Source: Granulicella sp. | GTDB taxonomy: Bacteria; Acidobacteriota; Terriglobia; Terriglobales; Acidobacteriaceae | Assembly: GCA_027450185.1 (NCBI GenBank) | Contig: DAIDKF010000005.1 | Span: forward strand, 62,304 to 126,303 | DNA: 64,000 nucleotides | Direction of reading: 5' to 3' | Shown here: in pieces, positions 1 to 64,000 of the stretch | How positions within the stretch are numbered: the first letter of the stretch is position 1 | Layout: each line of letters opens with the position of its first letter | The notes under the pieces: model-generated | Told to the model about the DNA's origin: nothing | Databases searched by the model: none | What the model saw: the letters and a program-made list of their open reading frames with translations, nothing else | Translations under genes and position numbers: made by a program

Positions 1-2401
1 TGAAGATGATGCTTCCGGTCTGATCGGCGGCAATGGGGATGTCGACGAAGCATCCGACACGGCCGAGGGAGTGGGCTTCGCGGTCGATCTTGGTGGCCCA
101 GTTGTCCGTCGAATAGACCAGCGAGAACAGGTCGGAGTCTACGATGCGGAGGGTGCCGCCCTGCACAACTGCAACAATGGGGCGGCCGATCTTGTAGATG
201 CCGAGATGGCGGTGGAAGGTGTGCTTGGCGCGGTCGGAGACGTAGCGTGCGTGGACCACGGAGATGCGGTCGAAGACCTTGCCGTCGGCCACGGAGCGGA
301 GGAGTTTCAGATACTCGGCGTGGGCCCACACCAGGGGCTGTGCGGAGCCGGCGGAGCGCCCGAAGTACATTTCCTCGGAGGGTAGGTCCTCACGGTCCCA
401 TATCTGCTCGGGGAGCATGCCGCCGATCGAACTGAACTGTTCCATCGCTGTGATGTGGGCGTTGATCTCGCGCCCGGCTGCGAGTTCGTAGTGCGCTCGC
501 TCGCCGGTGAGGATGGGCCACGCGCGGCCCTGTCCCCAGCCCATGTAGGGGCCGCCGTCCTTGCGCTGGCCGTAGCCGTCGTGGTTGTAGCGCCGCCAGC
601 AGGGGCCATACGGAGTGTCAATCTTGAGAATGTGATCGACGACCTTGAGGGAGTCGACGATGAGCGGGTCGTCGGCGCGCCGTATGCCGTAGCGCACCAG
701 TTCGAGGAAGCCGGGATCGATCACATCGCAGGACTCATAGTTGCATTGCTCGCCGGGTCCGCGGTTGGCAATGTGGATCATGCCGGGAGGAATCTTTTCG
801 TTGTGGAAGGACTCGCCGACGGCTGGCGGGCGGATGCGCATGAAGTGGTGCGCAATGTCGGGGTGAAGGGTGCCGCGGGTGGTCGTGGTCCAACGCTCCA
901 GGCGGATTTCAATCCAGTCGGCGAACTCTTCCAGAAAGAGGCCAACCTCCTCGGAGCCGTGGTGGCGCAGGATGTCCGCTGCGCAGATCAGTGCGGCGAT
1001 GACGGCGGCCAGCGTGGACGGGCTGTAGCCCGCGTTCTCCTCCCAGCGCTCCTGCTGCGTGATGGGAGCGTAGCGGACCAGAAAAGCCGCGGCCGAGGTG
1101 ACAAACGGGACCACGTCAAAGTTGCCCAGCCCCTCGATCTTCCACAGCCGCCACGCGAGCATGATGGGGAAGGCCACCTCGTCAAGCTGAATGCCGGACC
1201 AGTAGGGAACGCCGTTGATCCAGAAATTCTGCGCAAAGCCGCCGTCGGGATGCTGGGTGCAGGCCAGGTAGACAAGCGCTCCGCGAGCGGCTTCAATGCG
1301 TCCGCAGGCCAGCAGGGCGGTAGCGGACTGGACCATGTCGCGGGTCCAGACAAGATGGTAGCCGCCCAGGTCGTCGTCGGACTTCGATGCTCCCCAGGGG
1401 ATGGACGCCGAGGCGATGAAGGCGCCCGGGTAGGTCTTGTCTTCGTGCGCGAGGATGACGGCGTGGGAGGCGCGCATGAGTTTCCCCTCGTCGGTGGAGA
1501 ACTGCGCCAGCGCGGTGGGCGGGAGGGCGCGGTGCCACTCATTGATGAACCGAGCGCGGTGCTTGAGGTAGGGCACCGAGAGCGACTGCATCATGCTGGA
1601 GATGGCCGAGTGATGGCCGCGCCCCAGTGCGATGGCAATCGTGAACTCCCGGTGCCGGGACACATCGATCTCGCCCATCATGGCGATGTTGCCGTTGAGC
1701 GCCTGGCCGAAGTTCCAGGTCATGCGCAGGTGTTCGGAGAGGTCGGAGTACCCGTCGCTGGAGCCCACGTAGCCGCAACTGGAGCGCGTAAAACCGCAGT
1801 CCGCACCCAACGCGAGGGAGAACTCGTTCTTCCACGCGAGGACGCAGCGGTCTCCGGCAATGTCGATGGAGCGGGCCGAGTTGCCCGCGCCCCCGCCATC
1901 GAGATGCGGCGCGAGCAGTGCGTAACACTTCAATCGCGAGAGAATCGCCTCGTCGCCGGTGATCTTGACGTTCATCAGAACGACGGCGTGATGAGGGTCG
2001 GTGATGAACTCCTTGGTGACCTTGTAGCGCCCGCTGAGGTCGTGGCCGCAGACGCGGATAGCCAGCGCGTTGTCGTCGATGTAGTTGAAGTCGTAGGCGA
2101 TGTCGCGCTTCTCTTCGTGGAAGAAGCTCTCCTCGTCGGTGAAGAGCAACTCCATGTCGCGGGTCTGTGGATGGTCGATAGTGGGGTAGTAGATCTCGTT
2201 GAGCGTGCCGTGGGAGGCGGTGAACCAGATGCGCGTGGAGGCTGCGTACGCCGTGCCGACGGCATCCTTCTTGCTGGACGTCCAGCGGGGAGCAAGTCCG
2301 GGAGAGCCAAACGCCGGACCGTCGTCGTCCAGCCAGTAGTAGTTGCCGTTCGAAGCACTCATGAAGCTGTTAGACGTGGAATCCTGGCTGCAGGTACGCA
2401 T
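1..2401 (-). CDS. Glycoside hydrolase family 15 glucoamylase, C-terminus beyond window
   Basis: Probable glucan 1,4-alpha-glucosidase releasing glucose from the ends of starch- or glycogen-type glucans. About 800 residues are in the window and the stop lies beyond base 1. The N-terminal ~280 residues look like the beta-sandwich domain of prokaryotic glucoamylases ([12 protein letters not shown] near residue 60). The rest is the alpha/alpha barrel, with WTRDM near residue 350, [11 protein letters not shown] and [10 protein letters not shown]. The Glu in LPEQIWD near residue 665 matches the catalytic base of bacterial glucoamylases. No signal peptide is seen. The chosen start (2401) has GAAGAG seven bases upstream; an in-frame ATG at 2362 has no Shine-Dalgarno. 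Divergent from the superoxide dismutase gene. Confidence 0.88.
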
Positions 2402-2542
2402 GGCCGTGCTCTTCGTGCGTTATTCTCAACCAGACCGCACCGTGCGGCGCGCTGCCTGCATCCAAGGGTAGAGACTCAAACGCGGGGCAGAAGCTCCGCG
2501 AAACCTGTTGCTAAACCTATGAACGATAAAGGAGTAACTCCC

Positions 2543-3154
2543 GTGGCCTACGAACTTCCCCCCCTTCCCTATGACTACGCCGCTCTCGAGCCGACCATCG
2601 ATGAGGCGACCATGAAGCTGCATCACGATAAGCATCACCAGGCCTATGTGACCAACCTGAATGGCGCAGTGGAGAAGCATCCCGAACTCGGCAGGAAGAC
2701 GCCCGAGGAGTTGCTCGCGGATCTGGCCAGTGTGCCCGACGACGTGCGCGCCACCGTGCGCAACAACGGCGGCGGCCACGTGAATCACTCCATGTTCTGG
2801 CAGATCATGAAGCCCAGTGGCGGCGGCGACCCCACCGGCGACATCGCCGCGCAGATCACCAAAGACTTCGGCAGCTTTGCGGAGTTCAAGAAGCTCTTCG
2901 ACGATGCTGCAACCAAGCAGTTCGGCTCGGGCTGGGGCTTCCTCGTATTCAAGGGTGGCAAGCTGGAGATTGTGACCAAGCCCAATCAGGACTCGCCGAT
3001 CTCCGACGGGCTGTACCCGATCCTCGGCAACGATGTCTGGGAGCATGCGTACTATCTGAAGTACAACAATCGCCGCGCGGAGTACCTCGGCGCATGGTGG
3101 AGCGTCGTGAATTGGGACGAGGTAAACAAGCGCTTCGCCCACGCGAAGAAGTAG
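2543..3154 (+). CDS. Superoxide dismutase (Fe/Mn family)
   Basis: Converts superoxide to oxygen and hydrogen peroxide. The 203-residue protein has the usual family length. Metal ligands are visible: His27 in [10 protein letters not shown], a His in NHSMFW near residue 82, and Asp and His in [11 protein letters not shown] near 167-171. Fe versus Mn preference cannot be settled by eye. The start is taken as GTG because AAAGGAG lies seven bases upstream and the protein then begins with the family's usual [16 protein letters not shown]. An in-frame ATG at 2519 would overlap that ribosome site. No signal peptide, so cytoplasmic. A strong bidirectional hairpin follows. Confidence 0.97.
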
Positions 3155-3267
3155 TTCGCCATTATGGCTGCCCGTGGGTGGCCCTTTGTGCTGCGGATCG
3201 TCCATCTTTCCGGGACGAACGGCCGCGCCGCGATCAGTCCGGATCTTGCGTTCGCCTTGAACGGAAG

Positions 3268-3311
3268 CTGCAACGCAAAAGCCCTCCGCGTGGAGGGCTT
3301 TTGCGTTGCAG
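3268..3311. terminator. Bidirectional hairpin between sod and typA
   Basis: Perfect 20-bp inverted repeat (3268-3287 with 3292-3311) around a 4-base loop. The GC core is flanked by AAAA on one side and TTTT on the other, so it can act as an intrinsic terminator in both directions. It lies between two convergent genes. Confidence 0.9.
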
Positions 3312-3323
3312 TTGGTGTGGGGT

Positions 3324-5162
<1,839 letters not shown>

Positions 5163-5302
5163 TGCGTAAGGCTTCCTGTTCTGAAACAAATTGTTGAGGA
5201 GCGCGGGAGAAGGCGAATCGGCCACGCGCGTCGTGAAAGATCACTGGACGCGCGCGAACCTTCGATAGTTCGGAAAAGCGGAGAAAGCGCGTCTCTTCCA
5301 GT

Positions 5303-6616
5303 CTACCGCATTGCGACGGCGGTGGTGACAGAACGTACGACTTTTGCAGGAGCGGTGACGGGCATCCGGCGCACGATGGCGAGCGCCGCCTGCAGCTTTT
5401 GCCACTCTGCTGGCCGGTTGCGAAGGGCGTCCTTGGCCCTGGGGTCCAGGTAGAACCGGTTAATGTCGGCGAGCAGCGCGGGGTTGAGCTGGGCATTCCT
5501 GTTGCTGGCAAGCTGCTCGATCAGTTGAGCGTAGGTCTGGTCGGCGAGCGGGTACTCGCCCTGCGCGGTAGGTGCGCCGGTGTCGAAGTCGATCTGAGCC
5601 AGGGCTGGCGGATCGGTGGGCGCCTCCGCGGTGATGAGCAGAACTTCGGCACGATAGGCGTTCTCCACCGCGTTGAAGCTGGCCAGATAGCGGGTCTGCT
5701 GATCGCTGTTGGGCAGGTGCAGTTTGAGCGCGCTGAACGGACCAACCTTGGGGACTATGGCCAGGAAGAACGCCACGACGCGATCGCCAAAGGTGGGATG
5801 CATATGCTTCTTGCCGTATTGCTTTTCGAAGTCGGTGCGGCGCAGGCGATAGATGAACTCGCGCTTGGCGAAGCTTGGATTTGCGTGTTTGATCTGCTTG
5901 CTGTAACCGGCCAGAGCCACCCGGGTCATCCTCGGGATCAGCTTGGACACGGAGTAGCGATAGGAGGCGATGGAGAGATCTTCGTCCCTGAGAATGTCCC
6001 CGACGGGCAGGCCGTAGGTCTCCTCGAAGGCGCGATTCATGAGCGGTTCGGCAACCTGGAAGCCGATGAAGTTGCGGTAGTTGTCCTGCGAGTACGCTCC
6101 GTGTGCCACCTCTACGACGTCGAAGCCAAACTCGTTGCGGAGGTGCGCGGTCTCGTTGTCAAAGTAAGTGACGCGGCTGCCAAAGCGGCTGCGCAGGTTG
6201 GGGTACTCCTCGCCGGTGATGATGTTTACGGTGACATGGCCGATGGTGTCGCCGTAGTAGTGGGCCAGCGCTCCGAGCGCAAAGGCATACTCGTCGGGCG
6301 TGGTGGAGTCGCGCAGCAGCGCGTCGACGAAGTCCCCTGAGCGGACGTAATGCATGAGGTTGGAAAACTCGCGGGAGCCGAACGGATAGTAGCCCATATC
6401 CTGAATCACCGAGCCGCCATAGGCGTAAGCGTGGCACTCGGTGATCTGGTCCGGGGTGAGGCCCGGATAACGCTTTTGCAGCAGGGGAAGAAGGTACTGC
6501 GGCCACGCCATGTCGACCACCTCTTCGTGCGAGAGCAGCGAGTAGGCACGGGCGGAAACAAGCGTCGCGAGCATAAGACTGGCGGCCAGCAGGAGGCGGA
6601 TTGTGGTTCGCGGCAT
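5303..6616 (-). CDS. Secreted zinc-dependent phospholipase C-like protein
   Basis: Likely exported hydrolase of the S1/P1-nuclease/phospholipase C zinc superfamily; the substrate is unknown. The 437-residue protein starts with a signal peptide (MPRTTIRLLLAASLMLATL, cleavage probably after SARA). Zinc-site signatures follow: SHEEVVDMAW near residue 27 and ALGALAHYYGDTIGH near residue 112, typical of PF00882-type proteins. The C-terminal ~150 residues have no recognised domain. The reading frame stays open upstream to 6790, but the signal peptide fixes ATG 6616; no clear Shine-Dalgarno is present. Divergent from the ATP-grasp gene across 140 bases. Confidence 0.8.
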   Translation of the reverse strand: MPRTTIRLLLAASLMLATLVSARAYSLLSHEEVVDMAWPQYLLPLLQKRYPGLTPDQITECHAYAYGGSVIQDMGYYPFGSREFSNLMHYVRSGDFVDALLRDSTTPDEYAFALGALAHYYGDTIGHVTVNIITGEEYPNLRSRFGSRVTYFDNETAHLRNEFGFDVVEVAHGAYSQDNYRNFIGFQVAEPLMNRAFEETYGLPVGDILRDEDLSIASYRYSVSKLIPRMTRVALAGYSKQIKHANPSFAKREFIYRLRRTDFEKQYGKKHMHPTFGDRVVAFFLAIVPKVGPFSALKLHLPNSDQQTRYLASFNAVENAYRAEVLLITAEAPTDPPALAQIDFDTGAPTAQGEYPLADQTYAQLIEQLASNRNAQLNPALLADINRFYLDPRAKDALRNRPAEWQKLQAALAIVRRMPVTAPAKVVRSVTTAVAMR

Positions 6617-6741
6617 GCGCAGCAGATTCACGGGATAGTACGCTACTTTCTCAATAAGGCCGACGGGTGCAGCCGAAGCTGTTCCGGTGCATGACGAAGG
6701 ATATTCGATTGGATGCAAAAGCGGGCTGCGGAGCCATCCCC

Positions 6742-6747
6742 TATACT
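6742..6747 (+). promoter_or_regulatory. TATACT -10-like box before ATP-grasp gene
   Basis: TATACT ends nine bases before ATG 6757. No Shine-Dalgarno or clear -35 is seen, so transcription would begin at or next to the start codon. Confidence 0.45.
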
Positions 6748-6756
6748 GAAAGCTCC

Positions 6757-8229
6757 ATGGATGACATCCTGCCAGAATCCACGCGTCCATCCAAGGGTGC
6801 GAAGGCGTGGAGCTATCAATTGGATCGAGCGTTCGACGAAATGTTCGCCGGCGAGAACGAGTTGCGCGATCACTATCGGCCGCTGCTGGAGCACTTCGCC
6901 GAACTGCCGCAGGATGAAGTGCGCCGCCGCAAGCAGGCTGCCGACCTGAGCTTCCTGAACCAGGGGATCACGTTCACCGTCTATGGCCGCGAAGAGGGTA
7001 CGGAGAAGATCTTCCCATACGATCTGCTGCCGCGCATCATCACCAGCGCCGAGTGGGCCAGGGTGGAGCGCGGCCTGACGCAGCGCATCACGGCGCTGAA
7101 TCTTTTTCTGCGCGACATCTATAACGAAGGCCGCATTCTGAAAGACGGCATCGTGCCGCGCGAGATCGTCTACTCCTGCCAGCACTTCCGCCGCCAGATG
7201 AGCGGCCTGCAGGTGCCGCGCAATGTGTACATCGCCGTGTGCGGGTCAGACCTGATCCGCATGGAGAACGGCGAGTTTGTGGTGCTCGAAGACAACCTGC
7301 GCGTGCCCTCCGGCGTCAGCTACATGCTCACCAACCGGCGCGTGATGAAGCGCATCTTCCCGCAGCTCTTCCGCAACTACAACGTGAAGCCCATCGAGCA
7401 GTACACGCAACTGCTGCTGGGAACGCTGCGTTCGCTCGCACCGGAGGGTAGGCCGGAGCCGAACATCGTGCTGCTCTCGCCGGGCGTCTTCAACTCCGCG
7501 TACTTCGAGCACGCCTACCTCGCTCGGCAGATGGGCATTGAACTGGTGGAGGGCCGCGACCTCGTCGTGCATGACAACGTCTGCTACATGCGCACGACCA
7601 GCGGTCTACGGCGCGTGGACGTGATCTACCGCCGTGTCGACGACGACTTCATTGATCCCCTGTCGTTCCGGCCGGATTCGATTCTGGGCGCCGCGGGACT
7701 GTTCAATGCGTACCGCGCCGGTAATGTGACGCTGGCCAACGCTTTCGGCACTGGCGTTGCAGACGACAAGGCGCTGTATGCGTATGTGCCCGCGATCATT
7801 CGCTATTACCTCAACGAAGATCCGGTGCTGAACAACGTCGAGACGTTCCTGTGTACGCGCGAGAAGGAGCGCAACTACGTGCTCGCGAACCTGGACAAGC
7901 TGGTGGTGAAGGCTGTCGGCGAATCGGGAGGCTACGGCATGTTGATCGGCACGCAGTCCACGCCGAAGGAGCGCGAGTCCTTCGCCGAGAAGATCAAGGC
8001 CAACCCGCGCAACTACATCGCGCAGCCGACGATCAGCTTCTCACGAGCTCCATGTTTAATTGGGGATGAGTTGGAGCCGCGCCACGTCGATCTGCGCCCC
8101 TACGTCCTCTATGGCGACAAGGTGACGATCGTTCCGGGCGGGCTCACGCGCGTTGCTCTCACGCGCGGCTCGCTGGTCGTGAACAGTTCGCAGGGCGGCG
8201 GCTCGAAGGATACGTGGGTGTTGAGTTAG
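6757..8229 (+). CDS. Circularly permuted ATP-grasp protein
   Basis: Predicted peptide-bond-forming ligase of the circularly permuted ATP-grasp family (formerly DUF404/DUF407); the substrate is unknown. The 490-residue length is typical. Conserved stretches include [39 protein letters not shown] and DLRPYVLYG. The frame is open 30 codons further upstream, but family proteins begin near MDDILPES, giving ATG 6757. It heads a rightward cluster: 13 bases to the nucleoside hydrolase, followed by alpha-E and transglutaminase genes. Members of this family are repeatedly found beside alpha-E and transglutaminase genes, and a peptide-tagging or cross-linking role has been proposed; the biochemistry is unproven. 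Confidence 0.9.
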
Positions 8230-8242
8230 TGGGGGTGCGGGA

Positions 8243-9367
8243 ATGATACGGATCAGCGGACGTTGTCGAGATGCGATGCGGCGGTGGCTGCTTTCCTGCT
8301 CGCTGGCAGTGATGATGGTGATGGCTGCCCGCGCGCAACGCCTCGTGCTCATCGATCAGGACGGCTCAGGCCCGGGCGGGTCCAATCAGATGGCGATGAT
8401 GGTGCTGCTGCAATCGCCGCAGGTCAGGGTGCTCGGCATCACGATGGTCAGCGGCAACGCGTGGGAGCCGGAAGAGGTGGCGCACACGCTGCGCATGCTC
8501 GAACTGATTCATCGCACCGACGTGCCGGTGGTGCCGGGAGCTGTCTTCCCGCTGCTGCACACTGAGGCGGAGGCCATGCACGCTCGCGCCGCCGAGGGCG
8601 CCTTTCCCTGGTATGGAGCCTGGGGCGATCTCTCCGCGCATACCAGTGCACAGCCCTATCATGGGCCGTTCGTGATTCCGCCGCTGGCCGAGGGCGAGCC
8701 CACTACAAAGCCGCTCGCTGAAGACGCAGCGCACTTTCTCGTTCGCCAGGTCCGTGCGCATCCACATCAGGTGACGATCTACGCTGCGGGACCGCTGACC
8801 AATATCGCGTTGGCGATTTCGATTGATCCGAAGTTTGCCGAGCTAACGCAGGGTATTGTCATCATGGGCGGAAGCCTGAACCCGCATACCGATGATCCGG
8901 AGTTTGCAACGCATCCGCGCCACGAGTTCAACTTCTGGTTCGATCCCGAAGCCGCACACATTACGTTCTGGGCGAAGTGGCCGCGCATCACGTTGACCGA
9001 CGTCGACATCTCCGTGAAGACGCGCTTCACGCCGGAGATGATGCACGAGATTGCGCAGTCGAACTCTCCTGCCGCGCAGTATATTGCGCAATACACGCAT
9101 GAGTTTTATTACCTGTGGGATGAGCTCGCCGCCGCTGCGTGGATCGACCCGAAGATCATCACGAAGGAGCAGGTGCTGTACGTGGATGTCGATACGTCGC
9201 GCGGGCCGGACTACGGCGACACTCTCACCTGGACAGCATCGAACAAGCCCACCCTCGACGGGCCGGAGGGTGCGATGCAGCCCGTGCATGTGCAGGAGGA
9301 TCTCGACGTAGCGCGATTTGACCGCATGTTTATTGACTTAATGAAGTCAGGCCCTGTGGCGCCTTAG
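8243..9367 (+). CDS. Exported nucleoside hydrolase-like protein with altered metal motif
   Basis: Resembles inosine-uridine nucleoside N-ribohydrolases (PF01156). A hydrophobic leader ending MMVMAARAQ predicts export. Family landmarks present: YAAGPLTNIALA, IVIMGGSLNP and HEFNFWFDPEAA. The N-terminal calcium motif, normally DxDxGxDD, reads DQDGSGPGGSNQ, so the paired acidic residues are missing. The late His-Asp is WDELAAAA, keeping Asp but not His. The fold is clear, but catalysis on ordinary nucleosides is doubtful. The start follows a GGGGGTG-like ribosome site; ATG 8276 is an alternative that shortens the signal peptide. Set between the ATP-grasp and alpha-E genes, which is an unusual insertion in that cluster. 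Confidence 0.82.
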   Translation: MIRISGRCRDAMRRWLLSCSLAVMMVMAARAQRLVLIDQDGSGPGGSNQMAMMVLLQSPQVRVLGITMVSGNAWEPEEVAHTLRMLELIHRTDVPVVPGAVFPLLHTEAEAMHARAAEGAFPWYGAWGDLSAHTSAQPYHGPFVIPPLAEGEPTTKPLAEDAAHFLVRQVRAHPHQVTIYAAGPLTNIALAISIDPKFAELTQGIVIMGGSLNPHTDDPEFATHPRHEFNFWFDPEAAHITFWAKWPRITLTDVDISVKTRFTPEMMHEIAQSNSPAAQYIAQYTHEFYYLWDELAAAAWIDPKIITKEQVLYVDVDTSRGPDYGDTLTWTASNKPTLDGPEGAMQPVHVQEDLDVARFDRMFIDLMKSGPVAP

Positions 9368-9435
9368 CCAATAGTGGAAGTCGGTGTACAGTGAAGATTA
9401 ACCAGCAAGAAAAATTCAGCAAAGGAACCGACCGA

Positions 9436-10422
9436 ATGCTCTCACGCGTCGCCGATTCACTGTACTGGATGAGCCGCTATCTGGAGCGCGCCGAGCACGC
9501 GACGCGCCTGCTGGACGTCAACCTGAATCTGATGCTGGATGAAAGCGCGACGAGCTCCGATCATCGCTGGCTGCGCATGCTGCATGCGATGGGCAATCCC
9601 ATGCGGCTGAGGTGGAACGGCGATCCGTATGAACTGGCGCGCACGCTGACCTTCGATACATCGAATAAGTCTTCGGTGGTGTCCTGCATTATTGCTGCAC
9701 GCGAGAACGCGCGGCAGGTGCGCGAGCAGATCTCGACCGAGCAATGGCAGAAGCTGAACTCGTTGTACCTTGAGGTGACGCGCCCGGAGGTTAAGCAGGC
9801 GATGCAGGTGGACGCGGCCGCCGGCTCGACCGCCGAGCCAACCGCATTTTTGCAGAACGTGATGGAGGCGGTGCACCAGTTTCAGGGTGTTACCGATTCG
9901 ACGATGTCGCATGGCGAGGGCTGGCAGTTTATTCAGGTGGGGCGATACCTGGAGCGCGCGTCCGCGACGCGGCTGCTGTTGGAGGCCTATCACGCGGATG
10001 TGTGGGCGCATCCGGACCGCGTCCCCGAAGGCAATGAGTATCTGGATTGGATGGGGTTGCTGCGTTCGGCAACGGCCTTCGAGGCGTATTGCAAGGTCTA
10101 CACGGCGGATCTTACGGCGGAGAGAATTTTGGAGTTCCTGTTGCTGGATGCGGAGTTTCCGCACTCGCTGCGCTTCTCGATTGACAGCATGAAGTGTGCT
10201 CTGCAAGCGATCCAGGAAAAGTCGGGCAAGACGCGCGCCGATGAACTCAACCGCATCTCTGGCAGACTCAGCGCGTCGCTGGGGTTCGCCAGCGTCGACG
10301 AGATTCTCATGGGCGATCTCGTCGCCTATCTGCGCGGCATTCAACGCCAGTGCCAGGCGATCCATCAGACCATGTATAACCTGTACGTGGACTATCCGAT
10401 TCAAGCAGCGCTGGCGGGCTAA
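9436..10422 (+). CDS. Alpha-E domain protein (DUF403)
   Basis: All-helical protein of unknown biochemical function that accompanies permuted ATP-grasp enzymes. At 328 residues it covers a whole alpha-E domain. Signatures are the N-terminal LSRVADSLYWMSRYLERAEH and the mirrored WQFIQVGRYLERAS near residue 175, plus DAEFPHSLRFSID. ATG 9436 is preferred over an upstream in-frame ATG (9391) because AAAGGA lies nine bases before it and the conserved N-terminus follows at once. It lies 68 bases after the nucleoside hydrolase and 62 before the transglutaminase, probably on one transcript. Confidence 0.92.
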   Translation: MLSRVADSLYWMSRYLERAEHATRLLDVNLNLMLDESATSSDHRWLRMLHAMGNPMRLRWNGDPYELARTLTFDTSNKSSVVSCIIAARENARQVREQISTEQWQKLNSLYLEVTRPEVKQAMQVDAAAGSTAEPTAFLQNVMEAVHQFQGVTDSTMSHGEGWQFIQVGRYLERASATRLLLEAYHADVWAHPDRVPEGNEYLDWMGLLRSATAFEAYCKVYTADLTAERILEFLLLDAEFPHSLRFSIDSMKCALQAIQEKSGKTRADELNRISGRLSASLGFASVDEILMGDLVAYLRGIQRQCQAIHQTMYNLYVDYPIQAALAG

Positions 10423-10484
10423 CGCCAGCACCAGGACATGCAATCACAATGCTGAAGGCAATGACTCAATCGCAGGAGGGACCG

Positions 10485-11477
10485 ATGTATTATTCGATCC
10501 GCCATCTGACAAAGTTTCTGTACAAGACGCCGGTCAGCGAAAGCATGATGGAGACGCGCATGCACCCGCGCTCGGATGCGCAGCAGCGTTGTCTGACGTT
10601 TCATCTCTCGGTGAGTCCGCGCTGCCGCGTGTTCAGTCATCGCGACCACCTTGCGAATCATGTGCATCACTTCGATATTCCAGGGCAGCATGGCCAGTTG
10701 GTGATCGTGGCCGAGTCGCTGGTGGAGATGGCCTCGCACGCGGAGGTGCCGGAGTCGCTGCCGCCGGGATCATGGGACGAGCTCGATCGGCTGGTGCATG
10801 AGGGCGACTTCTGGGAGATGCTGCTGCCGAGCGAGTTTGCGCGCTTCGCGCCGGAGCTCGAAGCTCTGGGCAGGCACTTGGGAGTGCGCCGCAGCGGTGA
10901 TCCGTTGAGCGCTGTGCACAAGCTGAATGCGCAGATCTATGAGTACTTCGACTACAAGCCGAAGTCCACAAGAGTAGACTCGCCGATTGAGCTCGCGCTC
11001 ACCAGCAAGGCCGGCGTCTGCCAGGATTTTTCGCACGTGATGATCTCGCTCGTGCGCTCGAAGCTGGAGATTCCGTGCCGCTATGTGAGCGGCTATCTCT
11101 ACCACGGCGACGCGGACAAGGACCGCTCGGAGAGCTCGGCGACACACGCGTGGGTGGAGGCGTTTCTGCCAGAGCTCGGCTGGGTGGGCTTCGATCCAAC
11201 CAACAACCTGGTGGCTGGCGACCGCCATATTCGCACTGCCATCGGCCGCGACTACTCGGATGTTCCGCCCACGCATGGCGTCTATCGCGGGCGCACCAGG
11301 AGCGAGTTGACGGTCGCGGTTCGCGTGGAGCCGAGCGAGGGCACGCCGCCGTTGGACCGCGAACTGCCCGTGCCGGAAGACTGGTCCATGCTGGTGGAGA
11401 AGGCGCAGGCCATGCCCGAGCAGCCGCCGCCGATGACGCGTCATCAACAGCAGGCGCAGCAGCAGCAGACCCGCTGA
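10485..11477 (+). CDS. Transglutaminase-like family protein
   Basis: Papain-fold thiol enzyme predicted to cleave or form amide bonds on peptides. The 330-residue protein has an N-terminal bacterial transglutaminase-type beta domain (MYYSIRHLTKFLYKTPV). The catalytic core follows: Cys in AGVCQDFSH near residue 187, His in SATHAWVEAFLP near 223 and Asp in GFDPTNN near 239. The tail is Gln-rich. AGGAGGG stands six bases before ATG 10485, which decides the start over ATG 10449. It is the last gene of the ATP-grasp cluster. No signal peptide, so it likely acts in the cytoplasm with the ligase. Confidence 0.92.
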   Translation: MYYSIRHLTKFLYKTPVSESMMETRMHPRSDAQQRCLTFHLSVSPRCRVFSHRDHLANHVHHFDIPGQHGQLVIVAESLVEMASHAEVPESLPPGSWDELDRLVHEGDFWEMLLPSEFARFAPELEALGRHLGVRRSGDPLSAVHKLNAQIYEYFDYKPKSTRVDSPIELALTSKAGVCQDFSHVMISLVRSKLEIPCRYVSGYLYHGDADKDRSESSATHAWVEAFLPELGWVGFDPTNNLVAGDRHIRTAIGRDYSDVPPTHGVYRGRTRSELTVAVRVEPSEGTPPLDRELPVPEDWSMLVEKAQAMPEQPPPMTRHQQQAQQQQTR

Positions 11478-11480
11478 ACG

Positions 11481-11495
11481 CAAGGCCTGGCCTTG
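11481..11495. terminator. Palindrome between convergent genes
   Basis: CAAGGCC-T-GGCCTTG, a 7-bp perfect palindrome in the 22 bases between the transglutaminase stop and the SDR stop. There is no T-tract, so any terminator would be weak; it is the only structure in the gap. Confidence 0.35.
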
Positions 11496-11499
11496 ATGC

Positions 11500-12339
11500 C
11501 TACAGGTTCAACTTCTTGAAGATGCGCTCGGGGATAGCGCGAATCACGGCCATGATGATGCGCCAGATGCCCGGCACATAGACCACATCCGGGCCGGCCG
11601 CTTTTTCGTTTCTGCTTTTCTTTCCATCGATCACCTTGATGAGCGTTGCAGCGACGTCCTCGACGTCCGCGAACTTTGCGCTGCCCTTCATGTTCTCGGT
11701 CATCGCAGTGCGCACCGGGCCGGGTTTGATGGTCATCACTCGCACGCCTTCGCGGTCGATGCGATTGCGCAGGCCGTCGACGAACGCTGTAAGCCCGGCC
11801 TTCGAGCTGCCGTACACGTAGTTTGATTTGCGTCCGCGCTCGCCAGCCACCGACGACAGCACGGCCAGCGTTCCGGCGTGGCGCTGTGTCATATAGTTTG
11901 CCAGCCACGTAAGCAGGCTTACCGGAGCGGTGAAATTGGTATGCAGAATCTGGTTGGCAGCAGCGAAGTTGCGCTCGGCCTGTTGCTGGTCGCCCAGCAC
12001 GCCAAGCGCGAAGAACGCGACGTCGAGGCCGCCCAGCGCATTGATGGCGTGTGCCAGCATCTCAGTATGCGCTGCGGTGTCGTCGAGGTTCGTAACCACA
12101 GTGTCCACCTGCGAAGCGCCGCGCGTGTGCGCGTCGGCGGCCACTGCCGCTAGGCGGTCGGCGTTGCGCGCGACCAGGTACAGACTGTCGCCGCGCGCGG
12201 ACCACAGGCGAATGCACGCCTCCGCAATGCCAGAGGTTGCGCCCAGCACGAGGATGCGTTTCGGTGCATGCTGCCCCGCACCTGGAGTGCGTTCGGTGCG
12301 CAGAGCGAGCGGCTGCTCAGGGTTCGGTGCCGTACTCAT
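11500..12339 (-). CDS. SDR oxidoreductase, DprE2-like
   Basis: Short-chain dehydrogenase of 279 residues. NAD(P) is bound at LVLGATSGIAEA near residue 32; catalytic Ser is in VLSSVAGERGRKS, and Tyr and Lys are in YVYGSSKAG. A C-terminal hydrophobic, basic segment (IWRIIMAVIRAIPERIFKKL) suggests membrane contact, as in DprE2-type enzymes that reduce the keto-sugar on a polyprenyl phosphate. The start overlaps the stop of the DprE1-like gene (ATGA) and has GGAGGTGG just upstream, so the two are translationally coupled. This pairing is the main reason for the DprE2 analogy; the true substrate is unknown. Confidence 0.82.
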   Translation of the reverse strand: MSTAPNPEQPLALRTERTPGAGQHAPKRILVLGATSGIAEACIRLWSARGDSLYLVARNADRLAAVAADAHTRGASQVDTVVTNLDDTAAHTEMLAHAINALGGLDVAFFALGVLGDQQQAERNFAAANQILHTNFTAPVSLLTWLANYMTQRHAGTLAVLSSVAGERGRKSNYVYGSSKAGLTAFVDGLRNRIDREGVRVMTIKPGPVRTAMTENMKGSAKFADVEDVAATLIKVIDGKKSRNEKAAGPDVVYVPGIWRIIMAVIRAIPERIFKKLNL

Positions 12340-13739
12340 CGGCCACCTCCGCGAACGCCAAGCTGGCCACCCACCACTCGCTCCCAGAAGCCCGAGGTCA
12401 ACGCCGGATCCTTGTAGCGCGCAAAGCGCTCCCACTGCGGGTAGAAGGCCTGAAACTGTGTGCTGGTCATGCGTGCGTCCTTGGCCGGATACAGACGTCC
12501 GCCAAACTCGTGCGTCATTTCGGCAAGGCGATCGAAGAGCGCAAAGCTCTTCTCGGGCTTGATCGGAAAATCGAGCGCCAGCGTAATGCCGGGCTTCGGA
12601 AAGCTCATCATGCCTGGCGATGGAACATCGCCAAACGCCTTGAGCACCGCGAGAAAACTCGCCAGGCCGGACTTTGCAACGGCTTGCAGAATGGCCACCG
12701 TGCCCTCGCGCGCGTGCTCCCACGGAATCGCATATTGAAATTGCAGCAGGCCGCGCTTGCCGTACATCTTGTTCCACTTCAGCACGGCGTCGAGCGGATA
12801 GAAAAACGGCTCGTAGTCCGGCTGCGTGCTCACGCGTTTCTTCATCTGCTTATTGAAGAAGAGTGCGTTGAAGGCTCCCACGGTGAACCCGTTGAGCGCA
12901 AAGCCTGGCAGCTCCATCGGAAAAACAAGCTTTGGTTTCGGCGAAGGCTTCAGCGGCGCTGGCGCCTGCGAGTGATCGCCCTGCATGAAGATGCCCCGGC
13001 AGAAATTTTTGCCCGTCGAGGTTACATCGACCCAGCTCACGGTGTACTCGTTGTGCTCGGCCTGCCGCGTCAGTTCGAGAAACTCTTCGATGCCGTGGAA
13101 CTGAATTCCCTGGTAGTCGATCTTGCGGCTGACGATCGGTTTGAGCCGCAACTGCGCCCACGTGATCACTCCCGTCAGTCCCAGCCCGCCGATGCTGGCG
13201 GCATAATAATCCGAGTTCTCAAGAGGTGTGCAGAAGAGGCGGCGGCCATCGGAGCGGACCAGTTCGAACTGCGTCACGTGGCACCCGAAGGTACCGGCGT
13301 GGTGGTGGTTCTTGCCGTGGATGTCGTTGGCGATAGCGCCGCCCAGCGTGACGTATTTGGTGCCCGGCGTGACGGGAAGGAAGTAGCCCCGCGGTACGGC
13401 GAAGTCGAGGATCTGCGCCAGCGTAATGCCGGCCTCGGCGGTCAGCAGGCCGGTGGCTGCATCGAAGGCCAGCAGGCGGTTCATCTGCGTCGTATCCAGC
13501 AGCGTCCCGTCCTTGAGCAGGCAGACGTCGCCGTAGCTGCGGCCCATGCCCACGGCCAGCGCGCCGTGATGCACGCCGTCGATGGCGCGCGGAAAATCTC
13601 CCTGCCAGTGCAGGTGTTTCAGCTCCGCCTGGTACACGGGATAGCGGCCCCACGATTCGAAGGGCGGTGGTCCGGCAGCCTTGTCGGCATCTGTGCCCGG
13701 CTGCTGTGGATTGAAGTCAAGCTCTGCGGAGGAGGGCAT
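12336..13739 (-). CDS. FAD-binding oxidoreductase, DprE1-like
   Basis: FAD-dependent oxidase of the vanillyl-alcohol-oxidase fold, 467 residues. The FAD site is visible: AVGMGRSYGD near residue 63, then VTPGTKYVTLGGAIANDIHGKNHH near 121-145. The C-terminal part has FQYAIPWE and FQAFYPQWERF, as in DprE1, which oxidises the ribose of decaprenylphosphoryl-ribose to the 2-keto form. The neighbour to the left (overlapping ATGA) would supply the reductase for a DprE1/DprE2-style epimerisation. Homology to DprE1-like FAD oxidases is clear; a polyprenyl-pentose substrate here is inference. Confidence 0.82.
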   Translation of the reverse strand: MPSSAELDFNPQQPGTDADKAAGPPPFESWGRYPVYQAELKHLHWQGDFPRAIDGVHHGALAVGMGRSYGDVCLLKDGTLLDTTQMNRLLAFDAATGLLTAEAGITLAQILDFAVPRGYFLPVTPGTKYVTLGGAIANDIHGKNHHHAGTFGCHVTQFELVRSDGRRLFCTPLENSDYYAASIGGLGLTGVITWAQLRLKPIVSRKIDYQGIQFHGIEEFLELTRQAEHNEYTVSWVDVTSTGKNFCRGIFMQGDHSQAPAPLKPSPKPKLVFPMELPGFALNGFTVGAFNALFFNKQMKKRVSTQPDYEPFFYPLDAVLKWNKMYGKRGLLQFQYAIPWEHAREGTVAILQAVAKSGLASFLAVLKAFGDVPSPGMMSFPKPGITLALDFPIKPEKSFALFDRLAEMTHEFGGRLYPAKDARMTSTQFQAFYPQWERFARYKDPALTSGFWERVVGGQLGVRGGGR

Positions 13740-13785
13740 ACATCTAGGATAGCCGATGCCCCGCCCTCATCTCGCAGAAACGTGA

Positions 13786-14547
13786 TCAGTGGCCGTCGGG
13801 CCGAGCGGTATTCAGTGTCTGAAAGACGCTGTCGAAGTTCCCGCTCTCGGCGGCAAAGCGAAGCCCGCGCACCCTCTCCACGCAGATCTCCTGCGGCGTG
13901 GGCTGCGTCTTCAGCAACTCCATCGTCTCCGCAAGATAGTCCTTCAAGGGCATCGCGCGCGGATCCTCGGCGCCATCCATCAGATCCGTCTGCACATAGG
14001 GCGGAATCAGTTCCAGAACTTCGGTGGAGGTCTTCCGTAGCTGGTGCCGCAGCGAGATCGTGTAGGAGTGGATGGCAGCTTTCGTTGCGTCGTAGGTGGG
14101 CGTTTGAGCCAGCGGAACAAACGCCAGTCCGGAGGTCACGTTGATGATCGTCGAATGGGTCTGCTTACGCAGCAACGGCAGCAGTGCTGCCGTCAGGCGG
14201 ATGGGGCCGAGCAGGTTCGTGCTGACGATGGCTTCGGCGTCGGCAAGGTCGTGCTGCTGCGCAAGAAGATCTTCAGGCCGCATGATGCCGGCGTTGTTGA
14301 TCAGCACGTTGAGGGTGGGAAACTCCGAGGCCACGCGGGTGGCAAAGGAGCGAATGGCCATCCGGTCTTCGATGTCCAGCGTGAGGAACTTCATACCGGG
14401 GTTGGCGGCAACGGTCGCCTCCAACGCGGCCTTGCGGCGACCGGCGATGATGACCTGATTGCCCAATGCATGCAGCGCTTCTGCAAGGCCGCGGCCGATG
14501 CCCGAGCCGCCGCCAGTGATGAGAATGGTGTTACCCGTGATGTTCAT
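13786..14547 (-). CDS. SDR family oxidoreductase (DltE-like)
   Basis: Classical short-chain dehydrogenase, 253 residues. The NAD(P) motif TGGGSGIG is at residues 10-17, NNAG near 85, Ser in NVTSGLAF and the catalytic pair in YDATKAAIHSY near 150. ATG 14547 puts the cofactor motif at the usual distance; the frame is open upstream to 14661 but that stretch overlaps the preceding gene. Nearest familiar relatives are DltE/YciK-type SDRs of unclear substrate. It lies 70 bases after the deacetylase gene and 46 before the DprE1-like gene, consistent with one operon. Confidence 0.88.
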   Translation of the reverse strand: MNITGNTILITGGGSGIGRGLAEALHALGNQVIIAGRRKAALEATVAANPGMKFLTLDIEDRMAIRSFATRVASEFPTLNVLINNAGIMRPEDLLAQQHDLADAEAIVSTNLLGPIRLTAALLPLLRKQTHSTIINVTSGLAFVPLAQTPTYDATKAAIHSYTISLRHQLRKTSTEVLELIPPYVQTDLMDGAEDPRAMPLKDYLAETMELLKTQPTPQEICVERVRGLRFAAESGNFDSVFQTLNTARPDGH

Positions 14548-14617
14548 GGATATTGGACGCGCCGGAGCATGCGCAAGGCTCCGGCTTTTCGTGAGCCTAT
14601 CCCAATACCGCACAGCT

Positions 14618-15595
14618 TCATCGGCACATGCGGTTGAGTTCCGCTTCGGGCTCTGTCGCATCCGGTGTATTCACCTTGTGAGCGCTTGCGGTGAGTTCCA
14701 TCAGTAGCCCGCCTCCGGGGTAGGCGATCTTCGGATCGATGCTGTAGGCGGGGTCGGACTCGGCCTGCGCCAGCGTGACGAACTGGAAGCCGCGTCGTCG
14801 CAACAGCGCGATCAGGTCGGGCAGCATCCTTGCGTCGAACGCTCCTACGTGCAGCAGCAGCACGTAGGGAATGTCGCGGCCATAGAGCCGCTGCGAGAGC
14901 GTGCGCGAGTAGGTGATGTACTCGTCGGCAGTGGCCAGATAGCTGTCGTGGAGAGAGGCGATTGCCGTCTCATCATCGCGGATGGCGCAGCGCGCGTACG
15001 CGTCGTTCCACATGTAGTCGCCGAAGTCCAGCGTGACCTCGGCAATCTTATAGTGATGGGCGAAGAGGTAGTTGCGCACCGCTTCTCGCTTGTCGAGCGT
15101 GTTGCCCTCTTCGAGGTAAGGGTAGCGGAACCAGTGCCAGTCGCCGTGCGGATCGACCTTCTTGAGCAGCGGCTCGTTCTCGGCGATGTTGGCGATGTAC
15201 TTTTTCGCGGATGCGGTGTCGAGCGCTGGGTGCGACCATGTGTGGCTGCCCAGCGCGTTGCCGGAGGCGATCCACTCCTGGAGAAGCTCGGCCTGGTAGG
15301 GATACTCCGCCACGCGGAAGCCGTTGACGAAGCCGTAGACCGGCGGAAGTTGTTCGGCCTTCAGCGTCTTGAGAATGGAGCGGATGGGCTCGGGGCGAAA
15401 CTCGCCCGGCGGCAGTGGGCCGTGCGCGGGCAGGTCGTCGAAGGTGATGGCGACTTGCAGTGGAGACGGCTGCGGGGCCGGCCCGGTGCTCTGCGCCGCC
15501 AGCGGGGAGTGGACGCAGAGGATCAGCACTGCGAGAGCTGGGAGGATCGTTGGGCGGGACGCCGGGAGGGGTACTGCCGGACGAGCAAATTTCAT
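14618..15595 (-). CDS. Secreted polysaccharide deacetylase (NodB/CE4 family)
   Basis: Predicted exported N-deacetylase acting on cell-wall or extracellular polysaccharide. The 325-residue protein has a signal peptide (LPALAVLILCVHSPLAAQ). CE4 motifs are in order: TFDD near residue 51 (catalytic base and metal Asp), SHTWSH near 116 (two metal His), WFRYPYLEEG near 153, and a late LLHVGAFDA. First gene of a four-gene leftward operon with two SDRs and a DprE1-like oxidase, suggesting envelope glycan modification. No Shine-Dalgarno is seen; a TACACT box six bases upstream suggests a leaderless message. Confidence 0.92.
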   Translation of the reverse strand: MKFARPAVPLPASRPTILPALAVLILCVHSPLAAQSTGPAPQPSPLQVAITFDDLPAHGPLPPGEFRPEPIRSILKTLKAEQLPPVYGFVNGFRVAEYPYQAELLQEWIASGNALGSHTWSHPALDTASAKKYIANIAENEPLLKKVDPHGDWHWFRYPYLEEGNTLDKREAVRNYLFAHHYKIAEVTLDFGDYMWNDAYARCAIRDDETAIASLHDSYLATADEYITYSRTLSQRLYGRDIPYVLLLHVGAFDARMLPDLIALLRRRGFQFVTLAQAESDPAYSIDPKIAYPGGGLLMELTASAHKVNTPDATEPEAELNRMCR

Positions 15596-15601
15596 GGAGA
15601 C

Positions 15602-15607
15602 AGTGTA
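15602..15607 (-). promoter_or_regulatory. TACACT -10-like box before deacetylase
   Basis: TACACT on the minus strand ends six bases before ATG 15595; no recognisable -35 upstream. Confidence 0.45.
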
Positions 15608-15691
15608 GCGTCCAGCGGAGCGTGGACGTGCATCGCAAAACCGTGTTGAGAGTGTCGTTTTGCAACCCAGAATTGCGTTGAGAGGTACACG

Positions 15692-15736
15692 AAAAACACA
15701 AGAGACGCGGCATTTCGCCGCGTCTCTTGTGTTTTT
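15692..15736 (-). terminator. Intrinsic terminator of rpmI-rplT
   Basis: Perfect 19-bp arms (15692-15710 with 15718-15736). The GC stem is bordered by A5 on one side and T5 on the other, so the minus-strand transcript ends in a U-run. Twelve bases past the rplT stop. Confidence 0.92.
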
Positions 15737-15747
15737 GCGGAGGTTAT

Positions 15748-16131
15748 TTACGCGGTCGCGCGGGCCTTCTTGGCGGCTTCGAGTGCGCTCTTGGCCGAGA
15801 CGGTGAGCGCAGCGAAACCGGCGGCGTCGTTGGCGGCGATGTCGGAGAGGATCTTGCGATCAAGGCCGATGCCCGCCTTCTTGAGGCCGTTGATGAAGGT
15901 GGAGTAGCTCATTCCATTGAGCTTACAGGCGGCGTTGATGCGCACGATCCAGAGCGAACGGAACTGGCGCTTTTTCTGCTTGCGGCCGATGTAGGCAAAC
16001 TTGAGTCCGCGCTCGACGGCCTCCTGGGCTGCCTGGTAAAGCTTTGATTTGGTGAGGAAATAGCCGCTGGCGCGCTTGAGAATCTTCTTGCGGCGATCGT
16101 TGCGTTTGGTACTCCGTTTGACACGGGGCAT
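15748..16131 (-). CDS. rplT: 50S ribosomal protein L20
   Basis: Large-subunit assembly protein binding 23S rRNA; in other bacteria it also represses its own operon. The 127 residues include the hallmark N-terminus [18 protein letters not shown], then [23 protein letters not shown] and the globular domain [20 protein letters not shown] is seven bases before the ATG. Partnered with rpmI upstream, but separated by an unusually long 197-base spacer. infC, the usual first gene of this operon, is not adjacent. Confidence 0.99.
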
Positions 16132-16328
16132 GGTCTAACTCCTTTTGCGTGTATCGGTTAAGCGGCTGGAGGTAAGGTGGGCCTCTTCACTCGCTGGCTG
16201 TTTCGAATCTCAGTGGATTTACTGTGTAAATCCAGGGGCCTGTACGCTTTGCGGCCCATCGCAATTCTTCCAATTTGGGGTTGAAAGGCTTATGGCTCGA
16301 CTCGAATAACTTGCTTGTTGTCTACGGT
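16132..16328 (-). other. Long rpmI-rplT spacer with hairpin
   Basis: 197 bases with no gene between rpmI and rplT. It holds a 9-bp perfect stem with a 3-base loop (16214-16222 with 16226-16234) and a weaker 5-bp GGGCC/GGCCC pairing nearby. This could be an attenuator or a structured L20 leader. A tRNA-like TTCGAATC at 16203-16210 has no matching stems. Confidence 0.5.
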
Positions 16329-16526
16329 TTAGGCGTAGGGCAACATGCGTGCGACCTTCGGGGTATCCTGCGTCGAAACCAACACGATGCGGCCCAGTTT
16401 GGACTTGGTCTGATTGGATTTCGAGGTAAGGATGTGGCGCATCTTCGTCTGACCGCGCTTGAACTTACCGGAGGCGGTCTTCTTGAAGCGCTTGGCTGCG
16501 CCCGAGTGGGTTTTTAGCTTTGGCAT
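16329..16526 (-). CDS. rpmI: 50S ribosomal protein L35
   Basis: Small basic large-subunit protein of 65 residues. The family pattern is unmistakable: [23 protein letters not shown], then [16 protein letters not shown] and a late [16 protein letters not shown] lies eight bases before ATG. First ribosomal gene of the leftward rpmI-rplT pair. The HAD phosphatase gene lies upstream, so the pair probably has its own promoter in 16527-16665. Confidence 0.98.
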
Positions 16527-16665
16527 GGTGATTCCTGATGGAAGCGTGCTATTTGGACAACGTCATTCAGAATAGCATGTTTTCCGGGAAATGCGTGATT
16601 TTGGTGTCGGTCTCAACGCAATATTGGGCTGCAATTCGACACTCTCAGCACGATTCTCGGCTGCG

Positions 16666-17280
16666 CTAGCGCGAAATTGCCGCTGTGGAGCGTTCGTGCG
16701 GCTGGGCGATGCGAACCGAGGCCATGCCGGCGGCGGTGGCGGACTGGATGCCGATGTCGGCGTCCTCGAAGACGAGGCAGTGTTGAGGGGCGACGCCGAG
16801 ACGGGAGGCGGCGAGGAGGTAGGGGTCAGGGGCAGGCTTGGAGTGCTGATAATCGCCGGCGCAGACCAGGGTGTCGAAGAGGGGGAGGAGATCGAGGGCT
16901 TCGAGGGAGCGGACGACGGACTCGCGGGTGCTGCCGGAGACGACGGCGAGGGGGATGTTGCCGTGCTGAAGGTGAATCTGCTCGAGGATCTCGGGGACGG
17001 GCTGAATCTCGTGGAGTCGCTCGTAGTAGAGGCTCTCCTTGCGGTGGGCGAACTCGTCGAGGGGGATGGAGAGGCCATCACGGCGGTTGAGTTCGGCGAC
17101 GATGGCGTCGACGGGGCGACCGCCCCAGGCATAGAAGAGCTCCTCGGTGAAGGAGGTGCAGCCGTACTCCTTGAGGGCCTGGGTCCAGGCGATGAAGTGG
17201 ATGGGCATGGAGTCGGCGATGGTGCCGTCGCAATCGAAGAGGTAGGCCTTGAAGTCGCCTTCAGGGAGGGTAAGGGTCAT
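16666..17280 (-). CDS. HAD-superfamily sugar phosphatase / beta-phosphoglucomutase-like
   Basis: Cytoplasmic HAD-IA phosphohydrolase of 204 residues. Motif I is LFDCDGTIADS (nucleophile Asp near residue 16), motif II VVSGSTRES, motif III Lys in HSKPAPDPYLLAA and motif IV VFEDADIGIQSA. The helical cap after motif I is the type found in YqaB fructose-1-phosphatase and beta-phosphoglucomutase relatives; substrate is not decided by sequence alone. No Shine-Dalgarno; TAAACT sits six bases upstream of the ATG. Confidence 0.88.
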   Translation of the reverse strand: MTLTLPEGDFKAYLFDCDGTIADSMPIHFIAWTQALKEYGCTSFTEELFYAWGGRPVDAIVAELNRRDGLSIPLDEFAHRKESLYYERLHEIQPVPEILEQIHLQHGNIPLAVVSGSTRESVVRSLEALDLLPLFDTLVCAGDYQHSKPAPDPYLLAASRLGVAPQHCLVFEDADIGIQSATAAGMASVRIAQPHERSTAAISR

Positions 17281-17286
17281 GGGTCC

Positions 17287-17292
17287 AGTTTA
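17287..17292 (-). promoter_or_regulatory. TAAACT -10-like box before HAD gene
   Basis: TAAACT on the minus strand, exactly six bases before ATG 17280, in a region otherwise rich in G and C. Confidence 0.45.
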
Positions 17293-17365
17293 CCTGGTGG
17301 GGGATGGGCCCCCTCATCCTGCTCGGGACGGTGGGATTGCCATGAGCGCGGTGCAGGGTGGCGGG

Positions 17366-17389
17366 CGAGATGACGATAACTTCATCTCG
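17366..17389. promoter_or_regulatory. Dyad upstream of small Ser/Ala-rich gene
   Basis: CGAGATGA, eight-base spacer, TCATCTCG: a perfect 8-bp inverted repeat 55 bases before the small gene. Position suits an operator or a leader hairpin. Confidence 0.35.
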
Positions 17390-17443
17390 TCAGGGCTGAA
17401 CAGATCGCAGCGTGGGCCGATAACCCTTGTGGAGGTAATTCCA

Positions 17444-17659
17444 ATGAATTTGCAAGCTATCAATACCGCTGCCCACACCGCCATGCTGGCCGAGATGCAG
17501 AAGGCTGCTCCGGCAGCCCCGGCATCGTCTTCGTCGTCCACATCGTCTTCAGCCTCGGCTTCAACTCCCACGGATACGGTTTCGCTAAGCCATAGGGCAA
17601 CAGCGGGAACGGCGGCAACGGCGAGCGTTGATGTGGATCACGATGGGGATTCGCACTAA
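17444..17659 (+). CDS. Small Ser/Ala-rich hypothetical protein
   Basis: Unrecognised 71-residue protein. Residues 1-25 form a likely amphipathic helix (MNLQAINTAAHTAMLAEMQ). The middle is a run of Ser, Ala and Thr, and the end is acidic (VDVDHDGDSH). No signal peptide or membrane segment. Evidence for a real gene is the GGAGGT seven bases before ATG and an 8-bp dyad upstream. The composition resembles short motility or secretion-associated proteins, but no function can be assigned. Confidence 0.6.
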   Translation: MNLQAINTAAHTAMLAEMQKAAPAAPASSSSSTSSSASASTPTDTVSLSHRATAGTAATASVDVDHDGDSH

Positions 17660-17719
17660 ACGGCTGGGTGCGCTTACTCTCATCGTGTCCGAGGGCAAGA
17701 GGGGGGTGAGCGCCGGTGG

Positions 17720-17767
17720 CTCGGCCTCAGAGTGCCGACGAACCTCTGTCTTTCTGTGGAGGCCGAG
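17720..17767. terminator. Inverted repeat between convergent genes
   Basis: CTCGGCCTC and GAGGCCGAG, perfect 9-bp arms around a 30-base loop, in the 155-base gap between the small gene and the glutaredoxin gene. No T-run, so the role as terminator is tentative. Confidence 0.35.
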
Positions 17768-17814
17768 GCTCAGGACCCGTTCGGCGGGATGCGAGGAGGC
17801 GTACAGGCCTCGCT

Positions 17815-18057
17815 CTAATGCCGGGAGGCCAGGGCACGGAGGAATTGGGCGCTATCCATGTGGTACTTGAAGGCCTTGCGGCCGTTGATGAAGACTACGG
17901 GAACCTCGTCGTTGTACCTCTGGCGGAGCTCCGGGTCGGTGTCGATGTCGATGACGCTCCAGCGGAAGGCGGCTTCGCTCTCCAGATGCGCGAGGGTGTC
18001 CTTGACGACGTCGCAGAGGTGGCACCCGACCCGGGAGTAGACGATGACTTCATGCAT
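17815..18057 (-). CDS. Glutaredoxin-like protein (thioredoxin fold)
   Basis: 80-residue thioredoxin-fold protein of the glutaredoxin-like DUF836 type, probably a cytoplasmic thiol-disulfide reductant. Active-site motif is SRVGCHLCDVVK at residues 8-19 (CxxC). The fold's cis-Pro is in NDEVPVVFINGRK near residue 53. ATG 18057 is chosen because the usual beta strand (HEVIVYS) begins at once; the open frame upstream to 18156 encodes unrelated low-complexity sequence. A TACAAT box lies six bases before the start and no Shine-Dalgarno is present. Confidence 0.88.
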   Translation of the reverse strand: MHEVIVYSRVGCHLCDVVKDTLAHLESEAAFRWSVIDIDTDPELRQRYNDEVPVVFINGRKAFKYHMDSAQFLRALASRH

Positions 18058-18063
18058 AGCAAG

Positions 18064-18069
18064 ATTGTA
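18064..18069 (-). promoter_or_regulatory. TACAAT -10-like box before glutaredoxin gene
   Basis: Near-consensus -10 hexamer (minus strand) ending six bases before ATG 18057, implying transcription starts at the initiation codon. Confidence 0.5.
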
Positions 18070-18074
18070 ACGAG

Positions 18075-18113
18075 GGGCCGGGTGTGGGTGCGGCCGGAAC
18101 CCACACCCGGCCC
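18075..18113. terminator. GC hairpin downstream of EF-G-like gene
   Basis: Perfect 15-bp arms (18075-18089 with 18099-18113) around a nine-base loop, GC-rich, no T-run. First of two hairpins in the 176 bases after the EF-G-like stop. Confidence 0.5.
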
Positions 18114-18130
18114 ATGAAGCCGAAGCCGTT

Positions 18131-18164
18131 ATGAATGCATGACGATGAGCCATCATGCATTCAT
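18131..18164. repeat. Second inverted repeat, ATGAATGCATGA arms
   Basis: 12-bp perfect arms (18131-18142 with 18153-18164) around ten bases. It is AT-richer than the neighbouring hairpin and contains the self-palindrome ATGCAT twice. Could be an operator for the glutaredoxin gene or part of a tandem terminator. Confidence 0.45.
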
Positions 18165-18233
18165 GGCGACGCCGTCATGCGTGGAGCGCTCGGCGGGTGA
18201 GCCTGGCACCCGGATGGTGGGGGCGAGCGTGGG

Positions 18234-20387
18234 TTAGTCTTCTGCGTCGTCGGGGGCGGGGCGGTGTGCGCCAGCGGTGATCTTTTCGGTAAGGGCGGAG
18301 GGGACGAAGTCGTAGTGGTCCATCTCCATGCGGTAGCTGCCCTGGCCGTGGGTCATGGAGGTTAAGGTAGTGCCGTAGGTGAGCATCTCTGCGAGGGGAA
18401 CCTGCGCGCTGACGATAGCTCGGCGGCCCTGGGTGTCCATGCCCTGGACGCGGCCGCGGCGGCTGTTGAGGTCGCCGACGACCGCTCCGGCGGTGTCATC
18501 GGGGATGTCGATCTCTACGCGCATGATGGGTTCGAGGAGCGCGGGCTTCGCGGTTTCCATGCAGGCGCGGAAGGCGAGCCGGCCGGCGATCTTGAAGGCC
18601 ATTTCGCTGGAGTCGACGTCGTGATAGCTGCCGTCCTGGACGGTGGCGCGGAAGTCCACCATGGGGTAGCCGGCGAGGTGGCCGCGGACGGCGGTTTCGA
18701 GGATGCCCTTCTCGATGGCGGGGACGAACTGGCGGGGGATGGCGCCGCCGAAGATGTCGTTGACGAACTCGAAGCCGGTGCCGCGGGGGAGAGGCTCAAG
18801 GCGAATCTTGCAGTCGCCGAACTGGCCGTGTCCTCCGCTTTGCTTCTTGTGGCGGCCGTGGCCGGAGGCGGCGGCGCGGATGGTCTCGCGGTAGGGGACC
18901 TTGGGGGATTTGAGCGTGACTTCGGTGTGGTAGCGGCGGCGGAGCCTGGAGACGACGGACTCGATGTGGAGCTGGCCGGCGCCGGCGAGGAGGAAGTCGT
19001 TGGTCTGGGGGTCGCGGTAGAAGCGAAGGAGGAGATCCTCTTCCATGAGCTTGTGGAGGGCGGGGGCGAGCTTGTCTTCGTCGGCGCGGGATTTGGGCTC
19101 GATGGCGTAGGTCATGGCAGGCTCCGGGGTGGGGAGCGGGTCGATGCGGAGGTCCTGGCCGCGCGCGCCGAGGGTGTCTCCGGTTTGGGTGACGCGGAGC
19201 TTGGCGACGACGCCGAGATCGCCGGAGTGAAGCTCGGGGACCTCGACGAGCTTGCGGCCCTGCATGATGCCGATGTGCGTCAGGCGCTCGGTTTCGGAGC
19301 GGGCGTAGTTTTCGAGCGAGGCGTCGTTGCGGATGCAGCCGCTGATGACCTTGAAGAAGGAGATGCGGCCGGCGAAGGGGTCGACGAGAGTTTTGTAGAC
19401 GTAGATGGTCGGGGGTTCGGCGTCGGTGATGGGGCGGAGGACGCTGTCGTCAGCGGTGGTGGCGGCAACCCCACTGCCGTTGCCGTTGCCGCTGGATTTG
19501 GAGGGGCGAAGTGGGCTGTGGGCGGCGACGGGCGGGCGCTCGTGCGGGGAGGGAATGTAGTCCTTGATGAAGTCGAGGAGGTGGTCGGTGCCGACGTTGC
19601 CGAGGCTGTTGGTGTAGAGGACGGGGAAGATCTTGTCTTCGCGGATGGCGTCGTGGATGGCCTGGATGAGATGGGGGAGGGGGATGGTGCCGACGTTGAA
19701 GTACTCCTCCATGAGCTCGTCCTTGCCTTCGGCGACGAGTTCGACGAGGGCCTCGTGCGCGGCCTTGGCTTCGGCTTCGAGGGAAGCGGGGATGGGGCCG
19801 CGGGTGCCGGTGCCGTCGCCGTGCGGGGTGTAGAGGAAGGCCTCCATGGTGACAAGGTCGATGACGCCGTGGAAGCCGTTGGCGTCGATGATGGGGAGTT
19901 GGACGGGGATGACCTGGCGGCCCCAGCGGTCGCGCATGGCTTCGATCATTTCGAGCCGGCCGGCGGCGGAGTCGGCCTTGGGATGGTCGGCCTGATTGAT
20001 GACGAGGATGCGGGGGAGGTTGAGTTCGGCGGCGAAGTTCCAGACGGTCTGGGTGACGGATTCGATGCCGGCCTGGGCATTGATGAGGACGACGGCGGCT
20101 TCGGCGGGGAGCATGGCGGCGCGGGCTTCGTGGACGAACATGTGGAAGCCGGGAGTGTCGATGAAGTTGATCTTGATGCCGCTCCACTCGGCGAAGGCGA
20201 CGGCGTTGGACATGGTGATGCCACGGGCGATCTCTTCTTCGTCGTAGGCGGTGACGGGGGAGCCGTTGTCGGTGACGGCGGGCATCTTTGCGGTGCTGAG
20301 CATCGCCGAGATGAGGGAGGTTTTGCCGCTGTGCGAGTGGCCAAGGATGGCAATGTTGCGAAGTTCGGTGTTCGCGTAGGTCTTCAT
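18234..20387 (-). CDS. Elongation factor G-like GTPase (EF-G paralogue)
   Basis: 717-residue translational GTPase with EF-G domain order, most like EF-G paralogues of unknown role. P-loop is GHSHSGKTS at residues 16-24 instead of the canonical AHIDAGKTT. G3 is DTPGFHMF, so the His after DTPG that helps GTP hydrolysis is Phe. G4 is NQAD rather than NKxD. A Ser/Gly/Asn-rich linker (near residues 290-315) joins the G domain to domain II. Domains III-V look intact (GAGQLHIESVVSRL, GHGQFGDCKIRL, GRRAIVSAQVP). CAGGAG lies seven bases before ATG. It is probably not the housekeeping EF-G. Confidence 0.9.
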   Translation of the reverse strand: MKTYANTELRNIAILGHSHSGKTSLISAMLSTAKMPAVTDNGSPVTAYDEEEIARGITMSNAVAFAEWSGIKINFIDTPGFHMFVHEARAAMLPAEAAVVLINAQAGIESVTQTVWNFAAELNLPRILVINQADHPKADSAAGRLEMIEAMRDRWGRQVIPVQLPIIDANGFHGVIDLVTMEAFLYTPHGDGTGTRGPIPASLEAEAKAAHEALVELVAEGKDELMEEYFNVGTIPLPHLIQAIHDAIREDKIFPVLYTNSLGNVGTDHLLDFIKDYIPSPHERPPVAAHSPLRPSKSSGNGNGSGVAATTADDSVLRPITDAEPPTIYVYKTLVDPFAGRISFFKVISGCIRNDASLENYARSETERLTHIGIMQGRKLVEVPELHSGDLGVVAKLRVTQTGDTLGARGQDLRIDPLPTPEPAMTYAIEPKSRADEDKLAPALHKLMEEDLLLRFYRDPQTNDFLLAGAGQLHIESVVSRLRRRYHTEVTLKSPKVPYRETIRAAASGHGRHKKQSGGHGQFGDCKIRLEPLPRGTGFEFVNDIFGGAIPRQFVPAIEKGILETAVRGHLAGYPMVDFRATVQDGSYHDVDSSEMAFKIAGRLAFRACMETAKPALLEPIMRVEIDIPDDTAGAVVGDLNSRRGRVQGMDTQGRRAIVSAQVPLAEMLTYGTTLTSMTHGQGSYRMEMDHYDFVPSALTEKITAGAHRPAPDDAED

Positions 20388-20571
20388 GTGCGTCTCCTGC
20401 TCAGTAATCTCGATGGCGCTTCGGCTGCTTCCCGATGAAGCGAATCGTGCAGCAGGGACTCTGCTGCCGACAGCGACAGAAGGCCTGTCTTCAACGACGC
20501 CATTCTAGACCGCAATGTGGGTCGTCGCAGTGAGATTTTGCAGTGTGGGTCCGGCGGGGGTGCGAGTTGCG

Positions 20572-22254
20572 CTATTTCCCGTCCTGGGCGGTCTTCCAGG
20601 TGCGATAGGAGCCGGTAAGGTTGCGGACGCGGAAACCGTGCTGGAGGAGAATCCTGGAGGTGAAGTAGGAACGCTGGCCGGACTGGCAGTAGGCGATGAT
20701 CTCGCGGTCGCGTGGAAGTTCGTGCAGGCGCGAACGGATCTGGTCGAGGGGAATGTGCGTGGAGCCGGGGATGAAACCCTTGGCGCGCTCGTCGGGGCGG
20801 CGGACGTCGAGGAGGAAGGTCAGCGCGGGGTCGAGGGCGGCGATCTCGCTCCACTGCGCAAGCTGCACATCGCCGTGCAAGACGTCCTGCGCGATCATGC
20901 CGGCCATGTTGACCGGGTCCTTGGCCGAGCCGAAGGGCGGGGCGTAGGCGAGTTCCAGCTCGGCAATATCGTCCATGGTTCTGCCTGCCTGGAGCGCGGT
21001 GGCGAGGACGTCGATGCGTTTGTCGATGCCGTCCTGGCCGACGGCCTGGGCTCCGAGTAGTTTGCCGGTCTCGGGCGCGAAGAGGATCTTCATGGCGATA
21101 AGCTGCGCGCCGGGATAATAGCCGGCGTGCGAGCCGGGATGCAGGTAGACGGTTTGGAAGGGGATGCCAGCCTTGCGGAGCGATTTTTCGTTGGCCCCGG
21201 TGCAGCCGGCGGAGAGTGTGAAGAGGCGCAGGATCGCGGTGCCCCAGGTGCCGTCGTACCGGGAGGAGCGGCCGCAGATGTTGTCGGCGGCGATGCGGCC
21301 CTGGCGGTTGGCGGGGCCGGCGAGCGGGATGTGGCTCCATGCACCGGTGACGGCGTCCTTGACTTCGATGGCGTCGCCGACGGCCCAGATGTGGGGGTCG
21401 CTGGTCTGCATGTGGTCGCTGACGCGGATGCCACCGAGGGAGCCGAGTTCGAGGCCCGCACTCTTCGCAAGCAGGGTCTCGGGACGGACGCCGAGGCCGA
21501 GGATTACGAGGTCGGCCTCGACGCGCTTGCCGCTCTTGAGGACGACGACGGAGGCGCGCGCCGTTTCGCCGGATGTGGGGGCTTCAAAGGCTGCGACGGG
21601 GTCGTTGAGGTGGAGATCGATGCCGTTGGCAGCCAACTCTAGATGCAGCCATGCGGCCATCTCAGGATCGAGCGGGGTCATGACCTGGGGCATGGCCTCA
21701 AGCAAGGTGACGGAGAGGCCGCGCTGCTTGAGTTGCTCGGCCATCTCGAGGCCGATGTAGCCGCCACCGACGACGACGGCGCGGCACTCTTCGCAGTCGT
21801 TGAGCCAGGTTGCGATGTACTCGATGTCGGGAATGTTGCGGACACTGAAGTGGCCGGTGCGTTCGATGCCGGGAATGGGCGGACGCAGCGGCGAGGCTCC
21901 GGGCGAGAGGACGAGCGCGTCATAGGACAGGTCGTACTCGCGGCCGGTGGTTACTTCGCGGACTGTGATGAGCTGCGCTTTGGCGTCGATGGAGAGGACT
22001 TCGGAGTTGACGCGGACGTCGAGATTGAACTGCGCGCGAAGCGTTGCGGGGGTTTGCAGCAGCAGGGCGTTGCGCTGGATGATTTCGCCGCCGATGAAGT
22101 AGGGCAGGCCACAGTTGGCGAAGGAGACGTAGGGCCCGCGCTCCAGAACGATGATCTCGCAGTCTTCGCAGAGACGCCGGGCGCGAGTGGCCGCACCTGC
22201 TCCTCCGGCGACTCCACCTACGATGACGATGCGCTTAGGTTTAGTAGTGTTCAT
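20572..22254 (-). CDS. CoA-disulfide reductase with C-terminal rhodanese domain
   Basis: FAD flavoprotein of the CoA-disulfide/NADH-polysulfide reductase type fused to rhodanese, 560 residues. The first FAD site is IVIVGGVAGGAGAATRARR. The redox Cys is in SFANCGLPYFIGG near residue 43. The NAD site is VVVGGGYIGLEMAEQL near 157, and the second FAD motif is IWAVGDAIEV. Rhodanese covers about residues 450-555 with catalytic Cys in AYCQSGQRSYFTS. Such fusions reduce persulfides or polysulfides with NADH. Start ATG 22254 is favoured by conserved length; GTG 22269 is possible. It lies 180 bases after the DsrE-like gene, at the end of the sulfur cluster. Confidence 0.93.
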   Translation of the reverse strand: MNTTKPKRIVIVGGVAGGAGAATRARRLCEDCEIIVLERGPYVSFANCGLPYFIGGEIIQRNALLLQTPATLRAQFNLDVRVNSEVLSIDAKAQLITVREVTTGREYDLSYDALVLSPGASPLRPPIPGIERTGHFSVRNIPDIEYIATWLNDCEECRAVVVGGGYIGLEMAEQLKQRGLSVTLLEAMPQVMTPLDPEMAAWLHLELAANGIDLHLNDPVAAFEAPTSGETARASVVVLKSGKRVEADLVILGLGVRPETLLAKSAGLELGSLGGIRVSDHMQTSDPHIWAVGDAIEVKDAVTGAWSHIPLAGPANRQGRIAADNICGRSSRYDGTWGTAILRLFTLSAGCTGANEKSLRKAGIPFQTVYLHPGSHAGYYPGAQLIAMKILFAPETGKLLGAQAVGQDGIDKRIDVLATALQAGRTMDDIAELELAYAPPFGSAKDPVNMAGMIAQDVLHGDVQLAQWSEIAALDPALTFLLDVRRPDERAKGFIPGSTHIPLDQIRSRLHELPRDREIIAYCQSGQRSYFTSRILLQHGFRVRNLTGSYRTWKTAQDGK

Positions 22255-22434
22255 AAGACCTCTACCCACTCTTTCTTACAAACCGTATCAAAGATTCGGA
22301 GGATTGTTTGTGATGGATGGGCCTGGTGGACGAAGATCGAAGGCCTGATTCGCAGACGCAAGCAAGCGTGCCAGCGGCAGGCGGATATGCTGGCGCATCC
22401 GCGCAGTGCTGGCACAGAGAAAGCGAGGCCCGCC

Positions 22435-23022
22435 TTAGAGGAAGAATGCCTGCTTGGATTCGCCGATGAGTTGGATGAAGGTGCCGGCTCCGACGTAATC
22501 AAGATGCGGGTAGTCGATCATCTCCTCGGCTTTGAAGCCCATGAGGTCCATCGACATCTCGCAGATGTGGATCTCGACGCCGTACTCGCCGGCCTCTTTC
22601 ATAAGCTGTTCGAGGGACTTGACGCCGTGCTGCTTCATGATGGTGCGGATCATCCTGGGGCCGATGCCGGCCATCTGCATCTTGGAGAGGGGAAGGGCCT
22701 GGGAGCCGCGCGGCAGCATCCAGCCGAACATCTTTTCCATGAACTTTTTGGGTGGGGCCTTCTTGGGATCGCGCAGCGCGGCTACTGCCCAGAAGGTGAA
22801 GAACAGGTCGACCTTGATGTCATAGGCAGTTGCGGCCAGAGCGATGATGAAGGCGGCGATGGTGGTGTCGAGATTTCCGGTCATCACACCGATGGAGAGA
22901 TGGTCGTTGCCAGCGGTTTGCTCGATGGCCTCGACGCGGGCCGTGAGTGCTTCGAGGGCGTCTTTGAAGTTGGCTTGGTTGAGGTTGACCTGGGTGAGAT
23001 CGACTGCGGTGGCGACAGACAT
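22435..23022 (-). CDS. DsrE/DsrF/DrsH-like sulfur carrier protein
   Basis: 195-residue protein of the DsrE2-like family, predicted to bind and pass on sulfane sulfur. Hydrophobic segment TTIAAFIIALAATAYDIKVDLFFTF near residues 53-77 and Pro/Lys-rich loop KKAPPKKFMEKMFGWM are typical. A conserved Cys sits in EIHICEMSMDLMGF near residue 152. The N-terminal ~35 residues look like a short coiled coil. AAAGGAG lies nine bases before ATG. Only 27 bases after the QmoC-like gene, so it is likely co-transcribed. Confidence 0.88.
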   Translation of the reverse strand: MSVATAVDLTQVNLNQANFKDALEALTARVEAIEQTAGNDHLSIGVMTGNLDTTIAAFIIALAATAYDIKVDLFFTFWAVAALRDPKKAPPKKFMEKMFGWMLPRGSQALPLSKMQMAGIGPRMIRTIMKQHGVKSLEQLMKEAGEYGVEIHICEMSMDLMGFKAEEMIDYPHLDYVGAGTFIQLIGESKQAFFL

Positions 23023-23049
23023 GACGTGCGCTCCTTTGCGGATATGAGG

Positions 23050-24261
23050 TTAGGCGTTGCTGGCGGCAGCCATGGCTTTTTCCGGCGCCGGGGCCAGCGC
23101 CCACTCGTGCAGGGCGAGGGCGAGGGTCCGGTAGACGACGTGCGCGAATTTGGTGAGAGGCATCAGGATGAGGATGTCCATGGCCAGCACGATGTGCGTG
23201 AGGAAGGTCACGTAGCCGAAGAGGGTCGGGTGCGGGAGGTAGACGACGATCTCTGTGATGAGGCCGGTGAGGACGGTGCCGGTGAGCAAAAGGAGGAAGA
23301 ACCAGTCGGAGAAAGAGCTCTTGTCGTAGGGCGTTTCCTTGCCGCTGATCCTGCGCGAGATGGCGATGGTGAGGCCGTAGAGACAGACCAGGCCGCCGAC
23401 CAGTCCGAGCAGACGCATGGAGTACCAGGGAGGAACGGGCGAGCCGATGGGCTTGAAGAGATAGTCCACAGTGGTGGCGATGAGCATGGCGATGAAGCCC
23501 CACATGATGCTGGCGTGGACGAACCATGCACGGAGATGGAGTGGCTCGCCGCTGGGTTGCCCGGTCGCGTCGCAGTTGCGGAAGCGGCGATGATTGAGCG
23601 CGTCCGTGACGGCGGTCACGATGGAGGGAATCAGAGCGGAGAGAGGGAAGGCTGGGCGCTCACCGGATGGACTCTTCCTGCTCATGACTTTGTAGATCAT
23701 GGAGAAGACGCCGAAGGCCAGGCTGGCGCCGATTACGATGAAGAGAGCAACGCCGATGCCGTGGACCCACTCGCCGGGAATGAATTGGAAGAGACGGGTG
23801 GAGCCGACGCCGCTGAAGAGCGCGCCGTTGCTGCCCATTTCAAGTCCACCCTTGTGCGAGAGCAGAAGGAGAACGAAGAATGCGGAGAGCAGAAGGAAGA
23901 CCAGGATGTTGACGGTCACGGAGCGGTACATGAGGCCGGACAATCCGGTGGCGTCGTAACGGGAGATGGCGTAGCTGCGCGCCGCTGCCATGAACTGCAT
24001 GGGATCAGCTTCGCGGGGGCAGGTCTTGGTGCATTCGCCGCAGGCGTAGCAGCGCCAGATGTCCTCATCGGCGAGCAGTTCCTTCTCCATGCCGACCTGC
24101 GCCATGCGGATGACGCGGCGGGGAAAGCCGGAGGAGTCCTCTGCCAGCGGGCAGACAGCGGTGCAGTTTCCGCAGTTGAAGCAGGCACTCACATCCAGCG
24201 TGCCGCCAGGGCCGTGCTTCTTGATCTTATCCATCAATGCAACATCGATTGCGTGTGCCAT
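23050..24261 (-). CDS. QmoC-like membrane subunit (4Fe-4S plus cytochrome-b-like)
   Basis: 403-residue fusion of a HdrC-type ferredoxin domain with a membrane domain like HdrE/NarI. Two [4Fe-4S] motifs are visible: CFNCGNCTAVCPLAED near residue 28 and CYACGECTKTCPREADP near 72. At least five membrane helices follow, with His residues in the helices (for example RAWFVHASIMWG and FLTHIVLAMD) that could bind haem b. This is the architecture of QmoC, which passes electrons to or from quinone. GAGGG sits six bases before ATG 24261; ATG 24267 directly abuts it. Follows the small helix-turn-helix gene by 20 bases. Confidence 0.9.
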   Translation of the reverse strand: MAHAIDVALMDKIKKHGPGGTLDVSACFNCGNCTAVCPLAEDSSGFPRRVIRMAQVGMEKELLADEDIWRCYACGECTKTCPREADPMQFMAAARSYAISRYDATGLSGLMYRSVTVNILVFLLLSAFFVLLLLSHKGGLEMGSNGALFSGVGSTRLFQFIPGEWVHGIGVALFIVIGASLAFGVFSMIYKVMSRKSPSGERPAFPLSALIPSIVTAVTDALNHRRFRNCDATGQPSGEPLHLRAWFVHASIMWGFIAMLIATTVDYLFKPIGSPVPPWYSMRLLGLVGGLVCLYGLTIAISRRISGKETPYDKSSFSDWFFLLLLTGTVLTGLITEIVVYLPHPTLFGYVTFLTHIVLAMDILILMPLTKFAHVVYRTLALALHEWALAPAPEKAMAAASNA

Positions 24262-24281
24262 TGCCATCCCTCGTACTTCGT

Positions 24282-24599
24282 TTAGTGACTTGTTGCGGCC
24301 GCCTGATCGCTGACGACGAGCGCGTAGAGGAGGTAATCGCCCTCTTCGCCAGCTTCGATGATCTGCCCGTATTTGCGCATGCCGGTGAGGTGCCAGAGGG
24401 CCTCGTCACTGGGCATGTTGAGCGCTGCTGCGATGTCGGGAGCTGTGGCGGGCTTCTCGGCGAGCATCTGGATGATCGCCTTGCGTGCAGCCTTCAACTG
24501 CTTGGCGTGCTGTTTTTTTTCTTCGCTGATACCGCCGATGCGTTCGCGCATGGTGGTGAGAGCCTGTTTTTGCTGGGCGGTGAGTGTCTTCATTGCCAT
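24282..24599 (-). CDS. Small winged-helix-like protein in Hdr/Qmo cluster
   Basis: 105-residue cytoplasmic protein. The N-terminal ~40 residues form a charged helix (TAQQKQALTTMRERI then EEKKQHAKQLKAARK). A winged-helix-like part follows (KPATAPDIAAALNMPSDEALWHLTGMRKYGQIIEAG). AAAGGAG lies nine bases before ATG. Embedded between HdrA-like and QmoC-like genes with gaps of 29 and 20 bases. It could be a local regulator or a structural partner of the complex; sequence does not decide. Confidence 0.8.
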   Translation of the reverse strand: MAMKTLTAQQKQALTTMRERIGGISEEKKQHAKQLKAARKAIIQMLAEKPATAPDIAAALNMPSDEALWHLTGMRKYGQIIEAGEEGDYLLYALVVSDQAAATSH

Positions 24600-24628
24600 T
24601 TTCGATCTCTCCTTTCAAGGGCCCCGGG

Positions 24629-26647
24629 TCAGCCCAGGTGCACCAGTTCGGGTACAGCGCATTGGGCGCTGGGGGGTTCGGAGACGAGGCCGTCCACCAT
24701 CGCGTTGTACTGGTCAAGGCGCCAGCCATCGACGTCAAGGGCGTGGGTGGGACAGACGGGGACGCAGGCGCCGCAGCCGGAACAAAGCCCGGCGTTGACC
24801 TCGGCGCGCTGCATCTTGCGTCCATCGACTTCAACCTCAACCATCTTGAGGGCGCCTTCGTAGTCGCATTGCGTGACGCAGATCGCTTCGCCGGTGCAAC
24901 GTGAAGCGTCGACGACGGCGACGAAGGGATTCAGTTCGACGACATCCTTGGCAAACATGGAGGCGGCTTTGACGGCTGCGGCTCCGGCGGCGTTGAGCGT
25001 CTCCTGAATGTTCATGGGGCCCTGCGCCGTGCCTGCGAGGAGAACGCCGTTGACGGCGACTTCGACCGGACGCAGCTTGGGATGAACCTCCTGCAGGAAG
25101 TGGTCTTCGCCGGTGGAGAGCTTGATGCTCTCGACCAGATCCTCGATGTGGCTGGGCATCATGCCGACGCCGAGAACGACCATGTCGACCGGGACTTCCA
25201 GCTCTTCGCCCCAGGTGAGTGCGTCCTTGACGGTGACGGTCAGTGGCGCCGACTTCTTGCCGTTGGGCCTGGTGCTGCGCTCGACCTTGATGGGGTCTTC
25301 GCCGTTGAAGCGGAAGAAGACGACGCCAGCCTTGGAGGCGTTGATGTAGTAGTCCTCTTCGCCGCGGCCGTAGGTGCGGATGTCGCGATGGAAGTCGTAG
25401 ACGCGGACTTTGGGGAAGCGTTCGCGGACGGCCAGGGCCTGCTGAAGAATGGTGCTGCAGCAGACGCGCGAGCAGTAGGTGTTCAGGGTTCCGTCGGGTT
25501 GCGGCTCGTGGACGCCGTCGAGTTGGCGGCTGCCGACGCAGTGCAGAAACGCGATGCTGCGGATGGTGCGGCCGTGATAGACCATGTCCCGGGCGTGGGC
25601 ATCGATGCTTTGGGAAAACTGGATGAACTCCGGCGTGGTGAGGACGCATGGGTCCTGGCGATAGAGGAACTCGCCGTCGCGCGGAACGTAGGGACGGTAG
25701 CCGGTGGCCATGACAATGGCGCCGACTAGCTGGTCGGTGGTTGCGGTTGCGCCCGCGGGTCCGAAGGGGCCGGTGATCACGGTGCGGAAGTTTCCAATGA
25801 AGCCGCTGACGGAGGTGACGTTGCTGTTGAGCAGGACTTCGATGTTCTTGTGGCTGTTCACCTTCTGAACCAGCTCGTGGACGAAGTCGCTGGCCATCTT
25901 CTCGGAGGGATAGACGCGGCCGCGCTCGTTGAGACGGCCACCGAGGCGATCGGACTTTTCAACGAGCATGACGAGGATGCCGCGCCCCGCCATGTCGACG
26001 GCTGCCTTCATGCCGCCAATGCCGCCGCCGATTACGAGAGCTTTGCGATGGTTGGGGAGCTTGATCTGGTCGAGCGGAGTGGAGTAGCGCAGCTTGCCCA
26101 CGGCGGCGGAGATCATCTGGATGGCCAGTTGCGTGGCGCCTTCGTGATCGTGCTTATGCGCCCAGGAGCCCTGCTCGCGGATGTTCACCTGCTCGTAGAG
26201 ATAGGGGTTGAGGTTGGCGCGGGAGACTGCGCCACGGAAGGTCTGCTCATGCAGCGAGGGCGAGCACGAGGCGACGACGACGCGATCCAGATTCTGCTCG
26301 AGGATGTCGGAGGTGATGGTCTGCTGGCCGGGGTCGGAACAGCAGAAGGTGTTGACCTTGGCGGTGACGACGCCGGGGATGAGACCGACGACTTCGGCTA
26401 CATGCTCGACGTCGACGACGTCTGAGATGTTGCCGCCGCAGCGGCAGATGTAGACGCCGACGCGCACTTCAGGAGGCAGGTCGGAGCGCTTCTGCTGGAC
26501 CCGCTCGAGGTGTTGCTGCACGGCTGCACGCTGCTTCATGTAGTTGGGGTCCGCTTCGAGCAGCGCCTCTTCCTCTTCAGGACTCGCGCATGCGAGATCG
26601 AGGTCTTCTGTGCCCGGCTGCCTGGTGGAACCATTGGTGTCGCTCAT
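24629..26647 (-). CDS. HdrA-like FAD/iron-sulfur protein (QmoB-like)
   Basis: 672-residue heterodisulfide-reductase subunit A-like flavoprotein. The N-terminal region has YICRCGGNISDVVDV near residue 68 and FCCSDPGQ. FAD site VIGGGIGGMKAAVDMAGRG is near 210, and the Cys-rich YCSRVCCSTILQQ near 400. The C-terminus should hold two [4Fe-4S] sites: LCSGCGACVPVCPTHAL is complete, but the preceding RCTGEAICVTQC lacks the second Cys (CTGE instead of CxxC). QmoB normally carries a fused MvhD domain; here MvhD is a separate gene. GAGGA lies nine bases before ATG 26647; upstream in-frame sequence overlaps the preceding gene. Confidence 0.92.
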   Translation of the reverse strand: MSDTNGSTRQPGTEDLDLACASPEEEEALLEADPNYMKQRAAVQQHLERVQQKRSDLPPEVRVGVYICRCGGNISDVVDVEHVAEVVGLIPGVVTAKVNTFCCSDPGQQTITSDILEQNLDRVVVASCSPSLHEQTFRGAVSRANLNPYLYEQVNIREQGSWAHKHDHEGATQLAIQMISAAVGKLRYSTPLDQIKLPNHRKALVIGGGIGGMKAAVDMAGRGILVMLVEKSDRLGGRLNERGRVYPSEKMASDFVHELVQKVNSHKNIEVLLNSNVTSVSGFIGNFRTVITGPFGPAGATATTDQLVGAIVMATGYRPYVPRDGEFLYRQDPCVLTTPEFIQFSQSIDAHARDMVYHGRTIRSIAFLHCVGSRQLDGVHEPQPDGTLNTYCSRVCCSTILQQALAVRERFPKVRVYDFHRDIRTYGRGEEDYYINASKAGVVFFRFNGEDPIKVERSTRPNGKKSAPLTVTVKDALTWGEELEVPVDMVVLGVGMMPSHIEDLVESIKLSTGEDHFLQEVHPKLRPVEVAVNGVLLAGTAQGPMNIQETLNAAGAAAVKAASMFAKDVVELNPFVAVVDASRCTGEAICVTQCDYEGALKMVEVEVDGRKMQRAEVNAGLCSGCGACVPVCPTHALDVDGWRLDQYNAMVDGLVSEPPSAQCAVPELVHLG

Positions 26648-26706
26648 ACTATTTGTCCTCGAAGTTCTACTTCTGTCCGTTGTCCCTATTCCCTGTTCCA
26701 TGTTCC

Positions 26707-28050
26707 TTATCCGACCAGGACGGCTGTCTGCGATTCGCTTACGTTGGCGGACCGTTTCTGGTAGAGGTACTGGCTGACCTGCATGGCGGCTGCGCCCGCC
26801 TCGGCGATCGTGTCGACGATGTCCTTGGGTCCGGCTGCGACGCCGGCGACGAAGATGCCCTGCGCGGTGGTAAGAGTTGGCGAGGTGAGCATGGGGGTGG
26901 CGACAAAGCCGTCGGAGGAACGCTGCACGGGCGTGGTCCCGGACATGTCCCAATCGGGCAGCATGCCCTGGGCGAGCACGACGAGATCGTGACGATGCTC
27001 CTGCAGGAAGTTCTCCGGGTCTTCGGTGGTCTCGACGTGCAGGGAGAGGTCGCCATCATCGACGGGATCGATGCGCGCTACCTTGCCGCGCACGAAGTTG
27101 ACGCCCATGGCCTTGGCGTTCTGGTAGAACTGCTCGTAGCCTTTGCCGAAGGCGCGGATGTCCATGTAGTAGATGGTGATGTCAGCGATGGGCAGGGCGC
27201 CGGAGAGCAGCATGGCCTGCTTGATGGCGTACATGCAGCAGACGCGCGAGCAGTAGGAGACGCCGATGGATGCGTCGCGGGAGCCTGCGCACTGCACGAA
27301 GGCGACGGAGGATGGAATTTTGCCGTCGGAGGGACGGAGTACGCGGCCATAGGGGCCGTGCGGCGCCAACAGACGCTCCATGGTGAGCGCGGAGATGATG
27401 TTCTTGCTGCGCGCTGCGTTGTACTGCGGCTTGACGTTGAGCGAGTTGAGCGCGAAGCCTGATGCCACCACGACGGCGTCGGTCTGGACGATCACGGTCT
27501 CGGCCTGCTGGTCGAACTCGATGGCGTCGGTGGGGCAGACGCGGGCGCAGGTTCCGCAGGTGGCGCAGAGTTCGGGGTCGAGCACGGCCTTCTGCGGGAT
27601 GGCATTGGTGAAGGCCACGCCAATGGCGCGCTTTGCGCCGAGACCCTCTTCGAGAGGGTCGGGATATTCGGCATCGCAGGCGTACTCGCAGAGACGGCAG
27701 CCGATGCACTTGTCGAAGTTGACGTAGGTTGCCTTCTTGAGCAACTTCACGTGATGTACGCCGTTGAGGGTCTGGATGCCCTGCACTTCGGTGTTGACGA
27801 GGATCTTGATGTTGTCGTGGTGCGAGGACGCGGACATCTTTGGCGCGGTGATGCAACTGGCGCAGTCCAGCGTGGGGAAGACTTTGGCGAGAGCGATCAT
27901 GTGGCCGCCGATGCTGGGGCCACGCTCGACGAGCATCACCTTCAATCCCTGATCGGCGAGGTCGAGGGCCGACTGCATGCCGGCAATCCCTCCTCCAACG
28001 ACCAGAGCGTCGGGGCGATAGGCGTTGCTTTGTTCCGTGGTCGGTGTCAT
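26707..28050 (-). CDS. HdrA-like FAD/iron-sulfur protein (QmoA-like)
   Basis: 447-residue flavoprotein close in size to QmoA. FAD site ALVVGGGIAGMQSALDLADQG is near residues 15-35, then FPTLDCASCITAPKM. Two complete [4Fe-4S] motifs follow: KCIGCRLCEYACDAEYPDP near 118 and LCATCGTCARVCPTDAIEF near 165. YCSRVCCMYAIKQA is near 275. A second nucleotide-binding stretch (GIFVAGVAAGPKDIVDT) closes the FAD domain. The start ATG overlaps the MvhD-like stop (ATGA), so the two are translationally coupled. It lies 59 bases before the second HdrA-like gene. Likely an electron-transfer or bifurcation subunit of a cytoplasmic complex at the membrane. Confidence 0.93.
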   Translation of the reverse strand: MTPTTEQSNAYRPDALVVGGGIAGMQSALDLADQGLKVMLVERGPSIGGHMIALAKVFPTLDCASCITAPKMSASSHHDNIKILVNTEVQGIQTLNGVHHVKLLKKATYVNFDKCIGCRLCEYACDAEYPDPLEEGLGAKRAIGVAFTNAIPQKAVLDPELCATCGTCARVCPTDAIEFDQQAETVIVQTDAVVVASGFALNSLNVKPQYNAARSKNIISALTMERLLAPHGPYGRVLRPSDGKIPSSVAFVQCAGSRDASIGVSYCSRVCCMYAIKQAMLLSGALPIADITIYYMDIRAFGKGYEQFYQNAKAMGVNFVRGKVARIDPVDDGDLSLHVETTEDPENFLQEHRHDLVVLAQGMLPDWDMSGTTPVQRSSDGFVATPMLTSPTLTTAQGIFVAGVAAGPKDIVDTIAEAGAAAMQVSQYLYQKRSANVSESQTAVLVG

Positions 28051-28553
28051 AGCGAGACCCTTTCTGACATGGAGTTGCAGCCCAGCAGCGCGGGGTTGAC
28101 GGAGGTTTGCAGGCGCTGCAACGATTCCTGATAGAGCTTGCCGGCCAGCGCGCGGTTCACAGGGCCGAGACGGACAAGGTTGTCGGTCATCTGCGCGATC
28201 TCCTTGAGGAAGGCCTTGATGCAGACTGTGCAGATTGCTGTCAGGCGGATACGCTCGACGTTCAGGCCGCCATCCTTCATGACGGTGGTCAGCGTGTCGA
28301 TGCGCGCGGCGAGACGGTCGTAGGCGCCGTGATAGGGGCAGTCCGAACCGCAGGCGGCGATGATGATGCCGTCGATGCCCTTGCTGTAAGTGCGCAGATA
28401 GAAGTCTTCGGGGAAGAGCACCGGAGAGAGCACGCGCAAAATGTAGACGCTGGAGGGATATTCCAGGTGGGCCTTGCCTACCGCGTCGGCACCGGGATAG
28501 GCACACTTTTCAGTGGCCAGCACAAGTATCTTAGGAACGAAAGCATCAGCCAT
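28047..28553 (-). CDS. MvhD/FlpD-like hydrogenase iron-sulfur subunit
   Basis: 168-residue protein of the MvhD family, a [2Fe-2S] adapter that hands electrons to HdrA. Cysteines occur in the expected places: EKCAYPGAD, IIAACGSDCPYHGAY, and LTAICTVCIKAF. AGAGGT lies seven bases before ATG 28553, which rules out the upstream in-frame start at 28574. Overlaps the HdrA-like start by four bases. In QmoB this domain is fused to HdrA; here it is free-standing and encoded upstream. TusA lies 106 bases upstream. Confidence 0.92.
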   Translation of the reverse strand: MADAFVPKILVLATEKCAYPGADAVGKAHLEYPSSVYILRVLSPVLFPEDFYLRTYSKGIDGIIIAACGSDCPYHGAYDRLAARIDTLTTVMKDGGLNVERIRLTAICTVCIKAFLKEIAQMTDNLVRLGPVNRALAGKLYQESLQRLQTSVNPALLGCNSMSERVSL

Positions 28554-28659
28554 ACCACACCTCTTGGCGACCACGGGCTCCTGCTCGTGGTCTTGGACTT
28601 TGCGAAGCGCTATAGGGGCCGGCTGGATGGAATGGATCCATGCCGAGCCCCATAGGTAA

Positions 28660-28914
28660 TTACTTCTTTCTCAGGACAAACAGGCGGTCGTGGCCGTCGG
28701 CTTCGATCAGGCCGAGATATTCATGCCCTACCTTGGTTGCCCATGTGGATAGATCCTTGCGGGAACCTTTGTCGTTGGATTTGACTTCGATGACCTGCCC
28801 TACCTTGACGGCGCCAATGCCCTTCTTGGCTTCCAGCAGTGGGCCGGGGCAGGCTGTGCCACGGGCATCGATGACTTTGTCGGCGGTTAGAGTAGCAAGA
28901 TCTTCAGTGGTCAT
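28660..28914 (-). CDS. tusA: TusA-family sulfur carrier
   Basis: 84-residue sulfurtransferase carrier. The signature DARGTACPGPLLEAKKGI places the persulfide Cys at residue 22 in the CPGP motif, followed by KVGQVIEVKSND and a final DRLFVLRKK. TusA relatives pass sulfane sulfur between rhodanese, DsrE and Hdr/Dsr complexes, all of which have candidates in this cluster. Twelve bases downstream of the ArsR gene, so co-transcribed with it. The symbol denotes family, not the E. coli tRNA-thiolation role. Confidence 0.95.
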   Translation of the reverse strand: MTTEDLATLTADKVIDARGTACPGPLLEAKKGIGAVKVGQVIEVKSNDKGSRKDLSTWATKVGHEYLGLIEADGHDRLFVLRKK

Positions 28915-28926
28915 AAACGTCTCCTT

Positions 28927-29346
28927 CTAGTGGGTTGTGGGCTGGTGGATGTTTTCAATTGAACGAGCTTCAACTGGCTGATCTGCTGCAGGCAGCGCTT
29001 GCGTGCATACTGCGAAACGGCTGCACTCGGTGACTTTGTTGTGGTCATCAAGCGCCTCCCGAATCAGATTGGCGGCCTGATAAAAGCGTTGATCGGCGAT
29101 GGCGTAGGAGACGGTCTGTCCCTGTCTCTCGGAGATGACAGCCCCACGGTCTCGCATCAGGCGCAGATGCTGCGAGGCGTTGGAGACCGAGATCTCAGCT
29201 TCTTCGGCGATCCGGGTCACGCTTCTGGGGCCGTTCTGGAGAGCGCAAAAGATGCGCACCCGCGTGGAGTGAGCGAGGATCATGAAGAAGTCGCCCATGC
29301 GTATGCAGTCCAGATGGCGATCCTGATACATGTTGTTCGTTGACAT
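28927..29346 (-). CDS. ArsR-family transcriptional regulator, candidate persulfide sensor
   Basis: 139-residue winged helix-turn-helix protein. The HTH is SVTRIAEEAEISVSNASQHLRLMRDRG (about residues 42-68), and the wing is AVISERQGQTVSYAIAD. Cysteines at 14, 34, 108 and 114 place one near the N-terminal helices and a pair in the last helix. That is roughly where SqrR/BigR persulfide sensors carry their two reactive cysteines; alignment is needed. A strong Shine-Dalgarno (GGAGG) precedes ATG. First gene of the leftward sulfur cluster, downstream of an AT-rich control region, so probably autoregulatory. Confidence 0.92.
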   Translation of the reverse strand: MSTNNMYQDRHLDCIRMGDFFMILAHSTRVRIFCALQNGPRSVTRIAEEAEISVSNASQHLRLMRDRGAVISERQGQTVSYAIADQRFYQAANLIREALDDHNKVTECSRFAVCTQALPAADQPVEARSIENIHQPTTH

Positions 29347-29443
29347 CTGACCTCCTCGCGGCTGGGCTCTGTTTACTTGATTACTTAGTTGCGTACTTGT
29401 TGAACTACTGATAAATAATGTAGGTAATTTTATCTATATTTTC

Positions 29444-29459
29444 CGTGATATTAATCACA
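29444..29459. promoter_or_regulatory. CRP/FNR-family-like site
   Basis: CGTGATATTAATCACA fits TGTGA-N6-TCACA with one mismatch and also has the TGAT-N4-ATCA core of FNR-type sites. It is about 100 bases upstream of the ArsR start. Confidence 0.5.
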
Positions 29460-29496
29460 TTGTTGTTACGAATTCGTCAGTGTTTATAGGTATTTT

Positions 29497-29513
29497 GTTG
29501 TAGTTGATACAAC
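29497..29513. promoter_or_regulatory. GTTGTA-N5-TACAAC dyad
   Basis: Perfect 6-bp inverted repeat with a five-base spacer, 150 bases upstream of the ArsR gene. Candidate operator, owner unknown. Confidence 0.4.
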
Positions 29514-29560
29514 TTATTTTTGTTAAAAACAATGGATCAAATTATGTTACGGAAAGCGCT

Positions 29561-29589
29561 CCAGTCATCCTTATGCGAAGGATGACCGG
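29561..29589 (-). terminator. Hairpin after FadL-like gene
   Basis: 12-bp arms with one mismatch (29561-29572 with 29578-29589) and a five-base loop, starting ten bases past the FadL stop. Only a short T stretch follows on the minus strand. Confidence 0.55.
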
Positions 29590-29598
29590 AGTTGAGAG

Positions 29599-30924
29599 TT
29601 AGAAGTAATAACCTATCTGGATGCCGATGGAGTTCTCGGACATGGAGGCCTGCAAAGGAGCTATGGGCATGCCGAAGAGCGTGCCATCGGTGCTGGTGGC
29701 TTTGAAGGTGTGCATGGCGGCTTCGGTTAGACTCCAGCGCATGGGTAGTTTTTGTGTGGCTCCGATGGTTATGGCAGTGGTGACGATGGCAGGCATGATC
29801 AGGTTGGCTTGCAGGTCCTGAGTGCGGATCGGATTGGCTCCGTAAGCGAAGCCTGCGCGAACCTGCCAGGAATTGTTGATGTCATATTGCGTGCCCAGAT
29901 TAGCCACCCACTGATTCTGCCAGTTGAGGGGAAGGGCAACAGCGTTGGTCCCTACCCAGGGGCCGAAGACCTTGAACTGACTCATGGTGCTATGCCAGTT
30001 AATCCATTGCCCTTCGGTGCTCACCAACCATTTGGATACGGGGTGAAAGGCGACGCCGAAGGATACTTGCTGGGGATAATTGAGGCGCGCCTGATAGGTC
30101 CCCTGCCCACCTGAGACGCCGACCGGTCCAGCCTCGCCAACGCCTGTGGGAACAAACTCTTCGTTCTCCTGCCAGAACAAGTGGGTGAATTTCATTGCGG
30201 ACTTATAGGAGGCGCCGAAGTCCACCCTATGGTTGTACTTGTATAGGAAGCCAATAGTGGCGCCTATGCCGTAGGCCCAGGAAGGGCTGGTGAGATTGAA
30301 GCCCTGGCCGCCAAAGGTTTCGTCAAAGGAGACCTGCTCGGCAGCGACATCGAGGGCAAGGCCGACGCTGAGTTTATCCGTCATCTTGAAGGCTATGGCC
30401 GGGGCCATTTGCATGAAGTCGATGCTGCTGAAGGCCTGGATGGTTCCCATCGGCGTGTTGGGTTGCAGGTAATTGACGCCAAGGCCGGAGGTGCCATAGA
30501 TGCCGCCACCGAAGTAGAGGTCGGGGCGGAAGGCCGGAGCCGACCAGCCGAGTGCGGGGATGGCATATACGTTGGTGTGGCTGCCGGTGTCGCCAAAGCC
30601 AAAGTTGGTGCGCCGTTCGGGGTTGAAGATCTCGCCGGAGAACGCGGTTTGCGATGGGAGCCAGGCGAGGCCGGCGGGATTGCTGATGGCGGTCATCGGG
30701 TCGCAGGGAGCGGCTACGACGGCTCCGCCCATGCCCATGGAGCACTGACCAAAACCAATGAGTTGATAGCCGTTGGTGGCCCAGGAGTTCGCAGTGCAGG
30801 CCAATAGCGCGATGGTAATGAAAATTATCCGGAGGGCTGCGATCCGGGCTTTGTTTGCCGGTACGTCTTCGCAGAAGGGCATCGTTGTTTCGTTCTGTGT
30901 TTGCATGGTGTTTTCGCTCGACAT
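29599..30924 (-). CDS. FadL/OmpP1/TodX-family outer membrane transporter
   Basis: 441-residue predicted outer-membrane beta-barrel for hydrophobic or aromatic compounds. An N-terminal extension of about 30 residues precedes a signal segment (LRIIFITIALLACTANSWA). The mature start TNGYQLIGFGQCSMGMGGAVVAAPCDPMTAISNPAG is the family hallmark (plug domain, NPAG). Alternating aromatic strands continue to a C-terminal IGIQIGYYF, a typical barrel-end signature. It lies 87 bases after the DUF302-like gene, likely one transcript. Substrate unknown; the neighbourhood suggests a sulfur or hydrophobic compound. Confidence 0.9.
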   Translation of the reverse strand: MSSENTMQTQNETTMPFCEDVPANKARIAALRIIFITIALLACTANSWATNGYQLIGFGQCSMGMGGAVVAAPCDPMTAISNPAGLAWLPSQTAFSGEIFNPERRTNFGFGDTGSHTNVYAIPALGWSAPAFRPDLYFGGGIYGTSGLGVNYLQPNTPMGTIQAFSSIDFMQMAPAIAFKMTDKLSVGLALDVAAEQVSFDETFGGQGFNLTSPSWAYGIGATIGFLYKYNHRVDFGASYKSAMKFTHLFWQENEEFVPTGVGEAGPVGVSGGQGTYQARLNYPQQVSFGVAFHPVSKWLVSTEGQWINWHSTMSQFKVFGPWVGTNAVALPLNWQNQWVANLGTQYDINNSWQVRAGFAYGANPIRTQDLQANLIMPAIVTTAITIGATQKLPMRWSLTEAAMHTFKATSTDGTLFGMPIAPLQASMSENSIGIQIGYYF

Positions 30925-31011
30925 GACTTTCTTGGTTCGGTGATGCGGCGGTTTTCGATAGCCGGAGTCCGATCGTTGTATGCGATCCCCGGGATGAAAG
31001 AAGATGGGACG

Positions 31012-31962
31012 CTAGTTGGAAGCATCCTTGAGCGCCTTCTGGATGGCGCCGGGAGCACAGTGAATGGTCATGAAACCGTGAGACCCCATCATGCTGAGGT
31101 CCGGGAAGTTGACGGCGATGCGGAACTTGGCCGGCAGGGCATAGACGGTTCCACCGGAGACGAGGATGCCGTAGGGCAGATGCCCTGTGGACTTGACGGG
31201 ATCGGTGTCGATGATGCCCATGATGTGTGCGTCGCCGCCACATTCATTGCCGCCGGCGCCGGAGAGAGCGACGCCAAAGAGCGTCTGCTGCTTGCCGGGG
31301 ATGGCTACTTGATAGACCTTGGCGGTGCCTCCCTTGTGGGCAGCAAGGCCCGCGCTTACCGCATCGATGGCCTTCTGATAGCTGGGATATTGGGCCAGCG
31401 TATCGAGGTCGGTGAAGAACGGCATCATCATTTTGTAGTGGTAGTTCTGCAGGTTGGCGGCAGTGAGGCCGTTCTTCGATCCGTAGGCCGCCTGGGCTCC
31501 CAGAGCCTTGGCCAACTGGGCATCAACGCCCGAGAGGTCGCTCTTCAGGCGGTAGGCATTGGCCATGTAGGAGGGGTTGGTGTAGGCCACCTCGATCTGG
31601 TCGTTGACTTTGGTGATGGTCACGCGCTGCACCACGGCAAAGCCACCGAAGGGGGTCTCGGCGGCAGCCTGCTTAAGGGCTGGATTGGTGACGCCGATGA
31701 CTTCGGCTGAGACCGTCTCGCCGGTGGAGAACTTCAGGTTGGTATAGGGGGCGTAGGTTCCTACAACCTCGAAGCCGTTGCCGGTAAGTTTCTGTTCTAC
31801 CTGAGTTACCACCGGAGCGATCTCTCCGCTTGTAGTGAAGGCCAGCTCAAAAGGTTTGAGGGTATCCGCGGCGAATGCGATCGTCGAAAGAGAGATTAAA
31901 GCAATTACGAGTGAACTTAGCTTGCGACCAATGGTAGAGGTGGTTTTCGTGTAGTTCTGCAT
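31012..31962 (-). CDS. Periplasmic DUF302-like protein
   Basis: 316-residue exported protein with signal peptide (LSSLVIALISLSTIAFA). The N-terminal half resembles DUF302: GFEVVGTYAPY, EVIGVTNPALKQAAAE, VVQRVTITKVNDQIEVAYTNPSYMANAYRL. The C-terminal half has a conserved-looking NECGGDAHIMGIID with one Cys, and ALPAKFRIAVNF, and ends with a second lone Cys in HCAPGA. Biochemical function is unknown. The start is uncertain: GTG 31971 lies three bases after GGAG, while ATG 31962 lies twelve after it. Its upstream region carries a candidate sigma-54 promoter and twin palindromes beside the sigma-54 activator gene. Confidence 0.7.
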   Translation of the reverse strand: MQNYTKTTSTIGRKLSSLVIALISLSTIAFAADTLKPFELAFTTSGEIAPVVTQVEQKLTGNGFEVVGTYAPYTNLKFSTGETVSAEVIGVTNPALKQAAAETPFGGFAVVQRVTITKVNDQIEVAYTNPSYMANAYRLKSDLSGVDAQLAKALGAQAAYGSKNGLTAANLQNYHYKMMMPFFTDLDTLAQYPSYQKAIDAVSAGLAAHKGGTAKVYQVAIPGKQQTLFGVALSGAGGNECGGDAHIMGIIDTDPVKSTGHLPYGILVSGGTVYALPAKFRIAVNFPDLSMMGSHGFMTIHCAPGAIQKALKDASN

Positions 31963-32011
31963 GTCCGGCACTTACTCCCTTTCGTTTCCGCATGGCGCGT
32001 GGACGCAGCAT

Positions 32012-32025
32012 GCTGTGGGCTATCC
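32012..32025 (-). promoter_or_regulatory. Candidate sigma-54 -24/-12 element
   Basis: On the minus strand GG (32025-32024), ten bases, GC (32013-32012), within CCGGATAGCCCACAGCAT. The GG/GC spacing fits sigma-54, but other positions match the consensus only partly. It would start transcription about 40 bases before the DUF302-like gene. Confidence 0.35.
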
Positions 32026-32157
32026 GGAGCGGCAATCCAGGTAAGATTGCTGTTCTCCAGAACTACCCAAAGAAAGTAAGAAGCACGTCATCTTCCAAAA
32101 TGCGCAATCAATGAAATGAAGGATTTATTGGAGATATGGAGTAGGTCTGAGACATGA

Positions 32158-32180
32158 TGTTGCAACAGGACGTTGCAACG
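32158..32180. promoter_or_regulatory. Twin 10-bp palindromes, candidate enhancer site
   Basis: TGTTGCAACA (32158-32167) and CGTTGCAACG (32171-32180) are each perfect palindromes sharing GTTGCAAC, with centres 13 bases apart. They lie about 130-150 bases upstream of the candidate sigma-54 promoter and just past the activator gene's stop. This is typical placement for an upstream activating sequence. Confidence 0.6.
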
Positions 32181-32195
32181 CTGAAACGAACTGTG

Positions 32196-33644
32196 TCAAG
32201 GCTTACGACGTTCGGAGAGATGCAACTCGCGCATTTTGCGCCAGAGAGTGGAGCGGCTGAGGCCGAGGGCCTCGGCGGCTTCGGAGCGGGACCAGTGATG
32301 AGCTTCGAGTGCTGCGACGAGGCGATCGGACTCCTGCGGAGGGTTCGGGTTTGAGGGAGTTGGCGATGGGGTTGCAGCGGGGAGGCCGCGCTCGGCCGCG
32401 GCGGGAGGAAGCTGGAGCGATGGCGTGCGAATCTCGTCGGGAAGGTCTTCGGGGAGGATGGTTTCGATCTTGGCGACGGCGACGGTGTACTCCATGACGT
32501 TGGCGAGTTCGCGGACGTTGCCTGGCCAGGAGTACTCGAGTAGCAGACGCATGGCCTGAGGGGAGATGCGGCGGATGAGGCCGCGCTGGGCGGTGACGCG
32601 GTTGAGGAGGTGGGCGGCGAGCGGTGCGATGTCTTCGCGGCGTTGACGGAGCGGGGGAATCTCGATGGGGACGACGCAGAGGCGGTAGTAGAGGTCTTCG
32701 CGGAGACGGCCCTGGCGGAGAGCGACGCGGACGTCTACGTTGGTGGCGGCGATAATGCGGACGTTGGCGATGCGGGGAACGCTTTCACCGACGCGCTCGT
32801 AGTGGCCACCCTGGAGGACGCGCAGGAGTTTGACCTGCTGGAGAGGGGGCATGTCGCCGATTTCGTCGAGGAAGAGGGTGCCTGCGGAGGCGAGTTCGAA
32901 GCGGCCAACGCGGTCGCGGACGGCACCGGTGAAGGCTCCGCAGATGTGGCCGAAGAGCTCGGACTCGAGGAGGTCGGCGGGAACGGCGCTGCAGTTGACG
33001 GCGATGAAGGGACCGTTGCTGCGGGGCGAGCTCTCGTGGATGGCGCGGGCGACGACCTCTTTGCCGGTGCCGCTCTCGCCGGTGATGAGGACAGGGGCTT
33101 CGCTGTGCTGGAGGGCTTCGACGAGACGGAAGATGCGACGCATAGCGGGTGAGCAGACGATGGCGTTGGAGATGAAGGTATCGGCGTCGGCGCAGATGCC
33201 GTCTTCTTCAGCGGGACGAAGCAGGACGACGTACTTCATCTGGGGGTCGCATACGCTGGAACCGCCGTGCACGATGGGGGCGGCGGTGATGGAGACGAGG
33301 CGGGGCTTGCTCTCGCCGAACTGCATGGTGGCGCGCCAGCCTTCACGCTTCTGGCCTTCGAGGAGGGCCTGGCGCAGGGGAGCACCGGGGCCGATGACGG
33401 TGGGGCCGAGGAGGTCTTCGACGGCGTGGCCGGACAGGGTGGAGGCGATGCCGCTACCCATGATGGCGTCGAGCAGATAGGAGGCGTGGACGATGCGGAA
33501 GTTCTCGTCGAGGCAGACGAAGGCCCTGCCTACGGATGCGAGGACGTGGGTGACGCCGTAGATGGCGATCTGGGTGTCGGTGCTCAACGGATGGTCGCCG
33601 GAGGGTACGCATGTCGGGGGTGGGGGGGCAAGGCGATCGGTCAT
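32196..33644 (-). CDS. Sigma-54-dependent transcriptional activator with PAS domain
   Basis: 482-residue enhancer-binding protein. An N-terminal PAS-like sensor occupies about residues 25-140 (VGRAFVCLDENFRIVHASYLL). The AAA+ domain has Walker A GESGTGKE near 190, the sigma-54 contact loop GAFTGA (in HICGAFTGAVRD) near 236, Walker B TLFLDEIGDMPP and the R-finger region REDLYYRL. A Pro/Ser linker leads to a Fis-type HTH (SRSEAAEALGLSRSTLWRKMREL) at the end. GGGAG sits six to seven bases before ATG. It probably activates the DUF302-like/FadL pair immediately downstream through the twin palindromes. Confidence 0.93.
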   Translation of the reverse strand: MTDRLAPPPPTCVPSGDHPLSTDTQIAIYGVTHVLASVGRAFVCLDENFRIVHASYLLDAIMGSGIASTLSGHAVEDLLGPTVIGPGAPLRQALLEGQKREGWRATMQFGESKPRLVSITAAPIVHGGSSVCDPQMKYVVLLRPAEEDGICADADTFISNAIVCSPAMRRIFRLVEALQHSEAPVLITGESGTGKEVVARAIHESSPRSNGPFIAVNCSAVPADLLESELFGHICGAFTGAVRDRVGRFELASAGTLFLDEIGDMPPLQQVKLLRVLQGGHYERVGESVPRIANVRIIAATNVDVRVALRQGRLREDLYYRLCVVPIEIPPLRQRREDIAPLAAHLLNRVTAQRGLIRRISPQAMRLLLEYSWPGNVRELANVMEYTVAVAKIETILPEDLPDEIRTPSLQLPPAAAERGLPAATPSPTPSNPNPPQESDRLVAALEAHHWSRSEAAEALGLSRSTLWRKMRELHLSERRKP

Positions 33645-34103
33645 GGGCGCTCCCTGGTTGCTCCGTTCGACATGCAGCCGGGATGCGGGGGCTGGGGCGA
33701 TTGCGCGTGCGGCATTCGTGCGATCGACCTCAACGTAGGGGGGTGACTGGGTGCGGTGAGGAACGACGCCCGAATCCCGTGCGGCTCATTGAGTTCCAAC
33801 ATAAGGCTTCACCCGTGCAACGCCGTCTACAGTGTGACGGAAGCTTTCGTTGGGATAAAGTCCAACGATCACAAATTGTTACAGAAAGTTTTTTGAGGGC
33901 GATTTGCGCTGCAAGCGTTGGAGGCGAGGCGGTGGCGAAGGAGGATCGCGGGCGTAAAAGCCGCTGGAATCGCGGGTTAAAGCGAGATCGGCTGGCAAGG
34001 AGGCCGGCTGGGAGGGGTGGACTGCGGGGGGTGAAACGCAGGAGGGGAGGACCGATCGCAGGGCGATTAGCGGTAAGGGTGGTGTTTGCTGGAGAGCACG
34101 GGG
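33645..34103. other. Gene-poor stretch upstream of sigma-54 activator
   Basis: 459 bases with no convincing gene on either strand. The only structure seen is a short inverted repeat CGTTGG/CCAACG (33848-33867). It presumably contains the promoter of the activator gene and the end of the small membrane-protein transcript. Confidence 0.4.
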
Positions 34104-34283
34104 CTAGTGCAGGACGCCGTAGTGGTCGAGGAGGAGGATGGCGAGGAGAGCGGCAAAGATGAGACCGAGGGCTACTCGATTGCCGATGCGGCGCTGCCTT
34201 GGGGTGGCGGGACCGGTCTGGTCGCCGAGAATGTTTGAGAGACGTTTGCTACCGGTCCAGCGTTCATTGCGAGCTGCGGGCAT
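34104..34283 (-). CDS. Small single-pass membrane protein
   Basis: 59-residue unrecognised protein. A basic N-terminal half (PAARNERWTGSKRLSNI, then PRQRRIGNR) is followed by one hydrophobic helix (VALGLIFAALLAILLL) and a short tail DHYGVLH. GGAGG lies six bases before ATG 34283, which supports translation from there rather than from ATG 34295. No clear neighbours in an operon. Confidence 0.65.
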   Translation of the reverse strand: MPAARNERWTGSKRLSNILGDQTGPATPRQRRIGNRVALGLIFAALLAILLLDHYGVLH

Positions 34284-34549
34284 CCAAGCCTCCAATTTTG
34301 GACAAGGATACGCTATGGCGGGTACCTTTCGCTGCTGATTTCGGCGGGAACGAGCGATTTTTCTGGGGCAAGGCCGGAGGGTGGCGTCGTCTGAGGCGCG
34401 CGGAGATTGCGCCAGGTGTCGTTGGGAGGCCGAGTCCGTCCGGGAAGCCGGTGCGGCAGAGGTAGACAGATAGACGGAGGAGAAGGCGGGACGATCTTTA
34501 TCTGTTTACAGCCTGGCCTCCACTGTCTGTTCTATACACTTGGGATTGG

Positions 34550-35791
34550 ATGAGATTGCATGGGCTTTCGATTGGACGGGCGCAGCGGGTGGCGGGGGTG
34601 CTGCTGCTGCTGCTGCTGGGTGAGTGCCTGTGGACGATCGGGCGTCAGCCGCTGGATGCGAATGACTATCGGTATGCGCACTGCGGACGGGAGATGTGGG
34701 AGGCACCGTCGGTGCTGCAGGGGTACTTTACGACCTGCGGGAATCTGAATGGCGATGGAACGCTGGCGTATCGGCTGGCGGGGTTTCCGTTGACGGCGCA
34801 GAGGATGGTGCTGCTGTCGGTGGACCACTTTCGCAAGCCGGAGAACCGGGTGTTTGCCAATGGCAGCCTGAACGGGACGACATGGGAGGCGAGGCACGAG
34901 CTGGGGTTTGTGAAGTACTTGCTGCGGCTGCCGTTTGTGCTGTTTGCGGTCTGGCTGGGAGGCGGACTGTGGTGGGTGTCGAAGCGGCTGTTCGGGCCCG
35001 AGGGCGGCGCGCTGGCGCTGGCGCTGTACTGCTTTTGCCCGGCAATTGTGAGGTACGCGACCCGGCCTAATAACGAGATTTTAGCCATGTGGGGGCTGTA
35101 TGGGCTGATCTATACGGCTATGGGCGTGGCGCATGCGCTGCAGGGGCCGCGGCGGAAGTGGAAGCCGCGGATTGTGTTGTTGACGGTGGCGCTGGGAATG
35201 ACGGCCATGGCGCACCTGCTGGCCGCGATGGTTGGGTTCCTGGCCGGCGGCGCGTTCTTTACGTATCTTGCGGAGCGGCGGCGGGCGTATGTGTCGCAGA
35301 TCATGATCTATGCGGCGCTGGGTGCGATGGTGATGGTGTTTGCCGGCTTCAGCTTCAAGGTGAGCGCGTTTCTGTATGTGTTCAGCGGCGGCAGCGCGCG
35401 AAGCTGGTTCTCGCTGGATGCGGCTCGGCGGTTTGCGATGACGCCGGCGAATGCGGGGATCGTGGTGGCGACGGCCGTGGCTGCGGTGGTGTATGGGCGG
35501 AACAAGGCCAGCCGGTACTTTGGCAATACGGCGCCGCTGCTGATGGTGCTGATGCTGTTCCCGCTGTATACGACGCAGGTGGTGAGCGCACCGTGGGTGT
35601 GGGCGCTGCCGTTTCTGTTTACGTTTGTGGGCGGCGTGTTTGCCGATGCGCTGGACCATCCTACCGAGCAAGGGCGCTCGCCGGGTGCTGCTGCGGGGAC
35701 GAAACAACGGAAGATGTTTGTGGCGCTGACGGTCGGCGTGGTGGTGACGCAGGCGGTGCTGTGCTGGGCGTCGATGGCCGGGGTGATGTGA
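34550..35791 (+). CDS. Multi-pass membrane protein, possibly GT-C glycosyltransferase-like
   Basis: 413-residue integral membrane protein with about eight to ten hydrophobic helices. The first (VAGVLLLLLLGECLWTIG) is followed by a ~90-residue polar loop containing HCGREMWEAPSV and ENRVFANGSLNGTTWEARHE. Then come several helices with short loops such as RYATRPNNEILAMWGLYG. Layout resembles ArnT/PMT-like (GT-C) proteins, but the catalytic DxD/ExD signature is not obvious, so function is left open. No good Shine-Dalgarno before ATG. Confidence 0.7.
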   Translation: MRLHGLSIGRAQRVAGVLLLLLLGECLWTIGRQPLDANDYRYAHCGREMWEAPSVLQGYFTTCGNLNGDGTLAYRLAGFPLTAQRMVLLSVDHFRKPENRVFANGSLNGTTWEARHELGFVKYLLRLPFVLFAVWLGGGLWWVSKRLFGPEGGALALALYCFCPAIVRYATRPNNEILAMWGLYGLIYTAMGVAHALQGPRRKWKPRIVLLTVALGMTAMAHLLAAMVGFLAGGAFFTYLAERRRAYVSQIMIYAALGAMVMVFAGFSFKVSAFLYVFSGGSARSWFSLDAARRFAMTPANAGIVVATAVAAVVYGRNKASRYFGNTAPLLMVLMLFPLYTTQVVSAPWVWALPFLFTFVGGVFADALDHPTEQGRSPGAAAGTKQRKMFVALTVGVVVTQAVLCWASMAGVM

Positions 35792-35795
35792 GTGA

Positions 35796-35838
35796 GGAGT
35801 AGAGAGTAAGGAGTAGAGAGTAAGGAGTTGAGGGTAGG
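35796..35838 (+). repeat. 14-bp tandem repeat
   Basis: GGAGTAGAGAGTAA occurs at 35796-35809 and 35810-35823, followed by a degenerate third copy. Lies just past the membrane-protein stop. Confidence 0.8.
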
Positions 35839-35912
35839 GGTGGCTGCGGTGATGTTGCTGCATGTTGATTGGAACCCGGTTGCGTGTTCGCGGAGTGGGT
35901 CTGCGGAGATTG

Positions 35913-35932
35913 CGTATAGGCTCGTATAGGCT
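35913..35932 (+). repeat. 10-bp tandem repeat
   Basis: CGTATAGGCT twice in a row, 34 bases upstream of the L,D-transpeptidase start; it may overlap that gene's promoter. Confidence 0.6.
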
Positions 35933-35965
35933 TTAGAGAACTGTAGTTTGAGGCATGGCTGCATC

Positions 35966-37825
35966 ATGAAGGTTCGCGTATCCGCGGTTGGCTCCGCTGT
36001 GTCAGTTGTGTTGATCTGCTGCGCGCTGCTGGGGATGGGTGGCTGCAAGGGCGGCGTGAAGGCGCTGCGGGCGCGATTTCATCCTCGGAAGGCGAAGTCA
36101 CCGCCGAATACGACGGACTATGCGGGGAATGTGGAGCGGCTGATCGCGGCTCCGGCGCTGGCGGGGTTGCGCAGGGAGAACTATGCCGAGGACCAGGCGG
36201 CGGTGGTGAAGTTTTACGACGATCGCGACGATGAACTGGCGTGGACGCGGGATGGCCGGCCGACAGGGGCTGCGATGGCGCTGCTGCAGTTGTTTGAGGA
36301 TGCGGCGAAGAAGGGGCTGAACCCGGAGGACTACGACGCCGATGCCGCGGGTGCGGGACGATGGTCGGCGCGGCTGAAGCGGCTGGATGCGATTGCGCGG
36401 ACGAAGGATGATTCGGAGGCGGCGCAGGATGCGGTGGCAAGGTTCGATGTCGCGGTGACGATCTCGGCGATGCGGTATGTGGAGGACCTGCATGTGGGGC
36501 GGATCAATCCGCAGACGCTGAACTTCGATATCGATGCGCCCGCCAAGCGCGCGGCGTTCGATGTGGCGGCGCTGCTGAACGATCAGGTGGTGGACGCGGT
36601 GGATGTGCCGGATGTGGTGGCGAGTGTGGAGCCGCAAAGTCCGCTGTACAAGGCGGCGGAGCAGTCATTGGCGACCTATCGCGTGCTGGCGATGGAGGAG
36701 AGTGCAGCGCCGCTGCCTGCGCTACCCGCGCTGCCGAGTGGGACCAAGCCGGTGGGCGTGGGGGGATGGTATGCGGAGGTGCCGCAGCTTTGGGCGCGGT
36801 TGCAGTTTGAGGGCGATGCACCGGCCACGGCGGTGGGGGATGCCACGGTGAAGGCCCCGGTGAGCTACAACACGGCGGTGGCCGCGGCGGTGAAGCAGTA
36901 TCAGACGCGGCATGGGATGCAGCCGGATGGGAGGCTGGGGCAGGCGACGATCGACAGCCTGAATGTGCCGATGAGGGTGCGCGTGCAGCAACTGGATGAT
37001 GCGCTGGAGCGCTGGCGCTGGCTGCCGGACAACTATATCGAGCCGCGCGTGCTGGTGAATCTGCCGGAGTTCATGCTGAGAGCGTATGAGCCGGACCATA
37101 CGCTGGCGTTCAAGATGGAGGTGGTCGATGGGCAGGCGAAGGGGAATCATGCGACACCGATGTTTGTGCGGCTGATGCGGTATGTGGTGTTTCGGCCGTA
37201 CTGGAATCTGCCGCCATCGATTATCAAGAAAGAGATTGTGCCGCACGTGATGCGCAAGGGGCTGGAGTATCTCGCGGCCAATGACTATCAGGTGTACAAG
37301 GCCGATGGCACGGTGGTGACGAACTTTACGGTGCATGATCTGGAGCACCTGCGCTACAACGTGCGGCAGATGCCGGGCAATAAGAATGCGCTGGGGCTGG
37401 TGAAGTTTCTGTTCCCGAACGAGTATGACGTATATATGCACTCGACGCCGGAGCTGGCGCTGTTTCGTCTGGCGCGACGGGATAAATCGCATGGCTGCAT
37501 TCGGTTGCAACATGCGGACCAGATGGCGCTATGGGTGCTGCATGGCGACCAGAAAGATCCGGATGCGGAGAATGGATGGGACGCGGATAAGGTGGACGTG
37601 GCGATGAACGGCGACCTGAATAATCGCACGGTGAATCTGAAGACGCCGCTGCCGGTGGTGGTGGGGTACTTTACGGCCATGCGGGATGAGGATGGGACGA
37701 CGCACTTCTTCGATGATCTGTATGGGTATGACAAGGATCTGGAGGCAGCGCTGGCCAAGGGTGGGCCGTATGAGCGCGCCGAGATGAAGATCAATCCGAC
37801 GCTGGTGCCGGGGGAGACGGAGTAG
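35966..37825 (+). CDS. YcbB-type L,D-transpeptidase with peptidoglycan-binding domain
   Basis: 619-residue envelope enzyme that forms 3-3 cross-links in peptidoglycan. The N-terminus is a lipoprotein-like or signal segment (VVLICCALLGMGGCKG; a Cys follows GG). A scaffold domain spans about residues 50-250. A PG-binding repeat follows (AVAAAVKQYQTRHGMQPDGRLGQATIDSLN, about 300-335). The YkuD catalytic domain is about 360-570 with active-site Cys in SHGCIRLQ near 512 and upstream His in YMHSTPE. ATG 35966 starts the signal segment; TTG 35948 is less likely. Its stop directly abuts the convergent dnaB stop. Confidence 0.92.
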   Translation: MKVRVSAVGSAVSVVLICCALLGMGGCKGGVKALRARFHPRKAKSPPNTTDYAGNVERLIAAPALAGLRRENYAEDQAAVVKFYDDRDDELAWTRDGRPTGAAMALLQLFEDAAKKGLNPEDYDADAAGAGRWSARLKRLDAIARTKDDSEAAQDAVARFDVAVTISAMRYVEDLHVGRINPQTLNFDIDAPAKRAAFDVAALLNDQVVDAVDVPDVVASVEPQSPLYKAAEQSLATYRVLAMEESAAPLPALPALPSGTKPVGVGGWYAEVPQLWARLQFEGDAPATAVGDATVKAPVSYNTAVAAAVKQYQTRHGMQPDGRLGQATIDSLNVPMRVRVQQLDDALERWRWLPDNYIEPRVLVNLPEFMLRAYEPDHTLAFKMEVVDGQAKGNHATPMFVRLMRYVVFRPYWNLPPSIIKKEIVPHVMRKGLEYLAANDYQVYKADGTVVTNFTVHDLEHLRYNVRQMPGNKNALGLVKFLFPNEYDVYMHSTPELALFRLARRDKSHGCIRLQHADQMALWVLHGDQKDPDAENGWDADKVDVAMNGDLNNRTVNLKTPLPVVVGYFTAMRDEDGTTHFFDDLYGYDKDLEAALAKGGPYERAEMKINPTLVPGETE

Positions 37826-39223
37826 CTAGTAGGCGTCGCCGGCGGAGTTGGTTGTGTGGGAGGTGTCGAGGTTTTCGAAGCGGGTGAAGTCGGCGAGGTA
37901 GGCTAGCTTGACCGAGCCGGTGGGACCGTTGCGCTGCTTGGCGATGATGATCTCGGCCTGGCCTTTGACGTCTTCGTTTTCGCGGTCGTAGTACTCTTCG
38001 CGGTGGATGAAGGCGACGACATCGGCATCCTGCTCGATGGAGCCGGACTCGCGGAGGTCGGAGAGCAGGGGCTTCTTGTCGCCGGTGCGCTGCTCGCTGC
38101 CGCGCGAGAGTTGGGAGAGGGCCACGACGGGGACGCCGAGCTCCTTGGCGAGAGCCTTGAGGCCGCGGGAGATGCTGCTGACCTCCTGGGTGCGGTTCTC
38201 GAATTTTTTCTGCGAGCTTCCGGATGAGCCGGTCATGAGCTGGAGGTAGTCGATGACGATGAGGTCGAGGCGGCCCTCCTGCTGGCGGAGGCGGCGGGCC
38301 TTCGCACGCATCTCGGCGAGGGTTATGCCGGGCGTGTCGTCGATGAACATCTTGGAGTTCATGAGACGGTCGAGCGCAGCGATGAGTTTGCCTTTGTCTT
38401 CGCGAGGGATGAAGCCGGTCTGGAGCTTGCGGCTGCCGACCATGGCCTCGGAGGCGAGCATGCGGCGGAGGAGGGATTCTTTGGACATTTCGAGCGAGAA
38501 GATGGCGACGACTTTGGCGTCTTTGACGGCGCAGTTCTGCGCGATGTTGATGGCCCAGGCGGTCTTGCCCATGCTGGGACGCGCGGCGATGATGATGAGC
38601 TCGGAGTTCTGGAGGCCGGAGGTCATCTTGTCGAACTCGATGTAATGCGTGGCCAGGCCGGTGACCTCGCGGCCCTGTTCGTAGAGAGCGTCAATGGAGC
38701 CGAAGGAGCTGGCGACGATCTCGGGGATGTTGGAGAAGCCGCGCTGGATGGCGGAGTCGGCAACCTCGGCGAGGCGGACTTCGACGTCGTTGAGGACCTT
38801 GGTGGCGTCTTCGGTCTGGTCGGAGGCCGCAGCCATGCCCTCGTTGAAGATGCTGAGGAGCTGGCGGAGAAGGCTCTTGTCCTTGACGATGCGGACGTAG
38901 GATTCGATGTTGGGGTTGCGCGGGATGCCCTCGGTGAGGAAGGCGAGGTAGGCCGCGCCGCCGATGGCATCGAGCTCGCGGCGCTTGGTGAGCGCGTCCA
39001 TGACGGTGATGAGGTCGACGGCGTGGCCGAGGGCGAGGAGGTCGACCATGACGCGGTAGATGCGCTGGTGGGAGTCGAGGGCGAAGTCTTCGGGGCGGAG
39101 CTTGGCGGTCGCGTCGGTGATGGCGACCGCATCGAGGAGCATGGCGCCGAGAACCGTGACCTCGGTCTGGATGGAGGACGGCAGGCCGTCGTTCGGTGTG
39201 GAGATTGTGCTGAGTGACGCCAT
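37826..39223 (-). CDS. dnaB: Replicative DNA helicase DnaB
   Basis: Hexameric 5'-3' helicase at the replication fork. The 465-residue protein has the N-terminal DnaB domain (LGAMLLDAVAITDATAKLRPEDF, YLAFLTEGIPRNPNIESYVRIVKDKS). The RecA-like domain has Walker A ARPSMGKTAWAINIA near residue 220, FSLEMSKESLLRRML, Walker B LDLIVIDYLQLM, LSQLSRGSEQR and LRESGSIEQDADVV. No intein is present. AAGGGA lies about nine bases before ATG. It ends with no spacer against the L,D-transpeptidase gene, so the two convergent messages cannot both have ordinary terminators outside coding sequence. Confidence 0.98.
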   Translation of the reverse strand: MASLSTISTPNDGLPSSIQTEVTVLGAMLLDAVAITDATAKLRPEDFALDSHQRIYRVMVDLLALGHAVDLITVMDALTKRRELDAIGGAAYLAFLTEGIPRNPNIESYVRIVKDKSLLRQLLSIFNEGMAAASDQTEDATKVLNDVEVRLAEVADSAIQRGFSNIPEIVASSFGSIDALYEQGREVTGLATHYIEFDKMTSGLQNSELIIIAARPSMGKTAWAINIAQNCAVKDAKVVAIFSLEMSKESLLRRMLASEAMVGSRKLQTGFIPREDKGKLIAALDRLMNSKMFIDDTPGITLAEMRAKARRLRQQEGRLDLIVIDYLQLMTGSSGSSQKKFENRTQEVSSISRGLKALAKELGVPVVALSQLSRGSEQRTGDKKPLLSDLRESGSIEQDADVVAFIHREEYYDRENEDVKGQAEIIIAKQRNGPTGSVKLAYLADFTRFENLDTSHTTNSAGDAY

Positions 39224-39238
39224 GAATGAATCGGTCCC

Positions 39239-39799
39239 TTACGGATGTACTGCGGCGGCTTGTAAGCGCGGGAGTTTGAGCTGCTGGATGATTTGCTCAG
39301 CAGCCTGCGATGGACTGTGTGTGCTGGTGTCGATTGAGATGCGCGGCTTTGGCATGTGGCCAGTTTCGAACACGCGTTCTGCGTGGAGTTTTTCAAAGAG
39401 AGAGATGGACGTCAGCTTGTGGAACTGGTGCCTGGAGGCGTTATCTATGCGACGTTTCAGTTCTTCCATGGGGGAGACAAGCTCGACGAAGTCGACTTCC
39501 CCGCCAGTGGTGGTAACCGTCTCGATTACGTTGTCAACGAACTCACCTCGAACGCTGCTTTCCGGATTGAATGTGAAGATAAGGCCTGGTAGATCAGTCG
39601 CCGACGCTGCCTTGAAGACGGATAACCACATCTCCTCACGCAGGGAGACGAAGGGCTCGCTACCGAACTCGAAGACCGAGAGGAGAAGATCAACGACGAG
39701 GTGATTGTGGAAGAGCTTGTACCCGGTGAGCGCGGCGAGTTCTTGCGCCACCGTCAGCTTGCCGGTGGCGGGAAGGCCGTAGATGAACACGAACTTCAT
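39239..39799 (-). CDS. P-loop kinase-like protein
   Basis: 186-residue cytoplasmic ATPase or kinase of the shikimate/adenylate-kinase-like class. Walker A is YGLPATGKLTVAQELA at residues 8-23. A conserved FHNHLVVDLL follows near residue 31, as in small AAA_33-type kinases. LVSPMEELKRRIDNASR resembles a lid region. Substrate unknown. It lies 15 bases upstream of dnaB on the same strand, so it may be co-transcribed. Confidence 0.8.
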   Translation of the reverse strand: MKFVFIYGLPATGKLTVAQELAALTGYKLFHNHLVVDLLLSVFEFGSEPFVSLREEMWLSVFKAASATDLPGLIFTFNPESSVRGEFVDNVIETVTTTGGEVDFVELVSPMEELKRRIDNASRHQFHKLTSISLFEKLHAERVFETGHMPKPRISIDTSTHSPSQAAEQIIQQLKLPRLQAAAVHP

Positions 39800-39933
39800 G
39801 GAACATCGATCTCCGCCGCCAGAGTGCTGGGAATAACTAGGCTAGCCGAGCGCGGGTTGTGGGTGTGGAAGGAAATGTGGGAATCGGGGCAGAAGCGGCG
39901 ATCCGGAGCCCGCCGCTTCTGCTGTTTTGCGAA

Positions 39934-41115
39934 TCAGGGCTTTGAGGTGCGTTCCGCGTAGACCTTCTGGGCAGCGATGAGGCCGTCGCCGAAGCTCGCG
40001 CCTAGTTGGGGGACGGATTTTACGACGACCTGCTCCAGAGCACCGATGAGGGCGATGGTGTCCATGTAGTCGAAGAAGCCCAGGTGGGCGATGCGGAAGA
40101 TCTGGCCCTTCATCTCTCCCTGGCCGTTGGTGATGATGGCTCCGAAGCGGGATTTCAGCTCCTTGACGAAGAGGCCGGAGTCTACGCCTTCGGGGGCGAG
40201 GACGGCGGTGGCGGCTGCGCCAGAGGCGTCGGGAGCGAAGAGTTTGAGGCCGAGCGCGAGGACGGCGGCGCGGGTCATGGCGGCGATGGTTTCGGCGTTG
40301 TCGACGAGGCGCTTGCGGCCTTCAACCAGGCTTCCGTCGCCTTGGGCAGCGATCCAGTCGAAGGCTGCGCCGAGAGCGGCGATGAGAGCGACGGCCGGAG
40401 TGTAGGCGGACTCGCCGTTCTTGGCGTTCTTGCGCTCCTTGCGGAGGTCGAAGTAGTAGCGCGGGTTGTAGGTGGCCTCCATGCGGTCCCATGCGCGGGT
40501 GCTGAGGGCGATGTAGCTGAGGCCGGGGGGGATCATGACGGCCTTCTGCGAGCCGCCGATGAGGGCGTCGATGCCGAGGGCGTCCATGTCGATGTGGGTG
40601 GTGCCGAGGCCGGTGATGGCGTCGACGATGAGCAGGGCCTCGGAGTGGGTGTCCTTGAGGAGCTGGGCGATGGCGGGGATGGAGTGGCGGACGCCGGTGG
40701 AGGTCTCGGTGGCCTGCATGAAGACGGCGCGGGTTTCGAGGTGGAGCGATGCCTTGACCTCGTCGAGCGAGAAGGTGTGGCCGTAGGGTGCGCTCACCAC
40801 GTCGACGTGACAGCCGAAGGCTTTGCAGATGCCGGACCAGCGCTCACCGAACTTGCCGGCAGTGAGCACGAGGACGCGGTCGCCGGGCGAGGTGAGGTTG
40901 GAGACGGAGGCCTCCATGGCGCCGGTGCCGGAGCTGGAGAGGAGGATGACGTCGTTGGCGGTGCCGACGAACTCCTTGAGCTGGGCGAGGACGCGGGTGT
41001 AGAGGGCGCGGAACTCGGCGGTGCGGTGGTGGATATCGGCCGCGGCCATGGCGAACTGGGCAGCGGGGAGCAGAGGGGTTGGGCCCGGCGTGAAGAGTCG
41101 CGTTTTACGGATCAT
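39934..41115 (-). CDS. Class V PLP-dependent aminotransferase (alanine-glyoxylate/serine type)
   Basis: 393-residue fold-type I aminotransferase, most like alanine-glyoxylate or serine-pyruvate aminotransferases. N-terminal FTPGPTPLLP and HHRTAEFRALY are typical. Phosphate-binding SSSGTGAMEASVSNL lies near residue 60, LLIVDAITGLG holds the pyridine-N Asp near 166, and GGSQKAVMIPPG has the PLP Lys near 191. It ends with the expected small domain (QGEMKGQIFRIAHLGFFDYMD). Substrates are not certain; it could serve serine synthesis. No Shine-Dalgarno; TAGAAT lies six bases upstream of ATG. Confidence 0.92.
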   Translation of the reverse strand: MIRKTRLFTPGPTPLLPAAQFAMAAADIHHRTAEFRALYTRVLAQLKEFVGTANDVILLSSSGTGAMEASVSNLTSPGDRVLVLTAGKFGERWSGICKAFGCHVDVVSAPYGHTFSLDEVKASLHLETRAVFMQATETSTGVRHSIPAIAQLLKDTHSEALLIVDAITGLGTTHIDMDALGIDALIGGSQKAVMIPPGLSYIALSTRAWDRMEATYNPRYYFDLRKERKNAKNGESAYTPAVALIAALGAAFDWIAAQGDGSLVEGRKRLVDNAETIAAMTRAAVLALGLKLFAPDASGAAATAVLAPEGVDSGLFVKELKSRFGAIITNGQGEMKGQIFRIAHLGFFDYMDTIALIGALEQVVVKSVPQLGASFGDGLIAAQKVYAERTSKP

Positions 41116-41121
41116 AGGGAT

Positions 41122-41127
41122 ATTCTA
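41122..41127 (-). promoter_or_regulatory. TAGAAT -10-like box before aminotransferase
   Basis: TAGAAT (minus strand), one base from the -10 consensus, ends six bases before ATG 41115. Confidence 0.5.
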
Positions 41128-41199
41128 ACGGGTTCGGAGATCTGGTACCGGCGGAGGTGGGCGCTGACCGCGTAAACTGGGGAAGAAGAGGTGAGAACG

Positions 41200-41679
41200 A
41201 TGGGTGCGATTGGGGAGAAGCTGGGCAAGGACATTATTGCCGCGATGAAGGCGCATGAGCAGGAGACGCTGACGACGCTGCGGATGGTGAAGTCGGCGCT
41301 GAGGAATAAGGAGATCGATAAGCGCGAGGCGCTGACGGATGCGGAGGAGCAGTCGATCCTGACGACGCTGCTGAAGCAGAGACGGGAGTCGGTGGAGCAG
41401 TTTACCAAGGGCGGGCGGCTGGAGCTGGCGGCGAAGGAGCAGTTGGAGATTGGGTTGATTGAGGGCTATATGCCGAAGTCGGCCAACGAGGACGACCTGC
41501 GCGCGATGGTGGCTGCCGCGGTGGAACAGGTGACCAGGGACAATGGCGGGACCAGACCAGGGCCGAAGGAGATGGGCTCGGTGATGAAGGCTGCGCAGGC
41601 GAAGATTGCGGCCAGCGGCGAGCGAGCCGATGGGAAGCTGGTGAGTGAGATGGTGAAGGCCGAACTGGCGAAGGGGTAA
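41200..41679 (+). CDS. GatB/YqeY domain protein
   Basis: 159-residue YqeY-like protein related to the tail domain of the amidotransferase GatB; its role is unclear, possibly tRNA-linked. Signatures are EKLGKDIIAAMKAHEQETLTTLRMVKSALRNKEID, QLEIGLIEGYMPK and a final GKLVSEMVKAEL. AGAGGT lies seven bases before ATG 41200, preferred over GTG 41191. Divergent from the aminotransferase gene across 84 bases. Confidence 0.95.
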   Translation: MGAIGEKLGKDIIAAMKAHEQETLTTLRMVKSALRNKEIDKREALTDAEEQSILTTLLKQRRESVEQFTKGGRLELAAKEQLEIGLIEGYMPKSANEDDLRAMVAAAVEQVTRDNGGTRPGPKEMGSVMKAAQAKIAASGERADGKLVSEMVKAELAKG

Positions 41680-41834
41680 GCGCACGCGGTCCTGCGGATC
41701 CCGGCTGGGTTTTGGAAGCTGTTGCGCACTCACGTCTGCGAGTCAGGGTGGGAGAGCAAGCAACCACAGAGGCTCAACATACAAGGGGGCGCACCACTGC
41801 GCCGCGCAAAATGCAGTACGGCTCCGGTCGAGAT

Positions 41835-41894
41835 GACGGACTGTTTCCGCTGAGACGGACTGTTTCCGCTGAATTGACGGATTCCTTGCCGTGA
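41835..41894 (+). repeat. 19-bp tandem repeat
   Basis: GACGGACTGTTTCCGCTGA occurs back to back at 41835-41853 and 41854-41872, with a decayed third copy (GACGGATTCC...CCGTGA) to about 41894. It fills the end of the 221-base gap between two convergent genes. A 6-bp hairpin (GGCGCA/TGCGCC, 41788-41803) precedes it. Confidence 0.8.
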
Positions 41895-41900
41895 TGGGGG

Positions 41901-43868
41901 TTAGCCGAGCCTGGGGTGGAGGAGTTGGAAGCCGGTTTTTTGCTGGTAGGCGTGGGCCAGGGTGCAGGCTTTGGCGTCTTGATAGAGCGGGGCGAGGAAG
42001 CTAAGGGAGACGGGGGTGTTGGGGCCGCCGTAGTCGGGCCATGGGTCGTCGGGAGTGGGGGTGAAGGGTGGAGCGTCAGGGCCGCGGAGGCCGTTGGGCA
42101 CGATGACGGCAGGTTGTCCGCAGAGGTTGGTGGCGGTGAGCTGTGGGCCGAAGCTGGGGGTGACGATGACGTCAAAGGGGGCGAAGGCTTCGGTCATCTT
42201 ATGCAGAGCAAGGGTGCGGGCGCGGGCAGCGTTGACGTAGTCGACCGCAGAGTAGAGGCGTGCGGTACGGAAGCTGTTGGGCCAATCGTAGGGCTCCTGG
42301 CCGCTGAGCAGGGCGTCGCGGCCGGAGCGGGTGAGATCGTCGAAGGCTGCGGCAGCTTCGGCCTCGAGCATGGGGACGATGGAGCCGAAGGGGAAGTCGG
42401 GGAGGGTGACCGGGGTGAGCGAGAGGCCCATGCTGCGCAGGGTTGCGAGGGCGGCGGTGTTGAACTTCGCATCGTAGGACTGCTGGGCGAAGCGGGCTTT
42501 ACGCTGTGCGATGCGCTGGTTGTACGTGTCGAGGTCCTTGCCGGTGAGGGCGCTGCCGGGCGGCTTGGGTGGGGCGAATGTTGGAGCGTCGAAGGCGGAC
42601 TTGATGTAGCCGACGCGAAGTTTGCGGATGTCGAGTGTGAAGTCGGGATTGAAGGCGGCGGGCTGCACACTGAGGTCGTGGCCGTCGGGGCCGTAGATGG
42701 CGTTGAGCACGATGGCGCAGTCCTCGACGGAGCGGGTGATGGCGCCGATCTTGTCCATGGACCAACTGAGGGCCATCGCGCCGGTGCGGGGAACGAGGCC
42801 GAAGGATGGACGCAGCCCGGTGACTCCGCAACGAGTGCTGGGGGACGAGATGGAGCCGAGGGTTTCGGTGCCGATGGCGAAGCCGACGCAGCCCGCGGAG
42901 ACGGCCGATGCACTGCCCGCAGAGCTGCCGCTGCTGCCCTGCTTCGGGTTCCAGGGGTTGCGGGTGCGGGCTCCGGGCTTGCCTGCGCCGGTGGGGTAGC
43001 CCCAGAGATCGCCCTGCGCGAGCGCTCCCATGGTGAGCTTGGCGATGAGGACGGCACCGGCTGCGTCGAGGCGCTTGACGACTTCAGCGTCGTAGTCGAA
43101 GCGCTGATCTTCAAAGCCGGCCGCACCCCAGGTGGTGGGATAGCCGGCGACGGCGAGGAGGTCCTTTCCACCCCAGGGAATGCCGTGGAGAGGGCCGCGA
43201 TGTTTGCCGGCGGAGAGTTCGGCGTCGGCTGCGGCGGCTTGCTTGAGGGCGCGATCCTCGGTGAGCGTGATGACGAAGTGCAGCGTGGGATCGAAGCGAT
43301 GGAGGCGTGCGAGGTAGAGCCTGGTTAGCTCCATCGATGTGACTTTGCGCGTGCCGAGGAGTTCGCTGAGCTGGCGGACGGAGGCAAAGGCGAGTTGCTC
43401 CTCATTCGAGGCGGAGATGCTTGCGATGCCGTGCGAGGGGCCGAGTTTGATGGGCTGGCGCGCGGTATTGAGCACTGTTCCGCCGGGGACGGGGTCGAAG
43501 ATCAAGGCGGGCGCGACGGAGTTGGGGAGGTTGAGCTTGCGGACTTCGACGATGTCTTCGCGGACGCCAGTGAGGCCTTCGATCATGAGCTTGCGCTGCT
43601 CCGGGGTGAAGGCTAGACCGGCGATGGCTGCGGCCTGCTCGATCATCTCGGGCGTGATGGGCGCGAAGGTTGGACTGGCGTGCGAGGGAGCGGATGATTG
43701 CGCGGCGGAGGAGTGGGTGGCGAGCGCGAGTAGGGCTCCGGGAAAGAGCGTGCCGCCGAGGCCCGCGGCGGCGGAGACGGAGAGGAAACGGCGGCGGGTG
43801 GCGTCGAGCGGCTCGGAGGTGGTGAGAGATTGGGTGTGGGCAAGAAAGCGCTGCGTGTCAGAGCTCAT
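41901..43868 (-). CDS. TAT-exported amidase (amidase signature family)
   Basis: 655-residue Ser-Ser-Lys amidase. A twin-arginine leader (DATRRRFLSVSAAAGLGGTLFPG) at about residues 22-45 predicts folded export. The amidase core begins near residue 165 (TSMELTRLYLARL). Catalytic Lys is in GIPWGGKDLLAV near 245, and the nucleophile region GSSGSSAGSASAVSAG near 325. A 100-residue N-terminal extension before the core is family-variable. ATG 43868 fits the TACCAT box six bases upstream better than ATG 43883. Substrate unknown. Follows the RND gene by 70 bases on the same strand. Confidence 0.92.
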   Translation of the reverse strand: MSSDTQRFLAHTQSLTTSEPLDATRRRFLSVSAAAGLGGTLFPGALLALATHSSAAQSSAPSHASPTFAPITPEMIEQAAAIAGLAFTPEQRKLMIEGLTGVREDIVEVRKLNLPNSVAPALIFDPVPGGTVLNTARQPIKLGPSHGIASISASNEEQLAFASVRQLSELLGTRKVTSMELTRLYLARLHRFDPTLHFVITLTEDRALKQAAAADAELSAGKHRGPLHGIPWGGKDLLAVAGYPTTWGAAGFEDQRFDYDAEVVKRLDAAGAVLIAKLTMGALAQGDLWGYPTGAGKPGARTRNPWNPKQGSSGSSAGSASAVSAGCVGFAIGTETLGSISSPSTRCGVTGLRPSFGLVPRTGAMALSWSMDKIGAITRSVEDCAIVLNAIYGPDGHDLSVQPAAFNPDFTLDIRKLRVGYIKSAFDAPTFAPPKPPGSALTGKDLDTYNQRIAQRKARFAQQSYDAKFNTAALATLRSMGLSLTPVTLPDFPFGSIVPMLEAEAAAAFDDLTRSGRDALLSGQEPYDWPNSFRTARLYSAVDYVNAARARTLALHKMTEAFAPFDVIVTPSFGPQLTATNLCGQPAVIVPNGLRGPDAPPFTPTPDDPWPDYGGPNTPVSLSFLAPLYQDAKACTLAHAYQQKTGFQLLHPRLG

Positions 43869-43874
43869 CTCGGG

Positions 43875-43880
43875 ATGGTA
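43875..43880 (-). promoter_or_regulatory. TACCAT -10-like box before amidase
   Basis: TACCAT on the minus strand ends six bases before ATG 43868, supporting that start and a transcript separate from the RND operon. Confidence 0.4.
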
Positions 43881-43938
43881 CATGGGAAGGAATGCTGGAG
43901 AGAAGTTGTTGGGGGCAGAGAGGCAGTTAAGCAGATAG

Positions 43939-46900
43939 TCAGAGGGCGGGCTGGGCAGTGGCGGCGCGATGGTGGTTGCGGGTGAGCAGGTAGTAGATGA
44001 CGGGCGTGACGATGAGGCTGAGGACCATGGAGATCATGAGGCCGCCGATGACCGCGATGGCGAGGGGCTGGAGCATCTGCGAGCCGGCGCCGAGGGCGAA
44101 GGCCAGGGGCAACATGCCGCAGACGGCGGCGATGGCGGTCATGACGATGGGACGGAGGCGGCGTTGGGCGGCGTGGAGCATGGCCTCCTTGGCCGGGTCG
44201 TGGGCCGGGTCATAGGCGGGATAGACGCCGGTGGCGGCGAAGTCGGCGGCGCGTTTGGCTTCGGCCTGGGCGCGGAACTTCTCGTCGGCGTCGAGCAGCA
44301 GAATGCCGTTCTTGGCGACGATGCCGATGACCATGATGAGGCCCATGAAGCTGGCGACGTTGAAGTCGGTGTTGGTGATGAGCAGAGCGATGACGACGCC
44401 GGTGATGGAGAGGACGGAGCTGGTGAGGATGGCGATGGGCGCGGAGAAGTTGCGGAACTCGGCGAGCAGGACGCCGAAGACCAGAGCGAGGGCGAGGAGG
44501 AGAACGCGGGCGAGGTCGGCGAAGGACTTCTGCTGCTCCTGGTAGGTGCCGCCGTACTCCACGCGGACGGAGGGGGGAATGTGCAGGCTGTCGACGACTT
44601 GCTTGACTTTGACCATGGTGCCGCCGAGGTCGGAGCCTTCGAGGCGGCCGCTGACGACGATGAGGCGCTGAAGGTTCTCGGTATGGACCTCATTCTGGGG
44701 CGGTAGTTGGGTGATCTGGGCGAGGGAGCCGAGCGAGGCGGTGTGGCCGGTGCTGGAGTTGAAGACAGTGTTCTGGATGGCGTCGAAGTCGGCGCGGTTG
44801 GCGTCGGGGAGGCGGACGCGGATGGTGTAGGGGCGGCCGTGGAGGATGATGGGGTCGGTAGTGGGAAGGCCGTCAAGGATGGCGGTGGCGTCTTCTGCGA
44901 CTTCAGTGGGGGTGAAGCCGAGACGGGCGGCGACGACGGGGTCGATGTTGAAGTCGGTGGCGGGGCCGGAGATGGTGTTTTCGACGCCATTCTGGGTGTC
45001 GACGACACCGGGAATCTTCTGGATGGCGGCCTGAACGCGGGGGCCGAGCTGGTTGAGCAGGGCGGGATCGTTGTTGAAGAGCTTGATCTGGATGGGCTCG
45101 GGCGAGTTGGAGAGATCGCCGATCATGTCCTGAAGTACCTGGGTGAACTCGATGTCGAGGGTGGGTTCGGTGGAGGCGATCTGCTGGCGGACGTCGGCGA
45201 TGACTTCGTCGATGGAGCGGGAGCGCTTGTGTTTGAGACGGACGCTGAAGTCGCCGGTGTTGGCCTCGGTGACGGCGGCGAGGCCGAGCTGGAGGCCGGT
45301 GCGGCGTGAGGTGATCTCGACTTCGGGAGTCTTCTGAAGGATGCGCTCGACGTGCTCAAGGATGCGGTTGGTCTCGGCCAGCGAGGTGCCGGCGGGAGTG
45401 AGGTAGTCGAGGATGAACGCTCCTTCGTCCATGGCGGGAAGGAGGTCGGAGCCAAGGCCGGAGTAGGCGAAGTAGCCGCCGATGACGAGGATGAGGCAGC
45501 CGATGCCGAGGACGAGGGGCCGGTTAAGGGCGAGGCTGAGCGCGCGCGCGTGGGCGTGGAGGATGCGGCGCATGACGGGACCGTCTTTGTGGCCGCCAAC
45601 TTCCTCGCCGTGGAGCTCCGGCTGTGGCTCGGCTGCGCCGGTGTCAGTGGCAGCGACGTGCTTCCTGCTGCGGAGAAGGGAGAGGCTGAGCGAGGGCGTG
45701 AAGGTGAGGGCGAGGGCGAGCGAGGTGAGCAGCGCGGCAGTCATGGTGACGGCCAGTGCGCGGAAGAAGCTGCCGGTGACGCCGGTGACGGAGATGAGGG
45801 GGAGGAAGACGACGACGGGGGTGAGGGTGGAGAAGACGAGAGGAGTGGTGATCTCGCTGAGTGCGCTGCGGACGGCGTCGGTGCGGGACTGGCCGGAGTC
45901 GCGGTGGACAACGATGTTTTCGACGACAACGATGGCGTCATCGATGACCAGGCCGATGGCTGCGGCGAGACCGCCGAGGGTCATGAGGTTGAAGGACTGG
46001 CCGATGATCCAGAGGAAGAGGATGGTGACGGCGACGGTTACAGGGATGACGAGGCCGGCGACAAGGGAGCTGGACCAGTCGCGGAGAAAGAGGAAGAGGA
46101 TGATGCAGGCGAGGACGAGGCCGATGAGGATGGCGTCGCGAACGCTGGCGATGGACTCGCGGACGAGTTCGGACTGGTCATAGAAGGGAGTGAGGTGGAC
46201 GCCGGGAGGGAGGGTTTTCTGGAGCTCTGCGATCTTGATGGCGATGGCGTCGGCTACCTGAACGGTGTTGGAGGATGGCTGACGGGCGATGTTGATGAGG
46301 ACGGAGGGGCGGCCGTTGGCGGTGACCATGGTGTAGACGGGCATGGGCCCGGTACGGACCTCTGCGACGTCACCGACGCGGACGGGTGCGCCGGCGGGAG
46401 TGGTCTTGATGACGAGGTTCGAGAGCTCGGCGATGCTGTGCGCCTGGGCTCCGATGAGGCCGAGAATGAGTTCGTGATTGGCTTCGTAGAGGCCCGGGGA
46501 GTCGATGATGTTGGAGGCCTGGACGCCGTTGACGATGTCGAGGATGGTGATGCCGGTGGTCTGCAACCGTGCGAGGTTGGGGACGATGTGGTACTCAGGG
46601 ACCTGGCCACCCTGGACGGTGACGGTGCTGACGCCGAAGACATGATTGAGAGGCGGTTTGAGGTCGTAGGTGGCGATCTCCCAGAGGCGCGACTGGGAGA
46701 TCGTTTGCGCTCCACGATTGTCTGCCGTGAGGGCGTAGCCGAGGATGGGGAAGGTGGCGAAGGTGAGGCGGTTAGAGGTGAGCTTGGCGGTGGGGGGCAG
46801 CTCCTGCGCGACCTTTGCGAGGGCCGCGTCGGTGAGTTGCAGGGTGCGGTACATGTCGACATTCCAGTCGAAGAAGAGACTGACTTCTGCCGAGCCGCGG

Positions 46901-47184
46901 CTGGTGTTGCTGCGAACGCTGAGCAGGCCGGGTACGCTGTTGACTGCGTCTTCGATGGGCTTGGTAATGGTGACCTGCATCTGTTCGACGGGCATGACGC
47001 CGTTGTCGATGCCGATGACGATGCGGGGAAAGTTGGTATCGGGAAAGACGGAGATGGGTACCTGAAAGGCTGCGTAGGCACCGGCGATGGTGAGGACGGC
47101 GAGGAAGAAAAATATGGTCTTGGTGGAGCGCGCGAGCCAGAAAGGACGGGCTGTGCGGGAGTTGGCGGAGTGGGAAGCAGGCAT
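43939..47184 (-). CDS. RND-family efflux transporter, inner-membrane pump
   Basis: 1081-residue proton-driven AcrB/CusA-superfamily pump with two repeats of a helix plus a large periplasmic loop. First helix is TIFFFLAVLTIAGAYAAF, with the porter region from VFPDTNFPRIVIGIDN. TM4 proton-relay Asp pair is in GLVIDDAIVVVENI near residue 405. Second-half TM helices are FMGLIMVIGIVAKNGILLLDADE and GMLPLAFALGAGSQMLQPLAIAVIGGL. An insert rich in charged residues (about 520-555) separates the halves. The start overlaps the adaptor stop (TGATG). Substrates are unknown; sequence does not clearly choose drug or metal. Confidence 0.95.
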   Translation of the reverse strand: MPASHSANSRTARPFWLARSTKTIFFFLAVLTIAGAYAAFQVPISVFPDTNFPRIVIGIDNGVMPVEQMQVTITKPIEDAVNSVPGLLSVRSNTSRGSAEVSLFFDWNVDMYRTLQLTDAALAKVAQELPPTAKLTSNRLTFATFPILGYALTADNRGAQTISQSRLWEIATYDLKPPLNHVFGVSTVTVQGGQVPEYHIVPNLARLQTTGITILDIVNGVQASNIIDSPGLYEANHELILGLIGAQAHSIAELSNLVIKTTPAGAPVRVGDVAEVRTGPMPVYTMVTANGRPSVLINIARQPSSNTVQVADAIAIKIAELQKTLPPGVHLTPFYDQSELVRESIASVRDAILIGLVLACIILFLFLRDWSSSLVAGLVIPVTVAVTILFLWIIGQSFNLMTLGGLAAAIGLVIDDAIVVVENIVVHRDSGQSRTDAVRSALSEITTPLVFSTLTPVVVFLPLISVTGVTGSFFRALAVTMTAALLTSLALALTFTPSLSLSLLRSRKHVAATDTGAAEPQPELHGEEVGGHKDGPVMRRILHAHARALSLALNRPLVLGIGCLILVIGGYFAYSGLGSDLLPAMDEGAFILDYLTPAGTSLAETNRILEHVERILQKTPEVEITSRRTGLQLGLAAVTEANTGDFSVRLKHKRSRSIDEVIADVRQQIASTEPTLDIEFTQVLQDMIGDLSNSPEPIQIKLFNNDPALLNQLGPRVQAAIQKIPGVVDTQNGVENTISGPATDFNIDPVVAARLGFTPTEVAEDATAILDGLPTTDPIILHGRPYTIRVRLPDANRADFDAIQNTVFNSSTGHTASLGSLAQITQLPPQNEVHTENLQRLIVVSGRLEGSDLGGTMVKVKQVVDSLHIPPSVRVEYGGTYQEQQKSFADLARVLLLALALVFGVLLAEFRNFSAPIAILTSSVLSITGVVIALLITNTDFNVASFMGLIMVIGIVAKNGILLLDADEKFRAQAEAKRAADFAATGVYPAYDPAHDPAKEAMLHAAQRRLRPIVMTAIAAVCGMLPLAFALGAGSQMLQPLAIAVIGGLMISMVLSLIVTPVIYYLLTRNHHRAATAQPAL

Positions 47185-48515
47185 CAGTCCTTGTCCTCCC
47201 TGGTGGTTCCGGCAGCGTTGTCAGTGCTCTTGTCGTCTCCGGCAACGCCGAGCCTGACCTTGGTGCCGTCCTGCAAGCCGTAGCCTCCGGTGTCGATGAC
47301 GAGGTCGCCGGGGGCGATGCCGCTGAGGATCTGCACGGTGTCGGGCAGCCGGATGCCGATGGTGACCGGCTTCAGGCGGGCGGTGCTTTGGCTGTCCACG
47401 ACCATCACGCTGAGGCTTCCATCGTCGGCGGGGAGCAGGGCGGAGGTGGGCACCTGCAAGGCGTTTGGCACGGTGCGGCCTACGATGGCGACGTGTGCGG
47501 GCGCTCCTGCTTTGAGCTTGGCGTCAGGGTTGGTGAGCTTGACCCAGATCTCGACGGTGGTCGAGCCGGGGTCGAGGGCGGGGCTGATGAGGGAGACGGC
47601 GCCTTGGATGGGGGTGTCCAAGCCGTGTACGGTAACCTGCGCCTTGTCGCCGACCTTCATGCGCTGGACCATGGCCTGGGAGAGATGCAGCTTGGCGATG
47701 AGCGAAGAGGTGTCCATGACGGTGACGAGCGGAGTTCCGGCCGGTGCCATCTCTCCGACAAAGAGTGGCCGGTCAGTGACGACACCGTCGATGGGGCTGC
47801 GCAGGGAGGCGTAGCTGGCGAGCGCTTCAGCGTTGAGGAGTTTGCCCCTGGCTGAGGTCAACTGGCCCTGCGCGGCCCTGCCGCTGGCTTCGCGGCCGAT
47901 ACTTTCGAGAGACTGGAGATGCTTGGCGGCCGTGTCATACGCAGCCTGCGCCTGCACCAGCGCGGCCTTGGCTGTATCGAGATCGCGGCCGGGGATTGCG
48001 CCCTCCTGAAAGAGTTGCGTTCGGCCTTTGACGATGCTCTGGTTCAGGCCGAGGTTTGCTTTGGCCTGCGCGAGATCGAGTTGCGCCGTTTGCGTGGCCT
48101 CCGGCAACTGGATGCTGGTCGCCTGCTGGTAGGCCGCCTGCGCCGCGGTGTAGCTGCCCTGATTGTCCAGCGCGTTGCCCTGCAGGTCGCGGTCTTCGAG
48201 GGTGACGAGCAGCTCGCCGGCGTGGACGTGCGTTCCTCGCTGCACGTAGAACTTCTTGATTGGAGCGCTGATCTTGGGAGAGAGCGCTGCTTCGGCGAGC
48301 GGAGAGAGGACGGCGTCGCCCTGAATCTGCTCGGAGATGGGGGCGACCTCGGGCTTCGCTGCCTGAACGGCGACGAGGACCTGGGGTGTGGTCTCGTCCT
48401 GTTTGCAGCCGGCGAGCGCAAGGCAGCAGAGGAGCGCCGCAGCGGCGTACTTCCATGCGCCGCGCGATGACATGCGTTGGTTCACAAGATCACTGCTGAT
48501 GGGTGGAAGCATCAT
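47184..48515 (-). CDS. RND periplasmic adaptor lipoprotein (HlyD/AcrA family)
   Basis: Membrane-fusion protein bridging the RND pump and TolC, 443 residues. Lipobox LALAGC follows a hydrophobic segment (YAAAALLCCLALAGC), so it is probably lipid-anchored. A barrel-sandwich/lipoyl half is in KISAPIKKFYVQRGTHVHAGELLVTLEDRDL; a coiled-coil hairpin spans about residues 110-215; the second lipoyl half is LRSPIDGVVTDRPLFVGEMAPAG. ATG 48515 lies three bases after the TolC stop and suits coupling; ATG 48473 nearer the signal peptide is an alternative. Middle gene of a tolC-adaptor-pump operon. Confidence 0.93.
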   Translation of the reverse strand: MMLPPISSDLVNQRMSSRGAWKYAAAALLCCLALAGCKQDETTPQVLVAVQAAKPEVAPISEQIQGDAVLSPLAEAALSPKISAPIKKFYVQRGTHVHAGELLVTLEDRDLQGNALDNQGSYTAAQAAYQQATSIQLPEATQTAQLDLAQAKANLGLNQSIVKGRTQLFQEGAIPGRDLDTAKAALVQAQAAYDTAAKHLQSLESIGREASGRAAQGQLTSARGKLLNAEALASYASLRSPIDGVVTDRPLFVGEMAPAGTPLVTVMDTSSLIAKLHLSQAMVQRMKVGDKAQVTVHGLDTPIQGAVSLISPALDPGSTTVEIWVKLTNPDAKLKAGAPAHVAIVGRTVPNALQVPTSALLPADDGSLSVMVVDSQSTARLKPVTIGIRLPDTVQILSGIAPGDLVIDTGGYGLQDGTKVRLGVAGDDKSTDNAAGTTREDKD

Positions 48516-48518
48516 CGA

Positions 48519-49889
48519 TCAAAACCTTCCCGTAAGTGTCTGAAGATTGGCCAGCGCGAGTTGATACCGGACGACGCCATCGGCGCGAGCGATCTCTGCG
48601 GCGAGTAAAGAATTCTGCGCGTCGACGACTTCGAGCACGGAGCCATCGCCGCCGGTGTAGCGCAGTTCGGTGAGGTGAAGACTCTGCTGCGCAGTGGTGA
48701 CGCTGGCGTCGAGGGAAGACAACTGGTCGCGTGCGGTGACAGCACTATCGTAGAGTTCGGAGAGGTCCGCGATCAATTGGCGCTGGGTTGTGGAGAGAGC
48801 GACGCGAGCGACGTCACGGCGAATCTCGCTCTGCTTGACCTTGTGCTCGGTGGATAGCCAGTCCCAGATGGGAATGTCGAGCGAGACGCTGGCGGAGTAG
48901 CCGAGGTTGCGCGTGGCGTTGGGGCCGTTGATGGCAAATTGCGGTGCGTCGATGCCGTAGGTGACGTTCAGTCCGAGGTCGGGAAGATAGGCCGCGCGCG
49001 CGGTGGTGACGTCGGCTTCACTGGCGTGCAGCGCAGCCAGTGCGCGCATCATCTCCGGATTATTCTTGCTGGCGTCGGCGTCGATCACGCTGCGGTCGGG
49101 AAGGACGGGAGGAGCGGCGGACTCGGTCTGGAAGGGGGTGCGCGGATCGGGGAACATAAGTACGGCCAGTTCGAGGCGAGCGGTGGAGGCAGCGAGGGTT
49201 GCGTCCTGCACATCGCGGACGCGCTGCTGCTGCTGGAGTTCGGCCTTGACGACGTCGGCGTGAGCGGCCTCGCGGGCCTGCTCGCGTTGGTGCGTGATGG
49301 CGAGGAAGTGGTCCGCGTCATCCTTGCTGCGTTGTACGACGACCAGCTTGGTCTCTGCGGCTGCGACTCCATAGTAGAGCGCGACGACGGCGGAGAAGAG
49401 ACCGCGGCGCGCGATCTCGGCCTCTGCTGCGGCCTGGGCGGCGCGGGCGTTGGCCGCAGCCACGGCGCTGACTTGTTGGAGACCGAGGGTCTCGTTGACG
49501 ACGCCTTCGCTAGCGTATTCATGCACGGCGTTGTTGGCGATGAAGCGCGGTGCGGACGAGGTGGTGGTCTGGCCGATGCGGTCCGTGGAGCCGTTGCCCT
49601 GGGTGAAGAGATATTGATTGTGATAGGTGACGGACGGAAGCAGGCTGGCGATGGCAACGGACCGATCCAGCCGGGCGAGGCGACCCTGGGCGAGTGCCGC
49701 GGCGAAGGCGGGCTCATTGGCCTCGGCGAGATGGACGGCTTGATCGAGCGAGATTGAATTGGCGGCTGCGGGAACGTGTGCGGAAGAGGATGCAACGGAC
49801 TGTGCGAAGACAACGGCTCCGCCGAAGAGCAGCGAAACGCAGAGGACTTTCACCATGGATCTCTGGAGTATGGATGGAGAGCAACTCAT
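48519..49889 (-). CDS. TolC-family outer-membrane efflux protein
   Basis: 456-residue outer-membrane channel. A signal peptide (VKVLCVSLLFGGAVVFA) is followed by two TolC/OEP repeats: SLDQAVHLAEANEPAFAAALAQGR near residue 47 and a matching second set (NPEMMRALAALHASEADVTTARAAYLPDLGLNV, then LRYTGGDGSVLEVVDAQNSLLAAE). First gene of the operon, ending three bases before the adaptor start. Start 49889 is chosen because TGTAAT lies six bases upstream; ATG 49856 would give a shorter leader peptide and has no better signal. A 25-bp repeat array lies just upstream. Confidence 0.93.
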   Translation of the reverse strand: MSCSPSILQRSMVKVLCVSLLFGGAVVFAQSVASSSAHVPAAANSISLDQAVHLAEANEPAFAAALAQGRLARLDRSVAIASLLPSVTYHNQYLFTQGNGSTDRIGQTTTSSAPRFIANNAVHEYASEGVVNETLGLQQVSAVAAANARAAQAAAEAEIARRGLFSAVVALYYGVAAAETKLVVVQRSKDDADHFLAITHQREQAREAAHADVVKAELQQQQRVRDVQDATLAASTARLELAVLMFPDPRTPFQTESAAPPVLPDRSVIDADASKNNPEMMRALAALHASEADVTTARAAYLPDLGLNVTYGIDAPQFAINGPNATRNLGYSASVSLDIPIWDWLSTEHKVKQSEIRRDVARVALSTTQRQLIADLSELYDSAVTARDQLSSLDASVTTAQQSLHLTELRYTGGDGSVLEVVDAQNSLLAAEIARADGVVRYQLALANLQTLTGRF

Positions 49890-49895
49890 TCGGTC

Positions 49896-49901
49896 ATTAC
49901 A
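49896..49901 (-). promoter_or_regulatory. TGTAAT -10-like box of efflux operon
   Basis: TGTAAT (minus strand) ends six bases before ATG 49889. The first 25-bp repeat begins 27 bases further upstream, at the -35 position. Confidence 0.4.
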
Positions 49902-49928
49902 CTACAAAGCCGAGATTAAGCCATCCTT

Positions 49929-50003
49929 AAGCGTCTCTAAAATACTGTTTGCAAAGTATCTCTAAAATACTGCGCGCCAAGCATCTCTGAGATGTTGCGT
50001 GGG
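49929..50003. repeat. Three 25-bp direct repeats upstream of efflux operon
   Basis: Units start at 49929, 49954 and 49979. The shared core TCTCTAAAATACTG is identical in the first two (49934, 49959); the third keeps TCTCT (49984) but reads TCTCTGAGATGTTG. Inside them are a dyad AGTAT-N7-ATACT (49955-49971) and a palindrome CATCTC-T-GAGATG (49982-49994). This looks like an operator array for a regulator not encoded next door. Confidence 0.75.
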
Positions 50004-50401
50004 TTCGGAGGGTTCATGCACCTTAGTTCATACCTTAGATGCTCTTGAAGCCGCGGCCATGTCCGTGAAACGCGGCCGATTATTTCGCGGCGGCCTTGGG
50101 TGCGTCTGACGATGCCTTCCCATCGTGCGCGTACTCCATCCAATGACGTTGAGTAGATATGCGCTCTTGGCCGAAGGAGGCTTTCGGCTTGCTTGGCGAT
50201 GCCGTACTGGAGAATTTGCCAGGCGAGAGGGGCCTGACGAATGTCGTACCCGGCGTCGTGCGTCAGTGACAGGCCGAGTTGTACACGCTGCCAGGGTGGC
50301 GAGTGGTGGGGTGGCCGTGGTTCGCGTGGGAGAGGGGTTTTGGGCTAGGCTGTTGGAACGCTGTCGCTGCTAAAACTTCTTAGGATGGGATCACCCTGCT
50401 T
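50004..50401. other. Gene-free stretch before S9 peptidase
   Basis: About 400 bases with no convincing gene. Short open frames on both strands lack ribosome sites and coding-like composition. It presumably holds the peptidase promoter. Confidence 0.4.
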
Positions 50402-52897
50402 ATGCTGAATCGCCAGTCTTCGAACGTCTTTGCGAGTGTGTTGGTGCTCGCCTCCGCTGCCGTGCTGCCTGCTGTAGCGCAGCAGGTTTATACGACGCAG
50501 GATTATGCGCAGGCGGAGCGATGGATGTCGTACAACGTGAATCCGCTGGTGCACCATACTGTGCGCGGGGTGGAGTATCTGCCGAGCGGGCGTGTGTTCT
50601 ATCGCGATCCGGGAGTGGGCGGGACGATGTACATGATCGCCGGGCAGACGGCGGATGCGAAGGCGTGGAGCGTGGCTCCGGCGTTCGATAACGCGAAGCT
50701 GGCGGCGGCGATCAATGCCGCGATCGCAACAGCGAACATGGCGGACAAAAACACAAAGCCAGAGCCCGAGGCCAAGGCGCCAGCGAAGGTGGAGGCGGCG
50801 AAGCTGGGGGTGACGGAGTACAGGGAAGAGGCCAACGGCGGGTTTGCGGTGACGACGGCGGAGGGTGTGTTCGATTGCGATGCGGGAGTGACGGCTTGCA
50901 CGGAAGAGCCGAAGCCACCAGCGCCGGAGGAGACGGCGGAGAAGGCCGGAACCAAGGCGGGGACGAAAAAAGCCGCGATCGCACGGCGGCATGCGGGGGA
51001 GGCGAATCTTTCGCCGGACAAGAAGCTGGGCGCGTTTATTCGCGATAACAATCTGTGGGTTCGGACGGTGGCTACGGGTGAGGAGCGGCAGTTGACGACC
51101 GATGGTGCGGAAGACTTTGGATATGCGACGGACAATGCGGGGTGGCAACACTCCGAGGGCGCAATCCTGACGTGGTCGGCGGATGGGAAGAAGATTGCGA
51201 CGTTCCAGCAGGACCAGCGGAAGACGGGGCTGATGTATCTGGTGCCGGTGACGAACCGGCACCCGAAGCTGGAGGCATGGCGGTATCCGCTGGTGGGAGA
51301 TAAGGACGTCACGATGATTGAGCCGGTGGTGATCGATGTGGCGACGGCGAAGGTGGTGCGGTTGAAGACGGAGCCGTTGGAGCATCGCAGCATGGAGTGC
51401 GATGACGTGAGCTGCGATGGGGATGGGCGTTGGAATGATGTCGAGTTCTCGCCGGATGATGCGCGGCTGGCGTTTGTGGCGACGTCGCGGGACCACAAGG
51501 ATGAGTGGGTGAAGGTGGCGGATGCGTCGACGGGAGACGTGCGCGATGTGTATCACGAACACGTGGACACGTACTACGGCTGGCAGGCGAAGACGGACTG
51601 GAAGGTGCTGTGGGATTCGAATGAGTTTCTGTGGGTGAGTGAGCGGAGCAACTGGGCGCAGGCTTATCTGTATGATCTGACGACGGGTGAGATGAAGAAC
51701 CAGGTGACGCGCGGCGATGGGCCGGTGTGGGAGATGAAGTATGTGGACGGGAAGAACCGCGTGCTGTATTTCACAGCGACCAGCAAGGTGAAGGGTGAAG
51801 ACCCTTACGACGTGCACTACTTCCGCGTGGACCTGGATGGGAAGCATCAGCGGCTGCTGACGCCGGAGGTGGCGACGCACGAGGTGACGGCGGCGAAGGA
51901 TGGGACGACGTTCGTCGATGCGTACTCGACTGTGGATACTCCGCAGACGGTGGTGGTGCGGGACAACACGGGCAAGGTGCTGGTGACGCTGGCGAAGCAG
52001 GATATCTCGCAGTTGGTGGCGGCGGGATGGAAGGCTCCGGAGCGGGTGGAGATGAAGGCGCGGGATGGGAAGACGGCGGTGTACGGGATATTGTTCAAGC
52101 CGACGAAGCTCGATGCTACGAAGAAGTATCCGGTGGTGGATTATGTGTATCCGGGGCCGCAGGATGGGTCGTGCTCGGTGTTTGGGCCGCCGGGATTTGA
52201 GGCGTCGCGCGGAGACTTGCAGGCGATGGCGGACCTGGGGTTCGCGGTGGTGTGCATTGACGGGATGGGGAACCCGCACCGGTCGAAGAGCTTCCATGAT
52301 GCACATGCGTCGAACCCGGCGGAGATGAACGACGATACGATTCCCGACCAGGTGGCCGGGATCAAGGAACTGGCGACGCGGTATGCGTGGATGGATGCGG
52401 AGCGGGTGGGGATTACGGGACACTCGGGCGGCGGGAATGCTACGGTGTCGGCGATGTTCCACTTCCCGGACTTCTTCAAGGTGGGTTGGGCGGAGAGCGG
52501 CAACCACGACCAGAGGGAGTATGAGGACGATTGGGACGAGCGCTGGGCCGGGTTGGAGGTGATGGGGCCGGATGGCGCGGACAACTATGCGGAGCAAGCC
52601 AACGCAGGCTATGCGAAGAACCTGAAGGGGCATCTGATGCTGACGCATGGAACGATGGACGATAACGTTCCGCCGAACAACACGCTGTTGGTGGTGGACG
52701 CGCTGATCAAGGCGAACAAGGACTTCGACATGCTGATGGTTCCGAATGTGCACCATGGATACGCTGCCGCTTCGCCCTATGTGATGAAGCGGAAGTGGGA
52801 TTATTTTGTGAAGTATCTTGCGGGAGGCGTGCCGGCGATGGACTTTGTGCCGAAGTCGTATGAGGAGATTGTGAAGGCGTACTACGCGGCGCAGTGA
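50402..52897 (+). CDS. Exported S9-family prolyl oligopeptidase (DPP-IV-like)
   Basis: 831-residue serine peptidase probably removing dipeptides, often Xaa-Pro, outside the cytoplasm. Signal peptide is FASVLVLASAAVLPAVAQ. A beta-propeller spans about residues 30-560 (for example NLSPDKKLGAFIRDNNLWV, ILTWSADGKKIATFQQDQ), interrupted by a Lys/Glu/Ala-rich insert near 115-185. In the hydrolase domain the Ser is in ITGHSGGGNATVS near 680, Asp in HGTMDDNVPP near 760 and His in NVHHGYAAAS near 786. Two Cys pairs may form disulfides. No strong Shine-Dalgarno before ATG. A hairpin terminator follows. Confidence 0.94.
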   Translation: MLNRQSSNVFASVLVLASAAVLPAVAQQVYTTQDYAQAERWMSYNVNPLVHHTVRGVEYLPSGRVFYRDPGVGGTMYMIAGQTADAKAWSVAPAFDNAKLAAAINAAIATANMADKNTKPEPEAKAPAKVEAAKLGVTEYREEANGGFAVTTAEGVFDCDAGVTACTEEPKPPAPEETAEKAGTKAGTKKAAIARRHAGEANLSPDKKLGAFIRDNNLWVRTVATGEERQLTTDGAEDFGYATDNAGWQHSEGAILTWSADGKKIATFQQDQRKTGLMYLVPVTNRHPKLEAWRYPLVGDKDVTMIEPVVIDVATAKVVRLKTEPLEHRSMECDDVSCDGDGRWNDVEFSPDDARLAFVATSRDHKDEWVKVADASTGDVRDVYHEHVDTYYGWQAKTDWKVLWDSNEFLWVSERSNWAQAYLYDLTTGEMKNQVTRGDGPVWEMKYVDGKNRVLYFTATSKVKGEDPYDVHYFRVDLDGKHQRLLTPEVATHEVTAAKDGTTFVDAYSTVDTPQTVVVRDNTGKVLVTLAKQDISQLVAAGWKAPERVEMKARDGKTAVYGILFKPTKLDATKKYPVVDYVYPGPQDGSCSVFGPPGFEASRGDLQAMADLGFAVVCIDGMGNPHRSKSFHDAHASNPAEMNDDTIPDQVAGIKELATRYAWMDAERVGITGHSGGGNATVSAMFHFPDFFKVGWAESGNHDQREYEDDWDERWAGLEVMGPDGADNYAEQANAGYAKNLKGHLMLTHGTMDDNVPPNNTLLVVDALIKANKDFDMLMVPNVHHGYAAASPYVMKRKWDYFVKYLAGGVPAMDFVPKSYEEIVKAYYAAQ

Positions 52898-52925
52898 GGC
52901 AGAGTGTAGAGCATAGCGAAGGACG

Positions 52926-52959
52926 AGAGGCGCTCGCCGGGGGATTGGCGGGCGTCTCT
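52926..52959. terminator. Hairpin between S9 peptidase and gluQ
   Basis: 13-bp stem (52926-52938 with 52947-52959, two G-T wobbles) around an eight-base GGGGG-containing loop, between convergent stops at 52897 and 52973. Followed by GTTTG on the plus strand. Confidence 0.65.
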
Positions 52960-52972
52960 GTTTGCGGTGACG

Positions 52973-53821
52973 TTAGAACATGGCGAGGATGTCGGCGGGG
53001 GTGAGGCCCTGGGCGCGGAGGGTGCGGAGGGCGAGGGCGTCGTGGCGTTTGGCGAGGCGGATGCCAGCGGCGTCGCGCATGAGGTCACAGTGGAAGTAAG
53101 CGGGAGTGGGAAGGCGAAGGGCGCGCTGGAGGAGGATTTGGCGGGCGGTGGATTTGAGGAGGTCGCGGCCGCGCACGACCTCGGTGATGTGGGTGAGGGC
53201 GTCGTCGACGACGCAGGCGAGTTGATAGCTGGGGAGGCCGATGTCGTCGGGGTTGGAGGTGAGAGGCCTGCGCCAGATGAGGAAGTCGCCGAAGTCGACG
53301 GCGGGAGTGAAGGATTGCGGGCCGGAGTGGAGGTCGGTGAAGAGGATGGGGCGGAGGTCGCCGGGGGTGCGGAAGCGGTAGTTGGTGGTCCTGCGCGGAT
53401 GGCGAGAGTCTAAGAGATCCGCGGCTGGGTCAGTGGGGCGGCAGCGGTTGTTGTAGAGGGGTTCGTCGTCTTCGTCGTCGTGAGGCGCTTGCGTGGATTG
53501 TGCGAGGTCGCGGCGGGAACAGGCGCAGGGGTAGGCGAGGCCGGCGGCGAGGAGTTGGTCGAGAGCGGCGCGGTAGAGGGGAATGCGGTCGGATTGGCGG
53601 ATTTCGGCGTCCCATGTGAGGCCGAGCCAGTGAAGGTCCTCGCGCATGGCGGCGGAGAATTCGGGGCGCGAGCGCTGGGGGTCGAGGTCTTCGTCGCGGA
53701 GATAGAGGGTGCCGCGAGCGTCGCGGGCTCGCTGGTGGGCGATGAAGAAGGTGCGCGCGTGGCCGAGATGCAACAGGCCCGTGGGCGACGGAGCGAGACG
53801 GCCGGTGTAAGGCGTGGACAT
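52973..53821 (-). CDS. gluQ: Glutamyl-Q tRNA(Asp) synthetase
   Basis: Truncated GluRS paralogue that attaches Glu to queuosine in tRNA(Asp). The 282-residue length fits the family, which lacks the anticodon-binding domain. HIGH-type motif is APSPTGLLHLGHARTFF at residues 10-26; zinc-like Cys are in YPCACSRRDL and the KMSKS equivalent is RLAKRHDALALR near the end. ATG 53821 (MSTPYTGRLAPSPTG) is preferred by family length; ATG 53851 is open. No Shine-Dalgarno for either. Convergent with the S9 peptidase gene. Confidence 0.94.
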   Translation of the reverse strand: MSTPYTGRLAPSPTGLLHLGHARTFFIAHQRARDARGTLYLRDEDLDPQRSRPEFSAAMREDLHWLGLTWDAEIRQSDRIPLYRAALDQLLAAGLAYPCACSRRDLAQSTQAPHDDEDDEPLYNNRCRPTDPAADLLDSRHPRRTTNYRFRTPGDLRPILFTDLHSGPQSFTPAVDFGDFLIWRRPLTSNPDDIGLPSYQLACVVDDALTHITEVVRGRDLLKSTARQILLQRALRLPTPAYFHCDLMRDAAGIRLAKRHDALALRTLRAQGLTPADILAMF

Positions 53822-53903
53822 GGTGGTGGAAGTGTGATCCCAGGATTTCATGGAGGGATATGAAGTTGCGGTTGAGTGTGGGCAGGCGGTGGCAGGCGGT
53901 TGC

Positions 53904-53909
53904 TAGACT
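53904..53909 (+). promoter_or_regulatory. TAGACT -10-like box before acyltransferase
   Basis: TAGACT ends eight bases before ATG 53918; no ribosome-binding sequence in between. Confidence 0.4.
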
Positions 53910-53917
53910 AATGCCTA

Positions 53918-55141
53918 ATGATCATATCGGACTCAACTGCGGGACCAGGTCGACATGTCGCGCGCGGGCACCTGTTGGCTCTGGATGGGGTGCGAGGGCT
54001 TGCCATCCTGATGGTGATTGGTTCGCACGCGTTTGAGTCGAACTATGAAGCACGCGGAGTCCTGGTAAGCGCCATTGGACATTTTCTATACTATGGGCTG
54101 TTTGGGGTCGATCTGTTCTTTGTGCTTTCAGGTTTTCTGATTACGGGAATTCTCTTCGATTCGCTCAAAGATGAGGGCTACTTCCGGAAGTTTTATGCGC
54201 GGCGTGCGCTGCGAATCTTTCCGCTCTACTATGGGGTGCTTGCGGCCTGTCTGCTGTTGACCTATCCGCTGCACCTGCACTGGGGCGATATGGGGTGGCT
54301 GCTGGTTTTTTATTTGCAGAATCTGCACCCGATGAAGATTATGAGTTTTTCGCCGGGTGCGGGGATTGGGCTGTATCACTTCTGGTCGCTGGCGGTGGAG
54401 GAGCAGTTTTATCTTGTGTGGCCTGCGATAGTCTTCCTGATTCGCGATAAGCGAAAGCTGATGGTGACGACGCTGGCGGCGTCCTCCATGGCATTATTGC
54501 TGCGCCTGGTGCTGCTTATGGAAGGCGCTTCGCCGTTCGCGATGCATGTGACGATGGTCTGCCGGGCGGACTCTCTTATGCTGGGAGGCACGTTGGCCAT
54601 GCTGTACCGATCCAGTCAATGGCCACGGGTGCAGCGTCTCGCCCCATGGGGATTTTGGGGAGCGACGGCGGTGATGCTGGCCTACATTCTTGTGCTCCAG
54701 CCGTTGCTGGCTGCGCACGGCTCCTATGGTCCACTTTGGGGCAGTGGGGTTCAATATACGGTGCTGGCGGTGGGCTTTGCGTGTCTGCTTGCGTGGTCGC
54801 TACGGGCTGGCTCGGTGTGCTCGTGGCTCTTTCAGTTGAAATGGATGCGGTTTCTGGGGAAGTACAGCTATGGCCTGTATGTGCTGCATGTGCTGGTGCT
54901 GTCGGTCATGAACCTGCCGCTGCGTGCGGTGCTGCTGGGTGTGACGCACAGCAAACTGGTGGCGGTGGTGGGGGCAGGATTGACGTCGCTGGCGGTTTCG
55001 ATTGTTGCGGCGTATGCCAGCTATCACTTGTATGAGAAGCCGTTCCTGAACCTGAAGCATCGGTTCGACTACGCTCGCGGCAAGCTCAATCATGGCTCGC
55101 CGGATGATGCTTATGTTGAGCCGAGGGTGAGCCAGGGGTGA
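53918..55141 (+). CDS. Acyltransferase 3 family membrane protein (OafA/YrhL-like)
   Basis: 407-residue integral membrane O-acyltransferase, probably acetylating a surface polysaccharide or lipid sugar. Motifs in order: LLALDGVRGLAILMVIGSH near residue 19 (catalytic His in helix 1), FGVDLFFVLSGFLITGIL near 62, YARRALRIFPLYY near 93 and FWSLAVEEQFYLVWP near 155. About ten helices. No fused SGNH domain. The C-terminus is short and polar. Convergent with the Y-family polymerase gene across 25 bases. Confidence 0.93.
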   Translation: MIISDSTAGPGRHVARGHLLALDGVRGLAILMVIGSHAFESNYEARGVLVSAIGHFLYYGLFGVDLFFVLSGFLITGILFDSLKDEGYFRKFYARRALRIFPLYYGVLAACLLLTYPLHLHWGDMGWLLVFYLQNLHPMKIMSFSPGAGIGLYHFWSLAVEEQFYLVWPAIVFLIRDKRKLMVTTLAASSMALLLRLVLLMEGASPFAMHVTMVCRADSLMLGGTLAMLYRSSQWPRVQRLAPWGFWGATAVMLAYILVLQPLLAAHGSYGPLWGSGVQYTVLAVGFACLLAWSLRAGSVCSWLFQLKWMRFLGKYSYGLYVLHVLVLSVMNLPLRAVLLGVTHSKLVAVVGAGLTSLAVSIVAAYASYHLYEKPFLNLKHRFDYARGKLNHGSPDDAYVEPRVSQG

Positions 55142-55166
55142 AGCCTCTGCGGAAGAGTGGGCTGGG

Positions 55167-56498
55167 CTACATATACTCGTGGCCGTACTGGACGGGGATC
55201 TGGGTGAAGGCGATGCGGGTGGGGGCGGATTCGCGGGCGGGGAGCATGCCGGCGAAGTGCAGCGTGGTGTGGCCGTACTTCAGGTTGAGCCTGTCCATGG
55301 TGGCGGAGAGTTGATTGCGGTTGCCGGGCTCTTCGAAGAGCGTGGCCTGGAGGTCGGCTTCGGGGATGAGGTTGCGCAGGGTGATGCCCACGAAGAAGGG
55401 CTTGCTGTGATTGGGGCCGGTGGGGGATTGCTTCCAGCAGCCCTGCAGGGCTTCGAGCAGCGAGAGGGTGTCCTGGCAGGGGCGGAAGCGCGCCTCCATG
55501 CCCCAGCCGGTCTGGGTGATGCCGCTGAGGTGCTTCTTCACCTTCGCGGCGCGGGCGAGCTGCGCGGCCTGGGACGGGGTGAGCGAGTACTTGATGGTGA
55601 GGGCGAGCGAGCCGGCGTGGAACTTCTCCATGCGCAGGCGCATGGCGGCTTTGTGGAGCAGCTTGTGGGCGACGGCCCATGCGCCTTCGGGGGAGCGGTG
55701 CTCGGGCGCGAGGACGTGGGAGTGGCCGAGGGACTTTTGCAACTCGCTGGGGACGGGCGCGCCGTCGTCGCCGGTGTCGTTGCCGCGCAGCCAGTGGAAC
55801 ATGCGGTCGCCCCAGACGGAGTCGAAGAGCGTGTGCATGGCGGAGCGGTCGAGGGCGAGTAGGTCAGGCATGGTGCGGATGCCCTTGGCGTTGATGCGGG
55901 CCTCGGTCTTGGCGCCGATGCCGGGAAGGTCGCGGAGTTCGAGGTGGGCGATGGAGTTGGGAAGGCCGGAGGGGAGCAGGCCGACGAGGCCGTCGGGCTT
56001 CTGCATGTCGCTGGCGATCTTGGCGAGGTAGCGATTGGAGGCCATGCCGATGGAGCAGCGGAGGGTGCTGCCGACGTCGTCCTTGATGGCCTGCTTGATG
56101 GCAAGGGAGATCTGGCGGGCGTTGGACGGGAGACGCTCGCGGCCGAGGAGCTGGCAGACCATCTCGTCGATGGAGGGGGTGTGGGCGACGGGGCAGACGC
56201 GCTCGACGGCGGCGACGATCTTGTGGGAGTACTCGGCGTAGGTGGAGTGGTTGCCGTTGACGAGGATGATGCCGGGGCAGATGCGTTTGGCGTCGCTGAC
56301 GCGGGTGCCGGTCTTGATGCCGAGGGCCTTGGCTTCGTAGCTGGCCGCGATAAGCGAGGTGGTGTCGGCCTGGGTGGGGACGACGCCGGTGGGCTTGCCG
56401 CGGTACTCGGGGTGGAGCTCCTGCTCGACGGACGCGAAGAAGCTGTTGAGATCGACGTGGAGGAAGGCGAAGAGGTCGGGTTGAGCGGGAGGGCTCAT
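55167..56498 (-). CDS. Y-family DNA polymerase (UmuC/DinB-like)
   Basis: 443-residue translesion polymerase. Catalytic acids: DLNSFFASVEQ near residue 16 and SIDEM near 108 (Asp-Glu). Finger residues include SYEAKALGIKTGTRVSDAKRICP. The helix-hairpin-helix LRDLPGIGAKTEARINAKGI is near residue 200, followed by a little-finger domain and a longer C-terminus than DinB (GMEARFRPCQDTLSLLEALQ). No C-terminal clamp-binding motif is obvious. Possibly the DinB-like branch paired with damage-inducible operons, but no imuA/dnaE2 is adjacent. A dyad overlapping a perfect TATAAT lies directly upstream. Confidence 0.92.
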   Translation of the reverse strand: MSPPAQPDLFAFLHVDLNSFFASVEQELHPEYRGKPTGVVPTQADTTSLIAASYEAKALGIKTGTRVSDAKRICPGIILVNGNHSTYAEYSHKIVAAVERVCPVAHTPSIDEMVCQLLGRERLPSNARQISLAIKQAIKDDVGSTLRCSIGMASNRYLAKIASDMQKPDGLVGLLPSGLPNSIAHLELRDLPGIGAKTEARINAKGIRTMPDLLALDRSAMHTLFDSVWGDRMFHWLRGNDTGDDGAPVPSELQKSLGHSHVLAPEHRSPEGAWAVAHKLLHKAAMRLRMEKFHAGSLALTIKYSLTPSQAAQLARAAKVKKHLSGITQTGWGMEARFRPCQDTLSLLEALQGCWKQSPTGPNHSKPFFVGITLRNLIPEADLQATLFEEPGNRNQLSATMDRLNLKYGHTTLHFAGMLPARESAPTRIAFTQIPVQYGHEYM

Positions 56499-56500
56499 GT

Positions 56501-56515
56501 GCGAATTATATTCGC
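56501..56515 (-). promoter_or_regulatory. Dyad overlapping TATAAT before Y-family polymerase
   Basis: GCGAAT-TAT-ATTCGC, perfect 6-bp arms, two bases before the ATG. On the minus strand it contains TATAAT (56510-56505) six bases before the start codon. A repressor bound here would cover both promoter and start, as expected for a damage-inducible gene. Confidence 0.55.
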
Positions 56516-56641
56516 CGGGTGTTCGCCTGAGGGAAAGTTTGAGACGGAAGGCGTGGAACAGGCAAGGGCGAAGGTTCAGGGATTAGAGAAGGCTCTCTAC
56601 TGCGCAGCGCAAAAGGCGGCGCGGCTGCGGTGGAGATGCGG

Positions 56642-57061
56642 TCAGAGTTGGGGTGGGGTGGGGCTGTCGAGGGAGACTGGTTTCGCTCCGATGATCTTGA
56701 AGACGAAGTAGAACTTGGTTTCGTTGTCGAAGGAGCTGATCTCGCGGGAGTGGGAGCGGACGCCGTTGGACTCGGCCCAGAGCTCGTAGTCGGTGTCCTG
56801 GGCGAGGTCTCCGAAGCGGTAGTTGCCGGCGTCGTCGGCGATGTAGGTTTTGACGGCGTTGGAGTGGGAGTTTTTGAGGTAGACGATGGCCCCGCCGATG
56901 GGAGCACCGGCTTTGTCGACGACCCTGCCCTCGACGACGCGCTCGATGATGTGGTGCGTTGGGGGCTTCTGGATGTTGAGGATCTGCGCGGGGGCGGTTG
57001 CGGGCAGGGTGGCGCATGCCAGCGATACGGCCAGGAGCGAGAGTGCGGTGCGGCTACTCAT
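56642..57061 (-). CDS. Exported carboxypeptidase-regulatory-like domain protein
   Basis: 139-residue secreted protein. Signal peptide is TALSLLAVSLACATLPATAPA. One CarboxypepD_reg/transthyretin-like beta-sandwich follows: VEGRVVDKAGAPIGGAIVYLKNSHSNAVKTYIADDAGNYRF, then the family's usual DTDYELWAESNG. Likely a structural or binding domain rather than an enzyme. ATG 57061 overlaps the last eight bases of the LysW-like gene, so it appears translationally coupled to that unrelated protein. Confidence 0.82.
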   Translation of the reverse strand: MSSRTALSLLAVSLACATLPATAPAQILNIQKPPTHHIIERVVEGRVVDKAGAPIGGAIVYLKNSHSNAVKTYIADDAGNYRFGDLAQDTDYELWAESNGVRSHSREISSFDNETKFYFVFKIIGAKPVSLDSPTPPQL

Positions 57062-57257
57062 CCTCATCTTCAGTAACATGCAGAGTTTCATCTTCATCAT
57101 CGTAGCCTTCTTCATCGACAGGAGCTAGTTCCAACGGGTCGCTGGAGACGACTTCAAGTTCGGTTCCACATTCATCACACTGAATGATCTCGCCCTCTTC
57201 GACATCGTCGACATCGATGTCCAAGGGATTGTCACACTCTGGGCAAACGACTGACAT
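57054..57257 (-). CDS. LysW-like acidic zinc-ribbon protein
   Basis: 67-residue protein. The N-terminal half is a zinc ribbon with two Cys pairs (VCPECDNPLDID and QCDECGTELEVV). The C-terminal half is strongly acidic and ends DETLHVTEDEDE. LysW proteins carry the growing amino acid on a C-terminal Glu in lysine/arginine synthesis by the alpha-aminoadipate route; that tail normally ends EDWGE, which is absent. No LysX or other Lys genes are nearby. GGAG lies seven bases before ATG 57257. Could be a different zinc-ribbon carrier or regulator. Confidence 0.85.
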   Translation of the reverse strand: MSVVCPECDNPLDIDVDDVEEGEIIQCDECGTELEVVSSDPLELAPVDEEGYDDEDETLHVTEDEDE

Positions 57258-57434
57258 AAACGTTCTCCTCTGTTGCAGGCACGAAGCCGAAATCAAACCG
57301 CGGTGTGGCAGAGCTAGTACGATGGTGCTGGCACCGCGATCACCTTTTCTAGTTCTAGCGGGACAGGCGCGGCGCGTCAACCTTGAGATGCGGGGCGATG
57401 CCGACACGGTGCAAATCGCGGTTTGGAGGCGGAG

Positions 57435-58943
57435 ATGAAACGGACGTTGGGCATGTGCGGATTGTTGCTGGGTGTGGCGGCAATGGCGGGTGGACAGATG
57501 CCGATGGGAGCGGGTGCGATGGCGCCGCTGCCGGTGGACCCTGCGGTAAAGCAGGCGCTGAAGGGAGTTTCAGCCGAGAGAGTGCAGGCGGATCTGGCCA
57601 GGCTGGTGAGCTTTGGGACGCGGAGCACGCTCTCAAGCATGGATGCGGAGTTGCCGCCGGGACAGGGGATCAATGCCGCGGCGGATTGGATTACGAGCGA
57701 GTTCGAGGCGATATCGAAGGAGTGCGGCGGGTGTCTGGAGGTGAAGCGGGATGAGTTTGTGCAGCCTACGACGACGGTGGGGTATGGGCGCATTCCGAGG
57801 CCGACGAAGCTGGTGAATGTGTATGCGATATTGCGGGGGACGGGCGGCGAGCGGGCACCGTGGGTGCTGGTGACGGGGCACTATGATTCGCGGGCGACGG
57901 ATGTGATGGACGACAAGCTGACGTCGCCGGGGGCGAATGACGATGGGAGCGGGGTGGCGGTGTCGCTGGAGTCGGCAAGGGCGATGGCTCGGCTGCGGAA
58001 GACGGGCGTGAGGCTGACGGGGACGATGGTGTTTGTGGCGGTGGCCGGAGAGGAGCAGGGGCTGTATGGATCCGCGCACCTGGCCAAGCTGGCGAAGGCG
58101 GAGGGATGGCCGCTGGAGGCGGTGCTGAATGATGACATCGTCGGGGGCGATACGACACCGGTCGCTCCGGGTGCGGGCGAGACGATGCAGCGGAAGGATG
58201 TGGTGCGGGTGTTCAGCGAGAGTGTGCCTTCGAACGCGACGCCGGAAGAGCAGCGGAGGATATTGGGCCTGGGCGCGGAGAATGATTCGCCGTCACGGGA
58301 GCTGGCGCGGCAGATTGTGGAGTTGGCACCGGCGTACTTCGCTGCGGACGGGACGCCGATGAAGAAGAGTGGGATGAAGATGGACACGATGATGTGCCCG
58401 ATGATGCCGATGAGCGGGGCGTTTCATCCCGTGATGGAGTTGCGGCGGGACCGGTATCTGCGCGGCGGCGATCACATCAGCTTCAACGCGGAGGGTTTTG
58501 CGGCGGTGCGGTTTACGGAGTGGCGGGAGAACTTTGACCATCAGCACCAGACGCTGCGCACCGAGAACGGAGTGGAGTATGGCGACCTGCTGAAGTTTGT
58601 TGACTTCAAGTATGTGGTGAGGGTGGCGCAGTTGAATGCGCTGACGATGGCGTCGCTGGCGGCGGCACCAAGCGAGCCGCAGAAGGTGCGGATCCTGACC
58701 AGGGCGCTGGATAATAACAGTGAGCTGGCGTGGGAGCCATCGGCGTTTGCGCCGCCTGGGACGACCTATGAGGTGGTGTGGCGGGATACGGCGGAGAATC
58801 GTTGGATGCACAACCAGAGCGCAGGTGCTGCGACACATCTGAAGCTGAATGTGAGTAAGGACAACGTGCTGTTTGGTGTGCGCGCGGTGAGTGCCGCGGG
58901 AGACCGGTCGCTGCCGGTGCCGCCGCAGCCGGCACGAGAGTAG
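57435..58943 (+). CDS. Exported M28-family metallopeptidase
   Basis: 502-residue zinc aminopeptidase-like protein with a signal peptide (GMCGLLLGVAAMAGG). Zinc and catalytic residues: His in VTGHYDSRAT near 144, Asp in GANDDGSGVAV near 165, Glu-Glu in VAGEEQGLYGSAH near 197 and a late His in GGDHISFNAEGF. A Met-rich loop (MKMDTMMCPMMPMSG, near residue 315) is unusual and might touch metal. The C-terminal ~100 residues look like a fibronectin-type beta domain (LAWEPSAFAPPGTTYEVVWRD). GGAGG lies five bases before ATG 57435. Divergent from the LysW-like gene. Confidence 0.92.
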   Translation: MKRTLGMCGLLLGVAAMAGGQMPMGAGAMAPLPVDPAVKQALKGVSAERVQADLARLVSFGTRSTLSSMDAELPPGQGINAAADWITSEFEAISKECGGCLEVKRDEFVQPTTTVGYGRIPRPTKLVNVYAILRGTGGERAPWVLVTGHYDSRATDVMDDKLTSPGANDDGSGVAVSLESARAMARLRKTGVRLTGTMVFVAVAGEEQGLYGSAHLAKLAKAEGWPLEAVLNDDIVGGDTTPVAPGAGETMQRKDVVRVFSESVPSNATPEEQRRILGLGAENDSPSRELARQIVELAPAYFAADGTPMKKSGMKMDTMMCPMMPMSGAFHPVMELRRDRYLRGGDHISFNAEGFAAVRFTEWRENFDHQHQTLRTENGVEYGDLLKFVDFKYVVRVAQLNALTMASLAAAPSEPQKVRILTRALDNNSELAWEPSAFAPPGTTYEVVWRDTAENRWMHNQSAGAATHLKLNVSKDNVLFGVRAVSAAGDRSLPVPPQPARE

Positions 58944-58969
58944 AGCTGAAGCTGAGGGGAAGGCGTTCG

Positions 58970-59842
58970 ATGGCGTTTCGATCCAACAATCCGATTTCGC
59001 TGGTGTTTCCGCCGTTTCGCGGAGTGACGCGGCGAATCATTCTGATTGCGCTGTGCGTGTACCTGGGGATGGCGGCGATTGGGCTGTTTTCGCCGGTGCT
59101 GGCCGGGGTGCTGATGTCGCTGTTTGAGCTGCGCGCGGACCAGGCGCTGCACCCGCTGATCTGGGAGCTGGTGACGTACCCGTTCATGGGGGATGGGTTA
59201 CTGAGCGTTGCGTTTGCGCTGCTGTCGCTGTGGTTCTTCGGGTCGGCGCTGGAGGAGGAACGCGGGTCACGGTGGCTGGGCGAGTTCTTTCTGGCGGCGA
59301 CGCTTGGCGGAGGTGCGATCGCGTCGGCGCTGGTCCAGGTTGCGATACGGCAGGCGCCGGAACTTGTGCCGCAGATCTGGACGGCGGGGCTGTGGCCGGC
59401 GGTGCTCGCTGTGCTGGTGGCGTATGGGCGGATCCATGCCGAGAACCCGGTGAAGTTCAACTTCCTGTTTACGCTCAAGGCGAAGTATCTGGCGGCGATT
59501 TATGTGCTGTTCTATGTGGGGCTGGCGCTGGTGGGAGGCGACCGCTTCGGTGCGCTGACGGCGTTGTGCAATGCCGGGGCGGGGTATGGGTTTCTGGTGC
59601 TGGCGCCGCGGCGCGGGTTCCGGGTGGGCGTGGCGGAGAGGTGGTTTGCGGTGCGCAACTGGTACTACCGCGTGAAGCGGCGGCGTGCGGCAAAGAAGTT
59701 TACCGTGTACATGCGCAAGCAGGGGAAAGATGCGCCGATCGATGAGGATGGGCACTACGTGGATACGGAGGGTACGCTGGGCGGCAAGCAGGGACGCAGT
59801 GCCAACGGGCGCGATCCCAATGACAAGCCGTGGATGAACTAG
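58970..59842 (+). CDS. Rhomboid-like membrane protein lacking catalytic Ser/His
   Basis: 290-residue protein with about six helices in rhomboid layout, then a basic cytoplasmic tail (YYRVKRRRAAKKFTVYMRKQG) of ~75 residues. The L1 loop-like WELVTYPFMGDGLLSVAFALLSLWFFGSALEEERGS matches rhomboid proteins well. The catalytic GxSG is replaced by WTAGLWPAVLA, and the His of the last helix is absent (TALCNAGAGYGFLVL). It is therefore a predicted pseudoprotease, perhaps a chaperone or binder. GGGGAAGG lies six to seven bases before ATG. Follows the M28 peptidase gene by 26 bases and may be co-transcribed. Confidence 0.85.
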   Translation: MAFRSNNPISLVFPPFRGVTRRIILIALCVYLGMAAIGLFSPVLAGVLMSLFELRADQALHPLIWELVTYPFMGDGLLSVAFALLSLWFFGSALEEERGSRWLGEFFLAATLGGGAIASALVQVAIRQAPELVPQIWTAGLWPAVLAVLVAYGRIHAENPVKFNFLFTLKAKYLAAIYVLFYVGLALVGGDRFGALTALCNAGAGYGFLVLAPRRGFRVGVAERWFAVRNWYYRVKRRRAAKKFTVYMRKQGKDAPIDEDGHYVDTEGTLGGKQGRSANGRDPNDKPWMN

Positions 59843-59844
59843 AC

Positions 59845-59950
59845 CATTTTCCCTGAGGATGGGTATCCGGAAACGGGTCTACAGTGGCGTTTTCATTGGG
59901 GAAAACGCCCATAGGAATCGTATCCCTGGTTTACACCTTCAGGGAAAATG
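59845..59950. terminator. Nested inverted repeats between convergent genes
   Basis: Outer arms CATTTTCCCTGA (59845-59856) and TCAGGGAAAATG (59939-59950), perfect over 12 bp. Inside is a second hairpin GGCGTTTTC/GAAAACGCC (59886-59894 with 59901-59909, six-base loop). Nearly fills the gap between the rhomboid-like stop and the next minus-strand stop. The inner hairpin alone could terminate; the long outer pairing is unusual. Confidence 0.6.
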
Positions 59951-59952
59951 AA

Positions 59953-60357
59953 CTAGGAGCGAAGCCGGGCGGCGGGCCTGGTGGGGCGAGAGATGCGGTG
60001 AAAGAAGATGGCCGCGCCGAGCATGGGAACGCCGAGGAAGAGGAGGCTTGCGCCGATGAGGCCGGTGACGGCGTCGGCGGTGTTGCGGCCCGCGGTAAGC
60101 GTGAGGACCAGGTTGAGGACGCCGGCGGCGAAGAGTAGCACGCTGGTGACGCGCGGCTGAAAGAGGCCGACGAGGAGCAGCAGCGGGAAGGCCATGGCAA
60201 GGGCCTGGACGCAGAGGGCGTCGGCGGTGAGCGGCGAGCCCTGGTGGACGGCGGTGTAGAAGACGTGCAGGCTGATGCCGCAGAGCAGCGCGCTGTAGAG
60301 GATCAGCGCGGCTGCCAGGATGCGGTTGGGGATGGACCAGCGGTTGGGGTTGGGCAT
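59953..60357 (-). CDS. Four-helix membrane protein downstream of aspS
   Basis: 134-residue unrecognised membrane protein with four hydrophobic helices (ILAAALILYSALLCGISLHVF, ALAMAFPLLLLVGLF, VTSVLLFAAGVLNLVLTL, VTGLIGASLLFLGVPMLGAAIFF). Ends in a basic tail. ATG 60357 begins PNPNRWSIPNR; GGAG lies ten bases upstream. Starts seven bases after the aspS stop, so it is the last gene of the hisS-aspS transcript. No function can be assigned. Confidence 0.75.
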   Translation of the reverse strand: MPNPNRWSIPNRILAAALILYSALLCGISLHVFYTAVHQGSPLTADALCVQALAMAFPLLLLVGLFQPRVTSVLLFAAGVLNLVLTLTAGRNTADAVTGLIGASLLFLGVPMLGAAIFFHRISRPTRPAARLRS

Positions 60358-60364
60358 GTGGGCG

Positions 60365-62221
<1,857 letters not shown>

Positions 62222-62230
62222 AATCTTTCT

Positions 62231-62236
62231 ATTGTA
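62231..62236 (-). promoter_or_regulatory. TACAAT -10-like box before aspS
   Basis: TACAAT (minus strand) nine bases before GTG 62221, in the 40-base hisS-aspS gap. It could give aspS its own short-leader transcript. Confidence 0.4.
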
Positions 62237-62261
62237 CGAAGTTTGTGCGCTGACTCCGAAT

Positions 62262-63605
62262 CTACCTGAGAGCCCCCGCGAGTTTTGCTCGCGGAACTTT
62301 GGTTTGTTCGCCGGAGGCGAAGGTCTTTACGGTGAGGATGTTGGTGGCGGCTTCGTCTTCGCCGAGCAGGATGATGTGGCGGGCGAGGGTGTCGGCGATG
62401 TCGAAGGACTTGCGGAGCTTGAAGGTGCCGTCGCCTACTTCTACGGTTAAGCCGGCGGCGCGGAGTTCGCGGGCCAGGGATAGCGCGGCGGGGTTTTGGG
62501 CCGGGGTTAGCGGCGCAATGTAGGCGTCGAGCTTGGGGGCTGCAGTGGAGATGTTATCCGCTTCGGCTTGGGCCTGGAGGGTGAGGATGAGGCGGTCTTC
62601 GCCGATGGCGAAGCCGATGCCGGGAGCACGCGGACCGCCCAGCATCTCGCTCAGGCCGTCGTAGCGGCCGCCGCCGAGCAGGGCGTTTTGCGTGCCCAGG
62701 CCGGTGGTTACGGTGAACTCGAAGGTGGTGCGGGTGTAGTAGTCGAGGCCGCGGACCAGGCGCGGGTTCAGGTGGTAGGGGACACCGCAGGCGTCGAGGG
62801 CGGCCAGGACCTGGTCGAAGTGGGCCTTGGATTCGGGGGAGAGGTAGTCGGCGATCTTGGGCAGCGTGTTGATGAGCGCCTGGTCGGCTTCGTCCTTGGA
62901 GTCGAGGACGCGGAGCGGATTGGTCTCGGCGCGGCGCTGGTTGTCTTCGCACATCTGGTGCTTGATGGGCGCCAGGGCTTCGCGGAGGGCGGCATTGTAG
63001 CGGACGCGGTCTTCGGCGGAGCCGACGGAGTTTAGCTCAAGGCGCCAGTCGCGGATGCCCAGCTCGGTGAGGAGGCTGGCGAGCATCTCGAGGATCTCGG
63101 CGTCGCGGAGGGGGGATTCCGAGCCTGAGGATTGCGGGCCGATGACCTCGGCGCCGATCTGCCAGAACTGGCGGTAGCGGCCGCGCTGGGGACGTTCGCG
63201 GCGGAACTGCGGGCCGATGTAGTAGAGCTTTTGCAGGTTGCCGGTGTTGCCGAGCTGGTGCTCGATGTACGCACGGACGACGCCGGCAGTGGATTCGGGG
63301 CGGAGGGTGAGGGACTGGGCCTTCTCCGACGCTGCGCGGGCGCGGTCCTCCCAGGTGAACATCTCTTTGCTGACGATGTCGGTCTCCTCGCCGACGCCGC
63401 GGGCGAAGAGCTCGGTGGACTCGAAGATGGGAGTGCGGATCTCGCCAAAGCCGTAGCGGGCGAATAGAGCGCGGGCGGTGGATTCGACGTGGTTCCAGAG
63501 CGGAGTCTGGTCGGGGAGGAGGTCGCGGGTGCCACGGACCGCCTTGAGGGTTGGGCGGGCTGGGGTCTTGTTGGATTTTGGCGCAGGGCTGGTGCTTTCA
63601 GTCAT
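62262..63605 (-). CDS. hisS: Histidine--tRNA ligase
   Basis: 447-residue class II synthetase for tRNA(His). Motif 1 region is KAVRGTRDLLPDQTPLWNHVE near residue 20; motif 2 is YIGPQFRRERPQRGRYRQFWQIGAEVIG near 120; His-specific motifs LVRGLDYYTRTTFEF and GGGRYDGL are near 270-310. Motif 3 is APGIGFAIGEDRLIL, followed by an anticodon-binding domain. ATG 63605 begins MTESTSPAPKSNKTP; upstream in-frame sequence is repeat-like. No Shine-Dalgarno; TAGACT lies eight bases upstream. Confidence 0.98.
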   Translation of the reverse strand: MTESTSPAPKSNKTPARPTLKAVRGTRDLLPDQTPLWNHVESTARALFARYGFGEIRTPIFESTELFARGVGEETDIVSKEMFTWEDRARAASEKAQSLTLRPESTAGVVRAYIEHQLGNTGNLQKLYYIGPQFRRERPQRGRYRQFWQIGAEVIGPQSSGSESPLRDAEILEMLASLLTELGIRDWRLELNSVGSAEDRVRYNAALREALAPIKHQMCEDNQRRAETNPLRVLDSKDEADQALINTLPKIADYLSPESKAHFDQVLAALDACGVPYHLNPRLVRGLDYYTRTTFEFTVTTGLGTQNALLGGGRYDGLSEMLGGPRAPGIGFAIGEDRLILTLQAQAEADNISTAAPKLDAYIAPLTPAQNPAALSLARELRAAGLTVEVGDGTFKLRKSFDIADTLARHIILLGEDEAATNILTVKTFASGEQTKVPRAKLAGALR

Positions 63606-63613
63606 AGAGGTAC

Positions 63614-63619
63614 AGTCTA
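63614..63619 (-). promoter_or_regulatory. TAGACT -10-like box before hisS
   Basis: TAGACT (minus strand) ends eight bases before ATG 63605; it would drive hisS-aspS-membrane protein. Confidence 0.4.
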
Positions 63620-63662
63620 TCGAACGAAGGACGAGGAAGCTCGGCGCAAGTCTTCGGCATTT

Positions 63663-63721
63663 CTTCAGAGGCTGAAGCCGTGTGGAGATGGGGGAGCTTA
63701 CGGCGGGACTAAAGTCCCGCC
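63663..63721. repeat. REP-like palindromic element
   Basis: CTTCAG-AGG-CTGAAG (63663-63677) followed by the larger palindrome GGCGGGACT-AA-AGTCCCGCC (63702-63721), both perfect. Two adjacent short palindromes in an intergenic gap look like a dispersed REP element; copy number must be checked in the whole genome. It may also end the transcript of the gene at the right edge. Confidence 0.55.
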
Positions 63722-63752
63722 CCTTCAAAGCGAAGGCTGATGCAGAGATCTT

Positions 63753-64000
63753 CTAGCTGATGGAACGTGGAGGATAGGTGATTGAGCTGGCGGAGTCGGC
63801 GGTGGAGCTGGCTTCGTCGATCTCACGGGACTGGATGCGGGCGTCGATGAGGAGGCCGACGCCGATGCCGAGGGGGATGAGGCCAACGGCGGCTCCGGAG
63901 AGGACGTCGCGCTCCTGGAGGACGGTGGCCAGAGCGATGAAGAAGAGGATGAGGCCGACGGCGGTGCCGCAGAGAACGACGCCTCCCTGGCGCGAGTTGG
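63753..64000 (-). CDS. Membrane protein, C-terminal fragment at window edge
   Basis: The last 81 codons of a gene entering from the right edge. Two hydrophobic helices are visible (GGVVLCGTAVGLILFFIALATVL and VLSGAAVGLIPLGIGVGLLI), then a polar tail DARIQSREIDEASSTADS ending in YPPRSIS. Codon composition matches neighbours, so the frame is credible; the family cannot be named from this piece. Confidence 0.65.
   Translation of the reverse strand, partial: NSRQGGVVLCGTAVGLILFFIALATVLQERDVLSGAAVGLIPLGIGVGLLIDARIQSREIDEASSTADSASSITYPPRSIS

Follow-up and report, generated by a model that had tools for sequence, protein, structure and literature searches.

The gene cluster at positions 20,572 to 29,346 raises the question of what a pair of HdrA-type flavoproteins and a QmoC-like membrane subunit do next to the sulfur carriers TusA and DsrE; to our knowledge, the cytoplasmic enzyme step for elemental or sulfane sulfur is a long-standing gap. 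A preliminary description of the window (the whole 64,000-nucleotide stretch that was analysed) had proposed nine collinear genes, and open reading frames combined with family profile searches place every one of them on the minus strand, as listed here with two neighbouring genes.

28927..29346, minus strand: repressor of the ArsR family, at the head of the operon (HTH_5 4.9e-11; NF033788 70.9 bits, cut-off 55)
28660..28914, minus strand: TusA sulfur carrier with CPGP motif (PF01206 2e-18)
28047..28574, minus strand: FlpD/MvhD-fold protein with invariant C115xxC118 (PF02662 2.8e-20)
26707..28050, minus strand: HdrA1, a short flavoprotein of HdrA type that contains a ferredoxin domain and is laid out like QmoA (NF040770 452 bits, below cut-off 1100)
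24629..26701, minus strand: HdrA2, long HdrA with N-terminal domain and C-terminal 2x[4Fe-4S], no fused FlpD (NF040770 471 bits, below cut-off; Fer4 at 600-660)
24282..24599, minus strand: winged-helix subunit, probable, with ArsR-like fold (predicted structure)
23050..24267, minus strand: QmoC-like membrane subunit, HdrC-type 2x[4Fe-4S] and four conserved His (NCBIfam qmoC, NF038018, 215.9 bits, below the equivalog cut-off 300)
22435..23022, minus strand: DsrE2-like sulfurtransferase with one conserved Cys154 (PF13686 5.2e-45; NF047629 60.5 bits, below cut-off 210)
20572..22269, minus strand: CoA-disulfide reductase-rhodanese (CoADR-rhodanese) fusion (TIGR03385 479 bits, below cut-off 578.8; PF00581 9.4e-17)
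29599..30924, minus strand: FadL/TodX outer-membrane transporter, a neighbour conserved in the genus (PF03349 3.3e-28)
31012..31971, minus strand: 319-aa protein, a neighbour in the genus (no Pfam match at 1e-5)

Since the intergenic gaps from ArsR through DsrE measure only -4 to 85 bp, the first eight genes are operon-like, and a gap of 165 bp lies ahead of the CoADR gene. The CoADR-rhodanese gene stands beside the module in the genus; outside the close relatives, strong matches appeared only at loci L040, L041, L050 and L098, and it is a lineage-specific addition. The FadL/TodX gene adjoins the module in all six same-genus loci and also in L046 and L098, while the 319-aa protein is found in four of the six, one of the two misses stopping at the contig end. 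Cys14 and Cys34 of the window's ArsR protein (its own numbering, not that of a solved sensor) are kept in only 20 and 21 of 56 ArsR rows, so that no family-wide two-cysteine sensor pattern emerges; its C-terminal cysteines are kept in 2 and 6 of the 56 rows.

When the same gene order was collected from other genomes, as the preliminary description had advised, 80 loci were kept. All come from metagenome-assembled genomes (MAGs), which represent 15 named phyla across bacteria and archaea, with Asgard archaea among them. In every one of the 58 loci that extend 5.6 kb or more upstream of QmoC, the genes TusA-FlpD-HdrA1-HdrA2-QmoC follow one another in this order on one strand, an arrangement that is therefore not due to chance. 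The module may have been overlooked because all 80 loci come from MAGs, whose names (BP, DX, FK, DBS and others) presumably denote an acid-mine origin. A script filter placed a DsrE-family gene near the module in 51 of 55 loci, and two of its four misses, L036 and L045, do carry such a gene. Upstream of the module, 8 of 12 Bacteroidota loci hold a cysteine-desulfurase family gene, whose identity was checked in L095 (TIGR01977, 449.5 bits, cut-off 377), and one Anaerolineales locus, L056, has a YeeE/YedE transporter gene nearby; these genes are sulfane-sulfur suppliers. Six of the 12 Bacteroidota loci encode an extra CCG/DsrK-like protein, a possible catalytic subunit at those loci. In L083, what looked like a fusion of HdrA1 with HdrA2 turned out to be two overlapping ORFs. 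Across 396 Acidobacteriota genomes, the QmoC profile reached at least 300 bits in four and gave weaker matches in 39 more, canonical and module types being taken together in the latter count.

The tie to sulfur carriers that had been proposed from the cluster alone is borne out within the genus, where both carrier families occur only in module carriers: TusA in six of seven carriers, the DsrE2-like protein in all seven, and either one in 0 of 21 non-carriers. The active-site cysteine of the TusA CPxP motif, Cys22, is invariant in an alignment of 70 module sequences, Cys154 of the DsrE2-like protein is kept in 63 of 63, and in the window's own genome (54% complete) the module TusA is the sole TusA found. 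TusA of E. coli serves biosynthetic sulfur transfer, and this, together with the desulfurase genes of the Bacteroidota loci, speaks for a role in tRNA thiolation, molybdopterin synthesis or Fe-S assembly rather than in energy metabolism. Such a role appears very improbable, given that none of the 21 genomes of the genus without the module has a match to either carrier, and that a QmoC-type membrane subunit, present in every locus by selection, keeps its haem-type histidines.

Annotation of these genes as 'HdrA' or 'QmoC' would invite a sulfate-reduction reading, in which the cluster, with its two HdrA and QmoC laid out as in Qmo, is an ordinary Qmo for APS reductase, and aprAB is merely absent from the assembly. 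Because the genome from which the window comes is a MAG with an estimated completeness of 54.4%, absences were tested in near-complete genomes of the same genus. Neither aprA nor dsrA scored over cut-off in the whole of the own genome, no AprA-type gene is present among the nine cluster genes, and none of 28 genomes of the genus, 19 of which are at least 90% complete, yielded aprA in a search that included no positive control but whose model did find aprA among 44 module genomes. Two same-genus carriers, G004 (100% complete) and G008 (97%), likewise have the module and no aprA or dsrA over cut-off, which supports a distinct module able to exist without both. Among the 44 module genomes examined, aprA is present in 13, one of them G061, with a QmoC that shares 87% identity with the window protein, a count that favours an ordinary Qmo, and dsrA is present in 16; the module is therefore independent of Apr and Dsr without being exclusive of them. 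Moreover, in 10 of 12 aprA loci a canonical-type qmo, and not the module, is found no more than 5 kb from aprA. At the remaining two loci the contig breaks off at aprA, and the flank retrieved on the other side (4.7 and 10 kb) holds no qmo.

The HdrA phylogeny agrees with this picture. HdrA1 forms a clade of its own (100/99) that groups with three methanogen HdrA (98/96), HdrA2 forms another (100/100) outside canonical Qmo, and canonical QmoA and QmoB are sisters (100/99) with no module rows among them. This tree was built without two canonical QmoA rows (L127, partial, and L128, a 697-aa frame), without sHdrA and without named type II Qmo sequences. An AU test, run after a preliminary quick tree, rejects the union of HdrA1 with canonical QmoA (p 0.0004). 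The QmoC data are less clear-cut: the window protein does not group with the seven canonical QmoC rows, and two changes are needed to account for the 37 module rows, which come together as a single clade in 7% of the bootstrap replicates, although the AU test does not reject such a clade (p 0.296). An archaeal QmoC, L102 from Archaeoglobales, joins four canonical rows (95/94), a placement that counts for an ordinary Qmo. L127, once taken as a canonical QmoC row, proved spurious (25 bits; end branch 8.87) and was left out of the careful tree. The conserved gene core suggests more than one joining of an HdrA pair with QmoC. In conclusion, of the two findings that could have overturned the preliminary reading, aprAB and sat elsewhere in the genome and proteins placed inside standard Qmo, neither appeared in the aprA search of the genus or in the HdrA tree; on the genus-wide absence of aprA, the position of canonical qmo and the AU test we reject standard Qmo, which the sequence data largely refute and to which we give next to no credence. 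A QmoC gene should not be taken as a sign of sulfate reduction.

A variant of the sHdr system would oxidise TusA-bound sulfane sulfur to sulfite, with QmoC in place of the soluble electron acceptor. Two papers lend it some appeal: sHdr loci have TusA, DsrE and HdrA (PMC6776052), and ArsR-type control also operates there (PMC12423496). HdrB and lipoate-binding protein had been reported missing from the window, and no CCG and no GCV_H domain occurs among the nine proteins. In the genus, a GCV_H-type protein is present once in six of seven carriers and twice in G008, and the single copy of G004 is the number found in 19 of 21 relatives that have no module. Genomes of the genus without the module have CCG proteins too, and the one checked in the own genome is LutA-like and lies beside LutB. 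Frames of about 1,215-1,307 aa with CCG are found in carriers G008, G014 and G023, a 317-aa frame in G003 and none in G004; such frames were seen in none of the eight non-carriers examined. Those of G008 and G014 are not HdrB but FAD-oxidase/GlcD-type fusions with a DUF3683 domain. With no CCG or lipoate-binding protein in the cluster, and with the CCG proteins checked elsewhere not being HdrB, membership in sHdr is rejected, and the variant is unlikely.

The FlpD protein belongs to the FlpD/MvhD family (PF02662 73 bits, cut-off 22.3), and its model (pLDDT 91) aligns with four MvhD chains at TM 0.88-0.91 and matches 5odh_D (TM 0.89 on the target). C115 and C118 are invariant in 68 of 68 module sequences, while the ancestral cysteines of MvhD type drift (C24 in 42, C75 in 42 and C79 in 57 of 68). 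The equivalent position is not cysteine in alignments with two solved MvhD proteins, and four canonical QmoB tails compared hold no CxxC, two of them having one Cys near that site. In the model the CxxC sits after a strand end, like C24 and C75, and it could alternatively be a structural or Fe-S site. This motif and the probable winged-helix subunit are the new features. The winged-helix model (pLDDT 87) is nearest to HlyU, ZitR, SmtB and CzrA (TM about 0.5), and in all 12 Bacteroidota loci, two of which lie on partial contigs, HdrA2 carries the same domain as a C-terminal fusion; for this reason the protein is probably an enzyme subunit, more likely than a regulator, a role that we reject on the fusion evidence. 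In the QmoC-like subunit, eight cysteines are kept in 80 of 80 loci, as are His251, His358 and His376, with His169 in 78; four conserved histidines are as expected for two putative haems b.

On these sequence features, we consider it somewhat probable (about 55%) that the operon encodes a membrane complex of FlpD, HdrA1, HdrA2, the winged-helix protein and QmoC, served by the carriers DsrE and TusA and acting as a TusA-sulfur:menaquinone oxidoreductase. Rhodanese or DsrE would load sulfane sulfur onto TusA Cys22, and TusA would then dock on FlpD. Because the CxxC is conserved and the core has no CCG subunit, we infer that this motif may be the reaction site, a thiol/disulfide centre interconverting TusA persulfide and sulfide by two-electron chemistry that would need neither sirohaem nor the non-cubane HdrB cluster. 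Electrons would pass by way of the FAD and [4Fe-4S] centres of HdrA2/HdrA1 to QmoC, with its [4Fe-4S] pair and two bis-His haems, a path drawn through ligand residues seen in the proteins, with menaquinone (the putative quinone type) as final acceptor or donor. The winged-helix protein would be structural.

The complex might run either way, and in the oxidase-bearing acidobacterial lineage we lean modestly to oxidation of sulfide or sulfane sulfur; by confurcation, the paired flavins could also support the opposite reaction. COX1 is present in 33 of 44 module genomes and in all seven genus carriers; as 11 of the 44 lack it, some carriers may use the module anaerobically. SoxB scored over cut-off in 0 of 44 module genomes, with weak matches in 12, and G004 and G008, with no Apr, Dsr or SoxB over cut-offs, show none of those downstream routes for TusA-bound sulfur, so that a pure oxidation scheme is awkward. 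A reductive form, overlapping with the oxidoreductase proposed above, would be a respiratory persulfide/polysulfide reductase: menaquinol, possibly helped by ferredoxin or NAD(P)H through confurcation, would turn TusA persulfide into sulfide. The two-electron CxxC chemistry would suit it, as would the genomes without COX1, nine HdrA1 proteins of 900-939 aa, the extra part in that of L085 (Bacteroidota) being an NAD(P)H-binding GltD/NfnB-like insert, and the adjacent CoADR-rhodanese, which we take to resemble NAD(P)H-dependent polysulfide reductases and so to point in the reductive direction. Menaquinol alone is too weak a reductant, judging from the potentials, and together with the COX1-type oxidases of all genus carriers this makes the reductive form rather doubtful.

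The module might, at a little under even odds, represent an ancient class of membrane enzyme in bacteria and archaea, so far met here only in uncultivated genomes, that uses a dithiol FlpD and an HdrA pair to link TusA persulfide with menaquinone directly, allows sulfur respiration or oxidation independent of Dsr, Apr, Sox and sHdr, and evolved in parallel to Qmo. With a conserved core in 15 named phyla and a diagnostic CxxC, it is a candidate for an additional sulfur-quinone enzyme and open to experimental test. The open-licence PMC literature yielded no description of a TusA-linked HdrA-QmoC module and no paper joining FlpD with TusA.

Among known systems, HdrABC-MvhD of methanogens shares the FlpD-HdrA electron-transfer unit and the same FlpD fold, but works with hydrogenase and HdrB, both absent from the module cluster. 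The YTD cluster of sulfur disproportionators, given in the excerpted text of PMC12998232 as yedE, tusA, dsrE and two to three hypothetical genes, with HdrA and QmoC not listed there, resembles the module in TusA, the DsrE-family gene and, at L056, the YeeE/YedE gene; yedE is absent among the nine cluster genes, which thus fall outside YTD. The sHdr system of Hyphomicrobium type has HdrA, TusA, DsrE and ArsR-type control in common with it; its HdrB/HdrC pairs and lipoate-binding protein are absent from the cluster, and the module has a membrane subunit of quinone type of its own. The nearest published idea is the 'type II Qmo' of Neukirchen, Pereira and Sousa 2023 (PMC10504309; named members Vulcanisaeta moutnovskia and Ammonifex degensii), compared by description only: in the part of that paper at hand, its role is called unclear, its QmoA/B are nearer to HdrA than to type I QmoAB, and TusA, DsrE, a separate FlpD, a CxxC or a winged-helix protein are not mentioned, while module HdrA1 groups with methanogen HdrA. 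Canonical (type I) QmoABC, which the cluster had been said to match, is alike in layout, with two HdrA-type flavoproteins, a QmoC with HdrC-type clusters and membrane domain, and an FlpD module. The match ends there: FlpD is fused to the QmoB C-terminus in Qmo and is a separate upstream gene with a new CxxC here, the HdrA pair is of other descent, the winged-helix subunit is extra, and canonical QmoABC is linked to aprAB whereas the module is linked to TusA and DsrE.

All nine collinear genes that the preliminary description had placed at 20572-29346 were confirmed, on the minus strand. The intergenic gaps from ArsR to DsrE range from -4 to 85 bp, and 165 bp separate DsrE from the gene for the CoA-disulfide reductase (CoADR)-rhodanese.

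Minus strand: ArsR, first of the nine cluster genes
Minus strand: TusA, with a CPGP motif
Minus strand: FlpD/MvhD-family protein, a separate gene
Minus strand: short HdrA (HdrA1), with an internal ferredoxin domain
Minus strand: long HdrA (HdrA2), with an N-terminal HdrA domain and a C-terminal ferredoxin part, without fused FlpD
Minus strand: winged-helix protein of 105 aa
Minus strand: QmoC-like membrane protein (215.9 bits, NCBIfam cut-off 300)
Minus strand: DsrE2-like protein
Minus strand: CoADR-rhodanese fusion, last of the nine cluster genes

By reading of the sequence, an elongation-factor-G-like gene lies at 18234-20387 on the same strand, 184 bp past the cluster; among six same-genus loci compared, only that of genome G014 has it beside the module.

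Because the host MAG (2.17 Mb) is about half complete (estimated 54%), absences were tested in relatives. A QmoC ortholog (at least 71% identity) occurs in 6 of 27 other same-genus genomes, giving seven carriers among 28 when the window's genome is counted. The order FadL-ArsR-TusA-FlpD-HdrA1-HdrA2-winged helix-QmoC-DsrE-CoADR is intact in five of the six loci; the sixth, in G026, is truncated: FadL sits beside an incomplete HdrA2, QmoC is split in two, and CoADR too is incomplete. This locus, L022 (G026:C80, 1362-5521), looks degraded or misassembled, and its genome has no TusA match. In the window, a FadL-type porin and a protein of 319 aa with no Pfam match adjoin the module (29599-31971). 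The porin lies beside the module, upstream of it, in 6/6 same-genus loci, and the 319-aa protein is a neighbour in 4/6; FadL is also found near the module in one planctomycete and one armatimonadote locus; a sulfur-uptake role for the two is possible.

TusA was found in 6 of the 28 genus genomes, all carriers; the one carrier without a match is the truncated G026. The DsrE2-like family occurs in seven, exactly the carriers. With kinship ignored, co-occurrence with the module gives Fisher p values of 2e-5 (TusA) and 8e-7 (DsrE2-like), and the module TusA is the only one found in these genomes. In addition, Cys22 is present in 70/70 module TusA, and 63/63 DsrE2-like proteins have Cys154. TusA and the DsrE2-like protein are probably dedicated sulfur carriers of the module. 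PMC6018796 reports peatland Acidobacteria with dsr genes and without tusA and dsrE2.

Relatives were gathered by one profile scan of genome contigs with the genus QmoC alignment, keeping the best 80 of 279; since loci were picked on QmoC similarity alone, gene order played no part in the choice. These best 80 of 279 are all MAGs and, by NCBI ranks, fall into 15 named phyla plus three records without phylum: Acidobacteriota (25), Chloroflexota (16), Bacteroidota (12), Planctomycetota (6) and further groups including Myxococcota, Verrucomicrobiota, Actinomycetota, Thermodesulfobacteriota, Archaeoglobi, Heimdall- and Hodarchaeota. TusA, FlpD, HdrA1, HdrA2 and QmoC keep the same strand and order in every one of the 58 loci whose sequence reaches 5.6 kb or more beyond QmoC on its upstream side, and 55 of these have a winged-helix match, fused forms included. 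A DsrE-family gene passed our filter near the module in 51/55 loci, and two of the four misses (L036, L045) do carry one. CoADR-rhodanese is mainly a genus-level addition, with strong matches elsewhere at loci L040, L041, L050 and L098. In two Chloroflexi 'fen' MAGs a second cluster, DsrE-TusA-DsrE-ArsR, lies close to the module (L066:16795-18018, L063:11209-12453), and one Anaerolineales locus has a YeeE/YedE sulfur transporter.

Bacteroidota variants (L085:5205-7949, L095:961-3578) can bear an NfnB/GltD-like insert within HdrA1, and their upstream genes can include one for a small membrane protein, one for a DsrK/HdrD-like CCG protein and one for a member of the cysteine-desulfurase family. 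Nine HdrA1 proteins measure 900-939 aa; in L085 the additional length comes from a GltD/NfnB-like domain for NAD(P)H. The cysteine-desulfurase family gene is upstream in 8/12 Bacteroidota loci and, by clustering, in L053 (in L095 TIGR01977 exceeds its cut-off), and a CCG/DsrK-like protein occurs in 6/12 Bacteroidota loci, as well as in L078 and L102. The other CCG proteins inspected in carriers are no HdrB; they are LutA-like in the window's own genome and GlcD/FAD-oxidase fusions in G008 and G014.

The FlpD CxxC (C115, C118) is invariant in 68/68 module proteins (49/49 in another count), and the ancestral MvhD cysteines drift (C24 in 42/68, C75 in 42/68, C79 in 57/68). In two alignments to solved MvhD, residues other than cysteine occupy the CxxC position, and none of four canonical QmoB tails compared has CxxC at this site, two having a single Cys nearby. 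The predicted FlpD model (pLDDT 91) folds like MvhD (TM 0.88-0.91 on four MvhD chains); in it the CxxC comes just after a strand end, like C24 and C75, and therefore probably shares a face with the old Fe-S site. In QmoC, eight cluster cysteines are conserved in 80/80 proteins and four histidines in 78-80/80, sufficient for a pair of haems b. The predicted fold of the winged-helix protein is ArsR-like (TM about 0.5). Despite this fold it is most likely a subunit, because the domain is fused to the HdrA2 C-terminus in 12/12 Bacteroidota loci (partial contigs in two cases).

In a careful unrooted HdrA tree of 73 rows, including 25 HdrA1, 25 HdrA2, 10 canonical QmoA and 10 canonical QmoB, module HdrA1 (100/99) and HdrA2 (100/100) form separate groups, HdrA1 groups with three methanogen HdrA (98/96), and canonical QmoA and QmoB are mutual sisters (100/99). 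A constraint uniting HdrA1 with canonical QmoA was rejected (AU p 0.0004). On this evidence the module is not standard Qmo, and assemblies of two HdrA with QmoC thus seem to have arisen more than once. QmoC gives a less clear picture: its careful tree requires two changes for the 37 module rows, and a single clade appears in 7% of bootstrap trees and is unrejected (AU p 0.296). L102, an Archaeoglobales row, groups with four canonical QmoC (95/94); the window QmoC is far from these, inside a starred group of seven module rows.

As to partners, aprA was found in 0/28 same-genus genomes; no control genome was positive in this search, and the same model did detect aprA among 44 genomes with the module (that of the window, six others of the genus and those of 37 of the 80 named loci, chosen for spread). 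Among these 44, aprA exceeds the cut-off in 13, dsrA in 16 and neither in 26; G072 and G073 show a weaker dsrA match (343 bits). Neither gene exceeds its cut-off in the near-complete same-genus carriers G004 (100%) and G008 (97%); the carriers G003 and G023 have dsrA and lack aprA. The G023 dsr row, L157:439-4328 (G023:C120), comprises dsrA, a second Dsr-type gene, a DsrL-like gene and dsrC; DsrK-, DsrO- and DsrP-like genes also follow dsrA in this genome. The aprA region was retrieved for 12 of the 13 aprA-bearing genomes and compared with the aprA-linked qmo of G035: in 10/12, aprA has within 5 kb of it genes that are nearer to this qmo than to those of the module; in the remaining two, aprA is at a contig end and the retrieved side (10 and 4.7 kb) holds no qmo. 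G061 has a module QmoC with 87% identity to that of the window and also carries apr, dsr and canonical qmo. By gene content the module is independent of Apr and Dsr, with G061 speaking against a simple story.

Our preferred reading is a TusA-sulfur:menaquinone oxidoreductase. Starting from the directly observed parts, order, ligand residues, fusion, HdrA phylogeny and co-occurrence, TusA would deliver or accept sulfane sulfur, the FlpD CxxC would be the thiol site, and HdrA2/HdrA1 with QmoC would connect this site to menaquinone. We favour a two-electron persulfide/sulfide reaction, because the core is without a CCG (non-cubane) subunit and such a reaction needs no sirohaem enzyme. Oxidases, which occur in all seven carriers of the genus, slightly favour the oxidative direction. 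The reductive one is favoured by the neighbouring CoADR-rhodanese and by the NAD(P)H-domain insert of Bacteroidota; it would make the complex a persulfide or polysulfide reductase, a form that overlaps with the oxidoreductase reading and that we consider less likely. SoxB exceeds the cut-off in 0/44 module genomes. COX1 is present in 33/44 and absent in 11/44, so the module is not tied to oxygen.

No description of TusA-FlpD-HdrA-HdrA-QmoC was found in open-licence literature, and the arrangement is undescribed in the available parts of PMC12998232, PMC12142623, PMC8528874, PMC8780430, PMC6776052, PMC12423496, PMC4911364 and PMC9448743. The module may overlap the 'type II Qmo' of Neukirchen et al. 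2023 (PMC10504309). In conclusion, we rate it as the known HdrA/Qmo-type electron transfer with a new partner, a new site and a new subunit.
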